NCBI GenBank assembly: GCA_021836865.1
Contig: JAKBHH010000001.1
Span: 1-64,000, forward strand
Length of the DNA stretch: 64,000 nt
Origin: Acidobacteriota bacterium
Lineage (GTDB): Bacteria; Acidobacteriota; Terriglobia; Terriglobales; Acidobacteriaceae
Reading direction: 5' to 3'
The notes beneath the pieces are model-generated. The model worked only from the letters and a program-made list of their open reading frames with translations, was not told the origin of the DNA and did not search any database. Of the stretch, positions 1 through 64,000 are shown piece by piece; position 1 is the stretch's first letter, and each line of letters begins with the position of its first letter. Position numbers and translations under genes: made by a program.

Positions 1-40
1 GCATTTGCCTCCTCATGATAGCGGTGTGCCCGCAGGGCCG

Positions 41-1663
41 TCACTCGGCGGTGGCGATTCCTTCGCAAATGCGTTCGATTGCGCGCCTCTCCGCTTCGCT
101 GCCCGGCCGATGACCGTTAACCAGGATTGAAAAGGCAATCGTCTTGCCGCTCGCCGCGGTCACATAGCCTGAGAGCGCATTCGTTTCGTTCAGAGTGCCC
201 GTTTTGGCCCAGAGGCGGCCTTTGAGCGGTGAGTTCCTGAACCAGCCGGCAAGCGTGCCGTCCACGCCGGCAACCGGCAGCGATGCCCTCCAGGCAGCGC
301 CCCAGGCCTGTCGCGAGGCATAGCTAAGCAACTGCGTGAAGGCGCGCGGCGCGATGCGGTCGTCCATGCTCATGCCCGAGCCGTCGTAAAAAAAGAAGTC
401 GCCGTCGCTGACGCCGGCCTGAAGCAGAAACTGGCGCACCACCCGCGTGCCCTGCTCCAGGCTTCCGTCGCGACCCACCAGCCGGCCCAGCAGGCGCAGC
501 AGCAGTTCGGCGTGCAGGTTCTGGCTCACCTTGTTGGTAACGGTAATGTCCTCACCCACCGGCACAGAAACGTAGGTCGCCAAAACCCGCCTTCCCTCGA
601 CGGGAGCCTCCACGGTGGCCAGCTCCGCTGGAGCAAGTTGCAGCGGCTCGGCGCGCTCGGCGGCGAAGTCCCCCGTGCCCGTCGAAAGCCGGTGCGCGGC
701 CGTGGCCGAGCCGGTGACCTCTACGCCGCGGCTCAGCAGGGCCTGCTTGAAGGCCGAGGCCGTAAAATCCGCGGGATCTTCCACGGCCAGTCCGGCATGA
801 AAGCCCTGCGGCGGGATGGTTCCCCATGCGCGCACCAGCAGGCTGCCCGGCATCCGTTGCAGACCAGGGCGGGCGGCCGCGGCGCTGGGGGCGACAGTCG
901 CCAGGTTGTCGAGCGTGTAGTAGTCGGTCACGGGCGACCACTCGACTGCAAGCCCGCCCGGCTCGCTCAGGTCGGCCTTCATGTCAAGGTCGATGGTGTT
1001 GTCATTGAACGTGAGCGCGGAGACAGGCGCGCCGTAGCTCCACTGCAGATCGTCCCACGCCCATGCGGCCCCGTAAGGCTCATCGAGGAAGAAGCTGTCA
1101 TCGCCGACCACGTTCCCATCCACCTTGCGAACGCCGGCCTCGGTCACCTCCCGTGCCAACCGCTCCAGCGGAGTCATGGGAGCAATCTTCGGCGCGGCCA
1201 AAGGGACTGCGGGCGCGGCGTTCGGCTCTTGATAAGGGTAGGTGCGGCTGCTGATCGTGGGATCACCGGAGCCCAGCAGAATCAGGTCCCCGTGGAGCGT
1301 TCCACTGGCGTCCACCGTGCCTGCGGTCGCGACGCTGGTAGTCCAGGTCAGCGTCTCCACGGGCAGCAGCGCATAGGCTGCGGCGGTGGTGGCCAGTTTG
1401 GCAGTGGAGGCAGGCATGAACAGCCGGCCCTCGTTGAGGCCGTAAAGCGGATGTCCATCGAGCGTGGCCACGCTGATGCCAAACTGCGCGTGGCTCAGCG
1501 CGGGGTCGGCAAGGATGGCCTCGATGCGGCTGCCCAGGACACCCTGGGCCGAAGGACGATTGCTGTGCGCGCCCGGATGCGTGGGCCTCGCCTGGGACAC
1601 AAGCCCGGCGGGGCTCCCAAGCAGGGCCGCCAGAAGAGGTATAAGAGCCCGGCGCATCTTCAT
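41..1663 (-). CDS. dacB: D-alanyl-D-alanine carboxypeptidase/endopeptidase (PBP4, DacB family)
   Basis: This 540-residue protein is a class C low-molecular-weight penicillin-binding protein that trims or cleaves peptidoglycan cross-links in the periplasm. The three active-site motifs are visible in order: S-T-A-K in MPASTAKLA near residue 85, S-Q-N in KVSQNLHAE and K-T-G in WAKTGTL near the C terminus. The large insertion between the first two motifs is typical of the PBP4 group. A signal peptide starts with MKMRRALIPLL, so I place the start at 1663 rather than at the longer reading frame's start at 1723. A TACACT hexamer ends six bases before this ATG and no Shine-Dalgarno is present, which suggests a leaderless mRNA divergent from folP. 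Family assignment is firm; which of the two activities dominates cannot be told. Confidence 0.93.
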   Translation of the reverse strand: MKMRRALIPLLAALLGSPAGLVSQARPTHPGAHSNRPSAQGVLGSRIEAILADPALSHAQFGISVATLDGHPLYGLNEGRLFMPASTAKLATTAAAYALLPVETLTWTTSVATAGTVDASGTLHGDLILLGSGDPTISSRTYPYQEPNAAPAVPLAAPKIAPMTPLERLAREVTEAGVRKVDGNVVGDDSFFLDEPYGAAWAWDDLQWSYGAPVSALTFNDNTIDLDMKADLSEPGGLAVEWSPVTDYYTLDNLATVAPSAAAARPGLQRMPGSLLVRAWGTIPPQGFHAGLAVEDPADFTASAFKQALLSRGVEVTGSATAAHRLSTGTGDFAAERAEPLQLAPAELATVEAPVEGRRVLATYVSVPVGEDITVTNKVSQNLHAELLLRLLGRLVGRDGSLEQGTRVVRQFLLQAGVSDGDFFFYDGSGMSMDDRIAPRAFTQLLSYASRQAWGAAWRASLPVAGVDGTLAGWFRNSPLKGRLWAKTGTLNETNALSGYVTAASGKTIAFSILVNGHRPGSEAERRAIERICEGIATAE

Positions 1664-1669
1664 GCCGGG

Positions 1670-1675
1670 AGTGTA
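1670..1675 (-). promoter_or_regulatory. -10-like hexamer for leaderless dacB
   Basis: On the minus strand TACACT is followed by exactly six bases and the dacB ATG, so transcription would begin at the start codon. No clear -35 box is visible. The same arrangement recurs at other genes in this window. Confidence 0.5.
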
Positions 1676-1721
1676 GCAGGTGCTGTTGCGCCTCGCCCTC
1701 GTAGAATCGAACCGGAAGCCC

Positions 1722-2693
1722 ATGACGCAATCGCCTCATCCTCCTGCCCGCACCTGCTGCCCATGGCGGCTGCGCAGCCGCACCATTGAACTGGGGCGGC
1801 GCACGCTGGTGATGGGCATCCTGAACGTCACGCCGGACTCGTTCAGCGACGGCGGGCGCTTCTTCGCGCCCCAGGCGGCGATCGCCCACGCTCTTCGACT
1901 GCTGGACGACGGCGCCGATCTGATTGACCTGGGTGCGGAAAGCACGCGTCCCGGTTCGCGTGCCGGCGGTGCACCGGGCTTAGCGCAAGGCCCTGCCGTA
2001 AGCGCGGAGGACGAACAGGCGCGGCTGCTGCCGGTGCTGGCTGGGATACTCGCGGCGCGGCCTGCGGCAATCGTCTCCATTGACACGTACAAGGCGGCAA
2101 CGGCGCAGGCGGCCCTCGCGGCGGGTGCGGAGATCGTCAACGACGTAAGCGGCTTGCAGTGGGACCCGGAGATGGCGGGCGTGTGCGCCGCGGCGGGCTG
2201 CGGCGTGGTCCTGATGCATACGCGCGGACGGCCGGAGGAGTGGCGCACGCAATCCCGGATTGACCCGCATGAGCTGCTCGCGACGGTGCGCACGGGACTG
2301 GCGGCGAGTATGGCAACTGGGCTGGCCGCGGGAATTGCGCCGGAAGCTGTTGTGCTGGACCCCGGATACGGCTTCGGCAAGCGATTCGACGAGAACTATG
2401 CGCTGCTGGCGCGGCAGCACGAGTTGCTTGCTCTGGGGCGGCCGCTGCTGGCAGGGGTGAGCCGCAAGTCATTTCTAGGAAGGACGCTGGCGCCGCTGCA
2501 TGGCGGCCTGGATGCGGTGGCGGAGGCGCGCGAAGCGGCGAGCCTGGCGGCGATGGTGGCGGCCATTCTGCACGGCGCATCCGTGGTGCGGGTGCATGAG
2601 GCAGGCGCCGCGGCAGAGGCGGCGCGGATCGCCGATGCCGTCTTGCAGGCCGAGGCTCAAGGAGCCTGTCCCCTCGATCCATCGGCAGCTTGA
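1722..2693 (+). CDS. folP: Dihydropteroate synthase
   Basis: This enzyme condenses 6-hydroxymethyl-7,8-dihydropterin pyrophosphate with p-aminobenzoate in cytosolic folate synthesis. The 323-residue product has the family signature MGILNVTPDSFSDGG near the N terminus, then DLGAESTRPG, the conserved VNDVSG and MHTRG segments, and DPGYGFGK followed by GVSRKSFLG near the C terminus. I choose the ATG at 1722 because GGAAG lies just upstream; an in-frame upstream codon at 1680 would add 14 residues. It is divergent from dacB and convergent with the fucosidase gene downstream. It appears intact and of normal family length, with a slightly extended N terminus. Confidence 0.95.
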   Translation: MTQSPHPPARTCCPWRLRSRTIELGRRTLVMGILNVTPDSFSDGGRFFAPQAAIAHALRLLDDGADLIDLGAESTRPGSRAGGAPGLAQGPAVSAEDEQARLLPVLAGILAARPAAIVSIDTYKAATAQAALAAGAEIVNDVSGLQWDPEMAGVCAAAGCGVVLMHTRGRPEEWRTQSRIDPHELLATVRTGLAASMATGLAAGIAPEAVVLDPGYGFGKRFDENYALLARQHELLALGRPLLAGVSRKSFLGRTLAPLHGGLDAVAEAREAASLAAMVAAILHGASVVRVHEAGAAAEAARIADAVLQAEAQGACPLDPSAA

Positions 2694-2722
2694 GATTCCC
2701 GCGGCAGAAGGCGCTGGCGGCT

Positions 2723-4135
2723 CTATCTCACACCCACCTTATAGCGCGGCCAGAGCGGGCGGTCTGCCTCGTGGTTGATGACAGGCTCGCCATCGCACAC
2801 CACTTCGAGCACGGTGGCGGGCTGATCGGGCGCCGTCAAAGGCAGGCCGGTCACGCGCAGGCTGAACTCGTCTTGTATGAAATCCACTTTCTCGCCCGTC
2901 TTCAAGATGCGCACTGAAATCACATTGGGCTTGAGGCCGCCAATGGCGATGACCGCCTGCGTCTGATAGAAGCTCAGCCAGTCCGCCGCCGGCGTGTGGC
3001 CCGGCCAGAACTGCTGATGGATGTAAAGTGTGTTGCCGCGCCGGGTGTAGTTGGCATTGGTGTTCCAGCCAAAGTTGCCGCGGTCGGTGCCGTAGATCGC
3101 CTTGCCATTGGTGTCGAGCCACTGGCCTACCGATTGCAGCACGGCCACTGACTCCGGCGGCACGGAGCCGTCCGGCTCAGGCCCGATGTTCAGCAGGTAG
3201 TTGCCGCCGCCGCGGGCGCAGTTGGCCAGGTTGGCCACAATGGTCTTCGGCGTCTTCCACGCATCGTCGAAGCGATTGAAGCCCCAACTGTCGTTAAGCG
3301 TCATGCAGCTTTCCCATGCGCGGCCCGCCTCGGCGGCCTGGATGTGCTGCTCCGGCGTGGAGAAATCGCCTTCCAGGCCGTTGCGGTTGTTCACGATGAT
3401 GTCGGGCTGCAGGTCGAAGACCATCTGGTTCATGCGCTCGGATTCCCACTGCTCGGGCGTGAGCGGCCAGTCCACGTCGTACCAGAGGATGTCGATTTTG
3501 CCGTAATTGGTCATCAGCTCCCGGATCAGCCCGTGCGTGTACTCGACGAAGCGCCTGCGGGCCTCCTCGTCGGTCTTGCAGCGCGCGCCGTCCGGGTGGT
3601 GCCAGTCCATCAGAGAGTAGTAGAAGCCCACGCGCAGCCCCTCGGCCCGCGCGGCGTCAACGAACTCGCGCACCAGGTCGCGGCCCGGACCCTGCTGAGG
3701 AGCGCAGTAGTCGGTCAGCTTGGTGTCCCAGTGGCAAAAGCCTTCGTGGTGCTTGGTGGTCATCACCATGTATTTCTGCCCGGCGCGCCTGGCCAGGCGA
3801 GCCCAGTCGCGCGCAGCGTTCGGCTTGGGGGTGAAGTGCTTCGCCAGCAACTCATACTGCGGAATCGGGACGCCCTCAACCTCCAGCGCCCACTCATGCT
3901 GCCCGATGACTGAGTAGAGGCCCCAGTGGATGAACATGCCGAATTTGGCTTCGTGCCACCACGCCATCCGCTGGGCGCGGGTGGCGGCCATCTTCTGCGC
4001 GATGGTCGACGAACCTGCCGGCGCGTCGCCCGACTGCAGGCCCGCGGCGGATGCGCTGGATGTGGAAAGTGCCAGCGCGCCTGCGGCGCCGAGCCCCTTG
4101 AGAAATGACCGCCGCGAACCTTCGCTCCAGTGCAT
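2723..4135 (-). CDS. Secreted alpha-L-fucosidase (GH29)
   Basis: This 470-residue glycoside hydrolase probably removes terminal L-fucose from polysaccharides or glycans outside the cytoplasm. The N terminus carries a twin-arginine signal (RRSFLKGLGAAGALALS), implying export of a folded protein. The GH29 core is recognisable from FGMFIHWGLYSV, the TTKHHEGFCHWDT stretch and DILWYDVDW around residue 218, which contains the likely nucleophilic aspartate. The start at 4135 is preceded by GGAGGA at good spacing; a longer in-frame start at 4192 would bury the signal peptide. Convergent with folP. With the GH27 enzyme and sugar permease elsewhere in the window it points to a saprophytic, plant- or microbial-polymer-degrading lifestyle. 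Confidence 0.92.
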   Translation of the reverse strand: MHWSEGSRRSFLKGLGAAGALALSTSSASAAGLQSGDAPAGSSTIAQKMAATRAQRMAWWHEAKFGMFIHWGLYSVIGQHEWALEVEGVPIPQYELLAKHFTPKPNAARDWARLARRAGQKYMVMTTKHHEGFCHWDTKLTDYCAPQQGPGRDLVREFVDAARAEGLRVGFYYSLMDWHHPDGARCKTDEEARRRFVEYTHGLIRELMTNYGKIDILWYDVDWPLTPEQWESERMNQMVFDLQPDIIVNNRNGLEGDFSTPEQHIQAAEAGRAWESCMTLNDSWGFNRFDDAWKTPKTIVANLANCARGGGNYLLNIGPEPDGSVPPESVAVLQSVGQWLDTNGKAIYGTDRGNFGWNTNANYTRRGNTLYIHQQFWPGHTPAADWLSFYQTQAVIAIGGLKPNVISVRILKTGEKVDFIQDEFSLRVTGLPLTAPDQPATVLEVVCDGEPVINHEADRPLWPRYKVGVR

Positions 4136-4485
4136 GATGAGGTGTCCTCCGAACAGTTTTGCCGTGCGGGGGAAGTCTAGGGATTGAGGCAAGGCGGTGT
4201 CAAAAAGACAGTGATGATGACGGGTGCGGGCACTCCAAGCGACCGATTATAGCCGCACAAATCAGTGCCGCACAGTTGGCCCCGAAGCGAGCGTTTTTAA
4301 CGGAGTCGCCGGGGCAAGGTGAAATTAGGGTTAGGGTGTGCGGTAGAGCTCAAGAAATGACCGGGGGCGCCCGGTGTAAAGATTTTCATTTCGGATGAGT
4401 CGTTTCAATTTGAATTCCGGGCTGATTTTTAACACCGTGATTTCTTTGACTCACACATGCTCGACTAGTAGAGTGAGTGTCAGTT
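4136..4485. other. Intergenic boundary, about 350 bp
   Basis: This stretch separates the divergent fucosidase and methyltransferase genes. Composition becomes noticeably more AT-rich from about 4340, matching the downstream restriction-modification genes and marking the probable left edge of a transferred segment. I see no small gene. A short TTAGGG tandem near 4325 appears incidental. No integrase or target-site duplication could be identified. Confidence 0.5.
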
Positions 4486-5613
4486 ATGCCAACTGCGCTC
4501 GAATTTTTTGCTGGAAGCGGACTCGTCGGACAAGGGCTGGCACCAGAGTTTGAAACGCTCTGGGCGAATGACTTCTGCGCCAAAAAAGCGGAGGTCTTTC
4601 GAGCAAATCACCCTGCCGTGCGGTTTGATCGCGGTGGAATTGAGCAGGTGCGGGGAAGGGATTTGCCCGTAACCGATTTGGCTTGGGCTTCGTTCCCATG
4701 CCAGGACCTCTCGCTTGCTGGAAATCTGGGTGGGCTGAAGGTTGGAACCAGATCCGGACTGTTTTGGGAGTGGGTTCGAGTGTTAAGGGAGCTCAGTGAG
4801 CATGGTAAGCGGCCCCCGCTCCTCGTCGCTGAGAACGTTGTCGGATTTTTGGTCGCTGACGGAGGAAAGCATTTCCGCAAGGCCTACTCTGCGCTGCGGG
4901 CTCTTGGCTATAGAGTAGGCGCTTTGGTTATCGATGCCAAGATGTTCCTACCTCAAAGCCGACCCAGAGCTTTTGTCGTTGCCGTATCCGAGGAAGTCCC
5001 AATTGACGGCCTACACGGGGCGGTCCCGTCACCTCCATTTCATCCATACGGTCTGATTCGGGCCGGGCACACCATCAATGATCCGGAATGGGTGTGGTGG
5101 TCCCTCCCGCCGTTTTGCGGTGAAGTCGCTGCTTTCGCTGACATATGTGAACGTGATGCGCCATGTGATCCAATTTCAAAGACGCGGGAGCTCTGTGCAA
5201 TGCTTTCTCCGGTCAATAGGCGAAAGCTCGATGAAGCTAAGCGTGCCGGGACATTTTTCGCAGGTACAGGTTACCGACGCACCAGGCCCGACGAGAATGG
5301 CCGGGGTTCGCAACGGTTGGAGATTCGCTTTGACGGAATCGCGGGATGCCTCCGGGCACCGAATGGAGGGAGCAGTCGCCAGACAGTCATCTTGGTCGAA
5401 CGTGGAGCGGTAAGGTCACGGCTGCTAACGGTTCGAGAGTGCGCTCGGTTGATGGGGGCACCTGAGGACTATAGCATTCCCGGTTCCTATAATGATGGTT
5501 ATCGGGCGATGGGTGACGCAGTGGCAGTTCCTGTCACGAGGTGGCTCACACGACACCTGCTTGAGCCTCTTGCTGCGAGGGCTATGGCGATTCGCGCTCA
5601 ACACGCAGCATAG
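4486..5613 (+). CDS. DNA (cytosine-5-)-methyltransferase
   Basis: This 375-residue enzyme transfers a methyl group from S-adenosylmethionine to C5 of cytosine in a specific DNA sequence. The conserved motifs run in order: motif I FFAGSGLVGQG at the N terminus, the catalytic PCQ loop (FPCQDLSLAGN, near residue 71), ENV near residue 116, QSRPRAFVVAV (motif VIII), a variable target-recognition region, then LTVRECARLMG and the GDAVAVPV helix (motifs IX and X). The ATG at 4486 is preferred to an in-frame GTG at 4477. It is followed by a putative restriction enzyme and vsr, the classic layout of a mobile type II system. Lower GC than neighbouring genes supports horizontal transfer. The recognition sequence cannot be deduced. 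Confidence 0.93.
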   Translation: MPTALEFFAGSGLVGQGLAPEFETLWANDFCAKKAEVFRANHPAVRFDRGGIEQVRGRDLPVTDLAWASFPCQDLSLAGNLGGLKVGTRSGLFWEWVRVLRELSEHGKRPPLLVAENVVGFLVADGGKHFRKAYSALRALGYRVGALVIDAKMFLPQSRPRAFVVAVSEEVPIDGLHGAVPSPPFHPYGLIRAGHTINDPEWVWWSLPPFCGEVAAFADICERDAPCDPISKTRELCAMLSPVNRRKLDEAKRAGTFFAGTGYRRTRPDENGRGSQRLEIRFDGIAGCLRAPNGGSSRQTVILVERGAVRSRLLTVRECARLMGAPEDYSIPGSYNDGYRAMGDAVAVPVTRWLTRHLLEPLAARAMAIRAQHAA

Positions 5614-5659
5614 CATTTCAGAGCACGCTAAGAGTGAACCGTTGAGCGAAGGCCCCACG

Positions 5660-6250
5660 ATGCCAGATAGATCTAAGTTTGTTTTGCCGCCGACGAATCT
5701 CGATTTCGAGAAGTCGCTGATGTTCTTTCACGCCTACATGTATGGCCCCCTGCAAGGCAAATTGCGCCTTTATGGGGCGAGATCAATTCCTCCCGGCGCG
5801 GCAGTGATGTCTTCTGACTGGGAAGTATTTGCATCAATGTTGGTCAACGATCTGGGGCGCAAGCTTGGTGCTGGAATTGATCTGGCAAATAACGAGGTGA
5901 AATCAGCAAAACAGGGCGGAAGTTACGAATACCAGTACCACAAGAACACTGGTAAGGAGAAACTCGCGAAGGATATGACGGTTGGGCACCTCTTCTTTGA
6001 GTATTTTGATGGCCTAAGCGAGGTAAACCTCCGGTGGCTGCACGGCTCGATGTTAAGGGAGTTCTTTCAGAAGTGGTTGGACGATTACCCTGACCCATAC
6101 CCCCAGCGCTACCGGAAAGGTATCCCGTACTCATTTGTGCGGGCGAATGGCACTCTCTTGATGACACTTCGGGACGGGGAGGTTGTTTTTCCTGAGCTCA
6201 GCGCTCAGAGCGCCCCGACCGCAGGTCCAACGAAGCGCAAGTTCAAATAG
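5660..6250 (+). CDS. Putative type II restriction endonuclease
   Basis: I do not recognise the family of this 196-residue protein from sequence alone. It lies between a C5 methyltransferase and vsr, where the cognate restriction enzyme is usually found. It contains GIDLANNEVKSA around residues 72-83, matching a D-x(n)-E-x-K active-site pattern of the PD-(D/E)xK nuclease superfamily, followed by a basic and tyrosine-rich stretch. The ATG at 5660 is preceded by GAAGG. No signal peptide or membrane segment is visible. AT-rich codons match the two flanking genes, suggesting they moved together. The nuclease role is inferred from context plus this one motif; it might instead be an uncharacterised accessory protein. 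Confidence 0.6.
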   Translation: MPDRSKFVLPPTNLDFEKSLMFFHAYMYGPLQGKLRLYGARSIPPGAAVMSSDWEVFASMLVNDLGRKLGAGIDLANNEVKSAKQGGSYEYQYHKNTGKEKLAKDMTVGHLFFEYFDGLSEVNLRWLHGSMLREFFQKWLDDYPDPYPQRYRKGIPYSFVRANGTLLMTLRDGEVVFPELSAQSAPTAGPTKRKFK

Positions 6251-6266
6251 GCAGAGCTGATTTGTT

Positions 6267-6683
6267 GTGACTGACACTTTGAGCACTGAAGAGCGCAGCG
6301 CGTGCATGCGCTCAGTTCGAGGAAAGAACACGACGCCGGAGTTGGTTGTTCGGAGCCTGGTTCATTCCATGGGTTTTCGGTATGTGCTCCATTCCAAGAC
6401 TCTTCCAGGAAAACCCGACTTGGTTCTCGTCCGTCGTAGGAAGATAATCTTTGTGCATGGATGCTTCTGGCATAGACACCGATGCCGTCACGGCCAAGCA
6501 ATGCCGGTCGCAAACTCGGATTATTGGGAAGCGAAGCTTGAAAAGAACGCGCGGCGGGACAGGCAACAACTGAAGGACTTGCGCCAGGATGGATGGGAAG
6601 TGCTTGTCATTTGGGAGTGTTGGACAAGAAACTTAACTTCTTTACAGAAAAGGCTTGAGAGGTTCCTTAGGACGCGTGCGTAG
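6267..6683 (+). CDS. vsr: Very short patch repair endonuclease (Vsr)
   Basis: Vsr nicks DNA at T:G mismatches created when 5-methylcytosine deaminates, starting short-patch repair and protecting sites made by a partner C5 methyltransferase. The 138-residue product has the family hallmarks RSVRGKNTTPELVVRS at the N terminus, PGKPDLVLVRRRKIIFVHG with the catalytic aspartate, and the zinc/active-site segment HGCFWHRHRC, ending in the WEVLVIWECW signature. It begins with GTG only 16 bases after the preceding gene, so the three genes probably form an operon. Size and motifs look intact. Confidence 0.94.
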   Translation: MTDTLSTEERSACMRSVRGKNTTPELVVRSLVHSMGFRYVLHSKTLPGKPDLVLVRRRKIIFVHGCFWHRHRCRHGQAMPVANSDYWEAKLEKNARRDRQQLKDLRQDGWEVLVIWECWTRNLTSLQKRLERFLRTRA

Positions 6684-6806
6684 TTGCAAACCCACCCAGG
6701 GTTTATGATCGGAGATGGTGCGGGCTCGGGTTGTTTTGCCTGCGCATCTGCCCTTGCGCAGTGGCCCTCGGGTCTTCCTGTGCGGGGATATTTCTGTGAA
6801 GAACGG

Positions 6807-8129
6807 ATGGCCATGCGAGCGAAGACGGCAGTCGTGCTGGGTGCCCAGTGGGGCGACGAGGGCAAGGGCAAAATTGTGGACGTGCTGAGCGAACGCTTCA
6901 GCGCGGTGGCGCGCTACGCGGGCGGGCACAACGCCGGGCATACGGTCATCCACGGCGAGCAGAAGTTCGTGCTGCAGCTCATCCCCTGCGGCGTGCTGCG
7001 GCCCGGCTGCAAGGCCGTCATCGGCAATGGCGTGGTGCTGGACCCCGTCGCCTTTCTGCGTGAGGTGGCAAAGCTGCGCGACCTGGGCGTGGATGTGGAC
7101 GGCCAGCTCTCCGTCTCGAACCGCGCGCAGGTGATTCTGCCCTACCACCGTATGATCGAGCTGGCCGCCGAGAGCGCGCCGGGACGAAAGAAGATTGGCA
7201 CCACCAGCCGCGGCATCGGCCCAGCCTATGAGGACAAGATGGCGCGCAGCGGCCTGCGCATCGTGGACCTGCTGCGCCCGGAGCTCCTGAAGACGCACAT
7301 CGAGGCGGCCTGCGCGGAAAAGAACGCAATTGCCCATGCCCTGTTCGGGACCGACCCGCTGGATCCGCAAAAGATGTATGACGAATACGCCGCGGCGGCG
7401 GAACAGGTACGTCCGTTTGTCACCGATACGGGCCGCCTGCTGCACAAGGTGCTGGCCGCGGGCGGCAGCGTGATGTTTGAGGGCGCGCAGGGCACGATGC
7501 TCGACATCGACCACGGTACCTATCCCTTCGTGACTTCATCCAGCGCCACGGCGGGCGGGGCGGCCACGGGAACAGGCGTGGGTCCGACTGCGATCGGCAC
7601 GGTGATCAGCGTAACCAAGGCCTACGTGACGCGCGTGGGCGAAGGGCCATTCCCCACCGAGATTCACGAGGAAGTGGGCGACCATCTGCGGGCGCGCGGC
7701 AACGAGTACGGCGCCGTGACCGGCCGGCCGCGGCGCTGCGGATGGCTCGACATGCCGCTGCTCCGCTACTCGAACCAGGTAAACGGCGCCGAGTGGCTCG
7801 TGGTAACCAAGATGGATGTGCTCGATGAGCTGGCGGAGATTCCCATCTGCGTGGGCTACAGGATCAACGGCAAGGTGTCCGACGAGATTCCGGCGGACGT
7901 GGCGGGGCTCGAACGGATCGAGCCCGTGTATACGAAGCTGAAGGGCTGGCAGGCCTCCACTGAGGGCGTCACCGACTTTGACAACCTGCCCAAAGCGGCG
8001 CAGGAGTATCTCCGCTTCCAGGAGCGGGAGAGCGGGGCAAAGATCGGGATGGTGTCCACCGGGCCGGATCGCGACCAGACAATGGTGTTGCCGGAATTTG
8101 CGGCTGCGCTCGATGCGATTCACGGGTAG
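6807..8129 (+). CDS. purA: Adenylosuccinate synthetase
   Basis: PurA joins IMP and aspartate using GTP, the first committed step to AMP, in the cytosol. The 440-residue product begins MAMRAKTAVV and has the invariant GTP-binding loop GAQWGDEGKGK, then GHNAGHTV, the IMP-binding TTSRGIGPAYEDK segment, and GVGEGPFPTE-like and TGRPRRCGW motifs further on. The start at 6807 (or the ATG two codons later) gives the usual family length; the frame extends upstream through non-conserved sequence. It marks the return to GC-rich core chromosome after the restriction-modification segment. Confidence 0.97.
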   Translation: MAMRAKTAVVLGAQWGDEGKGKIVDVLSERFSAVARYAGGHNAGHTVIHGEQKFVLQLIPCGVLRPGCKAVIGNGVVLDPVAFLREVAKLRDLGVDVDGQLSVSNRAQVILPYHRMIELAAESAPGRKKIGTTSRGIGPAYEDKMARSGLRIVDLLRPELLKTHIEAACAEKNAIAHALFGTDPLDPQKMYDEYAAAAEQVRPFVTDTGRLLHKVLAAGGSVMFEGAQGTMLDIDHGTYPFVTSSSATAGGAATGTGVGPTAIGTVISVTKAYVTRVGEGPFPTEIHEEVGDHLRARGNEYGAVTGRPRRCGWLDMPLLRYSNQVNGAEWLVVTKMDVLDELAEIPICVGYRINGKVSDEIPADVAGLERIEPVYTKLKGWQASTEGVTDFDNLPKAAQEYLRFQERESGAKIGMVSTGPDRDQTMVLPEFAAALDAIHG

Positions 8130-8180
8130 ACTGAATCCACGGGGGCAGCACAAATCAGCTCCAAAAGGGACGCCGCGACA

Positions 8181-8468
8181 ATGATCAGTTTTGTGGTCCG
8201 CTTGAAGTTTTCGCCCGAAGACCGGCTGGAGGTTGCCGAGATTCTGCAAAAGCTGACGTTGGCCTCGCGCCAGGAGCCGGGATGCGTCAGTTACATCCCG
8301 CACCGGGTCGAGGGCGCGCCGGACATGGTCCTGATCTACGAGCAATACAAGGACGCGGCAGCCGAGGACGCGCATCGGCAGTCGGCGCACTTCAAGCAGT
8401 ATGCCGTCGGCGGCCTTTACCAGAAGATGCTCGAACGGAGCCGGGAAGACCTGGACGCGCTGGCCTGA
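8181..8468 (+). CDS. Antibiotic biosynthesis monooxygenase (ABM) domain protein
   Basis: This 95-residue single-domain protein belongs to the dimeric ferredoxin-like ABM family (YgiN-like quinol monooxygenases and relatives). The typical features are visible: an N-terminal strand FVVRLKFSP, the central EPGCVSYIPHR segment, VLIYEQYKD (the family W/Y-E-x-Y/W motif) and the H-x-x-S-x-H-F helix followed by a short tail. Members act on quinones or small aromatics without cofactors, but the substrate here is unknown. It lies 51 bases downstream of purA. Confidence 0.83.
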   Translation: MISFVVRLKFSPEDRLEVAEILQKLTLASRQEPGCVSYIPHRVEGAPDMVLIYEQYKDAAAEDAHRQSAHFKQYAVGGLYQKMLERSREDLDALA

Positions 8469-8571
8469 AGCGCATAGGCGAGGCAGTATGGGAACAATCC
8501 CGCGTGAACCAAGCAGGCGGCGTGGCCGCATTGACCCGCACGCCGGCTGGGGTCTACCATCCGTTACGTCT

Positions 8572-9087
8572 ATGCGAAAGTTCATAGCCAACTCTCCAAC
8601 CGGCCAATGGCGCCGCCTGGCGCTCGGCATGGCCTTGCTGCTCATCGTGGCGGGCGCAACCTTGATGCAGGGATTGCCGCGTGCCGAGCGGCACGAAAAG
8701 CGCCATGAGATCGACCGGCTGGAACTTGAGTGGCGTCAGGCGATTCTGCAGGGTGACGTGAACACGATGAGCTCCCTGCTCGCGGATGATTACGTGGGCA
8801 TCACCAGCAATGGAACCCTGCAATCAAAGGATGAGACGCTGGCGAGCATGCGCAGCGGCGCCTTGCACTTCGAGTCGATCCAGATGTGGGACCGCAAGAT
8901 TCGGTTCTATGGGACCACCGCGCTCGTAATCTCGCGTGCGGACGTGACCGGCAAGGCGCCGGATGGCCCGGTTTCCGGGAGCTTCCGCTATACCAGGGTG
9001 TACGTGCAGGACGATAAGGGCGCGTGGCACATTGTGAGCTTTGAGGCCAGCCCCATTCGCGATCACGGCGACAAGCACGAGCAATAG
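8572..9087 (+). CDS. DUF4440/NTF2-like secreted or membrane-anchored protein
   Basis: The 171-residue product has an N-terminal hydrophobic segment (about residues 12-30) that acts as a signal peptide or anchor, then a SnoaL-like DUF4440 domain. Characteristic pieces are WRQAILQGDVNTMSSLLADDYVG, the S-K-D-E-T segment and the final FRYTRVYVQDDKGAWHIVSF strands. These cone-shaped folds bind or isomerise small molecules, but most members lack a known reaction. The ATG at 8572 fits the signal sequence better than longer in-frame starts that overlap the preceding gene. A second gene of this superfamily lies at 14499-15005. Confidence 0.8.
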   Translation: MRKFIANSPTGQWRRLALGMALLLIVAGATLMQGLPRAERHEKRHEIDRLELEWRQAILQGDVNTMSSLLADDYVGITSNGTLQSKDETLASMRSGALHFESIQMWDRKIRFYGTTALVISRADVTGKAPDGPVSGSFRYTRVYVQDDKGAWHIVSFEASPIRDHGDKHEQ

Positions 9088-9099
9088 ACCACTTGCCCC

Positions 9100-9105
9100 T
9101 ACAAT
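9100..9105 (+). promoter_or_regulatory. TACAAT -10-like box of leaderless mutM
   Basis: TACAAT is followed by six bases and then the GTG start codon at 9112, putting the expected transcription start on the start codon. No Shine-Dalgarno and no obvious -35 element are present. Confidence 0.55.
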
Positions 9106-9111
9106 AAGCGA

Positions 9112-9960
9112 GTGCCCGAACTGCCCGAGGTCGAGACCATTGCCCGCGGTGTGGACGCGCGCGTGCGCGGCCACCGCATTGCAGAGGTCTGGCTGGGGCG
9201 GCATCGCGAGCCGTTCAAAACGCCGCCCGCCCGCATGGCGCAGGGTCTGGAAGGGCGCACCCTGCTTGGCGTTCACCGGACGGGAAAGCATATCGTCTGC
9301 GAACTGGGCAGTGCCGGCTGCAGTCCTTCGGACGAGCGCGCCGGTCAGGCAACCGCCCAATGGATCGTCCACCTCGGCATGACCGGGCGGCTCCTGGTCA
9401 CAACCCCGGAGGCATCGGTCGCCCCGCACACCCATGCGCGCCTCACCTTGGCCAGCGGCCGCGAACTCCGTTTTGTCGACCCGCGCAGGTTTGGCCGGCT
9501 CGAGTTTCGCGACCTGAGCCGGGCGCAGGGCTTCGCAGCGCCGGGGGCAGAGCCGTTGACGATTGGAGCCCAAGATTTCGCGGCCCTGTTCCGCGGACGG
9601 AGGCTGGCCATCAAGGCGGCGCTGCTTAACCAGTCCCTGCTGGCAGGAGTGGGCAATATCTATGCCGACGAGAGCCTCTTCCACGCCGGGATTCGTCCCA
9701 GGCGGATGGCCGGACGGCTGACCCGAGCGGAACTCGAAAGATTGCGGCGCGCTCTGCGCCAGGTGCTGGAGCAGGCCATTGGCCTCGGCGGCTCCTCCGT
9801 GTCCGATTATGTCGATGCCGACGGAGTGCGCGGCTTCTTCCAGTTGGAACACCGGGTCTACCAGCGCACAGGCCAGCCATGCCGGGTCTGCGGAACGGCG
9901 ATTCGGCGAATTGTGGTGGGCGGGCGAAGTACGCATTACTGCCCCATGTGCCAGCGGTGA
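9112..9960 (+). CDS. mutM: Formamidopyrimidine-DNA glycosylase (Fpg/MutM)
   Basis: MutM excises oxidised purines such as 8-oxoguanine and cleaves the DNA backbone. The 282-residue sequence begins with the catalytic P-E-L-P-E-V, where proline 2 is the nucleophile and glutamate 3 the general acid. A conserved lysine lies in HRTGKHIV near residue 58, the helix-two-turn-helix is represented by NQSLLAGVGNIYADE, and a C-terminal zinc finger runs from CRVCG to YCPMCQR. The start must be the GTG at 9112 because proline has to follow the initiator, an unusually firm start call. The transcript appears leaderless. Confidence 0.97.
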   Translation: MPELPEVETIARGVDARVRGHRIAEVWLGRHREPFKTPPARMAQGLEGRTLLGVHRTGKHIVCELGSAGCSPSDERAGQATAQWIVHLGMTGRLLVTTPEASVAPHTHARLTLASGRELRFVDPRRFGRLEFRDLSRAQGFAAPGAEPLTIGAQDFAALFRGRRLAIKAALLNQSLLAGVGNIYADESLFHAGIRPRRMAGRLTRAELERLRRALRQVLEQAIGLGGSSVSDYVDADGVRGFFQLEHRVYQRTGQPCRVCGTAIRRIVVGGRSTHYCPMCQR

Positions 9961-11079
9961 GCCTCACTCTATGGTTTTCAGAAGATAAAGCACGCTCGAA
10001 CTATAGGATTCAAGACCGACATCCCAAAACCAGGCACTTAAGTCACTGATAAATATGGCAAGCATAAACGGCCCGTTGATTGCTACATAGAGGGTGCCAG
10101 TGATGTACCGGCTGCTGGAAAGATTCCGGCCAGCCCCACAGAACAGCAGGCACCCGGCAAGAGCAACCGCCAACGAAGCGGCCCCTCGAAAAAGGGGAGA
10201 CCGGCCGGGGGAGCCTGTGGAAGGCACGGTGGAGCAACCACCGGCCCAACTTGCTGGGAGGCCAGTGACCAGCGCAGGCATGCAGAACGCCACCCCCAGG
10301 GGGGGTGGCGTTCTGCATGTAGAAGCCCGCTTTGGCCGGGAGCGCGGGCTCATGCATGTACAGAAGCACCGCAGACCGAAGATGCAGCCGTAAAGTCATC
10401 GCAATCGGGAGCGAGCGGTGACCGTGCTCGACCTCAAAAGGCCACCCACCTTCCGAAAATGCCTCAGGTAGCTGACTCGTTATCCCCTTTTCGTGGTATT
10501 CACGACTTGCACCGCTCGGCGGCACACTGTACTATCAGAGTTGCCTATCAGGGCGGCTGATGCGAATCACCCAGGCCGGGTTATTAGCGCTCGCCGCTGA
10601 AGAAGGAAGCGCCGCCAGACGGTCGAAATCTTGCAATCAAGGCTGAGTGTGGCGAATACTTCCGACCGAAAGGCATCGCCCGAGGATCGCGCGCTGAACC
10701 TATACCAATCCTGACAAGCGGACACCACCACTTTTGAGGAGCGGACGTGGAAGGCGAGGAGCGCATTTTCAAAGTTTCATGAGCCCTGAGCCATCTTTTA
10801 TGGGACAGGATTGGTTGAAGGGGCCTGGGCCGCGCCGCGATTGGCAAAATGGATTCTTTTGCCGCAAAGGCTGCAGTTGCGCCTGAAGATCGTAGTGGAT
10901 TGGACGTCGGTAGTCTGGCGACAATAGGTCAGTTTCCCAGCAGGAAGGTCCCGTCCGCCGTGGCCGCCTCATCTCGAACAGGATGTGCGGCGGGCAACGA
11001 ATGTTCAGTACGCCCGCAAGGGAATATCCGGAATCATCGATTCAATGCACGATAAAGCAATGTGCCAGGAAGTCCACGC
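9961..11079. other. Large gap without a convincing gene
   Basis: About 1.1 kb lies between mutM and the next gene. Frames on both strands are open but show neither good start sites nor recognisable families. One minus-strand frame (9964-10353) has hydrophobic stretches towards its C terminus, such as AASLAVALAGCLLFCGAG, and could be a degraded membrane protein, but it runs through the perfect hairpin at 10280-10318. A minus frame at 10584-10847 is similarly unsupported. Composition is less GC-rich than in neighbouring genes. A decayed gene, an RNA gene or an insertion remnant are all possible. Confidence 0.4.
10280..10318. repeat. Perfect 18-bp inverted repeat with 3-base loop
   Basis: The arm from 10280 to 10297 is the exact reverse complement of 10301 to 10318, separated by AGG. 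The arms are GC-rich next to the loop. A weaker 7-bp stem (AGCCCGC with GCGGGCT) follows at about 10323-10350. There is no T-run directly after the stem, so a simple intrinsic terminator is less likely than a structured RNA, an extruding cruciform or an unpartnered repeat unit. Confidence 0.8.
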
Positions 11080-11979
11080 ATGACGACAGAACCGACGCAG
11101 CCCCAGCCTGAGCAGGGGCCCGTCCCGGCCAACGGTCAGGGACAGTCGCAGGGGCATCGGCGCCGCCGGCGCCGCCGCAAGAATAAATCCACCCAGACGG
11201 GCGCTCCGCAGGCCCAGCAGGTCCAGCCGCAGCAGGCCGCACCTCCGGTGCAGGCGCAGGCTTCACCGCCCCCCAGACCCCCGCACCAGAACCAGGGACG
11301 GAAGAAGAAAAAGTTCTTCCAGAAGGGTTCGGCCGCGCCCATGGGGCAACCTGGAAACAGCACTTCCCCTCCGCAGCATGGCAAGCGCAAGGAAAAGCGC
11401 GGTCCCAAGGGTCCTCGAACATTTGTGGGGCCGATGGACCACAGCTACCGCGCCGCAAATGGCAACGTCGCCGACGGGCCGGCTTCCACGATTCCCACCT
11501 CGGGCAACGGCCATGGAACCTATTATCCCGACGTGTATCAGGCTGCCCCGGCAGCACCCGTACGGGAGGACGCTCCGACGCGCATCTTCTGCTTCATTGA
11601 GGATCTTTTCTTCCAGGCCAAAATCCAGGAAACCGCGCGGAAGCTGGGCGTCAAGGTCGAGTTCGTCAAAGGCGACAAGGAAGTGGTGACGCGCCTCACG
11701 GATGCGCCGGAGACCGAGCGGCCCACGCTTGTGGTCTTTGATCTGAACAACCTGAACGCCAAGCCGATGACGCTGATTCCCAAGCTGAAGGCGAAACTGA
11801 AGAAGGCAACCTCCATCGTCGGATTTCTCAATCACCTCCAGGGCGACCTGAAGCTCAAGGCGATTGAGGCAGGTTGCGACACGGTGATGCCGCGCTCCGC
11901 CTTTTCGCAGAGCCTGCCCAACCTGCTGCGCTGCTACGGGCTGGAAGAAGAAGAGGAATATGTGCCGCAGCCGGTGTAG
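11080..11979 (+). CDS. Basic disordered protein with C-terminal receiver-like domain
   Basis: The 299-residue product starts with about 150 residues rich in Pro, Gln, Lys and Arg, including a run of seven arginines after GHRR and a KKKKFFQKG patch, suggesting nucleic-acid binding and disorder. The last 120 residues resemble a CheY-like receiver fold: TRIFCFIEDLFFQAKI, VKVEFVKGD, a TLVVFDLNN strand in the position of the phospho-acceptor aspartate, SIVGFLNH and AGCDTVMPRSAF. The acidic-pocket pattern is not complete, so phosphorylation is uncertain. The ATG at 11080 is preceded by GGAAG. The function is not known; a regulator that targets RNA or DNA is an inference. Confidence 0.7.
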   Translation: MTTEPTQPQPEQGPVPANGQGQSQGHRRRRRRRKNKSTQTGAPQAQQVQPQQAAPPVQAQASPPPRPPHQNQGRKKKKFFQKGSAAPMGQPGNSTSPPQHGKRKEKRGPKGPRTFVGPMDHSYRAANGNVADGPASTIPTSGNGHGTYYPDVYQAAPAAPVREDAPTRIFCFIEDLFFQAKIQETARKLGVKVEFVKGDKEVVTRLTDAPETERPTLVVFDLNNLNAKPMTLIPKLKAKLKKATSIVGFLNHLQGDLKLKAIEAGCDTVMPRSAFSQSLPNLLRCYGLEEEEEYVPQPV

Positions 11980-12046
11980 GCACGGCTGAGACTGCTCGTT
12001 GGATGAGGGCGCTTCCTTTGGGGAGGCGCCCTTTCCATTGGACCGT

Positions 12047-12385
12047 CTATCCCGGAGGCCAGTGGAGCGCCCGCCCGCCGAGCAGGTGCAGATGCAGATG
12101 ATCGACAGTCTGGCCGCCGTCCTCGCCGGTGTTCACAACGACGCGATAGCCTTTGGCGAGGCCTTTGGCCCGCGCAATCTCCGCCGCCGCCCACTGCAAA
12201 TGGCCAAGCAGCGCGCGATCCTCATCGCATGCGCTGGCCAGCGACTCAACATGCCGGCGCGGCGCAATCAACACATGAGTCGGCGCCTGCGGGTGAATAT
12301 CCGCGAAGGCGTAGCAATGCTCATCCTGGTAGACGGCGGTGGAAGGGATGGCCCCCTCGATAATCCTGCAAAACAGGCAGCTCAT
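12047..12385 (-). CDS. HIT family nucleotide-binding protein (HinT-like)
   Basis: This 112-residue histidine-triad protein probably hydrolyses adenosine phosphoramidates or related nucleotides in the cytosol. It has CLFCRIIEGAIPST at the N terminus with a Cys pair often seen in zinc-binding members, the APTHVLIAPRRHV segment, and the triad DHLHLHLLGG near the C terminus. Length matches the family. On the minus strand TACACT lies nine bases before the ATG, so the transcript may have almost no leader. It is divergent from thpR, with only about 60 bases between the two starts. Confidence 0.94.
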   Translation of the reverse strand: MSCLFCRIIEGAIPSTAVYQDEHCYAFADIHPQAPTHVLIAPRRHVESLASACDEDRALLGHLQWAAAEIARAKGLAKGYRVVVNTGEDGGQTVDHLHLHLLGGRALHWPPG

Positions 12386-12444
12386 AACGGGACCAGTGTA
12401 CAGGAGGATGCGGAGCCCGCGCCGCCGTTCTACACTACGCCGGT

Positions 12445-12993
12445 ATGCGGCTCTTTATCGGGATTCCATTGTCCTCGGTCATGGTGGAACAGTTAGCGGC
12501 GGCCCAGGAACGGCTCAAGCAGGGAAGCGAAGGACTTCGCTGGTCGCCGCCCGAATCATGGCACATCACGCTGCAGTTTCTGGGTGAGACCTCCGCAGAG
12601 CGCTGCGCTTGTGTGATCGCGCAATTGCAGCGGATCAATGCCGCCCCGGTAAGAATTGTGATCGAGGAACTGGAATCATTCGCGAAAACCGGCGTGGTAT
12701 TCGCCGCTGTCGCGCGGACACCGGCACTCCTGGCCTTGCAGCAGCTTATTACGGCGGCCACCGCGCGTTGTGGAGTGATCGCAGAGTCCAGGCCCTTCAC
12801 GCCGCACATCACGCTGGCGCGAGCCCGCGGCCGCGCACAGGCCGGCAATCGGGCTGCGATGCAAAAGCAGATGGGCGCTCTGGCCGGCTTTTCACCATGC
12901 ACCGCCCGGGAATTTGTCCTGTACGAGAGCTTTCCGGAGGCTGCCGCCGCGCGCTACCTTGTGCGGGAGCGCTTCCCATTGAAGAGTCAATAG
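12445..12993 (+). CDS. thpR: RNA 2',3'-cyclic phosphodiesterase
   Basis: This 182-residue member of the 2H phosphoesterase superfamily (formerly 2'-5' RNA ligase LigT) opens 2',3'-cyclic phosphate ends of RNA. It begins MRLFIGIPL, as typical members do, and contains both catalytic H-x-T motifs, WHITLQFLGET near residue 38 and PHITLARAR near residue 114. The start is unambiguous. TACACT lies eight bases upstream and no strong Shine-Dalgarno is seen. A hairpin terminator separates it from the convergent lipoprotein gene. Confidence 0.94.
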   Translation: MRLFIGIPLSSVMVEQLAAAQERLKQGSEGLRWSPPESWHITLQFLGETSAERCACVIAQLQRINAAPVRIVIEELESFAKTGVVFAAVARTPALLALQQLITAATARCGVIAESRPFTPHITLARARGRAQAGNRAAMQKQMGALAGFSPCTAREFVLYESFPEAAAARYLVRERFPLKSQ

Positions 12994-13024
12994 CCGGTGA
13001 TCTGCACGGCCCACCCAATGAAAA

Positions 13025-13064
13025 TGCCCACCGGCGCCTGGCGTGTGCCAGATGCCGGTGGGCA
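13025..13064. terminator. Hairpin terminator between convergent genes
   Basis: An 11-bp perfect stem (13025-13035 with 13054-13064) encloses a second 5-bp stem. An A-tract just before it becomes a T-run on the minus strand, so it best terminates the lipoprotein gene at 13087-14223 and may also stop thpR transcripts. Confidence 0.75.
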
Positions 13065-13086
13065 GGTTTGCCTCGCCCGGTGAGGG

Positions 13087-14223
13087 CTACTGCTGGGTGG
13101 TCGCTGCGGCCTTGGACTTTGACGTGGGCGACTTCATGCCAAGGGGCTTGCGGGTTTCAGGCTGCACAGTCGACTCGTCCACGGGAGTGGTGCCCTGGAC
13201 ATCGTTCGCGAAGTTGGCGGCCGGAGGAACCAGGTAGTTCTGCGCCTTCTTCTCGTCGTTTGTGCCGGTAGCCGTGGTGATGCGCGAAGGATCAATACCC
13301 TTCTCCTTCACCAGGTAATCCTTGGCGTTGACCGCGCGCTGCGCTGCGGGATCCACCACCTTGGCGCCCTTCTTGTGATGCTTCGCCTTCGGCGGATTCT
13401 TCTCGTCGGCGGTCGAATTGCCCACGATCACGGCTTTCGAGTCCGGCTGTTTCTGCATTTCCATCGAGACTTCATCCAGGCACGCTTTGGACTCGTTATC
13501 CACGCGGGTCGGGCGCTTCGGATCCATCTCAAAGGAGATGACGCAGAGTGACTCCACATGCACAACAGGCGGCGGAGGCGGCGCAACAATCGTCACGCTG
13601 GTGCCCGCGGTCGCTGTGTGGCCCTTGTCATCGGCCACCTTGCAGGTAATCTCCACAGGGCCGGTCGGAGCTCCGGTGGACGAGAACGTCGCCGTGTTTC
13701 CGGTGCCGCTGATGTTGCCGGCCGCGGCAGAGTAGCTGTAGGTCAGCGGACGATTCTGCGGGCTGGCTCCGGTTGCCGTCACCGTGCTGCTGTCGCCGGG
13801 ATTGATCGACGTCGGGCTGGCTGAGCAGCCCAGTGTCGGCGGCTCAAACTCCTTCACGGTGTAGCTGGCCGAGCACTCCGCGGATTGGCCGGGCTTGAGG
13901 CCTTCCTTGCCCTTCTTGCCTTCCTTCACAGTACCCTTCACGGTGTAGCTGCCGGGATTCTGCGCGCTGGTGTTCACAGCCGCCGAGCTGTCGTTGCCCG
14001 TCACGCCATCGCCGGACCAGCTATACACAACGTTGTTGTGCTTCTTCGTGCTCACTGAGCCCGCCGTGCCGGTCACGGTAACCGGCTCGCCCTGGAAGAC
14101 TGCCGGCGGCGCTGCATTACAGGCCAGCGTGATCGGCGGCTGCTTTTTGCAGCCCATCGGCAGTAAGGCCAGGCTTGCTGCAGCCAAAGCCAGACCGAAA
14201 GATTGTGACGTTCGCGAAATCAT
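13087..14223 (-). CDS. Lipoprotein with Ig-like repeats and OmpA-like C-terminal region
   Basis: The 378-residue product has a lipoprotein signal ending in the lipobox L-L-P-M-G-C near residue 25, so it is probably anchored in the outer or inner membrane. Two or three Ig/PKD-like repeats follow, each with a P-x-x-x-x-x-G-E/D-x-x-T-V-T pattern (about residues 35-120 and 130-215). The region from about 225 resembles an OmpA/MotB peptidoglycan-binding domain: a V-x-x-E-S-L-C-V-I-S-F strand, then AQRAVNAKDYLVKEKGIDPSRI. GGAGGA precedes the ATG at 14223. A cell-wall tether is a reasonable inference. Confidence 0.78.
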   Translation of the reverse strand: MISRTSQSFGLALAAASLALLPMGCKKQPPITLACNAAPPAVFQGEPVTVTGTAGSVSTKKHNNVVYSWSGDGVTGNDSSAAVNTSAQNPGSYTVKGTVKEGKKGKEGLKPGQSAECSASYTVKEFEPPTLGCSASPTSINPGDSSTVTATGASPQNRPLTYSYSAAAGNISGTGNTATFSSTGAPTGPVEITCKVADDKGHTATAGTSVTIVAPPPPPVVHVESLCVISFEMDPKRPTRVDNESKACLDEVSMEMQKQPDSKAVIVGNSTADEKNPPKAKHHKKGAKVVDPAAQRAVNAKDYLVKEKGIDPSRITTATGTNDEKKAQNYLVPPAANFANDVQGTTPVDESTVQPETRKPLGMKSPTSKSKAAATTQQ

Positions 14224-14498
14224 ACCTTTATCCTCCGCAATACAAGTGAATCATTGGCAATATGGCAGCCCATGATGTGTCGCGCTGCCGCATCTAAAAC
14301 TTGAAAAACCGCACAAGTCCATCCCCGTGCATTCTAGCGCCTTCCAGGGGTATTGAAGAAGGTAACTTCAGTTTTTTGGTAGTTCCAGGTGAGCATCCAC
14401 CTTGCCCATCGCGATTGCTCATTTCCAGGATGCAACATACTGCTGGTGATGGTTGAAGCAATAATGATTGGAGGCGGCGGGCACCTTTCCGGTTGCCT

Positions 14499-15005
14499 TC
14501 ATGAGGTGTGATCCAGCAGAATTCTCCAGCCCCATGCGTCTTTGCGCCACACCAGCGAGAAGACGCCGTCATCTTTTTTTGCTTCGCCCCTGGCCTTCCG
14601 GTCAAGGTGAAACCTGCCCGTGACCAGGGCATACTCCGCCTTGCCGCACGAGCCCGGCAACAGCCGGATTTTAAGGTCACTGAACGTCAACATCCCCATC
14701 TGCTCCGGGGTCGTGTATTCCTTCCGGTAGCGTTCCAGGATCGGCTGGTAGCCCTTGCGCACGGTGAGACCAACAAACGTGGTATCGGGCGAGTCCTCGT
14801 ACGCCTGCATGAAGGCCGAAATATCGCCTCGGTTCCACGCGGCCACCTGCGCCGCGATCACGGACCGAATCTCGGCCTCGTCGTTCGCCGCCTGCGGCGC
14901 GGCCTCCGCTCCCATGGGCGCCTGCGGTGCGGCAGCTTCCGCTCCGGCAGCAAGAGCGCTCGTGGCGCAGCAGCAAGCCAGAATCAACAGAAAGATGCGC
15001 GCCAT
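14499..15005 (-). CDS. Secreted DUF4440/SnoaL-like protein
   Basis: This 168-residue protein has a cleavable signal peptide (MARIFLLILACCCATSALA) followed by an NTF2-like domain with AEIRSVIAAQVAAWNRGDISAFMQAY, a sequence typical of the SgcJ/DUF4440 group, and a C-terminal W-R-K-D-A-W-G-W-R-I-L strand. The start at 15005 is set by GGAGG seven bases upstream; a TTG two codons earlier is unlikely. It is divergent from the molybdopterin oxidoreductase, with start codons only about 50 bases apart, so the two could share a control region. Substrate unknown. Confidence 0.8.
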   Translation of the reverse strand: MARIFLLILACCCATSALAAGAEAAAPQAPMGAEAAPQAANDEAEIRSVIAAQVAAWNRGDISAFMQAYEDSPDTTFVGLTVRKGYQPILERYRKEYTTPEQMGMLTFSDLKIRLLPGSCGKAEYALVTGRFHLDRKARGEAKKDDGVFSLVWRKDAWGWRILLDHTS

Positions 15006-15042
15006 GGGCAAACCTCCAGAGATGCGGAATAACGGTCCAGCT

Positions 15043-15048
15043 TACAAT
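15043..15048 (+). promoter_or_regulatory. TACAAT box of leaderless oxidoreductase gene
   Basis: TACAAT ends exactly six bases before the ATG at 15055, predicting transcription from the start codon. Confidence 0.55.
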
Positions 15049-15054
15049 GAAGCC

Positions 15055-17235
15055 ATGGCCGCGGCTACGGCATCCTCCCCATTCCGCGTCGTCCGCACAG
15101 TCTGCTCGCATGACTGCCCAGACTCCTGCGCTGTTCTGGTCACGGTCGACGAGCACGGCCGCGCCATCAAAGTCCAGGGCGACCCTTCGCAACCTGTCAC
15201 GCAGGGATTCCTCTGCGGCAAGGTGGCCAAATACCTGGACCGCGTCTACTCCCCCGATCGCGTTCTTTATCCGCTCCGGCGCAAGCCGGGCGCTGCCAAA
15301 GGGCCGCTCCAGCGCGGCCACGAGCAGGAAGCCTTCGAGCCCGTGAGCTGGGGCGAGGCCCTGTCTGCAATCGCCGCGCGGTTACAACACATCAGCGACA
15401 ACTACGGGCCGGAGTCGATTCTTCCCTACAGCTACGCGGGCACCATCGGCGTGCTCGGCTTCGGGTCGATGGACCGGCGCTTCTTCCACCGCCTCGGCGG
15501 CAGCCAGCTTGACCGCACCATCTGTTCTGAGGCCGGCGGCGTTGCCTGGAACCTGGTCTACGGCAAAAGGCTCGGCACGCCGGCCGAGGATTTCCGCCTC
15601 GCTCAACTCATCCTGGCCTGGGGCGCAAACATCCACGGCAACAACGTGCACCTGTGGCCGATGATCGAGCAGGCCCGCCGCAATGGCGCGCGTCTCATCG
15701 TCATCGACCCCTACAAAACACGCACCGCCGCGCTGGCCGACTGGCATATCGCCATCCGGCCCGGCACAGACACCGCGCTGGCGCTGGGCATGATGCACGT
15801 CATCCTGCGCGACGGACTGGAAGATCGCGCGTTCATCAGCGAACGAACCCACGGCTTTGCGCAACTGGCCGAGCGCGTGCGCGAGTACACCCCGGAGCGC
15901 GTCGCCCACTGGACCGGCATGACGGCAGGCGAAGTCGAGCAGCTTGCACGCGAATACGCCACCACGCAACCCGCCGCGCTGCGCCTTAACTACGGCGTGC
16001 AACGCGCGGAATTCGGCGGCACGGCGGTGCGGGCCATCGCCATGCTGCCGGCGCTCACCGGCGCGTGGAAACATCGCGGCGGCGGCGCAGTCCTGTCCAC
16101 CTCCGGCGGCTTTGCCTGGAACAGGCGCGAGTTGGAGCGCCTCGACCTGGCGCTTGATTCTCCGCTCGGCCGTCCAGCGCGCGTCGTCAACATGTCCGCC
16201 CTCGGTGAAGCGCTCACGGTGCTGGGCTCAGAGCCGCAGGATGGCCCGCCCGTCCAGGCACTCTTCGTCTACAACTCCAACCCCGGCGCGGTGGCCCCGA
16301 ACCAGAATGCCGTTCGCCGCGGCCTCATGCGGCCCGATCTGTTCACCGTGGTCCACGAGCAGTTCTTTACCGATACCACCGACTACGCGGACTTCGTGCT
16401 GCCCGCAACCACCTTTTTGGAGCACACAGACATCCAGGGAGCCTACGGGCACTACTTTGTGCAGCTCTCCCAGCAGGCCATTGAGCCCGTCGGCGAGGCG
16501 CGTTCCAATGTCTGGCTCTTTGGGCAACTGGCACAGTACATGGGTTTCACCGAGGACTGCTTCCGCGATACTGAAGAGCAAATGATCCGCCAGGCCCTGG
16601 CGATAGGCCTCAGCGGCTACTCCACCAACGCGGGCATGGAGCACATCCGCCTGGAGGATCTCGAGGAACAGGGCCACATCCCGCTCGCCTTCCATCGCGC
16701 ACCGGAGACCGACCCGTTCCTTCCCTACACCAGCGGAGCCCTGTCTACGCCCTCGGGCAAGATCGAGTTCTCATCCGCCACACTGGCGGCAAAGGGCCAG
16801 GACCCGCTGCCAGGCTTTACGCCTGCTGCCGAATCGCGTTGGGGCAAGGCCGCTGCGCAATTCCCGCTGGAGTTTCTGAGCCGCAAGGCGGACAACTACA
16901 TGAACTCGACCTTTGCCAACCTGGACGGCCACCGCAAGATGGAAGCGCGCACCAGCCAGCGGCTTGAAATGCACCCGGCCGACGCAGCCGCGCGCCACAT
17001 TGCCGATGGCGAGCGTGTGCGGGTCTGGAACGACCGCGGCGAGCTTCATCTCACGGCGATGGTGCCGGTCGATACTCCGGCCAGCGTGCCCCAGGGCGTC
17101 GTAGCCGGACGCCTCGACTGGGCCAAGCTTCATCCGGAAGGCGTCAATCAGAACGTGTTGACCAGCGAACGCCTCACTGACCTGGGCGCGGGCGCCACCT
17201 TTTACTCCGTCCTGGTGGAAGTGGAAAAAGCATAG
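15055..17235 (+). CDS. Molybdopterin-dependent oxidoreductase (DMSO reductase superfamily)
   Basis: This 726-residue enzyme belongs to the molybdenum bis-MGD family of formate dehydrogenase, nitrate reductase and related enzymes. The N terminus has the [4Fe-4S] signature C-x3-C-x3-C (CSHDCPDSC) with the fourth cysteine in GFLCGK about 35 residues later. The middle contains cofactor-binding segments such as ILAWGANIHGNN and VIDPYKTRTAALADWHIAIRPGTD, and the C-terminal barrel ends with FVLPATTFLEHTD and a molybdopterin-dinucleotide-binding region. No signal peptide is visible, so it is probably cytosolic. A cysteine in TICSEAGG may be the metal ligand, but this is uncertain. The electron donor and acceptor are unknown and no electron-transfer subunit lies alongside. 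Confidence 0.88.
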   Translation: MAAATASSPFRVVRTVCSHDCPDSCAVLVTVDEHGRAIKVQGDPSQPVTQGFLCGKVAKYLDRVYSPDRVLYPLRRKPGAAKGPLQRGHEQEAFEPVSWGEALSAIAARLQHISDNYGPESILPYSYAGTIGVLGFGSMDRRFFHRLGGSQLDRTICSEAGGVAWNLVYGKRLGTPAEDFRLAQLILAWGANIHGNNVHLWPMIEQARRNGARLIVIDPYKTRTAALADWHIAIRPGTDTALALGMMHVILRDGLEDRAFISERTHGFAQLAERVREYTPERVAHWTGMTAGEVEQLAREYATTQPAALRLNYGVQRAEFGGTAVRAIAMLPALTGAWKHRGGGAVLSTSGGFAWNRRELERLDLALDSPLGRPARVVNMSALGEALTVLGSEPQDGPPVQALFVYNSNPGAVAPNQNAVRRGLMRPDLFTVVHEQFFTDTTDYADFVLPATTFLEHTDIQGAYGHYFVQLSQQAIEPVGEARSNVWLFGQLAQYMGFTEDCFRDTEEQMIRQALAIGLSGYSTNAGMEHIRLEDLEEQGHIPLAFHRAPETDPFLPYTSGALSTPSGKIEFSSATLAAKGQDPLPGFTPAAESRWGKAAAQFPLEFLSRKADNYMNSTFANLDGHRKMEARTSQRLEMHPADAAARHIADGERVRVWNDRGELHLTAMVPVDTPASVPQGVVAGRLDWAKLHPEGVNQNVLTSERLTDLGAGATFYSVLVEVEKA

Positions 17236-17308
17236 CGCCGACCCGCTGTTGCGCGGCACAAAACACTCGATTCTGCGAACGTGGATGCCCGGCAACGGCC
17301 GGACGCGT

Positions 17309-17314
17309 TACCCT
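17309..17314 (+). promoter_or_regulatory. Possible -10 box of rhodanese gene
   Basis: TACCCT, a weaker match to the TAnnnT pattern, ends six bases before the ATG at 17321. Confidence 0.3.
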
Positions 17315-17320
17315 TAACGT

Positions 17321-17686
17321 ATGAGCTGGTCCTCTGCATTCTTTGTTGTCGCTGTGGTTGTGTTATTCATCTTGTGGCGGCGCGCCGGTCTTGTCCCTTT
17401 CAAGGCGGCTGTCGAGTACGCGAAGCACGGGGCCATCCTCATCGACGTGCGCAGCGCGGCCGAGTACATCGCCGGCCACCTGCCCAATGCCGTCAACATG
17501 CCGCTCAGTGAGATCGAAGAGCTCGTCCCGCGCAAGGTCAAGGATAAGAACCGCGTCCTGCTGCTCCACTGCCAGAGCGGCATGCGCAGCGGCGCGGCGC
17601 GCAAAAAATTGCTGTCCATGGGCTACACAAATACCTACAACCTGGGCTCCTACGGCCGGGCCGAGCAGGTTATCAAATCCCGCTAG
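17321..17686 (+). CDS. Membrane-anchored rhodanese-like protein
   Basis: This 121-residue protein has one N-terminal transmembrane helix (about residues 4-20) followed by a rhodanese domain. The domain shows ILIDVRSAAEYIAGHLPNAVNMPLSEI and the active-site loop HCQSGMRS with the catalytic cysteine near residue 86. Such proteins move sulfane sulfur or act as thiol carriers at the membrane. It follows the oxidoreductase by about 85 bases and precedes the acetyltransferase by 12, so co-transcription is possible. Confidence 0.9.
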   Translation: MSWSSAFFVVAVVVLFILWRRAGLVPFKAAVEYAKHGAILIDVRSAAEYIAGHLPNAVNMPLSEIEELVPRKVKDKNRVLLLHCQSGMRSGAARKKLLSMGYTNTYNLGSYGRAEQVIKSR

Positions 17687-17698
17687 GCTGGAGCCGTA

Positions 17699-18271
17699 AT
17701 GGAGCACAACGGCACATGCGCGCTGCGATTGGCACACGAAGGGGATATTCCTGCTCTGCATGACCTCATCGAGGCCTCGGTCCGCGGCCTGCAAGCCGGC
17801 GATTACACGCCCGCGCAGATTGAAGGCGCGCTCGGCACCGTCCTCGGCCTTGATTCGCAATTGATTCGCGATCGAACCTACTTTGTTGCAGAATTTCCTG
17901 ATCCCGGCACGCCTGGGCAAATGCTCCTTGCCGGATGCGGCGGCTGGTCCAAACGGCACACCCTCTTTGGCGCCGACCGCGGACCCGGCCGCGCACCGGA
18001 GCTGCTTGATCCTGCAACCGACGCCGCCAAAGTTCGCGCCATCTTTGTGCATCCTGCCTTTGCGCGGCAGGGCCTGGGCTCGCTCATCCTCGCCCGCGTT
18101 GAGGCAGAGGCCGTCGCGGCCGGGTTTCGCCGCTTCGAGATGGGATCCACACTGACCGGCGTGCCGCTTTACCGGCTCAGGGGGTACGTGGAAACGGAAC
18201 GGCTCGCCGTGCCTCTCGCCAACGGCGAGGCGGTGTCCGTGGTTCGCATGACCAAGAGTGCTCGGGCGTAG
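17699..18271 (+). CDS. GNAT family N-acetyltransferase
   Basis: This 190-residue protein has the GNAT fold: an N-terminal CALRLAHEGDIPALHDLIEAS segment, then AAKVRAIFVHPAFARQGLGSLIL, which includes the acetyl-CoA pyrophosphate loop R-Q-G-L-G-S, followed by GFRRFEMGSTLTGVPLYRLRGY. The acceptor substrate is not evident; many close-looking proteins are annotated only as GNAT. GGAG lies before the ATG at 17699. Confidence 0.88.
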   Translation: MEHNGTCALRLAHEGDIPALHDLIEASVRGLQAGDYTPAQIEGALGTVLGLDSQLIRDRTYFVAEFPDPGTPGQMLLAGCGGWSKRHTLFGADRGPGRAPELLDPATDAAKVRAIFVHPAFARQGLGSLILARVEAEAVAAGFRRFEMGSTLTGVPLYRLRGYVETERLAVPLANGEAVSVVRMTKSARA

Positions 18272-18413
18272 GGTCTGTCCATGAGCGCGCCGCGGGCGCT
18301 GGCTCCAGCCTGGCTCGCTCCGCTCCCTGTGTTTCCATCCCCGAGCGAGATGCGGGAACCGCGCTTCATGCACCCGCGTATCTTGGTAGGCAGGTTGAAA
18401 AAGGAGTTCCGAC

Positions 18414-18851
18414 ATGAGCAGCGTCCCGTACCCAAATCCGCAGGCGGTCTTTTACCAGCAATATGAGGCAGCGCGCCGGGATGAGGTGGTAGGCATTCTG
18501 CTGGCGCTCTTCCTGGGCACCTTCGGCATCCACCATTTCTACTTGCGGCGAACGGGGCTTGGCATTCTTTACCTGTGCTTCTTCTGGACGGGGATTACCA
18601 CTGTGCTCGGATTTATCGAGTGTTTCTTTATGCCGGGGCGCGTGCGGGAGTTTAACGCCATTCAGGCGGCGGGCATCGCAGCGGCGCTGGGAATGACCAT
18701 GCCGCCCTGGGGCTGGCCGATGAACGTGACCGTGAATGTGCCGCCCGCGCAACCGGCAGCCCAGCCGGGAACGCTGACGGCCTGCAGTCGCTGCCAACAA
18801 GCCAATGCACCCGGTGCGCGATTCTGCGCAGGCTGTGGAGCTGCGCTTTAG
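18414..18851 (+). CDS. TM2 domain protein with C-terminal zinc ribbon
   Basis: The 145-residue product has the TM2 domain: two hydrophobic helices around VVGILLALFLGTFGIHHFYLRR and LGILYLCFFWTGITTVLGFIE. After a Pro/Ala/Gln linker the C terminus holds a zinc-ribbon pattern C-x2-C-x10-C-x2-C (CSRCQQANAPGARFCAGCG). Role unknown; the ribbon suggests protein interaction on the cytosolic side of the membrane. Confidence 0.86.
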   Translation: MSSVPYPNPQAVFYQQYEAARRDEVVGILLALFLGTFGIHHFYLRRTGLGILYLCFFWTGITTVLGFIECFFMPGRVREFNAIQAAGIAAALGMTMPPWGWPMNVTVNVPPAQPAAQPGTLTACSRCQQANAPGARFCAGCGAAL

Positions 18852-18880
18852 GAGCCGCAGGCGAGCTGGCGGCCTTCACT

Positions 18881-18914
18881 CCGGGGATGGGCTGAACCCC
18901 ATGCCCGGTTTTTT
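18881..18914 (+). terminator. Rho-independent terminator
   Basis: A GC-rich stem with one mismatch (CCGGGGATGGG with CCCATGCCCGG) and a short loop is followed directly by six Ts. It lies after the TM2 gene and before the convergent unknown gene. Confidence 0.8.
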
Positions 18915-18937
18915 GTGCGCGGCACGCCGGCCAGCCT

Positions 18938-19864
18938 TTACATGTTCGCTTCGCCAGCGCGCATTGACTCGTTGAACTGCGGCTTGGTGAAGTTGAGCGC
19001 CGCCTCAAGAGCCGCCTTGTACTCTTCGGCGCGCGCCATCAGCCGCGGTGTTGCGGCGGCAAACTCGCCGTCGAGTACCATCAGGCCCTCGCCGGCTTCG
19101 TCGCCCGCCATGCGCAGCAGGTCAGCCTCCGTTGTGTTCAGGTACTGTGCATCGCGCGGGTCGGCGATCCACACAGGCTTGCCCGCGCCCAGCACGCCAG
19201 AGAGCCAGTAAACCTTCCGCAGCAGATAGGCCAGCCGCTCGGCATCATCGGTTGCTGTGAACAGAAACTTCTTTTGCCAGCGGCTGTAAAAGCGTGTCGT
19301 CACGGGTACGGGCTGGCGGTTGCCCGACTTGACGAACTCGAGCTGGCCCAGGTCCACCGTCTTGCGGATCGCGTTGTAGACGAAAGTCTCGGCGTAGGGC
19401 TGTTCCATGGCGGGCACGATCTCCGCGAAGGTAACGGTGACAGAGGCGGCCACCTTGGCGTGGAGGTTCTGTGTCCCGTTGTCGGCCAGGTGCATCTCGC
19501 CGTGAACAATATAAGTGTCCGCGCCGGAGGTGGAGCGATGAAACGGCCACTTGAACTGGCCGAAAGCGATGGGAAGGCCTGCCAGAGTCACATAGCACTC
19601 CGGGCGCGGATTGCGCAGGCGCCTGGCTTCACCGGCCAGATGAGCTGTCATATCGGGCAACAGATTCGGCTTGTCAAAGTCGAAGCTATGGCTCAGCTCC
19701 AGTTGCAGAGAGCGCTCCGCTGCGCCCGCTAAGCCGAGCTGGAAGATGGTGGTGGGTTCGCCGTGGAAGTCGCTGCCCGTAGTGACGGATTGCAGGACGA
19801 GGCCAGCCTTGTCGGCGGCGGATTGAACGGCATAGACGAGCGTGGACTTCACTTCAACAGTCAT
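18938..19864 (-). CDS. Conserved hypothetical protein, function unknown
   Basis: I do not recognise the family of this 308-residue soluble protein. There is no signal peptide or transmembrane segment. The N-terminal half is rich in predicted strands and phenylalanine; the C-terminal third is helical, with repeated Ala/Glu segments ending NFTKPQFNESM. The ATG at 19864 is preferred to a TTG nine bases upstream. It stands alone, convergent with the TM2 gene and followed upstream by the DUF2905 gene on the same strand. Confidence 0.6.
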   Translation of the reverse strand: MTVEVKSTLVYAVQSAADKAGLVLQSVTTGSDFHGEPTTIFQLGLAGAAERSLQLELSHSFDFDKPNLLPDMTAHLAGEARRLRNPRPECYVTLAGLPIAFGQFKWPFHRSTSGADTYIVHGEMHLADNGTQNLHAKVAASVTVTFAEIVPAMEQPYAETFVYNAIRKTVDLGQLEFVKSGNRQPVPVTTRFYSRWQKKFLFTATDDAERLAYLLRKVYWLSGVLGAGKPVWIADPRDAQYLNTTEADLLRMAGDEAGEGLMVLDGEFAAATPRLMARAEEYKAALEAALNFTKPQFNESMRAGEANM

Positions 19865-19959
19865 GGACGGCAAACCTGCGCTGAGATCGGTACTCCTCTA
19901 TTTTATGGCACCGGCAGCGGGAGCGAGGCGGACCGAACACTCTATTCCAGATGCCGGGG

Positions 19960-20184
19960 CTAACGATGGAAGCGCGCCAGCAGGTAGAAGACCACCGATA
20001 GCACCACACTGATGAGGAGAGAGGTGCCGAGCGGAAGGAATACGGAAACGTGCTTTCCCCGGAACGCGATGTCTCCGGGAAGCCGCCCCAGCGGCAGGCC
20101 CACGCGTCCGGCCAGCACCAGCAGCGCACCCGCCAGAGCAAGCAAAAGTCCAACGCCAACCAGCGCTTTTCCCAGGTCAACCAT
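19960..20184 (-). CDS. DUF2905 family small membrane protein
   Basis: This 74-residue protein has two transmembrane helices separated by the family's hallmark loop GRLPGDIAFRGKHVSVFLPLGTSLLISVVLSV. The family is widespread, small and without a known function, often found near DNA repair genes. It is divergent from the ABC ATPase gene. Confidence 0.9.
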   Translation of the reverse strand: MVDLGKALVGVGLLLALAGALLVLAGRVGLPLGRLPGDIAFRGKHVSVFLPLGTSLLISVVLSVVFYLLARFHR

Positions 20185-20260
20185 GCAAGAGCCTGCAGAT
20201 ATAGCTTAGCCTGCCTTGATGAGCGAGGACCCGCGAGAGCCGCAGGCAGGCCTCCGCAGG

Positions 20261-20266
20261 TACAAT
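20261..20266 (+). promoter_or_regulatory. TACAAT box of leaderless ABC ATPase gene
   Basis: TACAAT ends exactly six bases before the GTG at 20273. This supports that GTG as the start instead of the longer frame from 20216. Confidence 0.55.
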
Positions 20267-20272
20267 AACAGG

Positions 20273-21040
20273 GTGCTTCCTCAATCCTCCTCGCCCATTA
20301 TCGTCGCCGAGAACCTGACCAAGGTTTACGCCTCGGGCCGCATTGAAGTAATGGCCCTGCGGGGTATTTCCTTCACAGTCACCCCGGGCGAGTTTGTGGC
20401 GATTGTGGGACCGTCCGGCTCGGGCAAGTCCACCTTGTTTTATCTGTTGGGTGGGCTCACGCGGGCCACCAGCGGGCGCGTAGTGATTGATGGGGTTGAC
20501 TTTGCCAGTCTCAACGACGCCGAGCGCACCAGGCTGCGGAAACATCGCATCGGCTTTGTCTTCCAGAAGTTCAACCTGCTTCCCACGCTCTCTGCCATGG
20601 GCAACATCGAGCTCGCTTATGAGGTCAGCGGCCGCAGGGAACCCATGGATCGCGCCTATCTCGATCACCTCTGCGACCTTCTTTCCATTACGGGCAGACT
20701 CAAGCACAGGCCGTCGGAGCTCAGCGGCGGCGAGCAACAGCGCGTCGCCATTGCACGCGCCCTCATTACCCGACCCGCAATCGTGCTGGCAGATGAGCCG
20801 ACCGGCAACCTGGATACCAAGAATTCCGATGCGGTTCTGCACATGTTGCAGCGCTCCAACCAGGAGCTCGGGCAGACGACGCTGATGATCACGCACAACC
20901 CTGAGGCGGCAGCGGTCGCGGGCCGCATCCTGCACATGCGCGACGGTGAAATTGTGCGTGTGGAGAATGGGACGCGCGCAACGAACATGACTTCGCCAGC
21001 GGTAGAAATCACCAGTACCGGTGCGCCTGCTGCGGTTTGA
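20273..21040 (+). CDS. ABC transporter ATP-binding protein (LolD/MacB-like)
   Basis: This 255-residue ATPase belongs to the MacB/LolD/FtsE group, which powers permeases that move lipoproteins, antibiotics or division signals. Walker A is GPSGSGKST, the Q-loop follows in VFQKFNLLPTLS, the signature is LSGGEQQRVAIARAL, Walker B is IVLADEPTGNLD, and the switch histidine is in LMITHNPE. The start is taken as GTG at 20273, where the conserved sequence begins and a TACAAT box sits six bases upstream. No permease gene is adjacent, so its partner must lie elsewhere. Confidence 0.9.
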   Translation: MLPQSSSPIIVAENLTKVYASGRIEVMALRGISFTVTPGEFVAIVGPSGSGKSTLFYLLGGLTRATSGRVVIDGVDFASLNDAERTRLRKHRIGFVFQKFNLLPTLSAMGNIELAYEVSGRREPMDRAYLDHLCDLLSITGRLKHRPSELSGGEQQRVAIARALITRPAIVLADEPTGNLDTKNSDAVLHMLQRSNQELGQTTLMITHNPEAAAVAGRILHMRDGEIVRVENGTRATNMTSPAVEITSTGAPAAV

Positions 21041-21079
21041 CCAGCCAAAGGCCGACCGGTATACTCAAACTTGCAGTAA

Positions 21080-21154
21080 GCGGGAGTAGCTCAGTGGTAG
21101 AGCATCGCCTTGCCAAGGCGAGGGTCGCGAGTTCAAATCTCGTCTCCCGCTCCA
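21080..21154 (+). tRNA. tRNA-Gly (GCC)
   Basis: The cloverleaf is complete: a GCGGGAG acceptor arm pairs with CTCCCGC, the D-arm is AGCTCAGTGGTAGAGC, the anticodon loop reads TTGCCAA with GCC, and the T-arm contains GTTCAAATC. CCA is encoded at the 3' end. Confidence 0.97.
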
Positions 21155-21229
21155 ATCCGCCCTCCGGCGGCAGCCGGTTTGGCTAGGGCGGCTTGGAGCC
21201 AGCACCTGTTATAGATGCAGCCCTGCCAA

Positions 21230-21304
21230 GGCGCGGTACCCAAGTGGTAAGGGAGAGGTCTGCAAAACCTTTATGCGCCGGTTCGATCCCGGCCCGCGCC
21301 TCCA
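21230..21304 (+). tRNA. tRNA-Cys (GCA)
   Basis: The acceptor stem GGCGCGG pairs with CCGCGCC, the anticodon loop reads CTGCAAA with GCA, the T-arm contains GTTCGATCC, and CCA is encoded. The antisense strand of this tRNA translates into a peptide starting ARAGIEPAHKGFADL, a well-known spurious protein that is not annotated here. Confidence 0.97.
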
Positions 21305-21432
21305 AATCCTTCAACAACTTAGCTTGACTCCCCAGCAAGGTCATTCCCGCTACTGTGGGGACTTTTGTGGGGACTACTTGCATTTTGGTGCGATTCTTCC
21401 CGCTGTTAGTTGCATGATTGGTATATACAGCC

Positions 21433-21978
21433 ATGAGGAAGGGTGCCCACTTATCGCCGGATCGCCTCTATAGGTATTGGCTCATTCGCCGCTGGGATGC
21501 GAATCGCGCACTTCTGTGCGTCATCGGGCTGAACCCAAGCCGGGCGGACGAGGTGCAGGATGATCCCACACTTCGGAAGATCATAGGATTCGCAATGAAT
21601 CTCGGGTTTGGTGGTGTTCTGGTGCTCAACGTCGGAGCATACCGCACAAAGGACCCGAGCTAATGGAAGAACGCTGAGGACCCATTCGGCCCAGAGAACA
21701 CGATTCACCACTTGAAGAGATATATTGCCAGATTCAAGCCCGCGAAAATTGTAGTGGCTTGGGGCAAGAACTGTACTTCCAATGCAGCACGCGAGGGCGT
21801 GACACGTCTCTTGTCCGAACTTCCGCGTGTCCATTGCTGGGGCACAAACGCCGATGGCTCCCCAAGGCATCCCGGCAGAATTGCGTACTCCACACCCCTC
21901 GTCTTGTTCCGCGCAAAGGCTACTGCGTCATTGTCGGCTGCTGTTTCTCGAACGCCGCAATCTGCTGTGCCGCGTTGA
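21433..21978 (+). pseudogene. DUF1643 protein interrupted by an in-frame stop
   Basis: The first 76 codons read as the start of a DUF1643 protein: YRYWLIRRWDANRALLCVIGLNPSRADEVQDDPTLRK, then VLVLNVGAYRTKDPS. A TAA at 21661-21663 interrupts it. Translation resumes in the same frame with WKNAEDPFGPENTIHHLKR, then KIVVAWGKNC, HCWGTNADGSPRHPGRIAYSTPLVLF, exactly the family's C-terminal half. A single nonsense change therefore appears to have inactivated the gene; no base insertion is needed. The tail after LVLF is not conserved. Readthrough or a sequencing error are alternatives. The gene lies next to tRNA-Cys and is AT-richer than its surroundings, as if brought in by a mobile element. Confidence 0.75.
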
Positions 21979-22120
21979 ACTGCTCCAAGTGTTCCATCGC
22001 TTTCGCCTGATGCGCCTGCATTGGGTGCGCGTAGCGGAGCTCCCTCTGAATCCTTGAATGCCCAAGTATGGCTGCCGGTTGCAGTCGTCGCCTCAATTAA
22101 TGGGCGCGCGATTCGACCGG

Positions 22121-23464
22121 TCATGGGGCGTTGAAGGACAAGCCAAGCAAGGTTCGCAAAGCGGACCTGGCGCTGTCGAGAGAAGCACTGAGACGAATGG
22201 CTTCCGCCTGCTTCTCGAGGAAGTCGGATTGTGTACTCACATAGAGACCGGCGTTCAGATTGTTCTGCTGGAAACTTCGTTCAGCGGCTGCGGCCGCCTT
22301 CTCCAGCAGAGGCAACTGCGCATGCAGATCCTTCAGTTGCGCAGACAGGATCTGGGTCGCCTTCCAAACCTGATCGGCCTGACTCTCCGCCGCGTCGAGT
22401 TGTGCCTGATAGGTTTGCCGCAGGACTTCGCGCGTAGCACGCTGAATGGCAATCTGCCCCCGGTTCCGGTTGAAGATGGGCAAGGTGAGAGTGACCTGCG
22501 GGCCTATGGCATTGACGCCCTCGACCGGATCGCGCTCCAGATCGACGCCGGCGCTCAATGAGGGAAACTGCGCCAGGATCGCGCGGCGTAGATTTTCCTC
22601 CTGGCTCTCGTATCCGGCCTTGAGCGCCAGAAGATCGGCGCGCCTCTCCGGCAGCAATGCAACGGCCGCGGCGAACTCCCTCTCGGAGAGCTCCGGCATC
22701 TCAACCGGCCCTGTCAGGTGAAGCTGAACATTGGGCTGAAGGCCAAGCAGCGCATTGAGCTCATGGCGATTGAGGTTTACCTCGGTCTGAAGCTGGCGAA
22801 GGCTCGTGTCCGCGTCGGCCAGCGCGTTCAGGTCGGCGGCAACGGCAACCGACGTCTCATCGCCTCGAAGCATCGCCGAGCGGTCGCGGCGGTAGCGATC
22901 GTCAAACAGCGACTTGGTTGACTCGAGTACGCTCTGCACCTTGGCGTCTGCGCGTATCAGGATGAACAGCTCGCGAGCTCTCTCGGCGACTTGCCACTCC
23001 TGCCACAGAATGTCGAGGTTGACCTGCCGCTGCGCCGCATCGGCAGCGGCCTTGGCTGCGCCTCGCGTGAGCAGTGTCCGGATGTCCTCGCTCAGGCCCA
23101 GAGCGCCTCCGTAATTGAGGGCAGAGGTTGCAAAGCCCGCGTCGAACTGAGGGTCCGGCAACAATCCCGCCTCCAGCAGTTGGGCACTGGCCACGCCTGC
23201 TTGCAGCCGTGCTGCCCTCAAGTCTGGATTGTTGAATACCGCCAGCATCAGGACCGTGGCTCCATCAAGGCCTTGGGAAGAGATGGGATGCGGCGGAAGC
23301 CCGGGCAGCCAATACTGGCGCGCGGGCACGGTGAGCTGCGGCGTGCTTTGCAGATCGGGCGCAATGGGCAGGGGATTCGGCCGGTAATGCGCGCAGCCGC
23401 AGACCAGCAGACTGAGCTGCAGAATCGCGGACATTCGGCAACGAGAATGAAGCAGCACTTTCAT
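22121..23464 (-). CDS. TolC-family outer membrane efflux lipoprotein
   Basis: This 447-residue outer membrane factor completes a tripartite efflux pump with the RND permease and fusion protein encoded just upstream. A lipoprotein signal ends at L-L-V-C-G-C near residue 23. Long coiled-coil helices follow, with the duplicated TolC repeat visible in VAVAADLNALADADTSLRQLQTEVNLNRHELNALLGL and the C-terminal ESQADQVWKATQILSAQLK and AIRLSASLDSARSALRTLLGL segments. The ATG overlaps the permease stop codon by four bases, indicating translational coupling. Similarity to CzcC-type proteins is inferred. Confidence 0.9.
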   Translation of the reverse strand: MKVLLHSRCRMSAILQLSLLVCGCAHYRPNPLPIAPDLQSTPQLTVPARQYWLPGLPPHPISSQGLDGATVLMLAVFNNPDLRAARLQAGVASAQLLEAGLLPDPQFDAGFATSALNYGGALGLSEDIRTLLTRGAAKAAADAAQRQVNLDILWQEWQVAERARELFILIRADAKVQSVLESTKSLFDDRYRRDRSAMLRGDETSVAVAADLNALADADTSLRQLQTEVNLNRHELNALLGLQPNVQLHLTGPVEMPELSEREFAAAVALLPERRADLLALKAGYESQEENLRRAILAQFPSLSAGVDLERDPVEGVNAIGPQVTLTLPIFNRNRGQIAIQRATREVLRQTYQAQLDAAESQADQVWKATQILSAQLKDLHAQLPLLEKAAAAAERSFQQNNLNAGLYVSTQSDFLEKQAEAIRLSASLDSARSALRTLLGLSFNAP

Positions 23465-26400
23465 GCGCGCGCCTCCTTGGCAAGCTGCTTGCGACGCAAG
23501 TGCAAATACAGCGCGGGCAGCAGATTGGTACTGAGCATGGCGCTCCAGAGAATGCCGCCCAGAACCACTGCGGCAAGGCCCTGTTCCGGCGCCGCTCCCT
23601 GGCCCAGGCCCAGCGCGGTGGGCAACATGCCCAGGACAGCGGTGAGGGTGGTAAGTGCGATGGGACGGAAGCGCACGTGCACGGCTTCCTTCACCGCCTC
23701 TTCCGGTGTCATGCCTGCGGCTTCATTGCGGCGCGTGCGATAAAGCAGCACGATGCCATGATTGAGGCCGATGCCCACCAGGGTGAGGAAGGCAACCATG
23801 CCGACGGCGTTCAAGCCTACGCCGCTGATCAGCAATGCTGCTGCACCGCCGGTGAAAGCGAGAGGAATCTGCAACAGGAGCAGGCCGGGAACAAGCAGGC
23901 CGTCGAATTGCAGGATCATGATGGCGACCATCAGCAGGAAGGCCGCAACGGCGGCTGCGCCGAGGCCGAAGGCTGCGTCCTCCAATTGCGGATACAGGCC
24001 GCCGAACTCGTAGCGGTAGCCGGGCGGCATGGGCAGCCCCGCCAACGCTTTGCGTGCCGAGGCGATCGTGCCGCTCAGCGGTCCCGTGGGGGTTGCCAGA
24101 ATCTCCAGCGCGCGGGCGCCGTCGATGTGGCGAATCTGGCTGGGCGTGGGCACCATCTGGATGTCGGCAAGCTGCCCCAGCGGCGTCCACCCGTCTGTGC
24201 GAACCGGCAGCCGGCTCAGCGCGGCGATGGATCGATCGGGCGCATCGGCAAGGCGCATGTAGAGCGCCAGCGGCACATTGCCCTCGGGCACCTGCGCCAC
24301 AATTTCGCCATTCATCAGCGGGGCGATCTGCGCGTAAAGCTGAGACGGCGTCATGTGGCGCGCGGCGAGCGCATCCAATTTCGGCGTGATCTGCAATTCG
24401 GTGATCAGGTAGCCATCGTTGTTGAAGATGCCCGTGAGGGCCGGGATGGGACGCAGACGATCAACCATTTGCGCGGCGAGGGCGCGCATCGCGACGACGC
24501 TGCTCCCGTAGACATCGATGACAAAGGGCTGGGGCAGGCCGAACAGACTTTCGCCGACGCGCTCAATGGTCGGCGTATCCATCGACAACTGCACGCCGTT
24601 GGTTTTGCTCTCCTTGAGGAGCCTGTTGCTGATGCTGTCCAGAATGTTCACTTTGACATCCGGCTTCAGCGTGATCTGGATCTCGCCCGCGTAAGCAGGC
24701 TCGGTATAAGCCCCGGTCGAGGGCGAACCGATGCGCGCAAAGATGTGATTCACGGCTGGGTCGTCGGCCAGGCGTCGCGTCATGCTCATGACCGCGCTTT
24801 CCGATTCCACCATGGAACTGCCCGGCGGCAGCGTGAAGCTTTCAAGCAGGACGCCTTCGTTCGGCAGCGGCAGAAAGTCAATGGGAACCAATGCCAGTCC
24901 GGCGAGGCTGGCCACCAGCAGAATGAGACAGACGGCGAGACTCCATCGCGGATGCCTGGCGACCGCCCCGAAGAGCCGCTCATTCTGCCGGCGCAGTGAA
25001 TCGAGCGCCCGGCCCGCCGATGTGGATTTGGTGCGAGCCCTGGCCTTGAGAAACCCGAGACTCAACGGAATCAAGCTGACAGAGATGAGCAGCGACGCAA
25101 GCAGCGAAAGCGCCATGGCCAGTGCAAAGGGAATGAAGAAAAGTCCGGCCAGCCCGCCGACAAAGAGCAGCGGCGCGAACGAGGATACGGTGGTCAGCGT
25201 GCCGGTTACGTCGGGGCCGACAATGTCCTTCAAGCCGCGCGTAATGCCTTGCCAGCGCGCATCGCCCTGCTCCCAGCGATGGTAGATGCTTTCGAGCACG
25301 ATGATCCCGTCGTCGCACAAAAGCCCCACCGCGACAGTCAGAGCGCCCAGGGTCATCAGGTTCAGGCTCTGGCCTGTTGCGTAAAGGCCGGCAATGCCCA
25401 GCAGCAGCGAGAGCGGAATGCTGAGGGCGAGAATCCACACGCCCCGGCCCGCGCCCAGAACCCAGACCAGCACAGCGATGGCAAGGAAGCCGCCAATGAG
25501 CAGATTCCTTCCCAGATCCGCCCCGACACTGTGGACCAGATGCCCCTGGTCATAGATATTTACCCACTGCACGCCTGACGGCAGTTCCTTCAGGGTCGCC
25601 GCAAGAGTTCGCTGCACACTCTCGTCCACCGGAACCGTAGACGCGTCGGGCTGCTTGAACACCACAAGGGCAACGCTGGGACGGCGGTCAAGCAAGGCAG
25701 CGTTCAGGGTGGGTACCGGCGCTCGCAGAATGTGCGCCAGATTAGCGAGGGAGATGGGGCCGTTCGCAGTGATCACCGGAATCTGTTCCAGATCGCGGAT
25801 GTGTCCCGGCAGGCTTCGTACCTCGATAAGCAGATCCTGGTGGCCCGTCGTCAGATACCCGCCCGGGTTCAGCAGAACCTGTTGGCGGAGTGCATCGAGC
25901 AGAGCTGTGACCGGGACGCCGTAACGGACCATCGCCGCAAGATCCGGCTGCACCCAAAGCGCTTCCTCGCCGGCTCCGTAGACCTCCACGCGGTAAATGC
26001 CGGGCAGCGCGCGCAGCGCCGGAACCACATCCGCCATCACCGTACGCTCTGCATCGGCGGGCGCAACTGCTGCGGGAAGCTCTAAGCTATAATCCGCCAC
26101 TTCATTTATGGCCTCGCCCATGATCTCGGCTACCGGATGCGCAAGCGGCGGCATCTCCGCACGGGCGCGATCGATGGCGACGTTGATGGCCGTCAGATCC
26201 TGCTGCGCGTCGGTGCCCTCGCGAAATCGGATGTCGGTTTCCACCACCCCGCTGCCCATGCTGGAGCGCACATCCACCAGATTGGGTAAGGACTGAATCT
26301 CGCCTTCCAGCGGCCATGCAATCTGCGTCTCCAGTTCCCCGGAGGTGGCGCCCGCCTCGTGCGTCACGATGCTGATCATGGGAAAGTTGAACCGTGGCAA

Positions 26401-26523
26401 CACCTCAACAGGAATCTTCCAGTACGCGTAGACGCCGTAGAGAATGAGCGCACCGTACACCAGCGCCCAGACGAGAGGTTGTAACAGCAGTCCTCGAATG
26501 GAATTTTGTTCTGTCATCTGCAT
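23461..26523 (-). CDS. RND efflux permease (CzcA/CusA-like)
   Basis: This 1020-residue inner membrane protein is the proton-driven pump of the tripartite system. It has the duplicated RND topology: one N-terminal helix, a large periplasmic loop, six helices, then the same again. Visible landmarks include IPVEVLPRFNFPMISI near the N terminus, the essential charged helix GLLCDDGIIVLES around residues 398-410, and the second-half GLNAVGMVAFLTLVGIGLNHGIVLLYRTRR. The helix-four acidic pair fits proton relay. Gene order fusion protein, permease, TolC is characteristic of heavy-metal efflux (HME) pumps, but the substrate cannot be assigned confidently. It starts one base inside the fusion-protein stop codon. 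Confidence 0.9.
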   Translation of the reverse strand: MQMTEQNSIRGLLLQPLVWALVYGALILYGVYAYWKIPVEVLPRFNFPMISIVTHEAGATSGELETQIAWPLEGEIQSLPNLVDVRSSMGSGVVETDIRFREGTDAQQDLTAINVAIDRARAEMPPLAHPVAEIMGEAINEVADYSLELPAAVAPADAERTVMADVVPALRALPGIYRVEVYGAGEEALWVQPDLAAMVRYGVPVTALLDALRQQVLLNPGGYLTTGHQDLLIEVRSLPGHIRDLEQIPVITANGPISLANLAHILRAPVPTLNAALLDRRPSVALVVFKQPDASTVPVDESVQRTLAATLKELPSGVQWVNIYDQGHLVHSVGADLGRNLLIGGFLAIAVLVWVLGAGRGVWILALSIPLSLLLGIAGLYATGQSLNLMTLGALTVAVGLLCDDGIIVLESIYHRWEQGDARWQGITRGLKDIVGPDVTGTLTTVSSFAPLLFVGGLAGLFFIPFALAMALSLLASLLISVSLIPLSLGFLKARARTKSTSAGRALDSLRRQNERLFGAVARHPRWSLAVCLILLVASLAGLALVPIDFLPLPNEGVLLESFTLPPGSSMVESESAVMSMTRRLADDPAVNHIFARIGSPSTGAYTEPAYAGEIQITLKPDVKVNILDSISNRLLKESKTNGVQLSMDTPTIERVGESLFGLPQPFVIDVYGSSVVAMRALAAQMVDRLRPIPALTGIFNNDGYLITELQITPKLDALAARHMTPSQLYAQIAPLMNGEIVAQVPEGNVPLALYMRLADAPDRSIAALSRLPVRTDGWTPLGQLADIQMVPTPSQIRHIDGARALEILATPTGPLSGTIASARKALAGLPMPPGYRYEFGGLYPQLEDAAFGLGAAAVAAFLLMVAIMILQFDGLLVPGLLLLQIPLAFTGGAAALLISGVGLNAVGMVAFLTLVGIGLNHGIVLLYRTRRNEAAGMTPEEAVKEAVHVRFRPIALTTLTAVLGMLPTALGLGQGAAPEQGLAAVVLGGILWSAMLSTNLLPALYLHLRRKQLAKEARA

Positions 26524-27587
26524 CAGTCCGGAATCTGGTATTGCTCGGTGACGCTTGCGTGAAAGAGCAGGTAGGCGTTATTCACCACGACCTTTGCGCC
26601 TGCGGCAAGTCCACTCTCGATGAAGGTGTCCCATCCCGAGGCGGGTCCCGGCACCACTTCCTGGGGAACGTCTCCCTTGACGGTGTGGACCATGACCCAC
26701 CATTTACCTTGGTTCAAAATCAGCGCCCGCGTGGGTATCGCGACCAGCATTTGCCGTGGCAGATCGAGCGTGACCGTGCCGGCCTCGCCACTAAGCCATG
26801 CGACTTTGAGTGCGGCAGGACACAAAGCGATGGATTCGCCGCCGCCTGCTGTCAGCACGCCGGGGACCGAGCAGACTCGGACGGCAATAGGTCCGCTTCC
26901 GTCGGCAGGCGTGAAGCGGCCCGTCATTCCTGCCCGGATGGCGTTGAGGTCCGCCCCGTAATAAGCAGCGCGGAGCCACAAGCCATTGTCTGGCTGCAAA
27001 GTAACGATCGGCTGCCCGGCGCTCACCAGTTGACCGCTTGCGCCGTTGAGCGTAAGCACTGTGCCGTTCTCAGGCGCTGACACCGTCATCGTCTGCCGAA
27101 CGGAGTCGAGCCGGGATTGTGCATTGTCCAAAGCTGTTTGTGACTGGGCCTGCGTGTTTTCAGCCTGATGAACGGCCTGGCGCGTCGTCAGGTGAGCGGG
27201 GAATTGCTCGCTCAGGATTGCCAGCGACTTCTGTGCGGCTTCAAGCTGAGACCGGGCGCTTCGCACGTTGGCTTCGCTTTGCATCAGTAGCGTTCGCATG
27301 GTGGGGCCACCTAAATGCGCAAGCTCCTGCCCCGCCCGCACGTGCATGCCAGGCAAAACCTTCAGTCCCTCAACAACGCCTGCTTCTGCGGCGTCTACGG
27401 GAAGAACGCCGATAGGCTCGACCTGACCGTATGCATCCAGGTGAAAAGTGACGGGGTGAAGTTGCGCCACCACGGCATCGGCATCCGATGCCTGACCGGC
27501 AGCGGATGCGGCGAAGGCAAGCGATACCGCCGCGGCGATCCAGCGGAGAGGAACAATGCGCCGCGTACAAAAACGATGATCCTTCAT
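26523..27587 (-). CDS. RND periplasmic adaptor (HlyD/CzcB-like membrane fusion protein)
   Basis: The 354-residue adaptor links the permease to the outer membrane factor. A signal peptide (IVPLRWIAAAVSLAFAASAAG) is followed by half-lipoyl segments around HLDAYGQVEPIGVLPVDAAEAGVVEGLKVLPGMHVRAGQEL, an alpha-helical hairpin with LMQSEANVRSARSQLEAAQKS, a second half-lipoyl motif VSAPENGTVLTLNGASGQLVSAGQPIVTL, and beta-barrel segments. GAGGAG lies seven bases before the ATG at 27587. It is the first gene of the three-gene efflux operon. Confidence 0.9.
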   Translation of the reverse strand: MKDHRFCTRRIVPLRWIAAAVSLAFAASAAGQASDADAVVAQLHPVTFHLDAYGQVEPIGVLPVDAAEAGVVEGLKVLPGMHVRAGQELAHLGGPTMRTLLMQSEANVRSARSQLEAAQKSLAILSEQFPAHLTTRQAVHQAENTQAQSQTALDNAQSRLDSVRQTMTVSAPENGTVLTLNGASGQLVSAGQPIVTLQPDNGLWLRAAYYGADLNAIRAGMTGRFTPADGSGPIAVRVCSVPGVLTAGGGESIALCPAALKVAWLSGEAGTVTLDLPRQMLVAIPTRALILNQGKWWVMVHTVKGDVPQEVVPGPASGWDTFIESGLAAGAKVVVNNAYLLFHASVTEQYQIPD

Positions 27588-27684
27588 AGGGACTCCTCAT
27601 CATGTGAGTGCGGGAATCAAGCAGGACACAGGCGCAGGTTTGCGCGCCGGTGCTATTGCTTCCAGCGTGTGCTCACGGTGAGGA

Positions 27685-28002
27685 TCAGATTCGCAGAGGA
27701 ATGAGAGGCGGGCTTTCCGTTGGTCCTGGGAAAACGTTAAAGTCCGATCGCGATACCGGCGGCAGTTGGGCTGCCTGGTTGAAGCGATTCCTCAAACTCG
27801 CTGGAGCCGCAACATGGCGCAGCAACTTTGCCAGCGTGAGTACAAGACCTACGCCCGCAAAAAAGGCCGCAACATTGAGTTCCGTGTCGTTCGCCGGCAC
27901 GGTGGTTTGCGGATCCCAGTGGTCGAACAATTCCATCAATGGAGTGAGCGTAGCCAGGATCAGGACAAGATCGGCTGCGAGTTGGTAGAGGCGGCGCGGC
28001 AC
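27685..28002 (-). CDS. Small two-helix membrane protein
   Basis: This 105-residue protein has two clear hydrophobic helices, around QLAADLVLILATLTPLMELF and NVAAFFAGVGLVLTLAKLL, separated by the short polar loop DHWDPQTTVPANDTE. No family is recognised by name. It lies upstream of the efflux operon on the same strand, with about 100 bases between, and could be part of that unit. I prefer the GTG at 28002 to the longer frame from 28038; TAGTCT sits seven bases before it. Confidence 0.6.
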   Translation of the reverse strand: MPRRLYQLAADLVLILATLTPLMELFDHWDPQTTVPANDTELNVAAFFAGVGLVLTLAKLLRHVAAPASLRNRFNQAAQLPPVSRSDFNVFPGPTESPPLIPLRI

Positions 28003-28478
28003 TGGATCAAGACTAGTCGACCAGCGCCTCCGGTGCAAACACGGCCCACGTATCGCTCGGCAGGGGCTCAGTCATCCGCAGGAGTATCAGGCAATTGGTG
28101 CTGACAGCGCGATGGGCACGTTACCGGGTCCGACCAGCGTACACGTCGAAGGTGCGCAGAAGTCGTTCAGGCTCTGATGCCGATGGTCGGCGAAAGCAGA
28201 ATCGCTCCCGTACTCGACGTGCCGTGTGCCGATGTCTGGGTAATGAGATTCACACGCGGACGGGAATCCTGACGCCGGCCCGCACCGCTGGCAATCACAC
28301 GCATGGTCATGCGCATCCGGCCGACAGGTCATCCCACGCGCGCGCAGCACCGGGCCAGGGAGCCTCGCCATCGCCCGAAACCCGAGAAATCACAGAAAAA
28401 TCAAGGATTCGAGCGCGCTCCAAGACGCAATCCGCACCCTGCCCTGCGATAAACTTCTCTCTGAAAGGAAGTCTTTTC
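28003..28478. other. Intergenic region without a convincing gene
   Basis: About 475 bases lie between the divergent small membrane protein and the alcohol dehydrogenase. A minus-strand frame (28087-28371) is rich in His and Cys (HDHACDCQRC) but lacks a supported start and a recognised family. The dehydrogenase ribosome binding site (GAAAGGAA at 28463-28470) lies at the right end. Confidence 0.4.
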
Positions 28479-29525
28479 ATGCCCGCATCCAAAGGTTACG
28501 CAGCACAAAGCGCACAATCCCCGCTCGCCCCCTTCGCCTTCTCCCGCCGCGAGCCCGGACCGACCGAAATCGTCGTCGACATCCTCTACTGTGGCGTCTG
28601 CCACTCCGATCTCCACATGGCGCGCAACGAGTGGGGCAACGCCATCTACCCCATGGTCCCCGGCCACGAGATCGTCGGCCGCGTCACTGCGTTAGGCAGC
28701 GCGGTAAAGAAATTCAAGGTGGGCGAGACAGCCGCCGTCGGCGTCATCGTCGACTCCTGCCGCCACTGCCCGCCCTGCCAGCGCAACGAAGAGCACTTCT
28801 GCAACCAGGGCGCCACGCTCACCTACGCCGCCAAAGACCGCGTCGACGGCTCCATCACCATGGGCGGCTACTCCAGCAACTACGTCGTTGACGAGCGCTT
28901 CGCCCACACCGTCCCCGCCAACCTCAACCTCGCCGCCGTCGCGCCGCTGCTCTGCGCCGGCATCACCACCTACTCGCCGCTGCGCCACTGGAACGCCGGC
29001 CCCGGCAAAAAGGTCGGCATCATCGGCCTCGGCGGACTCGGCCACATGGCCCTCAAGTTTGCGCACTCGTTCGGCGCGCACGTCGTCCAGTTCACCACCA
29101 ACGACCGCAAGCGGGAAGACGCCCTCCGCCTCGGCGCCAATGAAGTCGTCCTCAGCAAAGACCCCGCGCAGATGAAGGCCCACGCCTCCTCCTTCGACTT
29201 CATCCTCGACTGCGTCTCCGCGCCCCACGCGCTCGACGACTACCTGCCCCTGCTCCGGCAGGACGGCACCCTCACCCTCGTCGGCCTGCCCGAAAAGCCG
29301 CCCGCCTTCGCGCCCTTCAACCTCATCACCGGCCGCCGCTCCATCGCCGGCTCCATGATCGGCGGCATGAAAGAGACCCAGCAGATGCTCGACTACTGCG
29401 GCCACCACAACATCGTCTCTGAAGTCGAAGTCATCCCCATCCAGAACATCAACGAAGCCTTCGAACGCATGCTCAAGCAAGATGTGAAATACCGCTTCGT
29501 CATCGACATGAGCTCGCTCAAGTAG
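28479..29525 (+). CDS. Zinc-dependent NAD(P)H alcohol/aldehyde dehydrogenase
   Basis: This 348-residue medium-chain dehydrogenase belongs to the cinnamyl-alcohol dehydrogenase/YahK-like group, which reduces aldehydes with NADPH. The catalytic zinc site is shown by CGVCHSDLH and GHEIVG near residues 45 and 68, the structural zinc site by C-x2-C-x2-C-x7-C (CRHCPPCQRNEEHFC), and the Rossmann fold by VGIIGLGGLGHMALKFA. A strong GAAAGGAA precedes the ATG at 28479. Substrate is not identified. Confidence 0.93.
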   Translation: MPASKGYAAQSAQSPLAPFAFSRREPGPTEIVVDILYCGVCHSDLHMARNEWGNAIYPMVPGHEIVGRVTALGSAVKKFKVGETAAVGVIVDSCRHCPPCQRNEEHFCNQGATLTYAAKDRVDGSITMGGYSSNYVVDERFAHTVPANLNLAAVAPLLCAGITTYSPLRHWNAGPGKKVGIIGLGGLGHMALKFAHSFGAHVVQFTTNDRKREDALRLGANEVVLSKDPAQMKAHASSFDFILDCVSAPHALDDYLPLLRQDGTLTLVGLPEKPPAFAPFNLITGRRSIAGSMIGGMKETQQMLDYCGHHNIVSEVEVIPIQNINEAFERMLKQDVKYRFVIDMSSLK

Positions 29526-29565
29526 CTCCCACTCGGCGACAATCACGTATCCCCACAAATTGGGT

Positions 29566-29594
29566 GCCCCGTCCTAGCTCTGCTAGGGCGGGAT
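29566..29594. repeat. REP-like palindrome A1
   Basis: GTCCTAGC and GCTAGGGC arms form an 11-bp stem with one G-T pair and a 3-base loop, preceded by GGTGCCC. It is the first of four related units around the RAYT gene. Confidence 0.75.
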
Positions 29595-29660
29595 ATCCCA
29601 CACTTCCCCCACCACAATCTGAGTTCTCTTCCGACGACATCCGTTCGCCCACAACTGGGG

Positions 29661-29691
29661 GTGCCCCGTCCAAGCTCCGATTGGGCGGGAT
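29661..29691. repeat. REP-like palindrome A2
   Basis: A 9-bp stem (CCCGTCCAA with TTGGGCGGG, one G-T pair) preceded by CCCACAACTG and GTGCC. Same orientation as A1, upstream of the RAYT gene. Confidence 0.75.
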
Positions 29692-29749
29692 GCGACACAC
29701 ACTCCCCCCGCCGCAGTCGGTGTATCCTTCGGACGTCGAGGCTCCACGC

Positions 29750-30298
29750 GTGCCATCAGTACTCCATCGATTCCACGGGACTGGTGATCTGCATTTCGTC
29801 ACCTTCAGTTGCTACCGCCGGCAACAGAAGCTGGGCACGGCAGACGCGCGAGCGCGCTTCGAGCGCTCACTGGAACAGACGCGCCGCGCCTACAGATTCG
29901 GCGTCATCGGCTACGTCGTCATGCCCGAGCACGTTCACCTGCTGTTGAGCGAGCCACCCGACAAGCAGCTTTCGACAGCGCTGCAGGCGCTCAAGCAGTC
30001 TGTTGCGCGGTCGTTGGCCCTGCGCGCGGCGGAGCCCTTCTGGCAGGCCCGCTATTACGACTTCAACGTCAGGACAGCAAAGAAGCAGAAGGAAAAGCTG
30101 AAGTATCTGCACCGCAATCCGGTCGCGCGCGGCCTGGTCGAGAAGCCAGAGGACTGGCCGTGGTCAAGCTTCCCGCACTACCTCACCGGCGTCGAAGGAA
30201 CCGTCGAAATCGAATCGCAATGGACCGCGTGGAAGCGTGAACAGACGGGCCTCCGGCTGCCAATCAGACGTGGTCCGGTTCAACACTTCCCGCCCTAG
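29750..30298 (+). CDS. REP-associated tyrosine transposase (RAYT)
   Basis: This 182-residue Y1 transposase-like HUH protein processes single-stranded hairpins of REP sequences. It starts MPSVLHRFHGTGDLHFVTFSC, with the HUH metal-binding motif in VMPEHVHLLL near residue 60 and the likely catalytic tyrosine in KYLHRNPVARGLV near residue 117, followed by WSSFPHYLTG. I choose GTG at 29750 because longer frames translate through the REP palindromes. Two direct palindromes precede the gene and one inverted copy directly follows it, the arrangement expected of a REPtron. The protein looks intact and possibly active. Confidence 0.92.
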   Translation: MPSVLHRFHGTGDLHFVTFSCYRRQQKLGTADARARFERSLEQTRRAYRFGVIGYVVMPEHVHLLLSEPPDKQLSTALQALKQSVARSLALRAAEPFWQARYYDFNVRTAKKQKEKLKYLHRNPVARGLVEKPEDWPWSSFPHYLTGVEGTVEIESQWTAWKREQTGLRLPIRRGPVQHFPP

Positions 30299-30316
30299 CA
30301 AAGCTAGGACGGGGCA
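30287..30316. repeat. REP-like palindrome A3 (inverted)
   Basis: CCCGCCCTAGC and GCTAGGACGGG form the same stem as A1 but in the opposite orientation, overlapping the end of the RAYT gene. Confidence 0.75.
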
Positions 30317-30406
30317 CCCCGCACCCCGGTTCAGGGCGCGCCACCCGCCTCTAAACCCGACCGATGGATGTACAGTGTTTGAATATGAAATTGGAGGAGA
30401 TGGAAA

Positions 30407-30586
30407 ATGGCGGACCGGGCACCGAGTAAAGAAACATGGAACGAAATCAACGAGACCGTTCTGAAGATTAAGAGACGCGCAAGGAAAGACAACGACATCG
30501 AAGGAATCAAAGACGCGGAAAGGTTGGACGCTTTGCTTCAAGGCCTTGGAATCGATCTTATGCTGGAAGGCTGGAAAGCTGAGTAA
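30407..30586 (+). CDS. Small hypothetical protein, 59 residues
   Basis: An ATG at 30407 is preceded by GGAGGA at good spacing and opens a frame of 59 residues, beginning MADRAPSKETWNEINETVL and ending LMLEGWKAE. It is highly charged, helical and rich in Lys and Glu, with no membrane segment. Its codons are less GC-rich than those of the surrounding genes, and the following gene starts 78 bases later. Function unknown. Confidence 0.6.
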   Translation: MADRAPSKETWNEINETVLKIKRRARKDNDIEGIKDAERLDALLQGLGIDLMLEGWKAE

Positions 30587-30664
30587 GAACATTGCAAGGA
30601 GAGCCGTGTTCCATACAGCCCATCGGGGTTGAACAAGTAGCCCAAGCCGGGACCGGAGAATGAC

Positions 30665-31156
30665 GTGAACCTCAACGAAGGTACAAGACGGTTGGCCCTG
30701 CTCCTAGGCGGCGCGGGAGCCATTCTCTGCGGTATGCTCTCATATACGCATCTGCAATCCGTTATGCGCCGGAAAGCGGACAACAACCGCTTTGAGCAAT
30801 TGGCAAATTCTGAGCTTGTATCCCGCGCGCGTCAGATGGAGCAAGGGGAACAAGCGCCGCCTAAAGGCTGGCCTCCCACTGTCCCTTATGCCCATCATTT
30901 CCATTACTCCACTGAAGTGGACGAAGGTGGGATTAAGAAGATCTACTGGAACAGAAGATATGAAGTCGAAACCATTGAGACAGCAGACGGCCAAGGGCTT
31001 CATCCGATGCCAGCGCCCAGCGCGTGGTCCTATGTCGTAATCGCAATGCTCCCCTTGTTCGGATTCGTTGTCCCGTGGTGCGCAGTCCGCGCAATCGACT
31101 GGGTAGGAACTGGCTTTGCCGAAGGTTCTCAAGGACGGGTGGGCGGCCCACCCTAA
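30665..31156 (+). CDS. Hypothetical protein with two transmembrane helices
   Basis: The 163-residue product has hydrophobic helices near residues 8-27 and 120-140 with a polar domain of about 90 residues between them. GGAG precedes the GTG at 30665. Its codon use is AT-richer than the neighbours, as in the small gene just before it, so both may have been acquired together. I do not recognise the family. Confidence 0.6.
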   Translation: MNLNEGTRRLALLLGGAGAILCGMLSYTHLQSVMRRKADNNRFEQLANSELVSRARQMEQGEQAPPKGWPPTVPYAHHFHYSTEVDEGGIKKIYWNRRYEVETIETADGQGLHPMPAPSAWSYVVIAMLPLFGFVVPWCAVRAIDWVGTGFAEGSQGRVGGPP

Positions 31157-31187
31157 CCCTCCCAGCGTCCGTTCCCCCACAACTGCG

Positions 31188-31219
31188 GGTGCCCCGTCCT
31201 AGCTCCGCTAGGGCGGGAT
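31188..31219. repeat. REP-like palindrome A4
   Basis: Same orientation and stem as A1, with the same CCCACAACTG leader sequence shared with A2. Confidence 0.75.
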
Positions 31220-31320
31220 ACAACACCCTCTCCCTTACCACGCACCCCCATCCTTGACACCCCGCCCCGCGCGTCTTTATGGTTGCCCCAATCCATCCCA
31301 CGCTCGCCAGCAGGATATCC

Positions 31321-31425
31321 ATGAAGCTCGCCGACCAGACCGGAGCCATCCTCACCGACGCCCACTTCCTCATCCCGCTCGCCGTCTTCTGCGTCGGCCT
31401 AGCCCTGCTCATCACCCTGCGCTGA
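31321..31425 (+). CDS. Small single-helix membrane peptide, 34 residues
   Basis: ATG at 31321 with AGGA upstream encodes 34 residues, with a hydrophobic helix around FLIPLAVFCVGLALLITL preceded by MKLADQTGAILTDAH. It ends 10 bases before the sugar-permease start codon, so it may be a transporter micro-subunit or a leader peptide coupled to permease translation. No homolog can be claimed. Confidence 0.5.
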   Translation: MKLADQTGAILTDAHFLIPLAVFCVGLALLITLR

Positions 31426-31435
31426 AGCCACCACC

Positions 31436-32737
31436 TTGCCGCCCGCCGCCCATCCGCAGCCTGACCAACACGCCCGCCACCCCGCGCACCACCTCGGCGT
31501 CCTCTGCGCTCTCGCCGCCGGCGCATGGCTCGGCGCCGCCGAAGCCCCTACCAAGCTCGTCAACTCCGGCCTCTCGCCCTACGCCGTCTCCCTCTGCATG
31601 GTCGCCGGCGTCTTCCTCGCCCGCTGGACGCTCCCCACCCTCTTCCAGGGCACCCGCCAGGTCTTCGCCGACCTCGCCCGCAACCGCCACCTCATCCCCA
31701 TCGCCATCCTCGCCGGCATGTTGTGGGCCGTCGCCAACACCCTCACCGTCTTCGCCATCCGCGACGTCGGCCTCGCCATCGCCTTCCCCATCTGGAACAC
31801 CAACACCCTCATCGGCATCCTCTGGGGCCGCCTGCTCTTCGGCGAGCTCAAAGGCGCCAGCCCGCGCAACGTCGCCAAGGTCGTCCTCGGCGCCACGGCC
31901 ATCGTCGCTGCCGCCATGCTCCTCGGCTTCAGCACCATCCACTCCAGCGGCCCCCACGCCACCCGCGCCGCCTCCGGCATCCTCGCCGCCCTCGGCGCCA
32001 GCCTCCTCTGGGGAACCATGTATGTCCCCTACCGCAAGGCCTATCTCAGCGGCATGAACCCGCTCTCCTTCGTCACCATCTTCACCATCGGCGAACTCGC
32101 CACCGTCCTCCTCCTCGCCCTCGCCTTCGACCCCTCCGGCGCCGCCGCCGTCCTCCACTCGCCGCGCATCCGGCCCATGCTGTTCTGGCTGTTTCTGGGC
32201 GGCTTCGTCTGGGTCATCGGCGACATCTTCCAGCAGTACGCCACCAAATACCTCGGCATCGGCCGCGCCATCCCCCTTTCCAACACCAATCAGCTCTGGG
32301 GACTCGCCTGGGGCGCGCTCGTCTTTGGCGAGCTGGCCCACGCCGACGCCATGCACCGCCTCTTCGTCGTCGCCGGCTCCGTCGTCATGATCCTCGGCGC
32401 GCTCGCCGTCTCCACCGCCATCGCCACTGAGCGCGAACACGCCTCCACCCGCGCCGCGCTCCACCGCGAGTGCGCCCGCTACGGCCTCGATCCTGCCCTC
32501 GTCCTCGCCGCCTACCTCGGCGTCGCGCCCGTCTCCGGCAGCATGCGAGCGTCTCGCGCCTGGTGGGACCTGATCATCGTCGTCGTCGCCGCCGGCCTCT
32601 TCGTCACCCTCGGCCTCCACGCCGGCATCCCCGCCCTCCCGCTCAACCTCCGCTGGACCGCCGCCCTCGCCGCACTCCTCATCCTCACCGCCACCACCGC
32701 CGCCTACCGCCTCTGGTCCCAAACCCGCTTCGAATAA
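31436..32737 (+). CDS. GRP-family sugar permease (RhaT/DMT superfamily)
   Basis: The 433-residue protein has about ten transmembrane helices in the drug/metabolite transporter superfamily. Two internal repeats show the glucose/ribose porter signature: GLAIAFPIWNTNTLIGILWGRLLFGEL and GIGRAIPLSNTNQLWGLAWGALVFGEL. Such proteins import sugars by proton or cation coupling. The start is the TTG at 31436, uncertain but the first codon of the conserved stretch. A hydrophilic segment after helix nine (REHASTRAALHRECARYGLD) is unusual. It probably feeds the nearby carbohydrate enzymes, but the sugar is unknown. Confidence 0.85.
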   Translation: MPPAAHPQPDQHARHPAHHLGVLCALAAGAWLGAAEAPTKLVNSGLSPYAVSLCMVAGVFLARWTLPTLFQGTRQVFADLARNRHLIPIAILAGMLWAVANTLTVFAIRDVGLAIAFPIWNTNTLIGILWGRLLFGELKGASPRNVAKVVLGATAIVAAAMLLGFSTIHSSGPHATRAASGILAALGASLLWGTMYVPYRKAYLSGMNPLSFVTIFTIGELATVLLLALAFDPSGAAAVLHSPRIRPMLFWLFLGGFVWVIGDIFQQYATKYLGIGRAIPLSNTNQLWGLAWGALVFGELAHADAMHRLFVVAGSVVMILGALAVSTAIATEREHASTRAALHRECARYGLDPALVLAAYLGVAPVSGSMRASRAWWDLIIVVVAAGLFVTLGLHAGIPALPLNLRWTAALAALLILTATTAAYRLWSQTRFE

Positions 32738-32761
32738 AAAATGAGGGTGCCAGAAAAAAGT

Positions 32762-32808
32762 GGGTGCCCCATCCATGGCGTTCGCGCAGCGGACGACATG
32801 GGTGGGAG
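32762..32808. repeat. REP-like palindrome B1
   Basis: The outer stem CCCATCCATG with CATGGGTGGG (one G-T pair) encloses a variable centre, preceded by GGGTGCC. Confidence 0.7.
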
Positions 32809-32965
32809 ACCACGAACCTCATCCCGCCACAGAAAAGCCGGGCGCACTCTCGCTTCTGAGGCCTGAGACAGCACCCACCCCGCCCCGCCACCACCCAGGA
32901 ATGGTCCGCGCGTGTTCTGGAGCACATGCGCTTCAACCTCGATAGGCAGCCATCCGCCCCCTCGA

Positions 32966-32981
32966 CGTGACACCCATCACA
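32966..32981. promoter_or_regulatory. CRP/FNR-like operator
   Basis: CGTGA-N6-TCACA matches the CRP consensus TGTGA-N6-TCACA in nine of ten positions. It lies about 140 bases upstream of the nine-haem cytochrome start. A regulator of the CRP/FNR family is plausible for a respiratory gene, but no regulator gene is nearby. Confidence 0.45.
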
Positions 32982-33121
32982 GACCACGGCAATTCGCTCT
33001 GGCTTTAATGATGGGCAGACAAAAATCGATCGTCAGCCCCACAACTTCGCTCCTTCCCAGTGAGCCTGCTTTTGTTGTCCTCGCCTGCCTTGGCTGGAAC
33101 CTCCAGAGGAGGATGTCGACA

Positions 33122-34789
33122 ATGAAGCGACTGGCTTCGCTCGTGATGCTGGGCATCCTGCTGGGTCTCTTGTCGTGCAATACGTTGCATAACAATGGAG
33201 ACAACACCGGAACGACGCCTTCCACACCCTCCCCGACCAACCCCGCGCCCGCACCAGCAGGCAACTACATCGTGACCGCCTGGAGCGAGCTGGGCATGCA
33301 CTGCATCGACGGCAAGGACTACTCCATCTTTGCCGTGCTTCCGCCGTACAACACGCTCCACGCACAGGTCATGCAGCGCGGCGATCCACCTGCACTGGTC
33401 ACCGGCGTGACGGTCACCTATCAGGCCATCCCAGATACGACCGGGTCCACCAACACCTCCAGCGCGCGCAAGACGAACTTCTGGACCTACGTCCACACGC
33501 TTTTCCTCACCAGCGCCAGCCCGGATGTGGGCTTGACCGGCAATCCCGTACAGAGCAACACACCCCGGCCCATGAGTTACAACAGCGCGTTGGGCGCGTG
33601 GGAGGCCACCGCCATTCCGACGATTCCCTACGACGACGCAGGCAACCGCAACCCGTATCCCATGGTCAAATTGGTGGCAAAGGACGCCTCGGGCAACGTC
33701 CTCGCCCGCACCACGGCTGTGCTGGCCGTGAGCGACGAGATGACCTGCTCCACATGCCACGCTTCGGGAAGCAATACCGCGGCGGAGCCAGCCTCCGGGT
33801 GGGAGAACAATCCCGATCCCGCAAAGGACGTGAAGCTGAACATCCTCAAGAAGCACGACGATCGCTGGGATGTTTCGTCCTATCTGTCCACGCTCCAGAG
33901 CGCGGGTTACACCTACCAGGCGAGTCTCTATCAGACCGCGAAAGCGGGCACGCCGATTTTGTGCGCGGCCTGCCATGCGACCAATGCCTTGAGCGCTCCC
34001 GGTCTCTCCGGCATCAAGCCTCTCACCCAGGACATGCACACCCTGCACGCCCCGGTCATCAATCCGTCCACCGGCGCCAGCCTGGACAACGCCACCACGC
34101 CCTATGCCTCCTGCTATCTCTGCCATCCTGGGCCGCAAACCAAATGCCAGCGCGGCGCGATGAACAAAACAGCCTGCTATGACTGCCACGGAAATCTCTC
34201 CGCGGTCGGCGCGGCAAACCGCGAAGGCTGGCTCGACTTACCTTCCTGTCAGATGTGCCACAACACCAGCACGCGCTACCCCACCACATTTGCTTCGCCC
34301 GGCGTGTTTCGCACCACAACGGACACAACCTTCGCCACCAATCCCAACAAGCCCTCCGCAGGCAAAAGCCTTTATCGCTTCAGCACCGGCCACGGAGGAG
34401 TCTACTGCTCCGGCTGCCACGGCGCGCAGCATGCGGAGTATCCGACCCTGCAGGCGAATGACAATTTGTACAGCACCGGCCTGCAGGGATACAACGGCAA
34501 GATCGTTGAGTGCACGGTATGCCACGTGAGCATGCCGTCCACGGCAACCGGTGGTCCGCACGGCCTGCACACCATTGGCCAGGGGTGGGTCAGCCAGCAT
34601 CCGCAGTACGCGAGCAACGGCGGCTACACAAAGTGCGCCTATTGCCACGGCTCCACGTACACGGGCTCGCCGCTCTCTGCGGTCGCCACTGCGCGCACCT
34701 TCACCGCGGGAGACAGCGGCACAAAGACCTTTGCCGCCGGTCACCAGGTGAGCTGCTACGACTGCCACAACGGCCCAACGGGAGACTGA
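33122..34789 (+). CDS. Nine-haem c-type cytochrome lipoprotein
   Basis: This 555-residue protein begins with a lipoprotein signal ending L-L-G-L-L-S-C. After a Pro/Thr linker comes an N-terminal domain with NYIVTAWSELGMHCIDG and PPYNTLHAQVM. Nine C-x2-C-H haem motifs follow (CSTCH, CAACH, CYLCH, CYDCH, CQMCH, CSGCH, CTVCH, CAYCH, CYDCH). Such proteins carry electrons across the outer membrane or to extracellular acceptors. The ATG at 33122 is preceded by AGAGGAGG at good spacing; an upstream ATG would sit on top of that sequence. No partner porin or cytochrome is adjacent. Lower GC than its neighbours. Family named from haem motifs only. Confidence 0.88.
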   Translation: MKRLASLVMLGILLGLLSCNTLHNNGDNTGTTPSTPSPTNPAPAPAGNYIVTAWSELGMHCIDGKDYSIFAVLPPYNTLHAQVMQRGDPPALVTGVTVTYQAIPDTTGSTNTSSARKTNFWTYVHTLFLTSASPDVGLTGNPVQSNTPRPMSYNSALGAWEATAIPTIPYDDAGNRNPYPMVKLVAKDASGNVLARTTAVLAVSDEMTCSTCHASGSNTAAEPASGWENNPDPAKDVKLNILKKHDDRWDVSSYLSTLQSAGYTYQASLYQTAKAGTPILCAACHATNALSAPGLSGIKPLTQDMHTLHAPVINPSTGASLDNATTPYASCYLCHPGPQTKCQRGAMNKTACYDCHGNLSAVGAANREGWLDLPSCQMCHNTSTRYPTTFASPGVFRTTTDTTFATNPNKPSAGKSLYRFSTGHGGVYCSGCHGAQHAEYPTLQANDNLYSTGLQGYNGKIVECTVCHVSMPSTATGGPHGLHTIGQGWVSQHPQYASNGGYTKCAYCHGSTYTGSPLSAVATARTFTAGDSGTKTFAAGHQVSCYDCHNGPTGD

Positions 34790-34834
34790 AGGCTTCGGGG
34801 TCTGGCTCGCGCACCCGCTCACCCCGCGCGCCAT

Positions 34835-34840
34835 TACAAT
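34835..34840 (+). promoter_or_regulatory. TACAAT box of leaderless PfkB gene
   Basis: TACAAT ends exactly six bases before the ATG at 34847, and no Shine-Dalgarno is seen. Confidence 0.55.
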
Positions 34841-34846
34841 ACACCC

Positions 34847-35785
34847 ATGACCAAGCCGCCGCTGGTTGATCTCGTCGGTGTGGGGCTCAACGCCACGGAC
34901 ACGCTCATTCCCCTCGCCACCTTTCCTGAGCGCGGCTCCAAGGTCGAGTACTCCCACTCCACCATCCTCCCCGGCGGCCAGGCCGCCTCCACCGTCATCG
35001 CCTGCCAGCTCTGGGGCCTGGCCACGCGCTACGTCGGCAAGCTCGGCGACGACCACGCCGCTGCGCTCCACCGCCGCGAGTTCGCCCGCACCGGCGTCGA
35101 TGCGCGCCTCATCACCGTGCCCAACGCCGCCAGCCCCCAGTCGCTCATCCTTGTTGATAACGGCGGCGAGCGCACCGTGCTCAATCACCGCGACGACCGC
35201 CTGCTCCTCCAGCCCGCCGACCTCGACCGCGCATGGATCACCAACGCCCGCGCTCTCCATGTCGACGGCCTTGAGACCGCCGCCGCCACCCTCGCCACAG
35301 GCTGGGCGCGCCAGGCCGGCATCCCCACCATCGCCGACCTCGACGAGCTCTACCCCGGCGTCGATGACCTCATCGCCAACATCGACTTCCTCATCGTCAG
35401 CCGCGACTTTCCCGCCCGCCTCACCGGCGAGCGCAACCTCGAGCAGGCTCTTCGCACCATCATGCGCCGCTTCGGCTGCACCGTCACCGCGGCCACCCTC
35501 GGCCAGGAGGGCGTGCTCGCATGGGACGGCGCACACTTCCATCTCCGCCCCGCCTACCAGGTGCACGTCGCAGACACCACCGGCGCCGGCGACATCTTCC
35601 ACGCCGGCTTCATCTATGGACTGCTGCAGGGATGGCCCCTCGCGCGCCGTCTCGACTTTGCCTGCGCCGCCGCCGCACTCAACTGCACCGCCACCGGCGC
35701 CCGCGGCGGCATCGGCGCAGTCGAGGCCATCGAGGCCCTCATGACTGCCACGCCCCGCTACGCCGTCGCGCCCACGCTCGACTGA
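34847..35785 (+). CDS. PfkB family carbohydrate/nucleoside kinase
   Basis: The 312-residue enzyme belongs to the ribokinase superfamily. Visible landmarks are the N-terminal PGGQAASTVIACQLWGL segment, GKLGDD, and the C-terminal anion-hole motif DTTGAGDIFHAGF with the catalytic aspartate near residue 247. The substrate could be fructose, ribose, a ketodeoxy acid or a nucleoside; specificity cannot be deduced from these motifs. The transcript appears leaderless. Confidence 0.9.
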   Translation: MTKPPLVDLVGVGLNATDTLIPLATFPERGSKVEYSHSTILPGGQAASTVIACQLWGLATRYVGKLGDDHAAALHRREFARTGVDARLITVPNAASPQSLILVDNGGERTVLNHRDDRLLLQPADLDRAWITNARALHVDGLETAAATLATGWARQAGIPTIADLDELYPGVDDLIANIDFLIVSRDFPARLTGERNLEQALRTIMRRFGCTVTAATLGQEGVLAWDGAHFHLRPAYQVHVADTTGAGDIFHAGFIYGLLQGWPLARRLDFACAAAALNCTATGARGGIGAVEAIEALMTATPRYAVAPTLD

Positions 35786-35880
35786 GCCCGCAATGCACCT
35801 TCCGCCGTATTGACTTGCAGTCTCTACACTGCTACGCTCAGTCCTTGCTTGGAGAGATTAAGGTTCTGGAGAGTCTTCCT

Positions 35881-37014
35881 GTGCGCTCAAAGGGCTCCCT
35901 GCTTGTTGCCTTTCCTGTCATTCTTGTCGTTGCCTGCGGTGTTGGAAGAGACCCCGGAACCACCATCACTCTTCATGCACCCCAACCGGACATCGTCGCA
36001 TGGGGCGATTCACTCACCGGCGGTCACGAAGGGAACGTCAACACCGGTGACTACCCCGACGACCTGGCGATGCTCCTCGCGCAGACTGTCCACAATGAGG
36101 GCATTGGCGGCAACACTTCCACGCAGATAGGCGTCCGCCAGGGGGGCGTTGCCACAACAGCCACCGTTGCCGGCGGTTCCATACCCTCGTCAGGAAGCGT
36201 TGCCGTCACCTTCCCCACCGGCTATGAACCCGTCACCAATCAAGGACCGCAGAATGGCACGACCGGAACGCTGCTCGGCGTCCATGGCACGGTCACGTAT
36301 ACACCCAACGGCCTCCTCTTCACACGCGATACCGCAGCCTCAGCTGTCGCCGCTCCCAACCCCGCACCCTTCGTCGTCGATACACCCTACGCCAACGACT
36401 TGCCTATCTTTTGGGAGGGCGGGAACAACTGGTGGGTTCCTTCGCAAGTCCAGTCCGACATCGCCGCCCAGGTCGCCACCGTCAAAGCGGCAAATTACTA
36501 CATCCTCAGCCTCATCAATATGAACACCAGTGTGTTGTGGAAGACTGGCTCTGATTATCCCCGGGTTATGGCCTTGAATAATGCGCTCGCAACCACGTAT
36601 GGTGCCCATTACATCGACATTTTTTCTCCGCTAATTGCAAGCTATAATCCCTCGCTCATCACCGACGTATCCGACTACAACCACGGTGAAGTGCCCACCT
36701 CCTTGCGCGCCATCTATGGCAGCGGAACGCTCGTGGACGCAATCGGTGCCAGTGATACCACGCTCACTGTCACTTTATCGGGCACCTCTCCCACTCCGGG
36801 CGAGATCCTCACCATTGACACAGGTGCCAACGCAGAAAATGTCCAAATCTCGTCTGTCTCCGGCAACACCGTCACTGTGGTCCGCAATTTCGGCGGTAAT
36901 GACACGTCGCATCCGGCCGGCGCGCCGGTCACCGCCACAGATCCCATCCATCTCAACGCCGATGGCTACCAAATCGTCGCGAAAACCATAGACGCCAAGA
37001 TTGCAGGAAACTAG
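35881..37014 (+). CDS. Secreted SGNH/GDSL hydrolase lipoprotein
   Basis: The 377-residue product has a lipoprotein signal (VAFPVILVVACGV) and the SGNH blocks: GDSL-like AWGDSLTGG near residue 41 with the nucleophilic serine, GIGGNTS with the block II/III residues, and DPIHLNADGYQ with the catalytic D-x-x-H near residue 357. A beta-rich insertion between the blocks (residues about 80-130 and 285-345) could bind substrate. Such enzymes remove acetyl or other esters from polysaccharides. GGAGAG precedes GTG at 35881. It fits with the adjacent alpha-galactosidase in polymer breakdown. Confidence 0.85.
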   Translation: MRSKGSLLVAFPVILVVACGVGRDPGTTITLHAPQPDIVAWGDSLTGGHEGNVNTGDYPDDLAMLLAQTVHNEGIGGNTSTQIGVRQGGVATTATVAGGSIPSSGSVAVTFPTGYEPVTNQGPQNGTTGTLLGVHGTVTYTPNGLLFTRDTAASAVAAPNPAPFVVDTPYANDLPIFWEGGNNWWVPSQVQSDIAAQVATVKAANYYILSLINMNTSVLWKTGSDYPRVMALNNALATTYGAHYIDIFSPLIASYNPSLITDVSDYNHGEVPTSLRAIYGSGTLVDAIGASDTTLTVTLSGTSPTPGEILTIDTGANAENVQISSVSGNTVTVVRNFGGNDTSHPAGAPVTATDPIHLNADGYQIVAKTIDAKIAGN

Positions 37015-37099
37015 CGCCGCAGCTTTTCATTGCCCAATCCACCCTCGCGGGCTTACCATTCTTTCGCATTTGAAACCGTTTTCAGGAGGGTCGCTAAAA

Positions 37100-38320
37100 A
37101 TGCGTATCCATGCGTCACTGCCGCTCGCCGCTCTCGCCCTTGTTTCTCTCGCTGTTCTCTCCGAAAGGTCAGCCGCACCGCAGGTGCCCCCGCCGCAGGC
37201 GGTTGCCGCCACACCCCCCATGGGCTGGAATAGCTGGAACTACTTCGCCGAGCGCGTCACAGACAAAGACATCCGCGACTCTGCCGACCAGATCGTCGCC
37301 AGCGGTATGAAAGACGCCGGCTACATCTACGTCAACATCGACGACACATGGGAGGGCGAGCGCGACGCCAGCGGCGTCCTCCATACCAACTCCAAATTCC
37401 CTGACATGAAGGCCCTCGCCGACTACGTCCACTCCAAGGGCCTCAAGCTCGGCATCTACTCCGGCCCCGGAAACAAAACCTGCGGCGGCTATCCGGCCTC
37501 GCTCGGCCACGAAGAGCAGGACGCCAAAATGTACGCCGCATGGGGCATCGACTATCTCAAATACGACCTCTGCAGCTTCATTCCCGATGTGATGCTGAAG
37601 CAGGCCCCCAACGATCAAGCCGCGCAGATGCGCCTGATGCACGACGCCTATATCAAGATGGGCAAGGCCCTCCAGGCCACCGGCCGCCCCATCGTCTACT
37701 CGCTCTGCCAGTACGGCTGGGATTCCCCCTGGGAGTGGGCCCCCGCGCTCGGCGGCAATTCCTGGCGCACCACCGGCGACATCAACTGGCACTGGGACCG
37801 CATCTACACCATCCTTGAGCAGCAGGCAGGCCTTGAACAATACGCGGGCCCCGGCCACTGGAATGACCCCGACATGCTCGAAGTGGGCAACGGCAAGCTC
37901 ACCCTCGCTGAGAATCGAGCGCACTTCTCCATGTGGGCCATGCTCGCCTCGCCCCTGCTCGCAGGCAACGATCTGCCCAACATGAAGCCTGAGATCAAGG
38001 CCATCCTCACCAACCGCGACGTCATTGCCATCGATCAGGATTCGCTCGGCCACCAGGCCAGCCGCGTCTATGCCGACGGTGAAGTCGAAGTCTGGACGCG
38101 CTCCCTCAGCGACGGAGCCATGGCCGTCGCCATCCTCAACGCCGGCAGCGACCGCGTCTCCACCCATCCCTTCCACCTTGACCTTGCCAGGCTCGGCCTG
38201 CACGGCACGCAGCAGGGCAAAGACCTCTGGACCGGCAAGTCCGTCGAGCTCACGCAGAACATGCCCATCACTCTGCCCAGCCACGACGTGCTGCTCGTCC
38301 GCGTCGCCCAGCCAAAGTAG
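37100..38320 (+). CDS. Secreted alpha-galactosidase (GH27)
   Basis: This 406-residue glycoside hydrolase removes terminal alpha-galactose, for example from galactomannan or raffinose-type sugars. A signal peptide precedes the mature sequence beginning ATPPMGWNSWNYF, a GH27 hallmark. The nucleophilic aspartate lies in YLKYDLC near residue 154, and the acid/base aspartate in GPGHWNDPDML near residue 254. CAGGAGGG lies at good spacing before the ATG at 37100. A C-terminal beta domain is present. It overlaps nothing and follows the SGNH hydrolase by 85 bases. Confidence 0.95.
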   Translation: MRIHASLPLAALALVSLAVLSERSAAPQVPPPQAVAATPPMGWNSWNYFAERVTDKDIRDSADQIVASGMKDAGYIYVNIDDTWEGERDASGVLHTNSKFPDMKALADYVHSKGLKLGIYSGPGNKTCGGYPASLGHEEQDAKMYAAWGIDYLKYDLCSFIPDVMLKQAPNDQAAQMRLMHDAYIKMGKALQATGRPIVYSLCQYGWDSPWEWAPALGGNSWRTTGDINWHWDRIYTILEQQAGLEQYAGPGHWNDPDMLEVGNGKLTLAENRAHFSMWAMLASPLLAGNDLPNMKPEIKAILTNRDVIAIDQDSLGHQASRVYADGEVEVWTRSLSDGAMAVAILNAGSDRVSTHPFHLDLARLGLHGTQQGKDLWTGKSVELTQNMPITLPSHDVLLVRVAQPK

Positions 38321-38396
38321 AACCCGCATTTCTCACCGCATGGAGGGTGGGCGGGTGGCCACGGTCCTGATGACGTTTTCTCAACCACGATGAAGC

Positions 38397-38425
38397 CCCC
38401 GGTCCCTCGCTTTTGGGGACCGGGG
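38397..38425. terminator. 10-bp perfect hairpin, possible terminator
   Basis: CCCCGGTCCC pairs perfectly with GGGACCGGGG across a 9-base loop. Only a short ATTT follows, so termination is plausible but not certain. Confidence 0.5.
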
Positions 38426-38485
38426 ATTTCGATGCGATGGCCGGTGGCCCGGTCATCCATTTGATTGGTCACGATGAAGCTGTGC

Positions 38486-38518
38486 CCCGTTCATCGCGGC
38501 TGTATCGCGATGAACGGG
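38486..38518. repeat. 13-bp perfect inverted repeat
   Basis: CCCGTTCATCGCG pairs with CGCGATGAACGGG across a 7-base loop and is preceded by GTGCC, as in the REP-like units. It may be a variant of the same repeat family. Confidence 0.7.
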
Positions 38519-38640
38519 TAGTCCGCCGAAAAGTTGGGAGACCGCAGCCTCCATCAAGCACCCGGCACACCCACCCTCGACTCCGCCTCCGCTCACCCTG
38601 TTCGTCTCTGCAACGCTGTCCACTCCACGCCAACCGCGTC

Positions 38641-38646
38641 TACAAT
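38641..38646 (+). promoter_or_regulatory. TACAAT box of leaderless serine dehydratase gene
   Basis: TACAAT ends seven bases before the GTG at 38654. No Shine-Dalgarno is visible. Confidence 0.5.
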
Positions 38647-38653
38647 CTCAGAC

Positions 38654-40075
38654 GTGACGACCAGCCTCTTCGATCTCTACAAACTCGGCGTCGGTCCCTC
38701 CAGTTCTCACACCATGGGCCCCATGCGCGCGGCGCACCGCTTCGCATGCAGCCTCGTCGAACACAGCCTGCTCGATCGCGTCGTTCGCGTTCGCGCCGAG
38801 CTCTACGGCTCGCTCGCCCTCACCGGCAAAGGCCACGCCACCGACCGCGCCGTCCTCCTCGGCCTCGCCGGTCACGAGCCCGCCACCATCGACCCCGCCG
38901 CCATCGAATCCACCGTCCTCGCCATTCGCGCCGCGCACGCGTTGCCCCTCGCCGGCCTTCGCTCCATCCCTTTCGATGAAATCACCGATCTTGTCTTCGA
39001 GCGCGAGATCATGTTTCCACCCGGCGCGCACATCCAGCACCCCAACGGACTCCGCCTCACCGCATACGACGCCACCGGCGCCATCCTCGACACGCGCACC
39101 TACTTCTCCATCGGCGGCGGATTCATCATCGAGGACGGCGTCGACGCCTCAAAAGAAATCCCGGCAACGCCCGTCCCATTCCCCTTTCACACCGCAGCGG
39201 AACTCCTCGCCACAGCACACGCCAACGAGCTCTCCATCGCCCAGCTCATGCTGGAAAACGAGTGCGCCTTGCAGCACGCCGCCGCGCAAGCCGCCCATCG
39301 CGCTCCCGTCGAACTCGTCCGCGAAGGCATCGATCGTATCTGGCAAACAATGCAGCTGTGTGTCGAGCGCGGCATCGCCGCCGAAGGCATTCTGCCCGGC
39401 GGGCTCAACGTCCGCCGCCGCGCCCATCGCCTCGCCGAGCGCCTGCGTGAGAAAGAAGCCACGGGCCTCCGCGGCGATCCGCTCGCCCCGCTCGACTGGG
39501 TCACCGTCTACGCCATGGCCGTCAATGAAGAGAACGCCGCGGGCGGTCGTGTCGTCACCGCTCCCACCAACGGCGCCGCAGGCGTCGTTCCCGCCGTCCT
39601 TCTTTACTACGACCGCTTCGTCCCCGACTCCGACCACGAAGGTATCCTCCGCTTCTTCCTCACATCGGCAGCCATCGGCATTCTCTATAAAGAGAACGCA
39701 TCCATCAGCGGCGCAGAGGTCGGCTGCCAGGGTGAGGTCGGCGTCGCCTGCTCCATGGCCGCCGGCGGACTCATCGCCGCCCTCGGCGGCACCAACGGAC
39801 AAATCGAGCACGCCGCCGAGATCGCCATGGAACACAACCTCGGCATGACCTGCGACCCCATCGGCGGCCTCGTCCAGATTCCCTGCATCGAGCGCAACGC
39901 CATGGGCGCGGCCAAAGCTGTCCACGCCGCGCGCATCGCCATGAGCGAGTCGGAAGAGCACAAGGTCTCCCTCGATCAGGTCATCCGCACCATGTATCTC
40001 ACCGGCCTCGACATGCAGTCGCGTTACAAAGAGACCAGCCTGGCCGGACTGGCGTTAAACATCATCGCCTGTTAA
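38654..40075 (+). CDS. sdaA: L-serine ammonia-lyase (iron-sulfur type)
   Basis: This 473-residue single-chain enzyme converts L-serine to pyruvate and ammonia with a [4Fe-4S] cluster. The N-terminal [26 protein letters not shown] segment is diagnostic, and the three cluster cysteines are seen in [15 protein letters not shown] and IPCIERN around residues 357, 396 and 413. Alpha and beta domains are fused, as in proteobacterial SdaA/SdaB. GTG at 38654 is preferred because the conserved sequence starts there and a TACAAT box lies seven bases upstream. Overall length is normal for the fused form. Confidence 0.94.
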
Positions 40076-40122
40076 AAAAGCCGCAACTCATCTCATGGCA
40101 CAGTCGATGTAAGAGGCCCGCG

Positions 40123-40950
40123 ATGGAATTGATCCGGAACGACGCAAGTTCGCAACCGCCCATCCAGTCGCCTGCGCAAGCATCGCCGATCACCGCGATC
40201 GCGCCGGCCTGGCACACCGCGCTGCTCATCGCCGGCATCGTCGCGCTCTCCATCTCCGGCTCATCCCGCCTCGCCAGGGCGCAGGGAGTCCACAATCGTT
40301 TCGCCACCTACGCCGCTACCGCCGTCATGGAACTGCTCATGCTCGCGTGGGTCGTTTGGGGGCTGCGCATTCGTCGCGTTCCGTTGCGCAGCCTCTTCGG
40401 CAATCTCCGTGGCGGCATGCGCTCCTTCTTTCTCGATCTCGGCGTTGCCTTCGCCTTCTGGCTGGTGGCGCTCCTGGTTCTCGGCACGGCCGGCATCGCG
40501 TGGTCCCGCGTGGAATCGCTGCTCACCCCTCGTAGCGGCGCGGCACAGGCCGCGCAGGGCTCGCCGCTTTCCCCCGCGCGGAATGAGGCTTCGCGCGCGT
40601 TGATGCAGCTTGCGCCCGCCAACGCACGAGAAGCCGCTGCATGGGCCGCGCTCTGCCTGCTCGTCGGCCTCGTGGAAGAGTCCGTCTTCCGCGGATATCT
40701 TCAGCGCCAGTTCACCGCGTGGGCGCGCGGCAACGTCGCCATCGGCATCGTTTTCTCCGCACTCCTGTTCGGCGCTGCTCATGGATATCAGGGCTTGCGC
40801 AGCATGGTTCTGCTTGCCGTATTCGGCGTCCTCTTCAGTCTGCTTGCCGTCTCGCGGCGCAGTTTGCGCCCATGCATTCTCGCGCATAGCTGGAACGATT
40901 TGTTCGCTGGACTTGCCTTCGGCATCCTGAAGCTGCATCACATTCTCTAA
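40123..40950 (+). CDS. CPBP family intramembrane metalloprotease (CAAX-like)
   Basis: The 275-residue protein has about seven hydrophobic segments and the three CPBP/Abi motifs: EE-x3-R in LVEESVFRGYLQ near residue 185, then FGAAHGYQG, and a final HSWNDLFAGL near the C terminus. It is a glutamic/zinc-type membrane protease, potentially acting on peptides or in bacteriocin self-immunity. AAGAGG lies upstream of the ATG. The actual substrate is unknown. Confidence 0.87.
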   Translation: MELIRNDASSQPPIQSPAQASPITAIAPAWHTALLIAGIVALSISGSSRLARAQGVHNRFATYAATAVMELLMLAWVVWGLRIRRVPLRSLFGNLRGGMRSFFLDLGVAFAFWLVALLVLGTAGIAWSRVESLLTPRSGAAQAAQGSPLSPARNEASRALMQLAPANAREAAAWAALCLLVGLVEESVFRGYLQRQFTAWARGNVAIGIVFSALLFGAAHGYQGLRSMVLLAVFGVLFSLLAVSRRSLRPCILAHSWNDLFAGLAFGILKLHHIL

Positions 40951-41023
40951 TTCCGTTGTGGCATGCGCGCTTCATCCATAGAAAAATTGTTGCCACTTTT
41001 TCCACTCCATCGTCGTTTTTTTC

Positions 41024-41052
41024 TTGACACTGAGCATTCGTGAATCTATACA
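41024..41052 (+). promoter_or_regulatory. Sigma-70-type promoter of the Lys/Ala peptide gene
   Basis: TTGACA at 41024-41029, a 17-base spacer and TATACA at 41047-41052 form a near-consensus housekeeping promoter, the best -35/-10 pair noticed in this window. The expected start near 41059 gives a leader of about 56 bases. Confidence 0.85.
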
Positions 41053-41114
41053 TTCTTCAACTGCAATTCTCATTGCAGCATCGATGCAACCCATCGAAAA
41101 GGGAGAATAGGCAA

Positions 41115-41186
41115 ATGGCAACGAAGAAAGCAGCCAAGAAGGCACCCGCGAAGAAGGCCGCGAAGAAAGCCGCGAAGAAGAAGTAA
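41115..41186 (+). CDS. 23-residue histone H1-like Lys/Ala/Pro peptide
   Basis: The gene reads MATKKAAKKAPAKKAAKKAA followed by KKK and stop. It is a pure AAKK/APAKK repeat like the C-terminal tails of histone H1 and bacterial H1-like proteins, so it probably binds DNA or RNA non-specifically, neutralising charge. A strong promoter lies 56 bases before the RNA leader's end, GGGAGA precedes the ATG, and a 15-bp perfect terminator follows 23 bases after the stop. Such a complete, isolated unit makes expression very likely, despite being far below normal gene-calling limits. Not a fragment of a longer frame. Confidence 0.8.
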   Translation: MATKKAAKKAPAKKAAKKAAKKK

Positions 41187-41209
41187 CGGGTCAACCAACC
41201 AAAAGGCAA

Positions 41210-41249
41210 CACTTCGGGGGACGCACCAAGCGTCCCCCGAAGTGTTTTT
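41210..41249 (+). terminator. Strong rho-independent terminator
   Basis: A perfect 15-bp stem (41210-41224 with 41230-41244) with a 5-base loop is followed by TTTTT. Confidence 0.95.
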
Positions 41250-41329
41250 GCGCTCAGTGTGCCCGCGCACCGCTCCACAAGCGGGGAAACGAGTAGACTG
41301 AAGGCCGCATCACCGTACGGAGAACGACC

Positions 41330-42061
41330 ATGACACGCCGCCGATGGATCGCCGAACACTGGGATGAAGCCACTGCAACACTCATGGGCGCACAGGCTGA
41401 GCACATGGCCCGCGTGCTCCGCGCACAGCCCGGCATGGAGGCTGACGTCGTCGCCGGCGGTCACGTCTTCCACGCCGTCGTTGCCGCCGTAACGCCCGGC
41501 GAAGTCCGCTTCAATCTGCTCACCGAGCTCGATGCCCAGGCTGCTCTACCCGTAACTTTGGTCATGGCCATCTACAAGTTCGATCACATGGAGTGGGCCA
41601 TCGAGAAGGCCACCGAGTTGGGCGTCGGCGTCATTGCGCCCGTCATCGCGCGCCGCACAGAAAAGCATCTCGCCCTCGCCGCAGACAAGCGCGTCGAGCG
41701 CTGGCGGCGCCTCGCGCATGAGGCCGCCCAGCAGTCGCGCCGCTCCGATGTCCCTCTCATCTACGATCCCGTCCCGCTTACCGCACGTGCCTCTGTCGCG
41801 CCAGGCGGCGCGCGCCTCGTGCTCGCGGAGCAGGAGCGCTCCACAACCCTGCGCAACGCTCTCGATGAAATTCTTCGCACGGCACAGTCTGAGTTGCCCT
41901 CGCTTGAGCTCGCCATAGGTCCTGAGGGCGGATGGGCTCCGAATGAAGAGGCGCTCTTTGACGCCAACGGATGGCGCGCCGTCTCGCTCGGCCCACGCAT
42001 CCTGCGCGCGGAAACAGCCGCCATTGCGGCCCTGTCCGTTGTCGCGTCGTTGCTGGAGTAG
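41330..42061 (+). CDS. rsmE: 16S rRNA (uracil-1498-N3)-methyltransferase
   Basis: RsmE methylates U1498 of 16S rRNA using S-adenosylmethionine. The 243-residue protein begins RRRWIAEHWDEATATLMGAQAEHMARVLR (the PUA-like N-terminal region), then has KATELGVGVIAPVIARRTEK, RWRRLAHEAAQQSRR and the SPOUT-knot signature LAIGPEGGWAPNEE near residue 197 with LGPRILRAETAAIAAL at the end. GGAGA precedes the ATG. It is separate from the preceding peptide gene, which has its own terminator. Confidence 0.95.
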   Translation: MTRRRWIAEHWDEATATLMGAQAEHMARVLRAQPGMEADVVAGGHVFHAVVAAVTPGEVRFNLLTELDAQAALPVTLVMAIYKFDHMEWAIEKATELGVGVIAPVIARRTEKHLALAADKRVERWRRLAHEAAQQSRRSDVPLIYDPVPLTARASVAPGGARLVLAEQERSTTLRNALDEILRTAQSELPSLELAIGPEGGWAPNEEALFDANGWRAVSLGPRILRAETAAIAALSVVASLLE

Positions 42062-42086
42062 CTCCGGAGCATTGCCCCGCGCCCGT

Positions 42087-43715
42087 CTACAACGACACTC
42101 CGCGCTTCCATGGAATGAAGTCGTTCTGGCCCAGCAGCTCAGCCTTGGTCAGCCGCGTGCCGCTTGCCACCTCGATGACCAGGTCGATTAGTTGCGCCGC
42201 GCATTCGGCAATCGTCGCCTCGCCCGTCACAATCCCGCCCGCGTCAAAATCGATGATGTCGCCCATCCGCTCGGCCAGAGTCGAGTTCGTCGAAATCTTC
42301 ACCACCGGCGCAATCGGATTGCCCGTCGGCGTTCCCAGCCCTGTCGTAAACAGCACCAGGTTCGCGCCCGCGCCCGCCTGCGCCGTCACGCATTCGACAT
42401 CATTGCCCGGAGTACACAGCAGGTTCAGTCCCGGCGTCGTCGCGTACTCGGGAAAATCCAGCACAGCGCGCACCGGCGAAACGCCGCCCTTCCGCGCCGC
42501 GCCCGCCGACTTGATCGCATCCGTGATCAGACCGTCCTCGATGTTCCCCGGCGACGGATTCATCTCGAATCCCGACTGCACAGCTCGCGCCCGCGCCGCA
42601 TAAGCCTGCATCAGATCGTAAAAACGCTGCGCCAGCGCATCTGTCGCGCAGCGATTGATCAGCTCCTGCTCCACGCCGTGCAGCTCGGGAAACTCGCTCA
42701 GCAGCGTCTTGCCGCCAAGCCCCACCAGCAGATCCGACAAGTATCCGATTGCCGGATTCGCCGAAATCCCGCTGAACCCGTCTGACCCGCCGCACTTCAA
42801 TCCCACCGTCAGCGCGGCCAGAGGAGCCACCGCGCGCCGCGCGCCATCCGCCTTTTCCAGCGCGGCAAAAGTCTCATTCAGCGCGCGTGCCATCAGCACG
42901 CTCTCGCGTCCGGTCTTCTGCTGATCAAAAACCAGCACCGGTTTCTCCATCTGCGGGTCGCGCGCCCGCAGCTCCTCCATCAGCATCGCGGCCTGCGCAT
43001 TCTGGCAGCCCAGGCTCAGCACCGTCGCGCCCGCCACGTTGGGATGATGAATATAGCCCGCCAGCAGCCCGCACAGCGCCTGCGCATCCTGGCGCGTGCC
43101 GCCGCAGCCGCCCTGGTGCGTCAGGAATCGGATACCGTCCACATGCGCAAACACGCGCGCCGACCGCGCCGCCGCAACCTCCGCGCTTCCATCGCCGCTC
43201 GTCCGCTGCTTCACCAGCGCTCGCACGTGCTGCCGATAGCTGCTCTGCGCATTGCCGTAACCCAGCTCTTCTTCCAGCGCTTCCTTCATCCGCTCCACGT
43301 TGCGGTTTTCGCAAAAGACCAGCGGCAGCACCAGCCAGTAGTTACGCGTGCCCACCTGCCCATCCGCGCGGTGGTAGCCCATAAATGTACGCCCCGCCCA
43401 CGGCGCAGTATCCGGCAGGTGAAAGGAAACCGGGCGCCGCGTGGCCGTGTACTCTTCCGCGCGGTGCCGCACGTTGCGCGGCGTCAGCAGTCCACCCCGC
43501 GGAATCGCCGCGGTCGCTTCGCCCACCACCATGCCGTACATGCGAATCAGATCGCCCGGCGCAAGATCCGCCAGCGCCAGCTTGTGCTTCGCGGGAATGG
43601 CTTGCGCCACCAGGCAGCGCCCTGTGGCATACTCCACTTCCATGCCCGCGGACAGCGGCGCAAGAGCTACCAGAACGTTGTCGCGCGGATCAATGTGCAG
43701 TACGGTCTCCGCCAT
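42087..43715 (-). CDS. UxaA family hydrolyase (altronate dehydratase-like)
   Basis: The 542-residue protein has an N-terminal SAF-like domain (residues about 1-90) and a large C-terminal dehydratase domain, as in fused altronate dehydratases and galactarate dehydratases. Conserved stretches include GYHRADGQVGTRNYWLVLPLVFCENRNV, the HQGGCGGTRQDAQ and LKCGGSDGFSGI segments, and a C-terminal FTTGLGTPTGNPIAPVVKIS. It probably converts a sugar acid such as altronate to a 2-keto-3-deoxy acid. GAGGGAG precedes the ATG at 43715. It is divergent from a zinc dehydrogenase, suggesting a shared hexuronate pathway. Confidence 0.9.
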   Translation of the reverse strand: MAETVLHIDPRDNVLVALAPLSAGMEVEYATGRCLVAQAIPAKHKLALADLAPGDLIRMYGMVVGEATAAIPRGGLLTPRNVRHRAEEYTATRRPVSFHLPDTAPWAGRTFMGYHRADGQVGTRNYWLVLPLVFCENRNVERMKEALEEELGYGNAQSSYRQHVRALVKQRTSGDGSAEVAAARSARVFAHVDGIRFLTHQGGCGGTRQDAQALCGLLAGYIHHPNVAGATVLSLGCQNAQAAMLMEELRARDPQMEKPVLVFDQQKTGRESVLMARALNETFAALEKADGARRAVAPLAALTVGLKCGGSDGFSGISANPAIGYLSDLLVGLGGKTLLSEFPELHGVEQELINRCATDALAQRFYDLMQAYAARARAVQSGFEMNPSPGNIEDGLITDAIKSAGAARKGGVSPVRAVLDFPEYATTPGLNLLCTPGNDVECVTAQAGAGANLVLFTTGLGTPTGNPIAPVVKISTNSTLAERMGDIIDFDAGGIVTGEATIAECAAQLIDLVIEVASGTRLTKAELLGQNDFIPWKRGVSL

Positions 43716-43866
43716 CCATCTCCCTCGGCAATTCTCTATCGGCAGCGTGCGCATCGCGTCGCTACTGCCCAGCATACAACGTGCAGTGCGGTGCCCGTCG
43801 CGCACTCCGCCCGTCCCGCCGTATCATCAATCTTTCATCCTGAATAAATCTACGCAGGAGTCGAGC

Positions 43867-44883
43867 ATGAAAGCCGTTGTCCTTGAAGGCCCAGGTCGGG
43901 CTGCATGTCAATCCGTTCCTGAACCCGCCCCGCCCGCCGCTGATACCGTGCTCGTGCGCGTGCGCAAGGTCGGCCTCTGCGGCAGCGATCTCAACTCCTA
44001 TCGCGGCCGCAATCCGCTCGTCACCTTCCCGCGCATTCCGGGCCATGAGGTCGCCGCCACCATCGTCCAGGCCGCTCCCGCGTATCCCCAGTGGGCCGTC
44101 GGCATGGCCGTCACCCTCGCGCCTTATTCCAACTGTGGCCAGTGCCCCGCCTGCCTGCGCGGACGCCCCAACGCCTGCCAGTTCAATCAGACACTCGGCG
44201 TGCAGCGCGATGGCGCGCTCACTGAGACCATCGCCGTTCCCGCCTCGCGCCTCTTCAGCGCCAGCCTCAGTCTCAAGGAGCTCTGCCTCGTTGAGCCGCT
44301 CACCGTCGGCTTTCACGCCGCTGCGCGCGGCCGCGTCGCGCCAGAGGAGATCGTCGCCGTCATCGGCTGCGGCGGCGTCGGCCTCGGCGCAGTCGCCGGC
44401 GCGGCCTTTCGCGGTGCCACCGTCATCGCCATTGACCTCGACGACGCCAAGCTCGCCACCGCGCAAAAGGCCGGCGCCGCGCACACCATACACACCGCAC
44501 GACAGGATCTGCACGCCGCGCTCGCCGAGCTCACCGGCGGCCGCGGCCCAGACGTCGTCATTGAGGCCATCGGCCTTCCGCAGACCTTTCGCGCCGCCGT
44601 CGAAGAGGTCGCCTTCACCGGCCGCGTCGTCTACATCGGCTACGCCAAAGAACCCGTCGCCTATGAAACGCGCCTCTTCGTCCAGAAAGAGCTCGACATC
44701 CTCGGCTCGCGCAACGCGCTGCCTGAGGACTTCCGCTCCGTCATCCGCATGTTGGAGGAGCATCGCTTTCCCGTCGACGACACCGTCACGCACATTGTCC
44801 CCATGGAAGAGACGCCGGCCATCCTCGCCGCGTGGGATCGCGACCCCGCCCGCTTCACCAAAATCATGATCGACGTCAGCTAA
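43867..44883 (+). CDS. Zinc-binding medium-chain dehydrogenase, probably sugar/sugar-acid oxidising
   Basis: The 338-residue MDR enzyme has the catalytic zinc motifs CGSDLNSYRG and GHEVAA, the structural zinc cluster C-x2-C-x2-C-x7-C (CGQCPACLRGRPNAC), and the Rossmann G-C-G-G-V-G-L-G. It resembles threonine, galactitol and L-galactonate/L-idonate 5-dehydrogenases. In enteric bacteria L-galactonate dehydrogenase works upstream of the altronate pathway, so pairing with the divergent UxaA-like gene suggests a related reaction; this is inference. CAGGAG lies before the ATG. Confidence 0.88.
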   Translation: MKAVVLEGPGRAACQSVPEPAPPAADTVLVRVRKVGLCGSDLNSYRGRNPLVTFPRIPGHEVAATIVQAAPAYPQWAVGMAVTLAPYSNCGQCPACLRGRPNACQFNQTLGVQRDGALTETIAVPASRLFSASLSLKELCLVEPLTVGFHAAARGRVAPEEIVAVIGCGGVGLGAVAGAAFRGATVIAIDLDDAKLATAQKAGAAHTIHTARQDLHAALAELTGGRGPDVVIEAIGLPQTFRAAVEEVAFTGRVVYIGYAKEPVAYETRLFVQKELDILGSRNALPEDFRSVIRMLEEHRFPVDDTVTHIVPMEETPAILAAWDRDPARFTKIMIDVS

Positions 44884-44906
44884 GAGACCTTACCCAACCG
44901 GGTGCC

Positions 44907-44954
44907 GGGTGCCCCATTCAAGGTTTCCACGTAAGTGGAGACCTTGGGTGGGAG
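44907..44954. repeat. REP-like palindrome B2
   Basis: CCCATTCAAGGTTTCCAC pairs with GTGGAGACCTTGGGTGGG around GTAA, with a few G-T pairs, preceded by GGGTGCC. Confidence 0.75.
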
Positions 44955-45039
44955 AGCACAACCCTGAATCGAGATGGAGCCGCATCGCCACTTTCGGCCA
45001 AGGTGTGAAACGCACAACCTGAGCTCACCACTCAACCGT

Positions 45040-45084
45040 GTGCCCCATCCATTTTGTCTGCATCAGCAGACGAAATGGGTGGGC
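45040..45084. repeat. REP-like palindrome B3
   Basis: The arms at 45044-45060 and 45067-45083 form a 17-bp stem with two G-T pairs, preceded by GTGC. Its inner sequence (GTCTGC...CAGACGAAATG) is nearly the same as unit B4 at 61190, over 16 kb away. Confidence 0.75.
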
Positions 45085-45097
45085 GTGAGACATCCCA

Positions 45098-45826
45098 CTA
45101 CACATGCGCCAGCCGCAGCAGCACCCCCGCCAGCACGCCGCCCACCAGCGGCCCCAGCACAGGAATCGCCGCATAGCTCCAGTTCGATCCGCCCTTGCCG
45201 GGAATCGGCGCCAGCGCATGAATCAGTCTCGGCCCCAGGTCGCGCGCCGGGTTAATCGCGTAGCCTGTCGTCCCGCCGAGCGAAAGGCCAATGCCCCACA
45301 CCAGGCTCGCCACCAGCCACTGCCCCACGCCCGCCGCCGGCCCCGTCGCAGACACACCATGCGAGCCGATCGACCCCGCCACCACCACCAGCACCATCGT
45401 GCCAATCACTTCGCCCAGAAAATTGAACACCGGGCTCCGCACCGCGCCGTTGGTGCAGAAGATGCCCAGCTTCGCTCCGGCGTCGGGCGTCAGCTTCCAG
45501 TGCGGGCCATAGTGCACCACCGTCAGCGCCGCGCCGCACATGCCGCCCAGCAACTGCGCCAGCCACAGGCTCAGCATGTGCGAGTAGTCGCCGCTTGAAA
45601 CCGCGCTCGCCAGCGTAATCGCCGGATTCAGATTCGCCCCCGGACTGCCGAAGGCCTGCGCCACCAGCACGCCGCACAGCACCGCCAGCGCCCATCCCGT
45701 CGTCACCACCATCCAGCCCGCGTCGGCCGCATACGACTTGCGCAGCGTCACGCCCGCGCAAACGCCATTGCCCAGCAGCACCAGAACCAGCGTGCCTATC
45801 CATTCGCCAAACCACACCGAGTGCAT
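45098..45826 (-). CDS. Aquaglyceroporin (MIP family)
   Basis: The 242-residue channel has six transmembrane helices and both NPA boxes, GANLNPAITLA near residue 65 and YAINPARDLGPRL near residue 192. The D-L-G-P-R-L following the second box is seen in GlpF-like glycerol channels. GAGGAAG lies before the ATG at 45826; the TTG one codon earlier is less likely. The transported solute may be glycerol or water. Confidence 0.94.
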   Translation of the reverse strand: MHSVWFGEWIGTLVLVLLGNGVCAGVTLRKSYAADAGWMVVTTGWALAVLCGVLVAQAFGSPGANLNPAITLASAVSSGDYSHMLSLWLAQLLGGMCGAALTVVHYGPHWKLTPDAGAKLGIFCTNGAVRSPVFNFLGEVIGTMVLVVVAGSIGSHGVSATGPAAGVGQWLVASLVWGIGLSLGGTTGYAINPARDLGPRLIHALAPIPGKGGSNWSYAAIPVLGPLVGGVLAGVLLRLAHV

Positions 45827-46010
45827 CAAGGCTTCCTCTTGACCCTCTCACGCGCCGGGCATGCACACACGCTCCGCCTGGCCGCAATCGAAAGTTGAAT
45901 TCTCTGAACCCTCGCATTCTCCAGCACGCGGCCCCGCATCGCCAAGAGCCGGCAACCTGTCAAGTCCCGCGCCTCACCGTGCAAGGCTCAAATCATTGAA
46001 AACACGGGTT

Positions 46011-46056
46011 GAAAAACTTGCTCCGAGTTTGCAGGTTAATTCCCTCCATTTCGCTA
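46011..46056 (+). promoter_or_regulatory. Phage-region upstream element, copy 1
   Basis: The blocks GAAAAA, TCCGA, TTTGCA, GTTAATTCCC and TTTCGCTA occur in this order and closely match copy 2 at 54765-54811. It lies 212 bases upstream of the next start codon. It may be a phage-type promoter or regulator-binding site. Confidence 0.6.
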
Positions 46057-46182
46057 TCCTGAATACATTCCAGAAACAGAAGCAAGGCTAAAGGAGAGCG
46101 CGTGTTGCTCTTCTCATTCTTTTCGGACTCCTGCCGCGGACTCTGTGCCGTCGAAATGAGCCTGAAAGCAACGGCGCGGATC

Positions 46183-46203
46183 GCGACTCCGGCGCGGAGT
46201 CGC
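46183..46203 (+). promoter_or_regulatory. 9-bp leader hairpin
   Basis: GCGACTCCG pairs perfectly with CGGAGTCGC across a 3-base loop in the long leader of the 117-residue gene; a similar strong stem lies in the portal leader. Confidence 0.6.
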
Positions 46204-46268
46204 TGGGCAAACCATCCGCTGCACCGGGTCACAACCGCGGAAGGCTGTCCGGGATTGGCGGACAGAAA

Positions 46269-46622
46269 ATGGAAACGCAGAACAAATTCGTGGGGATGCA
46301 ATCGCCACGCATATCGGAAACGGAACAGGAACCACCCGTACTCAACGGCGCTGAGCAAATGCGACTTGCCGCGGACATCGTCCTGCGGGAAAAAAGCCTT
46401 GACATCGCAGACGCGCTGGCAGACAGCAGTAAGCAGGGCCACATCCAGTGTGCCAGGTTCCTCTATGACCTCGCCGAGCGCTACGGAGCAATCGCGCAAA
46501 AGCAGACGGAGGAGCAAGACCAAAGCATCGCTGCCCAGTGGGCGGCGGAGGCTGAGTGGACGGGGCAAAGCTGTGAAGAAAATGCGGAAACAAACGGCGG
46601 GTGCCGCGAGCCCGAGGGCTGA
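46269..46622 (+). CDS. Hypothetical protein at the head of the phage-region unit
   Basis: This 117-residue, mostly helical protein contains LAADIVLREKSLDIADALADSSKQGHIQCARFLYDLAERYG, a pattern I recall from small uncharacterised acidobacterial proteins. The C terminus has an acidic AEAEWTGQSCEEN segment. Its position 149 bases before the spike gene, behind the conserved upstream element, suggests a regulator or packaging accessory, but no motif proves this. A small terminase role would be speculation. Confidence 0.6.
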   Translation: METQNKFVGMQSPRISETEQEPPVLNGAEQMRLAADIVLREKSLDIADALADSSKQGHIQCARFLYDLAERYGAIAQKQTEEQDQSIAAQWAAEAEWTGQSCEENAETNGGCREPEG

Positions 46623-46770
46623 GCGGCTCGCGCCGGATTGTTCCCAGGCATCAAACCTCAACAGGAACGGTCCAACACAACTGGGCCATCGCCTGCGGGG
46701 CGCGGCAGTCAAGTGCCGCGCAACCTGACGACGATGGCCCTTCGGGCTATAACCGCAGAAGGAAGATAAG

Positions 46771-49700
46771 ATGAACCTCACGAAACTCGATTCGATGCGC
46801 GCCGCCAGGTGGCTCGCCACTGGCCTGCTCGGCATGGCGCTTGCGGGTCTGGCCTGCGCGCAGGGCGTCACCACAACCACCGTGCAGGGAACCGTCTATC
46901 TGGCCAACGGCCAGCCGGGCTCGGGAACCGTCCTCATCAGTTGGCCCTCCTTCACCACCGCCGGCGGCGCGCTCGTCGCAGCCGGCAACACAACCGCCAC
47001 CATCGGCGCGGATGGCTTCCTCAGTGTGAACCTCGCGCCCAATCTCGGCTCATCGCCCGCCGGACTCTTTTACACAGCCGTCTTTCAAATGAGCGACGGC
47101 TCCTACAGCACGCAATACTGGGTCGTGCCCGCCGCATCGCAGGCCGCCCTCGCCGCCGTCCAGTCGCAGATCATGCCCTCCGTGCAGGCCGTGCAGGCTG
47201 TCAACAAGGCCTATGTCGATCAGGCCATCCAGGCCGTCACCGCCAGCACGCTCGCGCCTTCCGGCGGCACCCTCACCGGCCCGCTCTACCTCAGCGGCGA
47301 CCCCACACAATCCCTTCAGGCCGCGGACAAGCACTACGTCGACGCCTCCTTCAGTCAGGCCCTGCCGCTCACCGGCGGCACGCTCACCGGCCCCGTTACC
47401 GCCACGCAAATCGGCGCAGCGATTCAGGTCGATCAGATGTCCGGCGCCGACTTCGGCGCAAAGCTGCAATCCTGCCTGGCCGGCATCAGCAGCACCTACG
47501 GCGGCACATGTGACGCGCGCAACTTCTCCGGCGCCCTCGCCATGGCCGCCAATGTCACCATCTCCACCGCCAACACCACCGTGCTTCTGCCCTGCGCCAC
47601 CATCAACACTGCGGATCAAATCCTCGTCACCGCGGGCACGCGCAATGTCTCGCTGCGCGGCTGCGCGCTGCGCGGTTCCAGCGCTGCCAGCGGCACACTC
47701 GGCGGCACCGTCTTCGCGTACTCCGGCTCAGCCGCCATGATCCAGGTTGGCGACCCCACCTACGCCGCCGACACGCAGGGCTTCCATCTCGACAACGCCG
47801 TCCTCAACACCACCGCCTCCGCCAGCGCCACCGCGCAGGGCCTCCGGGCCTACCGCACGCAGGAGCTCGACCTCGAAAGCCTCTACTTCCAGGGCAACTC
47901 CAACCAGACCGCCCTCACCCTCGACGGCACCGGGAACTACACCGGCGGCACCTTCTATGACGACGCCTTCACCGGCTTCCTCATCGCCGTCAACGCCATC
48001 GGCCACCAGGTCGCGAATCCCGCCACCACGGACTGGCTCAACGCCAGCACCTTCGTCCGCCTTCACATCGACTGCCCTACCGCAAGCGGCAATCCCATCC
48101 CAGGCGCCACCGGCATCAACCTGGCGCAGGGCGACGGCAACACCTTCACCGGTGGCGATGTCGAAGGCTGCTCCACCGCGCTGCACCTCGGCCCCAACGC
48201 GCAAAACAATACCATCGTCGGCCTGCGCAATGAGAACTCCGCAAGCCAGGTCATCGCCGACGTCGGCAGCGCCTACAACAACTGGATCACCGGCGGCACC
48301 ATGTTCTCCGGCAAACTCACTGACAACGGCACGCGCAACAGCTTCCTTGATACCTTCCATCGCAGCTTCAACGGCATCAACGGCGACTGGTACGGCTCGC
48401 AGCAGGACGCAACCGTCACCAACCACTTCCGCCTCGGCACCGGCGCCGGCAACGAGCGCGGCCTTCTGGATCGCTACCAGACCGACTCCGGCTATCGCTG
48501 GACAGCCGGCCTCAGCGACGCCGCCGCGGGCGAGCAGTTCTACCAGGTGCTCGACGAGCTGAACAACGTCTATCGCCTCTCCATCGGCCAGTACAACAAC
48601 GGCCAGTCCAGCACCAACAACCAGACCGTCCTCAACGCCGCGGGCTCCGGTGCCGTCGTCCTCAACGGCTCCAGCAACTCCGGCACCGGCGGCGTCATCT
48701 TCGGCTCCGGCGGACCCAGCGAAGCCACCGTCGCCACCATCAGCAACACCGGCAACGCCCAGTTCAACGGGACGTTGCAGGTCGCGGGCCCATCCACCTT
48801 CACCTCATCCGCCACCGTGCGCAACCAGGCCGATGCCGAGATCGACGCATTGCTATGGGCCGGCCTCACCGCAGAGCAGAAGGAGTCCTTCATCTACAAG
48901 GACCACACCGGTCTGAGCCAGTGGTACATGGTCAAGGACGCAAGTAACAACTGGGCCCTCAACTCCGCCACCGGCGGCCTTGACAGCATCAAGGCGTATC
49001 AGAGCACCAACTCCGGCGACACTTACATCAACGCCTCCAACGCAGCCGGCGTCGTGCGCGTCAACTACGAGCCCGGCGCAGGCACGGCCTTCAACGTCTA
49101 CGGCGGCGGCAGCAGCGCGCTCTACGCCAGCTTCAGCGGCACAAAGGCCATCAAGCTGCCCGGCCTTGCCGCGGCCAGCGGAACGAACTGTCTGCAGATC
49201 GACAACTCCGGCTACATCACCAACACCGGCGCGGCCTGCGGCTCCGCCAGCACCACCGGCACCGTCAATGGAGGCTCCGCCGGACAGATCGCCTTCTACA
49301 ACTCCACCGGCACCGCCATCAGCGGCATGAGCGCCGTCCCCGTCAGCGCAGGCGGAACCGGCACCACCACGCCGGCGGGAGCACTGGCAAACCTGGGTGG
49401 CCTTCCCCTTGCCGGCGGTACCCTCACCGGTCCACTCATCGCCAGCGTCAATGAGCAGTTCAACGTGATGGCCCCTCCCTACAACGCCAAAGGCGATGGC
49501 GTTACAGACGACACTGCAGCAATCAACTCCGCTATTACGGCGGCGGGCGCTGCGGGCGTTGTGGTTCTGCCGCCCGGCTACGCATTTAAGGTAAGCGCAC
49601 TCACCTTGCAGAACTACACAAAGATCAGCGCGAGCGGCGCGAAGCTGATTCCGTCCACTGCCAATCAGACGCTACTCACGATTCCAGCAGGCCCAAGCTT

Positions 49701-51228
49701 GCAGACCAACGGGAAACTCATCATCTCAGGCCTTGAAATCGACGGAAGCAGCCAGAGCGGAACAACGGGGATCGCCGCCGGTAACAACGCTCAGGTGATT
49801 CTCGACAAGGTAAACATCCATGATTGCGCGGTAGGAGCGGCACTAACCGCAACCCAGTTCGCCGACTTTTATTCCCTGCGCCTCTATAACAACGGCGTCG
49901 GAATGAAGGTTTATTCAGACCCTTCAGCCGGAGGAGGAAACAGCATCAACTTCTTTGGAGGGCAGATCGTAGGAAACACAGTCGGCGTGATCTTTGCGAC
50001 TTCAAACATGGGACAGGGGTCAAACTACTTCTATAACACTTCGTTCCTCAGCAACCAGGTTGCAGCCGTCGCAGCCTTCGGTGTCTCCGCTATGGCCGAG
50101 CAAGTGTATTTCTACGGCGCCACGCCGGAGGACAACGCTGTCTCAACAGCGCCCGCCAGCACCACGGTAGACGGTCATGTCATCCAACGCGCCGCGTTCT
50201 TCGGGAGTGCGGCCATGTTTAACTTCGAGTCAACGTTTGTAGCGGATGCGCTGGCAAACCCGTGGATGATCCTGACCAACGGTTCCATCGCCAGTCTGTA
50301 CGATCTTTCAGGATATGGCCAGCCTTATGGGGTGCTCGTTCAGGCCGACGCAACAAGCTCGGTGAAATTCAATGGATATGATGGGGCAATTGGCATCGTT
50401 GACAACATCGCCAAGTGGCCTCCCAGCCTGATACTGAGTACCGGCTGGCAGGGCTACGGCGCTGCTCTTTATGAGCCTTCAGCGATTCAGAATAACTTGA
50501 ATGGCACGCCTTCATCCCCCTACCTTTTCACTACGGGTGTTGCTTCGACGGGAACCGATAACGACCCCGTGTACGGCGTGGTCAACAATGTGACATTCGC
50601 TGCTTCCGCTGGAACGTCGGAGACGAATCGGGCGATACTTCCTGCCTTTTCCTCCGTGCCCACAGTGGCCTCCGATGTCGCCGTAAGCATTCTGGCGAAG
50701 TCCAACATCAATTGCAGCGTGCGTTACGGCAACTACCCCACCAACCCCTACGGTGTGACAGTCCCTCTTGCCGCTGGAATATGGACGCGCATGGTCTTCA
50801 CCATCGCTGATCTGGCAGCCAATACGAACGTAGACCCGATGCTCTACGCTGCCGATGCTTCCGGCTGTACCGTTGACCTGGCCAGAATGCAGATCACCGC
50901 AGGGCCGACCGGAACGCCCGCAACCCAGAGCGCAATTGCTCAAGTGATCGCAACAGGTGCCGTAGGGGGTGTCGGGTTGTCCTTGACGGGCACAACCGGA
51001 AGCATCGGCGGGTCAGCTCTGGCCGCGGGGGCCTGCACCAGCGGGACCGTAGCGGTTACGGGTGCAACGACAGGAATGTCGGTCGCGGCGTCGCCTGTTA
51101 CGTATCCCGGCGATGGCATCGCGTGGCGTGCCTATGTCTCATCGTCCGGCGTCGTCACCGTCAAGGTCTGCGCGGATGTGGCGGCAACTCCCGCGGTCAG
51201 CGCGTATAACGTGCGTGTCCTGCAGTAA
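46771..51228 (+). CDS. Large beta-helix protein, phage tail-spike-like, with signal peptide
   Basis: The 1485-residue product has a signal peptide (RWLATGLLGMALAGLACAQG). Three copies of a G-G-T-L-T-G-P repeat occur, near residues 168, 202 and 880; the first is followed by QAADKHYVDASF, as found in phage tail fibres. Two right-handed beta-helix regions follow: one around residues 220-500 starting DFGAKLQSCLAG, the other starting NAKGDGVTDDTAAINSAI near residue 905, typical of pectate-lyase-like phage spikes. The final AAGACTSGTVAV-like segment resembles a phage C-terminal tip. The second helix region has visibly lower GC than the first, so the gene may be a mosaic. A Sec signal is odd for a virion protein; a secreted polysaccharide lyase is an alternative. 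Confidence 0.8.
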   Translation: MNLTKLDSMRAARWLATGLLGMALAGLACAQGVTTTTVQGTVYLANGQPGSGTVLISWPSFTTAGGALVAAGNTTATIGADGFLSVNLAPNLGSSPAGLFYTAVFQMSDGSYSTQYWVVPAASQAALAAVQSQIMPSVQAVQAVNKAYVDQAIQAVTASTLAPSGGTLTGPLYLSGDPTQSLQAADKHYVDASFSQALPLTGGTLTGPVTATQIGAAIQVDQMSGADFGAKLQSCLAGISSTYGGTCDARNFSGALAMAANVTISTANTTVLLPCATINTADQILVTAGTRNVSLRGCALRGSSAASGTLGGTVFAYSGSAAMIQVGDPTYAADTQGFHLDNAVLNTTASASATAQGLRAYRTQELDLESLYFQGNSNQTALTLDGTGNYTGGTFYDDAFTGFLIAVNAIGHQVANPATTDWLNASTFVRLHIDCPTASGNPIPGATGINLAQGDGNTFTGGDVEGCSTALHLGPNAQNNTIVGLRNENSASQVIADVGSAYNNWITGGTMFSGKLTDNGTRNSFLDTFHRSFNGINGDWYGSQQDATVTNHFRLGTGAGNERGLLDRYQTDSGYRWTAGLSDAAAGEQFYQVLDELNNVYRLSIGQYNNGQSSTNNQTVLNAAGSGAVVLNGSSNSGTGGVIFGSGGPSEATVATISNTGNAQFNGTLQVAGPSTFTSSATVRNQADAEIDALLWAGLTAEQKESFIYKDHTGLSQWYMVKDASNNWALNSATGGLDSIKAYQSTNSGDTYINASNAAGVVRVNYEPGAGTAFNVYGGGSSALYASFSGTKAIKLPGLAAASGTNCLQIDNSGYITNTGAACGSASTTGTVNGGSAGQIAFYNSTGTAISGMSAVPVSAGGTGTTTPAGALANLGGLPLAGGTLTGPLIASVNEQFNVMAPPYNAKGDGVTDDTAAINSAITAAGAAGVVVLPPGYAFKVSALTLQNYTKISASGAKLIPSTANQTLLTIPAGPSLQTNGKLIISGLEIDGSSQSGTTGIAAGNNAQVILDKVNIHDCAVGAALTATQFADFYSLRLYNNGVGMKVYSDPSAGGGNSINFFGGQIVGNTVGVIFATSNMGQGSNYFYNTSFLSNQVAAVAAFGVSAMAEQVYFYGATPEDNAVSTAPASTTVDGHVIQRAAFFGSAAMFNFESTFVADALANPWMILTNGSIASLYDLSGYGQPYGVLVQADATSSVKFNGYDGAIGIVDNIAKWPPSLILSTGWQGYGAALYEPSAIQNNLNGTPSSPYLFTTGVASTGTDNDPVYGVVNNVTFAASAGTSETNRAILPAFSSVPTVASDVAVSILAKSNINCSVRYGNYPTNPYGVTVPLAAGIWTRMVFTIADLAANTNVDPMLYAADASGCTVDLARMQITAGPTGTPATQSAIAQVIATGAVGGVGLSLTGTTGSIGGSALAAGACTSGTVAVTGATTGMSVAASPVTYPGDGIAWRAYVSSSGVVTVKVCADVAATPAVSAYNVRVLQ

Positions 51229-51295
51229 TCCATCCCCATCAACCAACCACCGCAGGCGCGCACCGCGGCGTGCGCGCCGCAGGGAGCGCCGCGCC

Positions 51296-52810
51296 ATGAT
51301 TTCAAATGAACAGCCGTTGCGCCGCCTGGCAATGGATCGCGAAGAGCTGATGCGTCTCGGACGCATCCTCGATCATCGCCCCGCGAGCCTGCAGGGCGAG
51401 ACCGTCGCCATGGCGCTCGCCGCGCGCCTGCTGCGCGTGCGCACTCGCGACGGCGCCTCAGCCCCGCTCCGTCCCAACCCCGCGCAGCGCGCCTTTGAGC
51501 AGCGGCGCGGCCAGCGCAACATCGTCCTCAAGGCGCGGCAGATGGGCCTTACTACATGGGCCGCCGCGCGCTTCTTCCTCAAGACCATCACCCAGCCCGG
51601 CACGCTCACCTTGGAGGTCGCGCACACCCAGGAGGCCGCCGAAGAGATCTTTCGCATCGTGCATCGCTTTCTCAGCCGCCTCCCCGCCGCGCTGCGCGAA
51701 GGACCGCTTAGAACCTCGCGCGCCAACGTGCGCCAGATTGCCTTTCCGCGCATCGACGCGCAGTATCTCGTCGTCTCCGCCGGCGACCGCAACGCCGGCC
51801 GCGGCCTCACCGTGCAGAACCTGCACTGCAGCGAGCTGGCCCGCTGGCCCGGCGACCCCGCTGAAACCCTCGCCGGCCTGCGCGCGGCGCTTGCGCCCAG
51901 CGGCGAAACCATTCTCGAGTCCACGCCCGACGGCGTCGGCGGCTGCTTTCATGAGGAATGGCTCAAGGCCGCTGAAACCGGCTTCGTGCGGCACTTCCTG
52001 CCCTGGTGGATTGAACCGCGCTATCGCGCCGCCGCCGTCGATGCTGCACCTCTTACCGAGGAAGAGCGCGACCTCTGCGCACGCCACAACCTCGACCTCG
52101 AGCAGATTGCCTTTCGCCGCCGGTTGCGCGCCGGCTTTCGCGGCCTCGCGCGCCAGGAGTATGCCGAGGACAGCGCCAGTTGCTTCCTCGCGAGCGGCGA
52201 GTCTGTCTTCGAGCTTGCGGCGATCGACGCGCGCCTCGCCACCGTCCCGCCTCCCGCCGAAACGCGCCGCAACGGCACGCTCGAAATCTGGCTGCCGCCG
52301 GTGACGGGCAAACAGTATCTGGTTGCCGTGGACCCGACCGGCGGCGGCAGCGAGGGCGACTACTCCGCCGCGCAGGTGGTTGAGTTGCACACCGGTCTGC
52401 AGTGCGCCGAGTTTGCCGGCCACGTCGGCGGCCTCGAACTGGCGCGTCTCATCACCGATCTTGCCCGCGAGTACAACCACGCCCTGCTCGTCATCGAGCG
52501 CAACAACCACGGCGCGGGCGTGCTGGCCCTGGCCGATACGGCCTGCGCCTACTCGCGCATCTATGCGCAGCGCGGCCAGCCCGGCTGGCTCACCACTACC
52601 GTCACGCGCCCCGCCGTGCTCGGCCACCTCGACGCCGCGTTGGTCGAAAACTCCGACCGCTTCATGAGCCGTCGTCTGCTGGCCGAGTGCCGCAGCTTTG
52701 TGCGCCTGCCCAACGGCGGCACCGGCGCCCGCGCCGGCACGCACGACGACCGCGTGATGGCCATGGCCATCGCCCTCGGCGCGCGGGCCGAGCTGCTGGC
52801 CAGGCCGTAA
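51296..52810 (+). CDS. Phage terminase large subunit
   Basis: This 504-residue ATPase-nuclease packages DNA into procapsids. The deviant Walker A loop is LKARQMGLTT near residue 80, and the RNase H-like nuclease domain shows AVDPTGGGSEGDYSA near residue 343 and the acidic THDDRVMAMAIAL near residue 482; LLVIERNNHGAG lies between. GGGAG precedes the ATG at 51296; longer frames upstream run into the spike gene in another frame. No small terminase gene is recognised nearby. Length is in the usual range. Confidence 0.9.
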   Translation: MISNEQPLRRLAMDREELMRLGRILDHRPASLQGETVAMALAARLLRVRTRDGASAPLRPNPAQRAFEQRRGQRNIVLKARQMGLTTWAAARFFLKTITQPGTLTLEVAHTQEAAEEIFRIVHRFLSRLPAALREGPLRTSRANVRQIAFPRIDAQYLVVSAGDRNAGRGLTVQNLHCSELARWPGDPAETLAGLRAALAPSGETILESTPDGVGGCFHEEWLKAAETGFVRHFLPWWIEPRYRAAAVDAAPLTEEERDLCARHNLDLEQIAFRRRLRAGFRGLARQEYAEDSASCFLASGESVFELAAIDARLATVPPPAETRRNGTLEIWLPPVTGKQYLVAVDPTGGGSEGDYSAAQVVELHTGLQCAEFAGHVGGLELARLITDLAREYNHALLVIERNNHGAGVLALADTACAYSRIYAQRGQPGWLTTTVTRPAVLGHLDAALVENSDRFMSRRLLAECRSFVRLPNGGTGARAGTHDDRVMAMAIALGARAELLARP

Positions 52811-52811
52811 A

Positions 52812-53720
52812 ATGCTGGTAGACATTCAGGCAGGCGCGGGGAGACTCTTGGCGGTTCTGGCAGTGCAGCATATCCGGCGGATGCGGGGCGGTGCCCAGGG
52901 CCAGTTGATGCTCGGCGCTGACGGTCACGCCTACGTCGTCAAGTTCCAGAACAACCCGCAGCACATGCGCGTGCTGGCCAACGAGCTGCTCGCCTCGCGC
53001 CTCGCCCTCGCCGCCGGCCTCACCGCGCCGCACGCCGAGCTCATTGAAGTCTCGCCCTGGCTCATCGACAACACCCCCGAGCTGGAGGTCGATCTCGGCC
53101 GCCGCCGCGAGCGCTGCACGCCCGGCCTCCAGTTCGGCTCGCGCTTCGTCGGCGGGCTCATGCCCGGCCAGGTCGTCGACTACCTGCCCGAAGACCAGCT
53201 CGGCGAACTGCGTAACGGGTCCGAGTTCGCCGGCATCCTCGCGCTCGACAAGTGGACCGGCAACGCCAACGGCCGCCAGGCCGTCTTTGCGCGCAAGCAG
53301 CGCGAGCGCCGCTACCGCGCCGTCTTCATCGACTACGGATACTGTTTTCACGCCGGCGACTGGAAGTTCGAGGACACTCCCCTGCGCGGCGTCTATTATC
53401 GCAACGACGTTTACCGCTCCGTCACCGGCTGGGAGTCTTTCGAGCCCTGGCTCGCGCGCATGGAGACGATGCCGCCCGAGACGCTCTGGGCCGCGGCCAA
53501 CGAGGTTCCGCCCGAGTGGTACGGCGGCGACCTCGCGGAGATGGAGACGCTCATCGAAGCGCTCCTCGCCCGCCGCGGCCGCATCCGCGATCTCATCGAC
53601 GCCTTCGCCCGTTCCGATCGCCATCCCTTTCCCAATTGGGGCATGCGCCGCGCAGATTGTGCCGCCGAACCGTGGCCTTCTCCGCCGTTCGGCGCTAGCA
53701 TCGCTGGGAGGGTCCAGTAA
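52812..53720 (+). CDS. HipA-like kinase
   Basis: The 302-residue protein has a HipA-type protein-kinase-like fold: an AYVVKFQNN strand with the ATP-binding lysine near residue 45, LASRLALAAGL, the catalytic-loop equivalent ALDKWTGNANGRQAVF near residue 145, and metal-binding FIDYGYCF near residue 174. It lacks the N-terminal domain of classical HipA toxins. HipA phosphorylates glutamyl-tRNA synthetase, but the target here is unknown. It begins two bases after the terminase stop and is followed by a DUF3037 gene, a pairing I recognise from many genomes. Cargo, superinfection exclusion or host-control roles are possible. Confidence 0.85.
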   Translation: MLVDIQAGAGRLLAVLAVQHIRRMRGGAQGQLMLGADGHAYVVKFQNNPQHMRVLANELLASRLALAAGLTAPHAELIEVSPWLIDNTPELEVDLGRRRERCTPGLQFGSRFVGGLMPGQVVDYLPEDQLGELRNGSEFAGILALDKWTGNANGRQAVFARKQRERRYRAVFIDYGYCFHAGDWKFEDTPLRGVYYRNDVYRSVTGWESFEPWLARMETMPPETLWAAANEVPPEWYGGDLAEMETLIEALLARRGRIRDLIDAFARSDRHPFPNWGMRRADCAAEPWPSPPFGASIAGRVQ

Positions 53721-53797
53721 GACCAGGGAAGAGGGACTAAGGGACGGTGGACTGAGGGACCAAAGGGCGGCGAAGACCGGCCCGGAAAGGAGCGCGC

Positions 53798-54640
53798 ATG
53801 ACCGACATCGCATCGAAACACAGCCGCCGCACCTGCGCCTTTCAGCTCCTGCGCTATGTGCCCGACGCGGTACGCAATGAGTACGTCCACATCGGCGTTG
53901 TGCTGCGCGAGCAGGGCGGCGCGGGCGGCCTCGAGCTGCGCTTCACGCGCGACTGGCGCCGCGTCCGCTGCCTCGACCCCGACGCCGACACCGCGCTCCT
54001 TGAATCCATGGAGGCCGAGCTGCGCCAGCGCCTCGCCGCGGACGCCGACGGCAAGCTGCGCCGCATCCTCGAAGAGTCGCTCTCGCTCAATGTGCAGATC
54101 ACCGAGCCGAAGGCGTATCTCGCCGAGAGCCTGCAGGCCGGGGTCGAAGAGCTGATGCGCCTCTACATCGATCCTCCCGCCCGCGAACGCGCGCAGCGCC
54201 TCAGCGGCCGCGCGGCGATTCATCAACAGATGCGCGCCGGATTCGAGCGCGCCGGGGTCTGGGACTTGTTGCGCAAGAGAATCCCCGCCTCCGACTACAC
54301 CCGCCCCGGCGATCCGTTGCGCATCGACGCGGGTTACCGGCCTAACGGCATCATCCGCATGTTTCACGCCGTCTCGCTCGAGCCCGGCGTGGAGATGGCC
54401 AAGGTGCTGGCCTTCTCCGCCGCCAGCCTCCGCGCGGGCGTCGAGCGCGTCGAGAAGGCCAAGCTCGAACTCACCGCCATCATCGAACCCGTGGCAAAGC
54501 TCGCTACGGAAGACGAACCGGACCGCCTCGCCCTCTACCGCTTCGGCGTCGAGACCATGGAAGAGCACCAGATTCGCGTGCTCACCACCGCCGATATGGA
54601 GCGCGTGGCCGAGACTGCGCGCCGCGAACTCAAGGTCTGA
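53798..54640 (+). CDS. DUF3037 protein paired with HipA-like kinase
   Basis: The 280-residue product begins FQLLRYVPDAVRNEYVHIGVVL, the diagnostic DUF3037 segment, then shows a charged helical middle and C-terminal region. DUF3037 genes commonly sit next to HipA-like kinase genes, so it may be the kinase's partner, antitoxin or substrate adaptor. The biochemical role is not known. GGAAAGGAG precedes the ATG. Between this gene and the kinase lie 77 bases with several GGGAC repeats. Confidence 0.85.
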   Translation: MTDIASKHSRRTCAFQLLRYVPDAVRNEYVHIGVVLREQGGAGGLELRFTRDWRRVRCLDPDADTALLESMEAELRQRLAADADGKLRRILEESLSLNVQITEPKAYLAESLQAGVEELMRLYIDPPARERAQRLSGRAAIHQQMRAGFERAGVWDLLRKRIPASDYTRPGDPLRIDAGYRPNGIIRMFHAVSLEPGVEMAKVLAFSAASLRAGVERVEKAKLELTAIIEPVAKLATEDEPDRLALYRFGVETMEEHQIRVLTTADMERVAETARRELKV

Positions 54641-54764
54641 ATCGCAGCGCACAAGCTCACAGAAACTTCTTCCCGCGCCTGAGGAAAAAATCTTGTCCAG
54701 TCTTTTTCTTTTCCACCGCCCCGAAGGACTCCCCTAACTGTCCTATAACTCGTCACTTACAGGA

Positions 54765-54811
54765 GAAAAATATTTTCCGATATTTTGCATGTTAATTCCC
54801 GCGTTTCGCTA
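54765..54811 (+). promoter_or_regulatory. Phage-region upstream element, copy 2
   Basis: Contains GAAAAA, TCCGA, TTTTGCA, GTTAATTCCC and TTTCGCTA in the same order and almost the same spacing as copy 1. It lies 185 bases before the portal start. Confidence 0.6.
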
Positions 54812-54870
54812 ACATAGATTTTGTAGAGAGAAATCAGGTGCTGTTGAGCCTGGTTCCTCTCCTTCATCTT

Positions 54871-54903
54871 CGGCCGCGGCTGTCGATTCCGACTCCGCGG
54901 CCG
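54871..54903 (+). promoter_or_regulatory. 9-bp hairpin in portal leader
   Basis: CGGCCGCGG pairs perfectly with CCGCGGCCG across 15 bases, followed by CAACCTTTT. It may be an attenuator. Confidence 0.55.
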
Positions 54904-54937
54904 CAACCTTTTCAAGGCAGCAAACACGAAACACACC

Positions 54938-54967
54938 AGGCATGGCACTCCGCGCGAGGCCATGCCT
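54938..54967 (+). terminator. Hairpin just before the portal gene
   Basis: AGGCATGGC pairs with GCCATGCCT across 12 bases, followed by TTGTTGTTT. It sits between the promoter-like element and the portal start, so it could be a conditional terminator. Confidence 0.55.
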
Positions 54968-54996
54968 TTGTTGTTTCTCCCACAAGGAAGGTGCGC

Positions 54997-56280
54997 GTGA
55001 ACGTGCGAGAGCAGTTGCGAGAGATCTGGCGGCAGGCCACCCATCAACCCAACGGTCGCAGGACCGATATGGCGGCAGGCGCCGTGGACGCCGAGGCGGA
55101 GCGCAAAACGCTGGCGCTTCCGGCCATCCTCAGCCCGGTGCAGTTCCCCGGCAAGCTGTTGCCCAAGCCCACGCCGATGAACCTGCGCCGCTTTGCCGAG
55201 ACGCCCGTCGTGCGCCGCGCCATCAACGTCATCAAGGACCGCATCGCGGCCATGGACTGGCAGGTGCGCGTCCGCCGCGGTGTCCTGCCCGGCGCGGTCC
55301 TTGACGCGCGCGAAAAGCTTCGCGCGCTAAGACGCACCCTCGAAGAGCCAAACGCGGTGGACAGCTTCCGCACCCTCATCGAGCAGGTCATTGAAGACGC
55401 CCTCACCGGCGGCTACGGCGCCATCGAGATGGAGCCTACCGGCGACGAAGAGCGGCCCGCGATGCTCTGGCCCGTGGACGGCGCGTCCATCCGCATCAAC
55501 GCGCGCTGGGACGGCCAGCCGGAGACGCCGCGCTATGCACAGGCCATGCCCGGCCAGCTCGACGGCGTCGATCTGCGCGACGACCAGCTCATGTACATCC
55601 GCATGAATCCGCGCAGCTTCACCCCCTTCGGCCTCGGCCCGCTGGAGGTCGCCTTTGAAACGGTCAACGAGTTTCTCTCCGCGCATCGTTTCGCGGCCAA
55701 GCTCGCGGCCAACTCCGTCGCGCAATACGCGCTCTGGCTCAACGAGGCCACGCCCGCGCAGCACGACCGCCTCATCCGCTGGTGGCAGGACGAGATTGAA
55801 GGCACGGGGCGTGTGCCGCTGCTCTCGACCGAACAGAAGCCCGAGGTGCTTCGCTTTGCGCAGGGCACAGACGCCGATCTGCGGCTGGAGTGGCAGCAGT
55901 TCCTCATTCGCATGGTCGCCAACGCCTTCGGCCTGCCGCCCATGCTGCTCGGCCTGGAGGGCGACGTGAACCGCGCCACCGCAGCGGAACTGGCCGACGA
56001 GGCCTTCCGCGGCGCCATTCTCCCGCTGGCGCAGTTGCTCGCCGATCACATCACACGCGACCTGTTCGCGAAATGTATCGGCTGGCGCGAATTCGAGTTT
56101 GCCTTCAACGATCTGAATGCGAGAGACGAGGAGACCGAGCTGGCCGTGCAGGTGCAATTGCTGCAGGCGGGCGTGCTCACCGTCAACGAGGTGCGGGCCA
56201 TGCGGGGACTGGCGCCGCTGGGTCCCGGTGGAGTGGCGCAACTGGCGGGCGAGGCAGAAGCGCACCAACAGGATGAGTAA
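54997..56280 (+). CDS. Phage portal protein
   Basis: The 427-residue protein forms the dodecameric DNA entry ring at one capsid vertex. It has HK97-type portal features: NLRRFAETPVVRRAINVIKDRIAAMDWQV near the N terminus, VIEDALTGGYGAIEMEP, DDQLMYIRMNPRSFTPFGLGPLEVA and RMVANAFGLPPMLLGL with ADEAFRGAILPLAQLLADHI at the C-terminal crown side. GTG at 54997 is preferred to GTG at 54991 because AAGGAAG lies at better spacing. It begins the capsid-tail operon. Confidence 0.9.
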   Translation: MNVREQLREIWRQATHQPNGRRTDMAAGAVDAEAERKTLALPAILSPVQFPGKLLPKPTPMNLRRFAETPVVRRAINVIKDRIAAMDWQVRVRRGVLPGAVLDAREKLRALRRTLEEPNAVDSFRTLIEQVIEDALTGGYGAIEMEPTGDEERPAMLWPVDGASIRINARWDGQPETPRYAQAMPGQLDGVDLRDDQLMYIRMNPRSFTPFGLGPLEVAFETVNEFLSAHRFAAKLAANSVAQYALWLNEATPAQHDRLIRWWQDEIEGTGRVPLLSTEQKPEVLRFAQGTDADLRLEWQQFLIRMVANAFGLPPMLLGLEGDVNRATAAELADEAFRGAILPLAQLLADHITRDLFAKCIGWREFEFAFNDLNARDEETELAVQVQLLQAGVLTVNEVRAMRGLAPLGPGGVAQLAGEAEAHQQDE

Positions 56281-56351
56281 GTCAGAACGCATTCCGCCGC
56301 CGTTCCAACCAGGCGGCGCGCGGAGCGCAAATGCAGATGGGTGGAGAGCGC

Positions 56352-56852
56352 ATGCGACTGGAAGCGATGGCGGTGAAGATACCGCATGTAGACGGGCATC
56401 CCAACCGGGTGTCCTTTGAGGGAGTGTTAACAGTGGTGAACGCGGCCAGCGATAAAGCCCCGGCCGGGGCCCGCGGGCATCGCGTCCTGCTTACGCGCGA
56501 GGCGGCGCATCAGGCATTGCCATCTCTGCTGGGCATGGCGGTGGACTACCGGCCGGGATGGGACGGACACGATGCAAGGCGCAAGATCGGCCTGCTGACG
56601 GAGGCCAACCTTGCCGGAAACAAGTTAGTGGTGCGCGGCTACCTGTATGCGCGCGACTTTCCTGAGGTTGCACGGGCAATCCAGGCACAGGCTCCCGAAG
56701 CGCTCGGCATGAGTTATGAGTTAGCCGATGCGCGGGTGGAAGATATGCGGGCCGAGATATGGAAGCTGACCCGCGTGACCTTTACCGGAGCGGCCATCCT
56801 GTTGCGGGATAAAGCGGCTTACCGGGCCACAAGCTTCCGTATGGCAAGCTGA
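56352..56852 (+). CDS. Putative prohead maturation protease
   Basis: The 166-residue protein sits between portal and scaffold, where head proteases occur. It contains GWDGHDARRKIGLL around residues 72-85 and EALGMSYELADARVED near residue 118, reminiscent of HK97/herpes-like prohead proteases, which use a histidine and a serine. TRVTFTGAAILLRD follows. The catalytic assignment is inferred from this pattern and order, not proven. GGAGAG precedes the ATG at 56352; ATGs at 56331 and 56337 are alternatives. Confidence 0.68.
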   Translation: MRLEAMAVKIPHVDGHPNRVSFEGVLTVVNAASDKAPAGARGHRVLLTREAAHQALPSLLGMAVDYRPGWDGHDARRKIGLLTEANLAGNKLVVRGYLYARDFPEVARAIQAQAPEALGMSYELADARVEDMRAEIWKLTRVTFTGAAILLRDKAAYRATSFRMAS

Positions 56853-56862
56853 CCAACCTGTA

Positions 56863-56928
56863 CGTCAGCCGGGAAGCAGAACAGGCTCCGCACAACCATG
56901 CGGGGCCTGCCCTGTTTCCCGGCTGACG
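56863..56928 (+). repeat. Long hairpin between protease and scaffold genes
   Basis: A 13-bp perfect outer stem CGTCAGCCGGGAA with TTCCCGGCTGACG encloses further pairing (CAGGC-CCGCA with TGCGG-GCCTG). No T-run follows; an RNA processing or attenuation signal is plausible. Confidence 0.75.
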
Positions 56929-56958
56929 CAACGTACCCAACCTTGAGAGAGGAATGGC

Positions 56959-57357
56959 ATGGAAGAGAAACAGATGCAAACCGAACAACGGCTGGAAGCC
57001 GCGGCCACTCTGCTGGAGCGCACGCTCAGCCTGCTGGAAGAGCGGCAAAGCGCGATCACCGGCGAGGTGGAGCGCATCTCGGCCACCGTGGAGCAGAGCC
57101 GCCGCGAGGCGGAGTTGGCCGAGAAGCTGGCCGCCGCCGAGCGCGAATTGGCCGGGGTGAAAGCCTCCGCCGCACAGAACGTGCTCAACCCGCTGCGCAA
57201 GACGGTGCCCGCGGCCACCTCGGAGATGCTCGCCAAGCACGGCATCGGCGACGCTCCGGTGGATGTGCGCACGCTCGATGCAGCCCTTGCGGGCCTCAGC
57301 CTCGAACAGCGCATCGCGGTGAAGAGCCAGTTGCTGCGCGCCGGCGCCATCGCCTGA
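56959..57357 (+). CDS. Scaffold-like coiled-coil protein
   Basis: The 132-residue product is almost wholly helical with coiled-coil heptads from about residue 8 to 70 (LEAAATLLERTLSLLEERQSAITGEVE, SRREAELAEKLAAAERELAGV). It sits directly before the major capsid gene, the usual place for a scaffold. Assignment is by position and composition only. GAGAGAGG precedes the ATG. Confidence 0.6.
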   Translation: MEEKQMQTEQRLEAAATLLERTLSLLEERQSAITGEVERISATVEQSRREAELAEKLAAAERELAGVKASAAQNVLNPLRKTVPAATSEMLAKHGIGDAPVDVRTLDAALAGLSLEQRIAVKSQLLRAGAIA

Positions 57358-57416
57358 GGTCAACCGCTCACCACTCAACCATGAACCACGGCCCCATGGA
57401 GGGGGCGAAAGAGCCT

Positions 57417-58385
57417 ATGAACGCAACTTTTGCAGATATTCACGCGGCAGCCGATTTCATCGGGCCGGGCGCCATTGAAGTTCCCTTGTATCAGACGGAG
57501 ATCTTCGACATCTGCCGCCGGTCCAGCCCCTTCGGGCAGCGCATCAAGCAGGTGCCGGCCACCGGCCATCCCTCCCGCTTCTTTGAGGAGACGGCGATTC
57601 CCAATCCCGGCGCAGCCGGCTTTGTGAATCCGCGCAGCATCACCGCGCCCGTGGTGAGCCCCACGCGCGTCGAGCGCAGTGTGCCGCTCAAGGCCATCGT
57701 CTCGCAGATCAACTACAACCTCTTCGACATCGAGCTCGGCAATCAGCAGCAGCAGTTCGCTTACCTGCAGGCCAAGGACCTGGTGGACACCGTCAGCGGC
57801 GTGATGGTCACCCACGACGTGGCGCTGTGGAACGGCAACGATACCAGCCTCAGCTCGCCCACGACCACGCAGTATATGGGCGCCATCGGCCAGATTGTGG
57901 CCGGCGGAAACACCACCACCATCGGCACCACGGCGTCGATTGTGGACGGCATGAAGTCCGCGGTGGCGCAGATGGTGGCCAACAACGGCTACCAGGTGCG
58001 GCCCACCGCCATCTACGCCAACCCGGTGCTGCTTGACCTGATTGATCGCGAAATGAAGACCGACTTCAACGTCGTACTGCAGACCGACCAGATCACCGGC
58101 GGCTTTCGCGTGAAGATGCTCTCCACGCAGGCCGGCGATCTGCCGCTGATCCCCGACTGGAGCCTGAGCTACACGGGCACGCCGGGCTCGGGCACCGCGG
58201 TGCTGCCGGCCTACATCGTCACGGAAGACCTGATCGAGTACCACTGGCTGGGCGATCCCACGCCGCGCATCTTCCAGCTTGGGTTGCCCGGCTCGCTCAC
58301 CTACCAATATGTCGCAGTCAAGTTCGGCGGCGTGGTGGTCAAGGGCGCAAGCTACGCGCATTACCAGGTGCTGGTCGATCGCTAG
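57417..58385 (+). CDS. Major capsid protein (HK97-fold type)
   Basis: The 322-residue protein has the order expected of HK97-type capsid proteins: SPFGQRIKQVPATGHPSRFFEETAIPN, then RVERSVPLKAIVSQINYNLFDIELG, a long helical spine around LVDTVSGVMVTHDVALWNGND, the VRPTAIYANPVLLDLIDREM segment and a C-terminal beta domain. Location after protease and scaffold and before a strong terminator supports the call. It might also be called a structural protein of another phage group; exact family unknown. Confidence 0.78.
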   Translation: MNATFADIHAAADFIGPGAIEVPLYQTEIFDICRRSSPFGQRIKQVPATGHPSRFFEETAIPNPGAAGFVNPRSITAPVVSPTRVERSVPLKAIVSQINYNLFDIELGNQQQQFAYLQAKDLVDTVSGVMVTHDVALWNGNDTSLSSPTTTQYMGAIGQIVAGGNTTTIGTTASIVDGMKSAVAQMVANNGYQVRPTAIYANPVLLDLIDREMKTDFNVVLQTDQITGGFRVKMLSTQAGDLPLIPDWSLSYTGTPGSGTAVLPAYIVTEDLIEYHWLGDPTPRIFQLGLPGSLTYQYVAVKFGGVVVKGASYAHYQVLVDR

Positions 58386-58442
58386 TCCGCAACACAGCCG
58401 CTCCGGCGGCTGATGCACAGAGCACGTCTCCTTGGGTGGATG

Positions 58443-58502
58443 GCCCATGCCTTCTGCGCTTCCTCTTGGACAGGGAAGCGCGGCGGGCATGGGCTCTTTT
58501 TT
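58443..58502 (+). terminator. Strong rho-independent terminator after the capsid gene
   Basis: A two-part hairpin (GCCCATGCC with GGCATGGGC, then GCGCTTCC with GGAAGCGC) is followed by TTTTTT at 58497-58502. Partial readthrough would give less connector and tail mRNA than capsid mRNA. Confidence 0.9.
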
Positions 58503-58540
58503 CAAGCAGCAGTTTCACTTCGCAACAGGAAGGGTGAGGT

Positions 58541-59164
58541 ATGGCATATCTGCAGCCAGCGGATTACCCGAATTATGGATTGCCGGCTGGAACCTCGGCG
58601 GACTGGATCACGGCCGCCACCGCATTGATCAACAGCTTCTGCAGGCGGCCGGACCTGAACGTGATCCAGTACACGGAGCGCCTGCGTGTCGTGACCGGCT
58701 CGCAGACCGTGCGCCTGAGTTATCTGCCTCTGGCGCCGCTGGGCGCGGCTACGTCGCCACTAGTCTCTCTCGAAGGTCGCTACACCAAGCCGCGCCGCGG
58801 CGAGATCCTGAGCGACCCGGTCTTTGAGATCGTGTGGGCGTTTTCTCTACCCGGTCAGTGGACCACGATTGATCCCACGCTGGTGGACTTCGATCCCAAC
58901 ACGGGGGAGCTCACGTTGCCCTGGAACATCCTCGGGCTGCCGTTCAACGAGGTTGCGGCGACCTACACCGCGGGACTGACAACCATCGGCGATAACGTGA
59001 AGTCGGCCTGCGCGCAGATTGTGCGCAATGCCCAATCGACGCCCGCGCTGAACGCGAGCCGCTCGCGCATGGACACGATGTGGATGGAGTACTTCTCAAG
59101 TTCGCTGCTCGACGAGACCGTGCAGGCGTGGCTGCGCCCGTACGTTGCGAACAGGCTGGGGTGA
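58541..59164 (+). CDS. Head-tail connector-like protein
   Basis: The 207-residue product follows the capsid gene and starts MAYLQPADYPNYGLPAGTS with an aromatic, proline-rich N terminus, WITAATALINSFCRRPD, then mixed strands and helices ending SSLLDETVQAWLRPYVANRLG. This pattern and position fit a gp6-like adaptor that closes the portal. The family name is not proven. A GGAAGGG precedes the ATG. Confidence 0.65.
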   Translation: MAYLQPADYPNYGLPAGTSADWITAATALINSFCRRPDLNVIQYTERLRVVTGSQTVRLSYLPLAPLGAATSPLVSLEGRYTKPRRGEILSDPVFEIVWAFSLPGQWTTIDPTLVDFDPNTGELTLPWNILGLPFNEVAATYTAGLTTIGDNVKSACAQIVRNAQSTPALNASRSRMDTMWMEYFSSSLLDETVQAWLRPYVANRLG

Positions 59165-59167
59165 GCG

Positions 59168-59602
59168 ATGAGCGATACAGCGCCGCGTAATCCGGTAGGT
59201 GCGCCGCAGATGCTGGCCGATGCGCTGCTGCGCAGCGTTGCAGGAGCCTCAGCACTGCTGCGCGTGACAGGGGCGAACGCGCCCAACAGCCAGTCTGAAG
59301 TGGGACTGGTGGCGACAACTTTCTCTGACGTGGTCGTCAGTCCCGTGGTGATGCGCAGGGTGAGACCCACGTGGGAGAGCGATGGGCAGCCGCAGTGGGA
59401 GATGTTTGTCTCCGCGACATCCATTGAAGCGCAGGTCAGCGCGCTTGACTTCGGCTCGGCGCAGGCGTTGTTGGCCGCCACGCTGGCCATCACGGTGGGC
59501 GGCCAGGACTACCTCATTGAGTCGATGACGGCCAACGAAGCCTTCGGCCAGGTGTATCTCTACCGGCTGCTGGTGCGCGAGGCGCGTCCGCAGGCGGTGT
59601 GA
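59168..59602 (+). CDS. Phage head-closure or tail-completion-like protein
   Basis: This 144-residue protein starts four bases after the preceding stop. It has an Ala-rich helix near residues 13-33 and strands around LVATTFSDVVVSPVVMRR and AQALLAATLAITVGGQDYLIESM. I do not recognise its family; the role is inferred from gene order between connector and tail genes. Confidence 0.5.
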   Translation: MSDTAPRNPVGAPQMLADALLRSVAGASALLRVTGANAPNSQSEVGLVATTFSDVVVSPVVMRRVRPTWESDGQPQWEMFVSATSIEAQVSALDFGSAQALLAATLAITVGGQDYLIESMTANEAFGQVYLYRLLVREARPQAV

Positions 59603-59671
59603 GGAAGTCAGCTACTAGCTTCCAGCTCGATTACGGGCAGCGCTGGATCAACAGGGAACAAGGAAAACGCA

Positions 59672-60157
59672 ATGCAAAACGCGAAGGACTCTTTTTACAT
59701 GGCGCTGCGTATGCGGCTGGCGGCGATCAATCCGAATCGCACCATCCTGCTGCGCGGCGCGCTGCGGCCCGGCATCTTTGTGGAAGAGGCCGAAGCGCCG
59801 TATGCGCAACTGCCCAACGATGTCTTTGTGCTGCGCTGGCTGGCGATGGGCATCGAGGTGAATCTGCCCGCGACGATGGCAGCGCAGGAGTGCGAGGTGA
59901 TCTACCAGACCTGCGGCACAGAGGCCTTTGGCGGGCTGGATCGCGGCCGCCAGCTGAGCGAGATGGACGAAGAGCTGGTGGAGATGCTGCAGCCGTTTCA
60001 AACGCCCAAGATGAACTACGCCATGCAGCCCGCGGCAGCGATGCTGACGCAGGTCTTCTGGGACGAGCCGCAGTTCGCGCCGGTGCAGGCGCAGCGCGAC
60101 CGGATCACGCGCTCGGCAAAGATGGTGATCTACAGCTACCAGGAGCAGGGGGAATAG
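59672..60157 (+). CDS. Phage tail-terminator-like protein
   Basis: The 161-residue protein begins with a helix and NRTILLRGALRPGIFVEEAEAPY, then VEVNLPATMAAQECEVIYQTCGTEAFGG. It ends exactly where the next gene starts, suggesting coupled translation. Role inferred from position just before the tail-tube-like gene. GGAACAAGGA lies upstream of the ATG. Confidence 0.5.
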   Translation: MQNAKDSFYMALRMRLAAINPNRTILLRGALRPGIFVEEAEAPYAQLPNDVFVLRWLAMGIEVNLPATMAAQECEVIYQTCGTEAFGGLDRGRQLSEMDEELVEMLQPFQTPKMNYAMQPAAAMLTQVFWDEPQFAPVQAQRDRITRSAKMVIYSYQEQGE

Positions 60158-61132
60158 ATGGCCGCGAACTGGTTTCAAGCGCCGGCGCCGGTGGCGCGCC
60201 GGGTGCGTGCGTATTTTGCGCCGGTCAATCGTGCGTCGCAGACGCCGGTGCTGTTTGACGCATCGCAGCAGGGTGCGTTCAGTTTGAGCGCTCCGCCCAC
60301 GCCGTGGATGGACTTGGGATTCATCCAGAACTTTGCGCGCAAGCCTCTGAGCAAGAGCGCGCCGGTGATGACGGGCATTCCCGCCGCGCCGCTCGACCAG
60401 GTGCGCGAGACGCTGGAGGCGCAGGTGAGCTTCGAGTTCCTGAGCTGGACGAAGCTCACGATGGCGCTGGCGACAGGCTCGCAGCACATGAACCTGCTGG
60501 CTCCCGCGACAGGCGCAACACCGGCCGCCGATGGGGCCACGGCCGCGACGGCCGTGGTAGTGCAGAGCGGGTCCACAGCGACGAACATTGTGCTCGCATC
60601 GACGGACGCGGCGAAGTTCGCAGCAGGACAGATTGTCACGGTGGATGTGGACAACACCGGGCAGACGGGCTTTGTAGGCGCGCCGGTAGCAGGCGCGTAT
60701 CTGCGACAGGCGGTGACGGATGTGGACTACATCCGGCGCGTAACCTTCAACGTGGCGCTCGTCTCCGCGGTGAGCACAACGGGGCTGACGCTGACCACAC
60801 CGCTGCCCGGCGGCGCGCCCGCAGCGAATGCGAAGCTGCAGGCTCTGACGGGATTTGTGGACCGCGAGGGCGGCAGCTTCTATCAGGAGTGGTCGGCGCT
60901 GTTTCTGCTACATGGTGGGCAGGGCGAGCGCATCTTCTTCCACTATCCGCGGCTGCAGGCGATGAACGGCGCGGAAGAACTGGGCGTGCCGATGGATGCG
61001 AAGAACAAGCTGGGTATGCAGCGCGTGCTGCTGAAGGCGCAATTCACGGCGATGCCGGTGACGGACCCGCTGGATGGCGAGCGTGTGCTGTGCTATCGGA
61101 GCTTCCTGCCCGCTGTGAATGCGGTGGTGTGA
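60158..61132 (+). CDS. Phage tail-tube-like structural protein
   Basis: This 324-residue protein has a beta-rich N terminus, then a DIVDVDNTGQTG-like insertion with repeated TGLTLTTPL strands, and ends MPVTDPLDGERVLCYRSFLP. Position and size suggest a major tail protein. It starts directly at the preceding stop codon. No tape-measure gene follows, which is unusual for a long-tailed phage; a REP-containing gap lies after it instead. Confidence 0.55.
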   Translation: MAANWFQAPAPVARRVRAYFAPVNRASQTPVLFDASQQGAFSLSAPPTPWMDLGFIQNFARKPLSKSAPVMTGIPAAPLDQVRETLEAQVSFEFLSWTKLTMALATGSQHMNLLAPATGATPAADGATAATAVVVQSGSTATNIVLASTDAAKFAAGQIVTVDVDNTGQTGFVGAPVAGAYLRQAVTDVDYIRRVTFNVALVSAVSTTGLTLTTPLPGGAPAANAKLQALTGFVDREGGSFYQEWSALFLLHGGQGERIFFHYPRLQAMNGAEELGVPMDAKNKLGMQRVLLKAQFTAMPVTDPLDGERVLCYRSFLPAVNAVV

Positions 61133-61145
61133 GGAAGCGATCTAT

Positions 61146-61171
61146 CCCAGGTCTCAGAAGCGAGACCTGGG
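61146..61171. repeat. Hairpin B5
   Basis: CCCAGGTCTC pairs perfectly with GAGACCTGGG across AGAAGC. A near copy lies at 63615-63640. Confidence 0.8.
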
Positions 61172-61189
61172 GCGCTCGGTTTGTGATTT

Positions 61190-61230
61190 CCACCCATTTC
61201 GCCTGCTGACGCAGACGAAATGGATGGGGC
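61190..61230. repeat. REP-like palindrome B4 (inverted)
   Basis: CCCATTTCG...TGC and GCA...CGAAATGGATGGGG form the inverted counterpart of unit B3, here between two tail genes. Confidence 0.75.
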
Positions 61231-61283
61231 ACACCTGTAAGTCAGTGAGTCAGTACGCAAGAAAGGAAGCGGCGAGGAGCACG

Positions 61284-63596
61284 ATGAAGATTACGATCCA
61301 GGGGCAGGACTACACGGCGGCGTTGGATGCGGCGCATCCGCTGACGATTGCGCGTACGCTGAATGAGCCCACGGCGTGCAGGCTGTGGCTGAGCCTGCCC
61401 GCGGACGAGGCGCTGGCCGTGCCGGCGCGCTACCAGACTGTGGCCGTGACGGGCGATGACGGCACGAGCTACTTCACCGGTTACATTGCTGTAACTCCGC
61501 TGCCGGAGTATGCGGGCGTGAGTCTGCGCGGGCCGCGGTATCGCATCGCGATTGAAGCGATCAGCGACGAGCTGCTGCTGGATCAACTGACGGTAGCGCC
61601 GAGCAAGACGGCGGCTGGCGTGACGGCGGGCAGCGTGCTGAGCGCACTCGTGCAGCACACGGACGCGACGTCGCTCTCAACCACAGGGCTGACGCTGACG
61701 ACGCCTGTAGCGAGCTTTGAGCCGGAGCCGGGCGCGCCGTGGAGCAAGAGCGCGGGTTTGATTGCGTCGGGTGCGCGCGCTGCGTATCGCGCGATGAATG
61801 GCGCGCTGACGGTGGCGTCGGCTCAATCGACTGTGCACCCGCTGAACGAGACGGATGGCAGCCTGACGCTGGGTGCGCTCACACTAAACGGCACGGCGAA
61901 GCGCGCGCTGGCGAATGATGTGACGGTGTGCGGCGCTGCCGAGCCTCAAGCATACGTGACGGAATATTTTCTGGGCGATGGCGTGACGACGCAGTTCTTT
62001 CTCGCCGAGGACCCGTACTTTCCGCCAGCGTCGAAGGCGATTCTGATTCACGAGCTGTTCAATGAGCCGGCAATTGATGCGCGGATCTGGACGAACTCCG
62101 GCGGCGTGGGCTACCTGACGCTGGGCGCGGGCGGCCTGGCGATGCAGGGTGGAAACGGCATTGACGGCGACACGATGCTGACATGGATGGATCCGATTGA
62201 GATGGCAGGCACGCTGCTGCTGGAAGCGACAGGGGTCTCGCTGGCCGCGGGAAGCACGGGAATTCTGGCGGGCATGTTTACAGGTACGGAGACGCTGGCC
62301 GGATGCACGGCAGGGTTTCAGGCGACAGCGGCGACGGGCACGGGCACTGTAACGCTGCAGCCGGTGGTGCAGGGCGTGGCGACGGGGACAACATACACGG
62401 TGAATCCCGCGAACCAGTATGCGCTCCGCGTGCGCGTGCACTGTCCCGAGGCGGCGCGCGGCGGGCAGGTGTACTCGAGTTACGACGACAACGGCGTGGT
62501 GACCTATGGGGGCGCGTGGAACCTGGCGCCGGGCAAGCTGCTGTTTGAGCTGCAGGAGTTTGTGAACGGCGTGGGCGGGATGCCGGTGGTGTTGTATGAC
62601 GGCGCGGTGGCAAACCTGCCGGGGACGAGCGTGGTGGCGGCGGTGAGCAGCATCAATCTGCAGGGTTCGATGCGCGAGCTGAATCTGAACAACCTGGGCT
62701 CGGGGTGGGTGGTGTGTACGCCGTCGGGAGGGGCGGCGTACACGCGGCGCGTGGGCACAACGGCGCAGGCGGGCGAGTGCCACCTGTTGCGCACGGGCAA
62801 GCTGGTGTTCTACACGGGCTTTGCGCCGCCGGTGGGCGAGCAGATAGCGGTGAGTTACCGCACGGTGGGCAGAGCGGTAGGGCGCGCGGTGAATGCGGCG
62901 AGCCAGCAGGCGATGGCCGCGGCGGGTCTTCCGCCCATTGCGGCATGGATGGGGTCGGTGACGAATCCCGCGGCGCGCTGCTCGGCGGATTGCAGAAGTG
63001 CGGCGCAGGCGATGGCGCAGGCGGCGGCGAGCGTGAGTGCGCTGTGGAGCGGCACATACAAGGGCACGCGCGCGAGCTTTGCCGCGGACGTGTGGCCGGG
63101 CGATGCGCTGCTGCTGAATGCTCCGTCAACGAGCCTGAACGCGCAGGTGGTGGTGCGCACGGTGAAGGTGAGTTACAAGGCCAGCGATCCGGACCAGGTG
63201 GAATATGCGATCACCTTTGCCAATGACTGGGCCGAGGACCTGGCGATCAGGACGAATGCAACGGTGCCGCCGGCGACCTGGCTGCCGGCGCTGGTGAATC
63301 CCGTGTTTGCGGCGAACCTGAGCGGGCTGGCGATGACCGCGATGAGCGGCAGCACGGTGACGATTGCGACGGGCGCGACGCCGCCAACCGGCGGCGGCAT
63401 TGAGATTCGGCGGCGGGACTGGTGCTTCCAGCCGGGCGAGGATACGGACCTGGTGATGCGCGGGTCGCAATCGACGCTGACGTTTACGCGGGTGGCGGCG
63501 AGCGACCGGTTTTACATCAGGATGTATGACGGGGCAACGCCGCCGAATTACTCGGAGTTCTCGGCGGCGCTGTTTTTTAATTTGCCCCTGGCGTGA
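61284..63596 (+). CDS. Large phage tail/baseplate hub-like protein
   Basis: The 770-residue protein begins MKITIQGQDYTAALDAAHPLTIARTLNEPTACRLWLSLP, a start resembling distal-tail or hub proteins, followed by long beta-rich stretches, a GDGVTTQFFLAEDP lamina-like domain and a C-terminal fibronectin-like region with TFTRVAASDRFYIRMYDG. It has no signal peptide. GGCGAGGAG precedes ATG at 61284. The role as tail tip or host-binding protein is inferred from order and composition. Confidence 0.6.
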   Translation: MKITIQGQDYTAALDAAHPLTIARTLNEPTACRLWLSLPADEALAVPARYQTVAVTGDDGTSYFTGYIAVTPLPEYAGVSLRGPRYRIAIEAISDELLLDQLTVAPSKTAAGVTAGSVLSALVQHTDATSLSTTGLTLTTPVASFEPEPGAPWSKSAGLIASGARAAYRAMNGALTVASAQSTVHPLNETDGSLTLGALTLNGTAKRALANDVTVCGAAEPQAYVTEYFLGDGVTTQFFLAEDPYFPPASKAILIHELFNEPAIDARIWTNSGGVGYLTLGAGGLAMQGGNGIDGDTMLTWMDPIEMAGTLLLEATGVSLAAGSTGILAGMFTGTETLAGCTAGFQATAATGTGTVTLQPVVQGVATGTTYTVNPANQYALRVRVHCPEAARGGQVYSSYDDNGVVTYGGAWNLAPGKLLFELQEFVNGVGGMPVVLYDGAVANLPGTSVVAAVSSINLQGSMRELNLNNLGSGWVVCTPSGGAAYTRRVGTTAQAGECHLLRTGKLVFYTGFAPPVGEQIAVSYRTVGRAVGRAVNAASQQAMAAAGLPPIAAWMGSVTNPAARCSADCRSAAQAMAQAAASVSALWSGTYKGTRASFAADVWPGDALLLNAPSTSLNAQVVVRTVKVSYKASDPDQVEYAITFANDWAEDLAIRTNATVPPATWLPALVNPVFAANLSGLAMTAMSGSTVTIATGATPPTGGGIEIRRRDWCFQPGEDTDLVMRGSQSTLTFTRVAASDRFYIRMYDGATPPNYSEFSAALFFNLPLA

Positions 63597-63614
63597 GGTG
63601 GGGCTTGGTGGTTT

Positions 63615-63640
63615 CCCAGATCTCAGAAGCGAGACCTGGG
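63615..63640. repeat. Hairpin B6
   Basis: CCCAGATCTC with GAGACCTGGG, nearly the same as the unit at 61146, directly after the tail gene. Confidence 0.75.
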
Positions 63641-63670
63641 GCACCCGGCGTGAGGTTGGGTGAAGTGGTT

Positions 63671-63716
63671 TCCCACCCATGCCGCCCGCTGCGGGCGGAC
63701 GTCATGGATGGGGCAC
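63671..63716. repeat. REP-like palindrome B7 (inverted)
   Basis: CCCACCCATG...GCCCGC and GCGGGC...CATGGATGGGGC form a long imperfect palindrome of the B family, with a partial unit at 63752-63763. Confidence 0.7.
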
Positions 63717-63800
63717 CCAGAGTTGCTGTGCTGCGGAACTCGCAACGCGTATGGATGGGGCACCAACAGGGGATGAAATGTTGGAGATGGAGCTGGGTAC

Positions 63801-64000
63801 ATGCGGATGATGAATGAATTTGAGGCGCAGGTGCTGAGCGACTTGTGCGTGCTGAAGACGCAGATGAATGGACTGATGGGCGACGGGAACGGCGGGCGCC
63901 TTGCCGAACTGGAGCGGCGCATGGAGCGGCACGAGCAGGACTGGCAGCGCGCGAAGGGCGTGCTGGCGGCAGCGAGTGTGGTGTTTGCGGTGATCGAAGT
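63801..64000 (+). CDS. Coiled-coil protein with membrane segment, partial at window edge
   Basis: The reading frame starts MRMMNEFEAQVLSDLCVLKT and is cut by the window end after 66 codons. A coiled-coil stretch with GGRLAELERRMERHEQDWQRAKG is followed by a hydrophobic segment VLAAASVVFAVI. This layout resembles phage XhlA-like or holin-associated proteins, but the rest of the gene is needed. GGAG precedes the ATG at 63801; it is the last visible gene of the phage region. Confidence 0.55.
   Translation, partial: MRMMNEFEAQVLSDLCVLKTQMNGLMGDGNGGRLAELERRMERHEQDWQRAKGVLAAASVVFAVIE

Follow-up and report, generated by a model that had tools for sequence, protein, structure and literature searches.

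A horizontally acquired, probable Type II restriction-modification cassette of an Acidobacteriota bacterium encodes a predicted PvuII-like nuclease

The locus

Within the 64-kb stretch of Acidobacteriota DNA analysed here (the window), three genes lie on one strand between two host genes, with all frames intact and with spacings of 46 bp (M to R) and 16 bp (R to V). The features are as follows.

2726..4192, minus strand: left flank, alpha-L-fucosidase, a host gene (PF01120; DNA matches in same-genus genomes)
4486..5613, plus strand: M, C5 cytosine DNA methyltransferase, 375 aa, ATG start (profile matches)
5660..6250, plus strand: R, predicted PvuII-fold PD-(D/E)xK restriction endonuclease, 196 aa, ATG start (alignment, AF2 fold, hhalign)
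5873..5908, plus strand: GIDLANNEVKSA codons, predicted D...ExK active-site segment, R residues 72-83 (sequence, alignment)
6267..6683, plus strand: V, Vsr (very short patch repair) mismatch endonuclease, 138 aa, GTG start (profile matches)
6813..8129, plus strand: right flank, purA, a host gene (PF00709; DNA matches in same-genus genomes)

The three-gene layout, with methyltransferase and Vsr neighbours around a middle gene, had been proposed in a preliminary description of this DNA and is confirmed by the open reading frames and profile matches. The GC content of the island, 54.6% (57.1% for M, 51.8% for R and 52.3% for V), is the lowest in the window, which as a whole has 63.5%. Equally low values occur in 4 of 619 sliding 2.2-kb segments of the window, and segments within 0.5 point of the island GC have starts confined to 4101-4701, that is, over the island. 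The earlier claim of a low-GC island also stands, "low" being relative (about 55% against 63.5%).

The methyltransferase and the Vsr protein

M matched PF00145 (E=6.3e-42) and, above cut-off, TIGR00675, and has complete catalytic motifs, with FAGSG, SFPCQ (with the catalytic Cys70), ENV, QSRPR and GDAVAVPV all present. Its best PDB match was M.HhaI, and its best PADLOC match was DruM2/DruM PDLC00028 (E=4.6e-118).

V is a member of the Vsr family, with family models above cut-off and both the FxH and PD parts of the site present: it matched PF03852 (E=1.9e-28) and TIGR00632 (141.7 bits, the cut-off being 97.85), and the LPG-PD and HGCFWH segments are conserved in its alignment to E. coli Vsr 1cw0 (E=1.5e-26). 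The FXH element of the Vsr site is described in a passage of PMC1189080.

Relatives and invariant residues of R

R matched neither a Pfam, PADLOC or NCBIfam family at E<=1 nor a PDB sequence at E<=10, and a search of the PHROGs phage families gave nothing below E=0.2. No description of the R family was found in titles and abstracts of the open-access (PMC) literature, a search that barely covers print at large. Relatives were found at eight loci with 63-78% identity (seven in Acidobacteriota and one labelled Verrucomicrobia), and on two plasmids, of Brasilonema and Photobacterium, where proteins with 38-40% identity are annotated "hypothetical protein". R also occurs in four further genomes of one acidobacterial genus, together with one remnant there (5 of 395 other genomes), as a remnant in genome G474, on two IMG/VR contigs and in one 595-kb phage record, so that R occurrences number 20 with the window included.

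In an alignment of 12 rows the invariant columns include W54, E55, G72, D74, L75, E79, V80, K81 and S82, and further E90, Y91, Q92, Y93, H94, R150, R152 and K153. D74, E79 and K81, and with them the EVK triplet, are thus kept in all 12 of the aligned sequences. A canonical PD-(D/E)xK site, as outlined in part of PMC11347163, consists of an acidic residue on a helix, a D, and (D/E)xK, and E55, D74 and E79/K81 of R fit this pattern. Between loci L002 and L003, R is under purifying selection (dN 0.092, dS 1.046), with corresponding values of 0.074 and 1.22 for M and 0.171 and 1.096 for V; dS against the window sequences is saturated.

In L028 (4968-5501, IMGVR_UViG_3300035698_020015) a lone R relative, 35% identical, keeps EYQYH and has QRCRH in place of QRYRK; its gene adjoins a PD-(D/E)xK (Cas4-like) gene, with a Toprim gene nearby. 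The 595-kb phage LR756511.1 (L063, 5001-5567) encodes a distant R-like protein (hhalign probability 96.6%) that keeps a D and EIKS and is without the hairpin His and the QRYRK segment, and the neighbouring open reading frames resemble, by eye, intein-bearing ribonucleotide reductase genes.

Predicted fold and relationship to PvuII

Structure prediction had been named in the preliminary description as one check on R, and it returned a nuclease fold rather than an unrelated one. The AF2 model of the window R (from a 10-row alignment) has a mean pLDDT of 64.2, high at about residues 80-170 and low before residue 76. With Foldseek, its PDB matches at E<=0.001 were PvuII chains in 12 of 12 cases (best 4.1e-5), and VIA gave PvuII Z scores of 10.5-11.6 (rmsd 2.5-3.4 over 93-98 residues), with NaeI (Z 6.6) and NhoI (Z 5.5) as runners-up. 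The L028 phage protein, as the most distant relative allowed, provided a second test that is not fully independent of the first: its model (pLDDT 77.6) again matched PvuII in 12 of 12 cases at E<=0.001 (best 1.2e-5), with VIA Z scores of 10.3-11.6 over 132-149 residues, the next being NhoI at 7.2. PvuII (from pPvu1, NC_002632.1) is therefore the nearest solved fold to both R-family models, and a fold search of BFVD found one uncharacterised cyanophage protein (E=5.8e-4).

Comparison of families by profile pointed the same way. Using hhalign, the R family and a profile built from six PvuII-family proteins of plasmid records scored 40.6 over 104 columns (probability 81%; single-comparison E=1.2e-5), whereas a reversed alignment scored 12.0 and the maximum among 300 column-shuffled alignments was 22.5. 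BLASTP of the single R against a single PvuII protein was not significant (E=0.091), and against PF09225 the window R had no match and one of 12 relatives matched at E=0.032, under the cut-off. Together, the models support a PvuII-like nuclease fold for R. The suggestion that R is a PD-(D/E)xK nuclease, made from a single short stretch, is thereby supported and, with two models and a motif invariant in 12 of 12, sharpened to PvuII-like.

When the profiles are aligned, E79 and K81 of R fall on E68 and K70 of PvuII, and D74 falls on PvuII D61 and not on D58, the catalytic Asp, so that it is uncertain whether the first metal ligands of the two proteins correspond. The positions that presumably contact bases in PvuII, Asn140-Asn141 (invariant in the PvuII family), align with Tyr/Phe151-Arg152 in the R family, the window protein having Tyr151 by this sequence alignment. 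His84 of PvuII, reported in a section of PMC4705667 to bond a guanine of the recognition site, lies in the same segment as the invariant His94 of R. Both proteins thus present D...ExK followed by a segment with an invariant His, within small subunits (157 aa for PvuII and 196 for R), and an HTH gene precedes the endonuclease gene both in the PvuII system and in the Photobacterium relative of R. The systems differ in that a Vsr gene is present in the window cassette, and in their partners: protection in the PvuII system is by N4 methylation (PMC4705667, in the same section) through an N4 methyltransferase, whereas the partner of R is of the C5 type (PF00145). Because the PF09225 model missed it, Asn140-Asn141 are absent and its partner is C5, R was kept out of PF09225; from the models and sequence alignments, R would appear to work like PvuII, yet to stand outside that family.

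Two acidobacterial homologues of PvuII itself were also noted, in L067 (2201-2986) and L068 (2125-2904), each with an apparent N-terminal HTH fusion and a divergent methyltransferase. Fusions of controller and endonuclease (C-REase) described in part of PMC3850674 are comparable to these proteins. PF09504, the model for Bsp6I, matched none of the 12 R relatives at E<=5 in a Pfam-profile comparison, and its search against 247 genomes gave two partial matches under the cut-off; the one site inspected held no usable Bsp6I relative.

Bsp6I (GCNGC) has reportedly been published as a relative of PvuII. Its methyltransferase carries an m5C prediction from REBASE, and m4C was found at the GCNGC motif by sequencing (both from portions of PMC9465063). 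Given that prediction for the Bsp6I methyltransferase, there may already be a precedent for a C5-type partner of a PvuII relative.

Pairing of R with C5 methyltransferases

That R is cognate to a C5 methyltransferase had been proposed from the window alone and gains support from the other loci, as a related C5 methyltransferase adjoins R in 17 of the 20 occurrences, a count that includes L009 and G342 (R incomplete at a contig end) and G474 (M and R cut down). The three exceptions are the two phage records, with no PF00145 match in 38,343 bases (L028) and 595,163 bases (LR756511.1), and the remnant in G160. Gene order varies: M-R-V in the window and L002-L004, and in L005 with vsr split over two frames; V-M-R in L006, L008 and L020; R-M with V opposed in L007; HTH-R-M (HTH_3) with no V nearby in L015; and R convergent with M in L014.

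The V-M-R cassette of L020 (2387-5531), on a viral-classed IMG/VR contig, stands beside an open reading frame that by eye is transposase-like. Two cassettes are decayed: L085 (in G160) retains an R tail and a full-size Vsr of 160 aa and has lost M, and L086 (in G474) has truncated M and R genes beside a full-size Vsr frame of 144 aa.

The methyltransferase belongs to a shared METHYLTRANSFERASE family; searches with the window M and with its L015 counterpart matched 3,300 and 250 plasmid records, respectively. Among seven plasmid neighbourhoods hand-picked from those records, M has a DUF4928 gene as its neighbour in two, a GIY-YIG gene in two and, in two more that also carry Vsr, a PDLC03501 REase_II gene; the last has a 104-aa hypothetical gene next to M and a GIY-YIG gene close by. 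These plasmid methyltransferases share with the window M 38-48% identity and the TRD segment around AGCLRT..GGSS, and some of the systems carry Vsr like the window, but the nuclease-position genes are GIY-YIG, DUF4928 or PDLC03501 and not R. The pairing of this M family with other nuclease families, like the PvuII relationship, goes beyond the preliminary description. A recognition motif of CCGCGG, considered by analogy of the GIY-YIG partner with Eco29kI, was rejected: M.Eco29kI shares only 23% identity with the window M, whose TRD segment it lacks.

In a tree of M proteins, where support is good for 8 of 24 inner branches, the R-partnered members fall in several branches among the plasmid ones, so that R is paired with three or more branches of a single C5-methyltransferase family. 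Restriction endonucleases are usually expected to be less conserved than their methyltransferases, the opposite of the pattern here. Among the 78 pairs formed by 13 loci that carry both genes (pairs that are not independent), the similarity of R exceeds that of M by a margin of 15 points or more in 25, and in none is it the other way round. These figures hint at, but do not prove, exchange of methyltransferases or of nucleases; on a more speculative reading, the lower divergence of R would mean that methyltransferases are swapped around a fixed nuclease specificity.

Acquisition of the island

A profile search for R in 99 genomes (the window's own, 58 of the same genus, 14 of the same order and 26 of the same class) found it in the window's own genome and as a fragment in G474, of the same class; the cassette was found in 0 of the 58 other same-genus genomes. 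The contig is not foreign, because both flanks have DNA-similar counterparts in same-genus genomes. Comparison of the flanks by DNA in 29 other genomes found both on one contig in five. In G408 they adjoin without the island, with matches about 0.4 kb apart, and this is the empty site. The island, with the lowest GC of the window, its absence from same-genus genomes and the empty site in G408, is horizontally acquired.

The same fucosidase-purA insertion site (L042-L046) varies among same-genus genomes, from empty, to a different single gene between fucosidase and purA in G398, G345 and G402, to about 7 kb of other genes in G418.

Proposed function and alternatives

From these results, the M-R-V island is very probably a horizontally acquired Type II restriction-modification cassette with R as its PvuII-like endonuclease, and R most likely represents an unclassified PvuII-fold family of Type II restriction endonucleases, undescribed in the family databases searched. 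In such a cassette, M would methylate cytosine (C5) within a short motif of host DNA. R, probably a homodimer by analogy with PvuII, would bind the same motif when unmethylated on entering phage or plasmid DNA, in a presumed anti-phage role, and would make a double-strand cut by way of a predicted metal site at D74/E79/K81. H94 and R150-x-R152-K153 would stand where PvuII reads bases, as judged from the alignment. V would nick beside the T:G mismatches that arise from deaminated methylcytosines and so may limit the mutational cost of M.

A very different role would follow if R were, like BisI enzymes, a modification-dependent nuclease, directed against methylated DNA and functionally unrelated to M. 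Such enzymes have a PvuII-related fold, as R is predicted to have, but need methylated sites and have an (H/R)(V/I/T/M) methyl-binding motif; for NhoI and Eco15I, PvuII is given as the closest canonical relative in the consulted part of PMC11347163, and both R-family models have NhoI among the folds that follow PvuII (VIA Z 7.2 for L028 and 5.5 for the window protein). PvuII is, however, clearly the better fold match, the EVK of R (12 of 12) stands against QVK/QIK in BisI active sites (PMC11347163, same part), and a nuclease linked to a C5 methyltransferase as consistently as R is would attack its own host if the motifs overlapped. This role for R is considered very unlikely. It is also improbable that M and V form a solitary pair beside a decayed or inactive R. 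Decay is indeed seen in the relatives in G474 and G160, but in the window R nothing is truncated and all the invariant residues are kept, and between L002 and L003 R is under purifying selection. The strong match of M to PDLC00028 (DruM2, E=4.6e-118) might instead place the cassette within Druantia type II; the companion dru genes are not beside M, whose immediate surroundings are alpha-L-fucosidase and purA, and the M family is also found beside unrelated nucleases on plasmids, making this assignment scarcely credible.

With R taken as the endonuclease of a Type II cassette, a broader and rather doubtful proposal is that it founds an unclassified PvuII-fold family that behaves as a mobile nuclease module, with methyltransferases swapped around it and with the lone phage copies, whose base-reading residues are altered, being freed nucleases, perhaps for homing or for attack on host DNA.

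Significance

To our knowledge, few relatives of PvuII, a model restriction enzyme, have been recognised. A sequence-distant family with its predicted fold, a C5 partner and altered base-reading positions would offer a natural test of how specificity changes on one scaffold. Proteins now called "hypothetical" in acidobacterial, verrucomicrobial, cyanobacterial and Photobacterium records could be named, and the conservation of R above that of M makes methyltransferase exchange testable.

Follow-up and report, generated by a model that had tools for sequence, protein, structure and literature searches.

Organisation of the Locus

The window, meaning the whole stretch of 64,000 nucleotides that was analysed, carries on its + strand a short unit lying between two genes of the same strand, one coding for a CPBP/Rce1-like membrane protease upstream (40123–40950; PF02517, 73.7 bits) and one for RsmE, of the 16S rRNA m3U1498 methyltransferase family, downstream (41330–42061; PF04452, 151.9 bits; TIGR00046, 150.7 bits against a cut-off of 41). 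The unit opens with a -35 box, TTGACA (41024–41029), kept in the loci of its own genus, and, after a 17-nt spacer, a -10 box, TATACA(T) (41047–41052), which reads TATACAT or TATACCT in 30 own-genus loci, all fetched by a DNA match to the whole unit. A mechanical promoter scan missed this promoter because it demands T as the sixth -10 base. The T-rich tract just upstream (41013–41023), present in the own-genus loci examined, may act as an UP element, and transcription probably starts at about 41058–41060. Further ahead of the promoter, a TTGTTGCCACTTTTTCCAC block (40987–41005) is conserved in own-genus loci; the TTGTTGCC within it complements the GGCAAC boxes of the RNA, which may be a coincidence.

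The leader contains two hairpins, CTGCAAT-TCTC-ATTGCAG (41061–41078) and TCGATG-CAACC-CATCGA (41081–41097), followed by a Shine-Dalgarno sequence, AAGGGAG (41099–41105), whose GGGAG is also retained in RNAs devoid of the open reading frame (ORF). The ORF itself (41115–41186, from the ATG at 41115–41117 to the TAA at 41184–41186) encodes the 23 residues MATKKAAKKAPAKKAAKKAAKKK. Behind it lie a conserved 3' linker (41187–41212) with CAACCAACC and AAGGCAAC, enriched in GGCAA and common to the ORF-less RNAs, and a 3' hairpin with an intrinsic-terminator-like U-run (41209–41249; stem 41209–41224/41230–41245, TTTTT 41245–41249). The core of this hairpin, GGGGACGC/GCGTCCCC, occurs a single time in the source genome, and the same hairpin covaries in ORF-less RNAs. 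For the transcript 41053–41249, the folding energy is -70.1 kcal/mol, compared with -46.9 in shuffled sequences (z = -5.66). A preliminary description of this DNA had claimed a full transcription unit with promoter, ribosome binding site, 24-codon gene and terminator, and every element lies where it had been placed; absent from that picture were the two leader hairpins and the conserved 3' linker, both present in the sequence. Conserved promoter, leader and 3' hairpin argue for an independent, compact transcription unit. Two tRNA genes lie elsewhere on the + strand of the window (21080–21151 and 21230–21301), and two tRNAs were all that an Rfam scan of the window returned.

With regard to the leader, an alignment was made of 64 of 66 leaders, L105 and L134 being omitted as another type and L075 excluded. 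Across these 64 distinct sequences, 94.2% of the cells of both hairpins are paired and 28 cells are changed on both sides, compared with 8.1 in shuffles, while slid versions of the helices yield 0 to 11. Most of this covariation signal is carried by hairpin 1 (98.4% of cells paired, 26 changed on both sides); hairpin 2 (89.1%, two changed on both sides) is broken in 8 to 10 sequences at four of its six pairs. Leader conservation can partly serve mRNA stability or translation.

Conservation, Distribution and Neighbourhood

A search of related genomes for the conserved unit, which the preliminary description had proposed as a check, showed that 54 of 60 genomes, counting the source genome, have a DNA match at E ≤ 0.001. 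Long matches spanning the unit were found in 32 of 36 own-genus genomes (again with the source), and repeat-like matches only in G007, G019, G021 and G033. Judged by these searches and folds, the match frequency and the folding of the unit are far beyond chance. All 30 own-genus loci examined have an intact Lys-rich ORF of 20–30 aa whose product starts with MATKK.

Beyond the genus, GTDB was searched (one genome per species, 84,980 species) with a coding-free pattern consisting of TTGACA, 16–18 nt, TATACAT, 38–58 nt and GGAGAATAG, which yielded at least 116 loci and is no census. Among the 116 matches listed, 111 show a Lys-rich ORF of 9–30 aa at the next ATG (110 recognised automatically, with L134 added; the frame of L072 extends beyond its record), two have an ORF interrupted by N (L085 and L127), one is an ORF-less copy (L062, a contig of G330) and two are unrelated (L114 and L155). 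A second, coding pattern (GGAGAATAG, 0–8 nt, ATG, Lys-Lys at codons 4–5) was applied class-wide to 399 genomes and matched 116, with none for the reversed control. Matches fell in 101 of 146 genomes of the unit's own family (f1), including 17 of 17 of its genus, in 2 of 7 of family f2 and in 11 of 19 of family f5; the two matches in the 227 genomes of other families are both unrelated proteins (188 and 94 aa). The 45 unmatched f1 genomes belong to the genera g22 (13), g24 (12), g30 (7) and g19 (9), plus four others, so that 28 of 37 g19 genomes have the ORF by this pattern. The pattern undercounts, since two of the nine unmatched g19 genomes (G676 and G787) carry the unit with a variant Shine-Dalgarno sequence, two f2 genomes (G038 and G039) carry it with another N-terminus, and G405 with MATAKK. 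A looser phylum pattern proved unspecific outside Acidobacteriaceae, matching 45 of 395 genomes mostly at plainly unrelated sites, and was excluded from the counts.

In 17 of 17 own-genus genomes, the locus is single-copy and vertically inherited, and plasmid sequences gave no match to the unit. From this distribution, the unit is a gene of long standing, present as a rule once per genome, in Acidobacteriaceae and in related families of Terriglobia. Two f2 genomes, G036 (L042:1488) and G041 (L040:1370), have, beside the main unit, one more short unit for a Lys peptide, in which the leader differs and AAAGGAGGAAAT precedes the ATG.

In Acidobacteriaceae, rsmE lies directly downstream of the unit. 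In other lineages, the closest gene downstream is rmuC, in convergent orientation, with rsmE kilobases away: L105 shows the order CPBP protease, unit, convergent RmuC, UvrD/PD-(D/E)XK helicase, rsmE and DnaJ, and the unit likewise faces RmuC in L052 and L153, whose peptide is MAAKKKAKKKR. On its other side, a VWA-domain protein is encoded in L052 and in L099, a locus of f2. The g19 unit is not close to rsmE and adjoins a thiolase gene (L246). Such varied neighbourhoods point to an old locus, of which rsmE is no fixed partner.

The ORF and Its Peptide

Coding analysis covered the complete ORFs without N from L001–L030 and L048–L163, that is, 140 ORFs (104 distinct) encoding 67 distinct peptides. 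The pN/pS ratio is 0.21 for ORFs of 24 codons (22 distinct, 231 pairs) and ranges from 0.07 to 0.36 in five other length classes; it reaches 0.55 in the 23-codon class and 1.34 in the 25-codon class (four ORFs), probably because ungapped comparison mixes repeat registers. Third positions account for 1630 of 2337 changes in the 24-codon class, one 23-aa peptide is encoded by 12 different DNA sequences, and ORF length varies by whole codons. Among the 104 distinct ORFs, the stop is TAA in 68 and TAG in 36, and no other stop is used. Codon 2 is GCA in 100 of the 100 ORFs with Ala there, compared with 228 of the 607 Ala codons at internal positions, a bias consistent with tuning of the translation start. 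The Lys/Ala/Pro micropeptide gene previously proposed is thus borne out as a 23-aa ORF that is under selection for its protein sequence, two length classes deviating.

The 67 peptides are built from K, A, T, P, S, G, V, H and R, plus one internal M; none contains an acidic residue, F, Y, W, L or I, or a hydrophobic stretch. The shortest, found in some lineages, are MPKKKKKKR, MKKAKKKKKR, MAAKKKAKKKR and MATKKKAAKKKKKH. Read in frame, the 23-aa peptide matches no Pfam or PHROG family and has a single, chance-level match in NCBIfam; there is no match among PDB sequences. With the HC2 profile PF07382, a 29-aa relative scores 11 bits, short of the cut-off of 40. The earlier statement that the peptide resembles only the tail of histone H1-like proteins holds, the likeness being one of composition, beyond which a histone-like function is unsupported. 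By its charge, the peptide may be expected to bind nucleic acid; this role rests on its composition and on the DNA binding of KPAA peptides reported in PMC9239181.

Longer Lys-rich proteins also occur. The source genome encodes a 219-aa protein (L038:938–1597, in G000:C72) with an acidic N-terminus and a long Lys/Ala tail, which is HC2-like (35.4 bits against a cut-off of 40) and has similar proteins in other genera. In g30, the Lys-rich DNA matches of L351 and L353 lie inside long frames, the N-terminal part of which we take to resemble RsfS, suggesting RsfS with a Lys/Ala tail.

RNAs without the ORF

Ahead of rsmE, the promoter, hairpin 1, GGGAG, GGCAA boxes and the 3' hairpin occur without a Lys ORF in five genomes of g22 and six of g24. 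By DNA search, 27 of 28 genomes of g22 carry the unit, as do 16 of 19 of g24, and two of the three unmatched members of the latter (G282 and G312) have it at rsmE; a Lys-rich ORF was seen in none of the 43 g22 and g24 units read. GGGAGCGCAGGCAAACGC is present in 27 of 27 g22 units, the linker of which has a mean pairwise identity of 0.888 (26 of 27 rows), compared with 0.472 at third positions and 0.403 at fourfold sites of g22 rsmE, and with unit flanks that are unalignable. Conservation is weaker in g24, whose linker reaches 0.623 over 12 rows, with fourfold sites at 0.431. The rows left out of these linker identities are L278 (g22) and L308 and L309 (g24), all three of which escaped the regular expression, together with L314 and L315. 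The structural alignments were made without the near copies L281 and L284 (A1) and without L311, L314 and L315 (A2).

In the g22 stems, 34 cells are changed on both sides, compared with a shuffled mean of 7.7, and none of 500 shuffles reached as high. Helices 1 and 2 contain U-G and G-U pairs when read on the + strand, which would be A-C mismatches on the other, so that the RNA presumably has the sequence of the + strand. GGCAA occurs 78 times against 14.1 in dinucleotide shuffles in g22, 40 against 9.8 in g24 and 76 against 26.2 in coding 3' linkers. In the predicted folds of both g22 and g24, GGCAAA sits in a hairpin loop; the g22 stem bearing it lacks covariation because it hardly varies.

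Another short frame in the g22 RNAs is conceivable, as NTG stands ahead of GGAGCG in 24 of 27 rows (TCG in three). In 9 of the 27, a 1-nt change in linker length alters its value modulo 3 and breaks any frame running through the linker. Relocation of the peptide in the ORF-less genera was addressed by a pattern search of 53 genomes, in which 30 matched loci were read; those of g22 and g24 are either proteins of greater length or short frames with no relation to the peptide, and the unit accompanies none of them.

The coding and ORF-less forms were connected by a covariance model, R1, built from 25 ORF-less g22 RNAs alone. It found the window unit at E 8.8e-14 among 70 sources and, at 1.0e-12, as the sole locus of the source genome; under strict filters, 77 of the 199 genomes in the order gave a match at E ≤ 0.001, all these E-values being rough. 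The model further revealed RNAs without the ORF in g30 (G531, G524 and G830) and in one g19 genome (G288), in which the position of the ATG reads AAG. Without its ORF, the window RNA aligns with these g30 and g19 RNAs and shares with them GGGAGAATAG, CAACCAACC (with G531) and AAGGCAAC. Three g30 genomes (G500, G513 and G435) have neither promoter nor hairpin of the unit beside rsmE. In the rsmE protein tree, a gene tree rooted at midpoint, g30 falls outside the clade that unites g22, g24 and the single g19 row; since, in addition, most g19 genomes have the ORF, this reading counts at least three losses. In no fewer than three lineages, the RNA would accordingly have outlasted the ORF, which would make the latter dispensable on an evolutionary time scale. 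The ORF is probably ancestral, because the outlying families f2 and f5 have it and ORF-like stretches remain in some g24 copies. The RNA thus seems to have been retained under selection apart from the ORF, and its persistence in several lineages after loss of the peptide suggests that it has a function of its own.

Function of the Locus

We consider it quite likely that the locus is a dual-function RNA gene of a new family, with an optional polycationic micropeptide. A strong sigma-70-type promoter would drive a transcript of about 190 nt comprising the two leader hairpins, the linker with its GGCAA boxes and the 3' hairpin terminator. This RNA skeleton, kept where the ORF is gone, would most likely be a trans-acting regulator, the GGCAA boxes of which could, hypothetically, pair with mRNAs or hold a protein; in the source genome and most related ones, the linker would also contain a translated ORF for a polycation of 9–30 aa. 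All 29 genomes tested, from both coding and ORF-less lineages, encode Hfq, which makes a trans-acting sRNA possible, and the U-run, only three U long in many g22 RNAs, argues against a classical Hfq-type sRNA tail. Most Acidobacteriaceae tested have two to four Hfq-domain frames, one canonical and the others weak; a single one was found in both g19 genomes and four of the five g24 genomes tested.

That the unit is a plain mRNA for the micropeptide, with hairpins and terminator stabilising the message and the ORF-less copies as relics, we regard as unlikely. It would account for the strong coding signal and for the exclusive GCA at codon 2. Relics, however, would hardly keep a linker 89% identical where fourfold sites are at 40%, in a unit present in nearly all g22 genomes, nor a structure held by compensatory changes, and the ORF-less state recurs in g30 and g19.

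A more speculative reading, to which we give little credence, is that the micropeptide serves as a built-in chaperone to the RNA from which it is made; a polycation of minimal size, with as few as nine residues, it would coat or anneal that RNA. Where the peptide was lost, the RNA would have taken over by acquiring helices in which the former Shine-Dalgarno site is buried, and the g22 and g24 RNAs would display GGCAAA in a hairpin loop. If true, an RNA–peptide pair would have been caught several times in passing from messenger to non-coding RNA.

It is very improbable that the unit is a non-coding small RNA everywhere and its ORF an accident of a purine-rich linker: retention of the RNA without the ORF and the GGCAA boxes would fit, but the dominance of third-position changes, the whole-codon length changes, the single peptide specified by 12 DNA sequences and the restricted composition of the 67 peptides would not. 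The preliminary description had opposed peptide and small RNA as alternatives. Its codon repeat is indeed conserved; their mutual exclusion does not stand, as the RNA is conserved too, even without the repeat.

Even less probable is that the locus encodes a small toxin or an antimicrobial peptide, with or without a type I antitoxin, as the very short and highly cationic product might suggest; the hydrophobic membrane peptide of type I toxins is not seen among the 67 sequences, and a single-copy, vertically inherited locus is unlike mobile toxin pairs. Finally, a leader peptide and attenuator for rsmE, as a short ORF followed by a terminator just ahead of that gene in Acidobacteriaceae might suggest, is scarcely credible and is refuted by the position of the unit, which holds no fixed place before the same downstream gene (rmuC and thiolase neighbours), barring a lysyl- or alanyl-tRNA-dependent readthrough into rsmE.

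Significance and Comparison with Known Systems

To our knowledge, dual-function RNAs are known from few model species, with the gain and loss of their ORFs mostly guessed, and Acidobacteriota is a phylum with little RNA biology. The unit offers this phylum a conserved RNA with a strong predicted promoter, and peptides of 9–16 residues apparently under coding selection. A single orthologous gene can be traced across an order in its coding and ORF-less states, and with at least three losses, these states provide natural mutants that separate both functions. The literature search, the coverage of which leaves out most subscription journals and all bioRxiv preprints, found no paper on the unit. 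As far as the searches go, the family, the nine-residue minimum and the repeated ORF loss are new; the kind of RNA is already known, since at least 10% of bacterial sRNAs are estimated to hold a coding ORF, according to PMC5521070.

Acido-1 RNA (RF01686) is likewise a candidate non-coding RNA of Acidobacteria, as PMC2864571 presents it, but it gave no match at E-values up to 5 (four loci) or up to 2 (three loci), and at lax E-values no Rfam family came near its gathering score in these seven unit loci. In composition, the peptide resembles HC2, histone H1-like Lys-Ala repeat proteins and the KPAA tail of AlgP; those, however, are long tails of larger proteins, whereas the window peptide stands without a Pfam match. 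SgrS/SgrT is closer in design, as a short independent transcript with a small ORF, and PMC8672173 describes a conserved base-pairing part with an sgrT ORF in a subset of species only, a pattern shared by the unit, where the RNA part is conserved and the ORF is absent from several lineages. It differs in having no sequence relation to the unit (Rfam scans, no credible match), and SgrT acts on a sugar transporter, whereas the peptide of the unit is a polycation and the target of its RNA only hypothetical. VcdRP of Vibrio cholerae is likewise dual, its RNA combining a 29-aa ORF with a base-pairing part and a terminator; there, the ORF and the RNA part both persist in every species tested, unlike the unit presented here, which appears to have lost its ORF repeatedly.

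Follow-up and report, generated by a model that had tools for sequence, protein, structure and literature searches.

Two short elements, P1 and P2, precede the two gene units of a phage-derived particle module in the window, the whole stretch of 64,000 nucleotides of acidobacterial DNA that was analysed. As judged by sequence comparison, P1 and P2 form one promoter class and are old promoters, each with its own ortholog at the same place in many Acidobacteriaceae. Shared control of the two units is well supported by these comparisons, and exclusive phage control is not supported. Two predictions from the DNA are new here: a third, unlinked lysis promoter of the P1/P2 class, and a hairpin that resembles a terminator and is conserved downstream of P2. 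Our preferred explanation, which we hold to be probable while allowing for considerable doubt, is that a putative host-encoded regulator jointly controls a domesticated module of the gene transfer agent (GTA)-like kind, with attenuation or antitermination as a second control.

The module and its two upstream elements

The elements and the genes of the module are as follows.

46011..46056, + strand: element P1, with A-tract GAAAAA and box TTTGCAGGTTAATTCC at 46028-46043
46055-46060, + strand: inferred -10 of P1, TATCCT, 20 bp after TTGCAG
46269..46622, + strand: ORF of 117 aa that opens unit 1, likened to a terminase small subunit on its position alone, with no family match in profile searches
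46771..51228, + strand: tail-spike-like protein with pectate-lyase / endosialidase N-terminal domains
51062..52810, + strand: terminase large subunit (terL), ORF as listed, the true start probably lying further downstream
52812..53720, + strand: HipA-like kinase, kept in the module across relatives
53798..54640, + strand: DUF3037 protein, kept in the module across relatives
54765..54811, + strand: element P2, with A-tract GAAAAA and box TTTGCATGTTAATTCC at 54784-54799
54810-54815, + strand: inferred -10 of P2, TAACAT, 19 bp after TTGCAT
54997..56280, + strand: portal protein, opening unit 2 with a GTG codon
56331..63596, + strand: rest of unit 2, conserved genes, with a head-tail adaptor at 58541-59164 and no family match for the others

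The sequence-only reading had described P1 and P2 as near-identical, and five blocks do occur in the same order at each; the distances it gave to the next start codons, 212 and 185 bases, are right (ATG at 46269 and GTG at 54997), and the window holds no third copy, as it had said. The strict core GTTAATTCCC-N2-6-TTTCGCTA has two exact matches in the window and none in 100 shuffles, and a whole-genome pattern search over 3.98 Mb again returned two; weaker members of the class lie outside the window in the same genome, at C16:69647 and C84:38597. Aligned against 684 upstream regions (1.52 Mb of its own genome), P1 finds P2 as its top match with a score of 24, followed by the promoter of hpnH (20), two more regions upstream of host genes (scores 17 and 16) and, in joint fourth place, the lysozyme promoter (16). 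The likeness between P1 and P2 ends within ~47 bp.

Sites of the class share a box, TTTGCnGnTAATTnCC, centred near -32 and preceded by an A-tract that belongs to the architecture; 19-20 bp separate TTGCnn from the inferred -10, TAnnnT, and a canonical -35 is absent. Across 52 aligned sites the TTGC, an ATT 7-9 bases further and the TAnnnT are near-invariant. The tRNA-Gly and tRNA-Met promoters of the same genome are, in contrast, canonical (TTGACC-N17-TATxxT). We infer that the box is a putative activator site substituting for the -35, and a dedicated sigma factor reading the class promoters is possible. A de novo dyad search of upstream regions in this genome was dominated by GC-rich pairs, the box signal being weak.

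Conservation of P1 and P2 in relatives

The sequence 5' of the portal gene reads GTTTGCAGATAATTTCCnnnnTTCGCGGTAGGATCGATTTTGTTGA in ~50 relatives, with fixed spacing and an invariant TTGC. Model R1, built from the sequence of 39 P2-type sites with the P2 of the window outside its training set, retrieves that element (E 0.0015) and sites in most genomes of the genus; among the portal upstream regions compared, P2 was not found in more distant genera. P1 orthologs stand ahead of the spike/terminase unit in some ten genomes or more (loci L053, L055, L061, L064, L065, L185, L365, L369, L374 and L375), and those in G006, G011, G017 and G029 were found blind by the P2 model. Throughout the genus, P1 and P2 each keep their own orthologous place. 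The conserved bases downstream differ, being GAACATTC at P1 and CGATTTTGTTGA at P2, and several P1 orthologs have in common an extension, TTCGCTATCCTtGAAaCATTC, that is particular to P1; the two elements are for this reason not recent copies of one another.

One locus, L373 (G021:C251:15727), has a P2-like box 2 kb 3' of terL that is now upstream of a purE-like gene; no portal was detected in this genome, which suggests partial loss of the module.

Prediction of each element from other promoters

The class can be assessed by leave-out models, which were built from the promoters of one gene in other species and run on 1.52 Mb of the own genome; this sample includes contigs picked for earlier motif hits, so that ranks are meaningful and site density is not. 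The lysozyme-only model places the lysozyme of the genome 1st, P1 2nd, hpnH 3rd and P2 5th, the top reversed-sequence control coming close to P2 (22.9 vs 24.4). The best five sites of the P2-only model are the lysozyme, hpnH, P1, a site on C153 and P2, and the best three of the P1-only model are P1, P2 and hpnH. That each element is predictable in its own genome from the orthologs of the other in other species bears out the earlier proposal of a promoter or regulator class shared by both units.

A combined model, R2, run over all 3.98 Mb of the genome, gives 5 matches at E<=0.1: P1 (5.7e-7), the lysozyme (7.3e-6), P2 (9.6e-6), hpnH (7.4e-4) and a weaker fifth. The leave-out test is the cleaner of the two, because 3 of the 52 training rows of R2 come from the own genome and are sites that it recovers. 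An earlier matrix of 29 sites from other genomes, some of which later turned out to be P1 orthologs, had given P1 and P2 ranks two and three, no reversed control exceeding the threshold.

A detached phage-type lysozyme

The third promoter lies 69 nt ahead of a lysozyme gene that is unlinked to the particle module in the own genome.

C16:69123-69578: GH24 phage-type lysozyme (Pfam Phage_lysozyme, 2.3e-40; PHROG endolysin, 2.6e-48)

This gene is found in 31 of the 36 genus genomes, mostly as a single copy, and TTTGCnGATTAATTCn...TGCTAGCGTG, with the spacing of P1 and P2, stands upstream of it in 26 of 30 loci (own genome included). In Terracidiphilus gabretensis S55, a cultured strain with the module, the lysozyme gene does not have this promoter. 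The arrangement suggests that the host switches particle building and particle release on together.

The GH24 lysozyme was not found in G028, where at L371 (G028:C548:372-414) the class box stands before the gene of an endolysin-type protein (GH108-like / PG_binding_3), possibly a replacement lysis gene. A 92-aa hydrophobic ORF on C132, preceded by a box-like site (L269:3885), was considered as a holin and set aside: no clear family was found for it, and its weak matches include no holin.

Leaders and hairpins

Strong hairpins had been reported after both elements; this holds for the leader of P2 (z -5.9) and fails for that of P1 (z -1.6), which is not exceptional.

46057..46268, + strand: P1 leader, with hairpin GGAGAGCG..TGCTCTTC near 46092
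54938..54978, + strand: intrinsic-terminator-like hairpin AGGCATGGC-N12-GCCATGCCT + TTGTTGTTTCT, conserved and covarying

In 75 of 78 loci a GC-rich, T-tailed hairpin stands between the position of P2 and the start of the portal gene, and 4 of 780 shuffles reach its score. Over ten pairs and 56 sequences, 98.9% of the cells are paired and 22 cells carry double changes; six pairs covary, a result that none of 500 shuffles reaches and that is far above slid controls. The distance from hairpin to portal start is ~18-45 nt in most loci, including those of distant relatives where P2 was not found. As the hairpin is downstream of P2, P2 transcripts must cross a terminator-like site, and we infer attenuation or antitermination there.

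The 5' hairpin of the P1 leader near 46092 is conserved with some covariation (nine sequences). T-tailed terminator-like hairpins occur in the P1 leaders of several relatives, the copy in the window having no T-run. An Rfam scan of the window yielded two tRNAs and nothing else, so that no known RNA family is present in the leaders.

Distribution and descent of the module

The gene order (small gene) - spike - terL - HipA-like kinase - DUF3037 - portal - capsid/tail is found in ~80 Acidobacteriaceae genomes, read as far as the contigs reach, and similar small genes follow P1 in relatives too. The HipA-like kinase and DUF3037 pair between terL and portal was seen on examining ~80 Acidobacteriaceae loci. 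The portal gene is present in 28 of the 36 genus genomes at 78-88% identity (a single match in 27), and the 24 genomes searched beyond the genus all lack it; its relatives in GTDB genomes are all from Acidobacteria, mostly Acidobacteriaceae, and include Terracidiphilus gabretensis S55. TerL was found in 19 of the 23 genus genomes searched. Distances between portals correlate with those between the unlinked lysozymes (Mantel r 0.65, p 0.0005, n=21). Putative vertical inheritance of the module is read from presence, synteny and this Mantel test rather than from a host-marker tree.

The flanking genes examined belong to the host (MIP channel, altronate dehydratase, serine dehydratase / AIM24, ComM-type Mg-chelatase, Rho and DnaE2-type polymerase), and none in common with relatives was seen in the stretches compared. 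No integrase was seen among the neighbouring genes examined on both sides of the module, which matches, among those genes, the GTA trait of having neither integrase nor replication genes. The downstream flank, L181:6825-15665 (C13 69825-78665), encodes a ComM-type Mg-chelatase, Rho, a DnaE2-type polymerase III alpha and an ImuB-like Y-family protein.

No isolated phage in INPHARED accounts for the module, the nearest portals there being ~25% identical. Relatives at 53-85% are encoded by 21 IMG/VR fragments, which may be host DNA called viral.

Comparison with known systems

By its layout the present system looks like GafA/GafYZ control, membership of which we do not claim. GafA of Rhodobacter capsulatus binds the promoter of the GTA cluster and that of a lysis cassette (PMC6363796); one regulator acts there on structural and separate lysis promoters, as a putative one would here, whereas function has been demonstrated for the R. 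capsulatus GTA and the present module is known from sequence (PMC6363796). GafY of Caulobacter crescentus, with IHF, activates promoters with a degenerate -35, ~18 accessory ones included, and GafZ lets the polymerase pass terminators (PMC11150451). The likeness to CcGTA extends to a phage-derived cluster and accessory genes elsewhere with a common promoter type, to a degenerate -35 with activator rescue (putative here) and to a terminator needing bypass; unlike CcGTA, the present system belongs to another phylum, has an unrelated box sequence and two structural promoters, and carries its hairpin in the leader before the portal (PMC11150451). The GafA/GafYZ-type combination of degenerate -35, intact -10 and downstream terminator has its sequence counterpart at P2, and the GTA trait of lysis or accessory genes elsewhere that are co-regulated with the cluster has one, by sequence evidence alone, at the lysozyme.

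The late region of lambda has promoter PR', a leader of ~150-200 nt and the intrinsic terminator tR' before the structural genes, with antitermination by Q. The order of promoter, leader and intrinsic terminator ahead of structural genes is the same here, and the promoter box is unrelated to that of lambda.

One such locus has been described before: Cluster 153 is an acidobacterial predicted active prophage, and the present module (L096, 712483-733763) lies within its member from T. gabretensis S55 (LAIJ01000009 contig 10, 700000-740000); the part of that account on which we draw mentions neither a promoter or regulon nor a leader hairpin or domestication (Eichorst et al. 2018, PMC5900883). 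In the open-access literature searched, neither a GTA nor the present promoter class was found described for Acidobacteriota.

Host genes and specificity of the class

The earlier suggestion that the regulator is perhaps phage-specific finds no support: the box also precedes hpnH, whose product HpnH is a hopanoid-pathway enzyme and which is by sequence a firm member of the class, related boxes precede pheS, nnrD and lpxB, and some relatives have 30-70 sites. The boxes at pheS, nnrD and lpxB in the own genome come with a CACAAT -10 and lie partly inside a dispersed promoter-like repeat. Box counts exceed reversed-pattern controls ~4-7x (72 vs 17, 34 vs 5), and class sites per species range from ~5 up to tens, with dozens in G022, G032, G033, G013 and G023. 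The 69 matches in G022 are mostly an amplified 80-nt repeat, and raw cross-species site counts are for this reason not taken as regulon size. No consistent theme was found among the genes downstream of the sites in G006, G013 and G023.

The dispersed repeat of the own genome reads TTCTCTATCC..CTCATTCCA..AAAA..TTTTGCAG..ATTTCCC..CGCGCACAATA and stands before unrelated genes (pheS, lpxB, nnrD) at L243, L254, L278, L294, L295, L301 and L302; several copies then carry a T-tailed CCTGAGA..CTCAGG hairpin. The many near-identical 80-nt copies in G022 (L344-L354), apparently an amplified repeat, carry the box TTTGCAGATAATTACC + GGCGCACAATT.

Proposed mechanism and alternatives

P1 and P2 would be orthologous promoters serving a particle module of phage origin that Acidobacteriaceae have kept by vertical descent. 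A putative host-encoded activator, bound to the box, would bring in the housekeeping sigma factor where no usable -35 is present, so that the packaging and spike genes, the capsid and tail genes and the lysis enzyme may be switched on together, plus a few host genes such as hpnH. P2 transcripts would then meet the conserved intrinsic terminator, ~30 nt short of the portal start, and full expression would need attenuation control or antitermination; the lethal particle-making programme would stay off unless the activator step and the terminator step were both satisfied.

The same box with a CACAAT -10 at ordinary host genes means that it could mark a general alternative promoter, read by another sigma factor or by a variant of the housekeeping type, rather than a switch, with no dedicated co-regulation; the boxes at pheS, nnrD and lpxB and the dozens of sites in some relatives speak for this. 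We nevertheless think it rather unlikely, for this genome has few class sites with the TAnnnT -10 (the 5 matches of R2), the three best of them stand at the two module units and at the phage-type lysozyme, whose promoter is conserved in most loci, and vegetative promoters of the genome look canonical. Far less credible still is an origin of the two elements from a mobile, dispersed repeat or from a recent duplication inside the module: promoter-like repeats whose box is similar are indeed dispersed in the own genome, and an amplified one is present in G022, yet extended identity at non-orthologous places, the mark of a repeat, is absent. There are two strict copies, their likeness stops within the element, the bases downstream are distinct, and orthologs keep their position in many species; on the confined likeness and the positional orthologs we reject the dispersed-repeat identity that the sequence-only reading had set against its own proposal.

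As to the portal-leader hairpin, we give an appreciable but lesser chance to its ending transcription of unit 1, or acting on mRNA stability, instead of attenuating P2. It lies between the two units, whose borders commonly bear terminators, just ahead of the ribosome-binding site; against this, P2 is upstream of it, and its spacing to the portal start is kept even in distant relatives where P2 was not found. Returning to joint control by a host regulator, we propose tentatively, and leaning somewhat against it ourselves, that the module may be an unrecognised Acidobacteriaceae GTA, in which two structural operons and the detached lysozyme would form one host-controlled regulon, gated by an activator-dependent promoter class and by processive antitermination at leader terminators. 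To our knowledge, functional GTAs with worked-out regulation are mainly those of Alphaproteobacteria. If true, GTA-like biology would be extended to another phylum, via a family-wide module in a dominant soil group, and the 'active prophage' label of these loci may be wrong. The box and the leader hairpin are short DNA targets with which the regulator might be fished out of a cultured strain.
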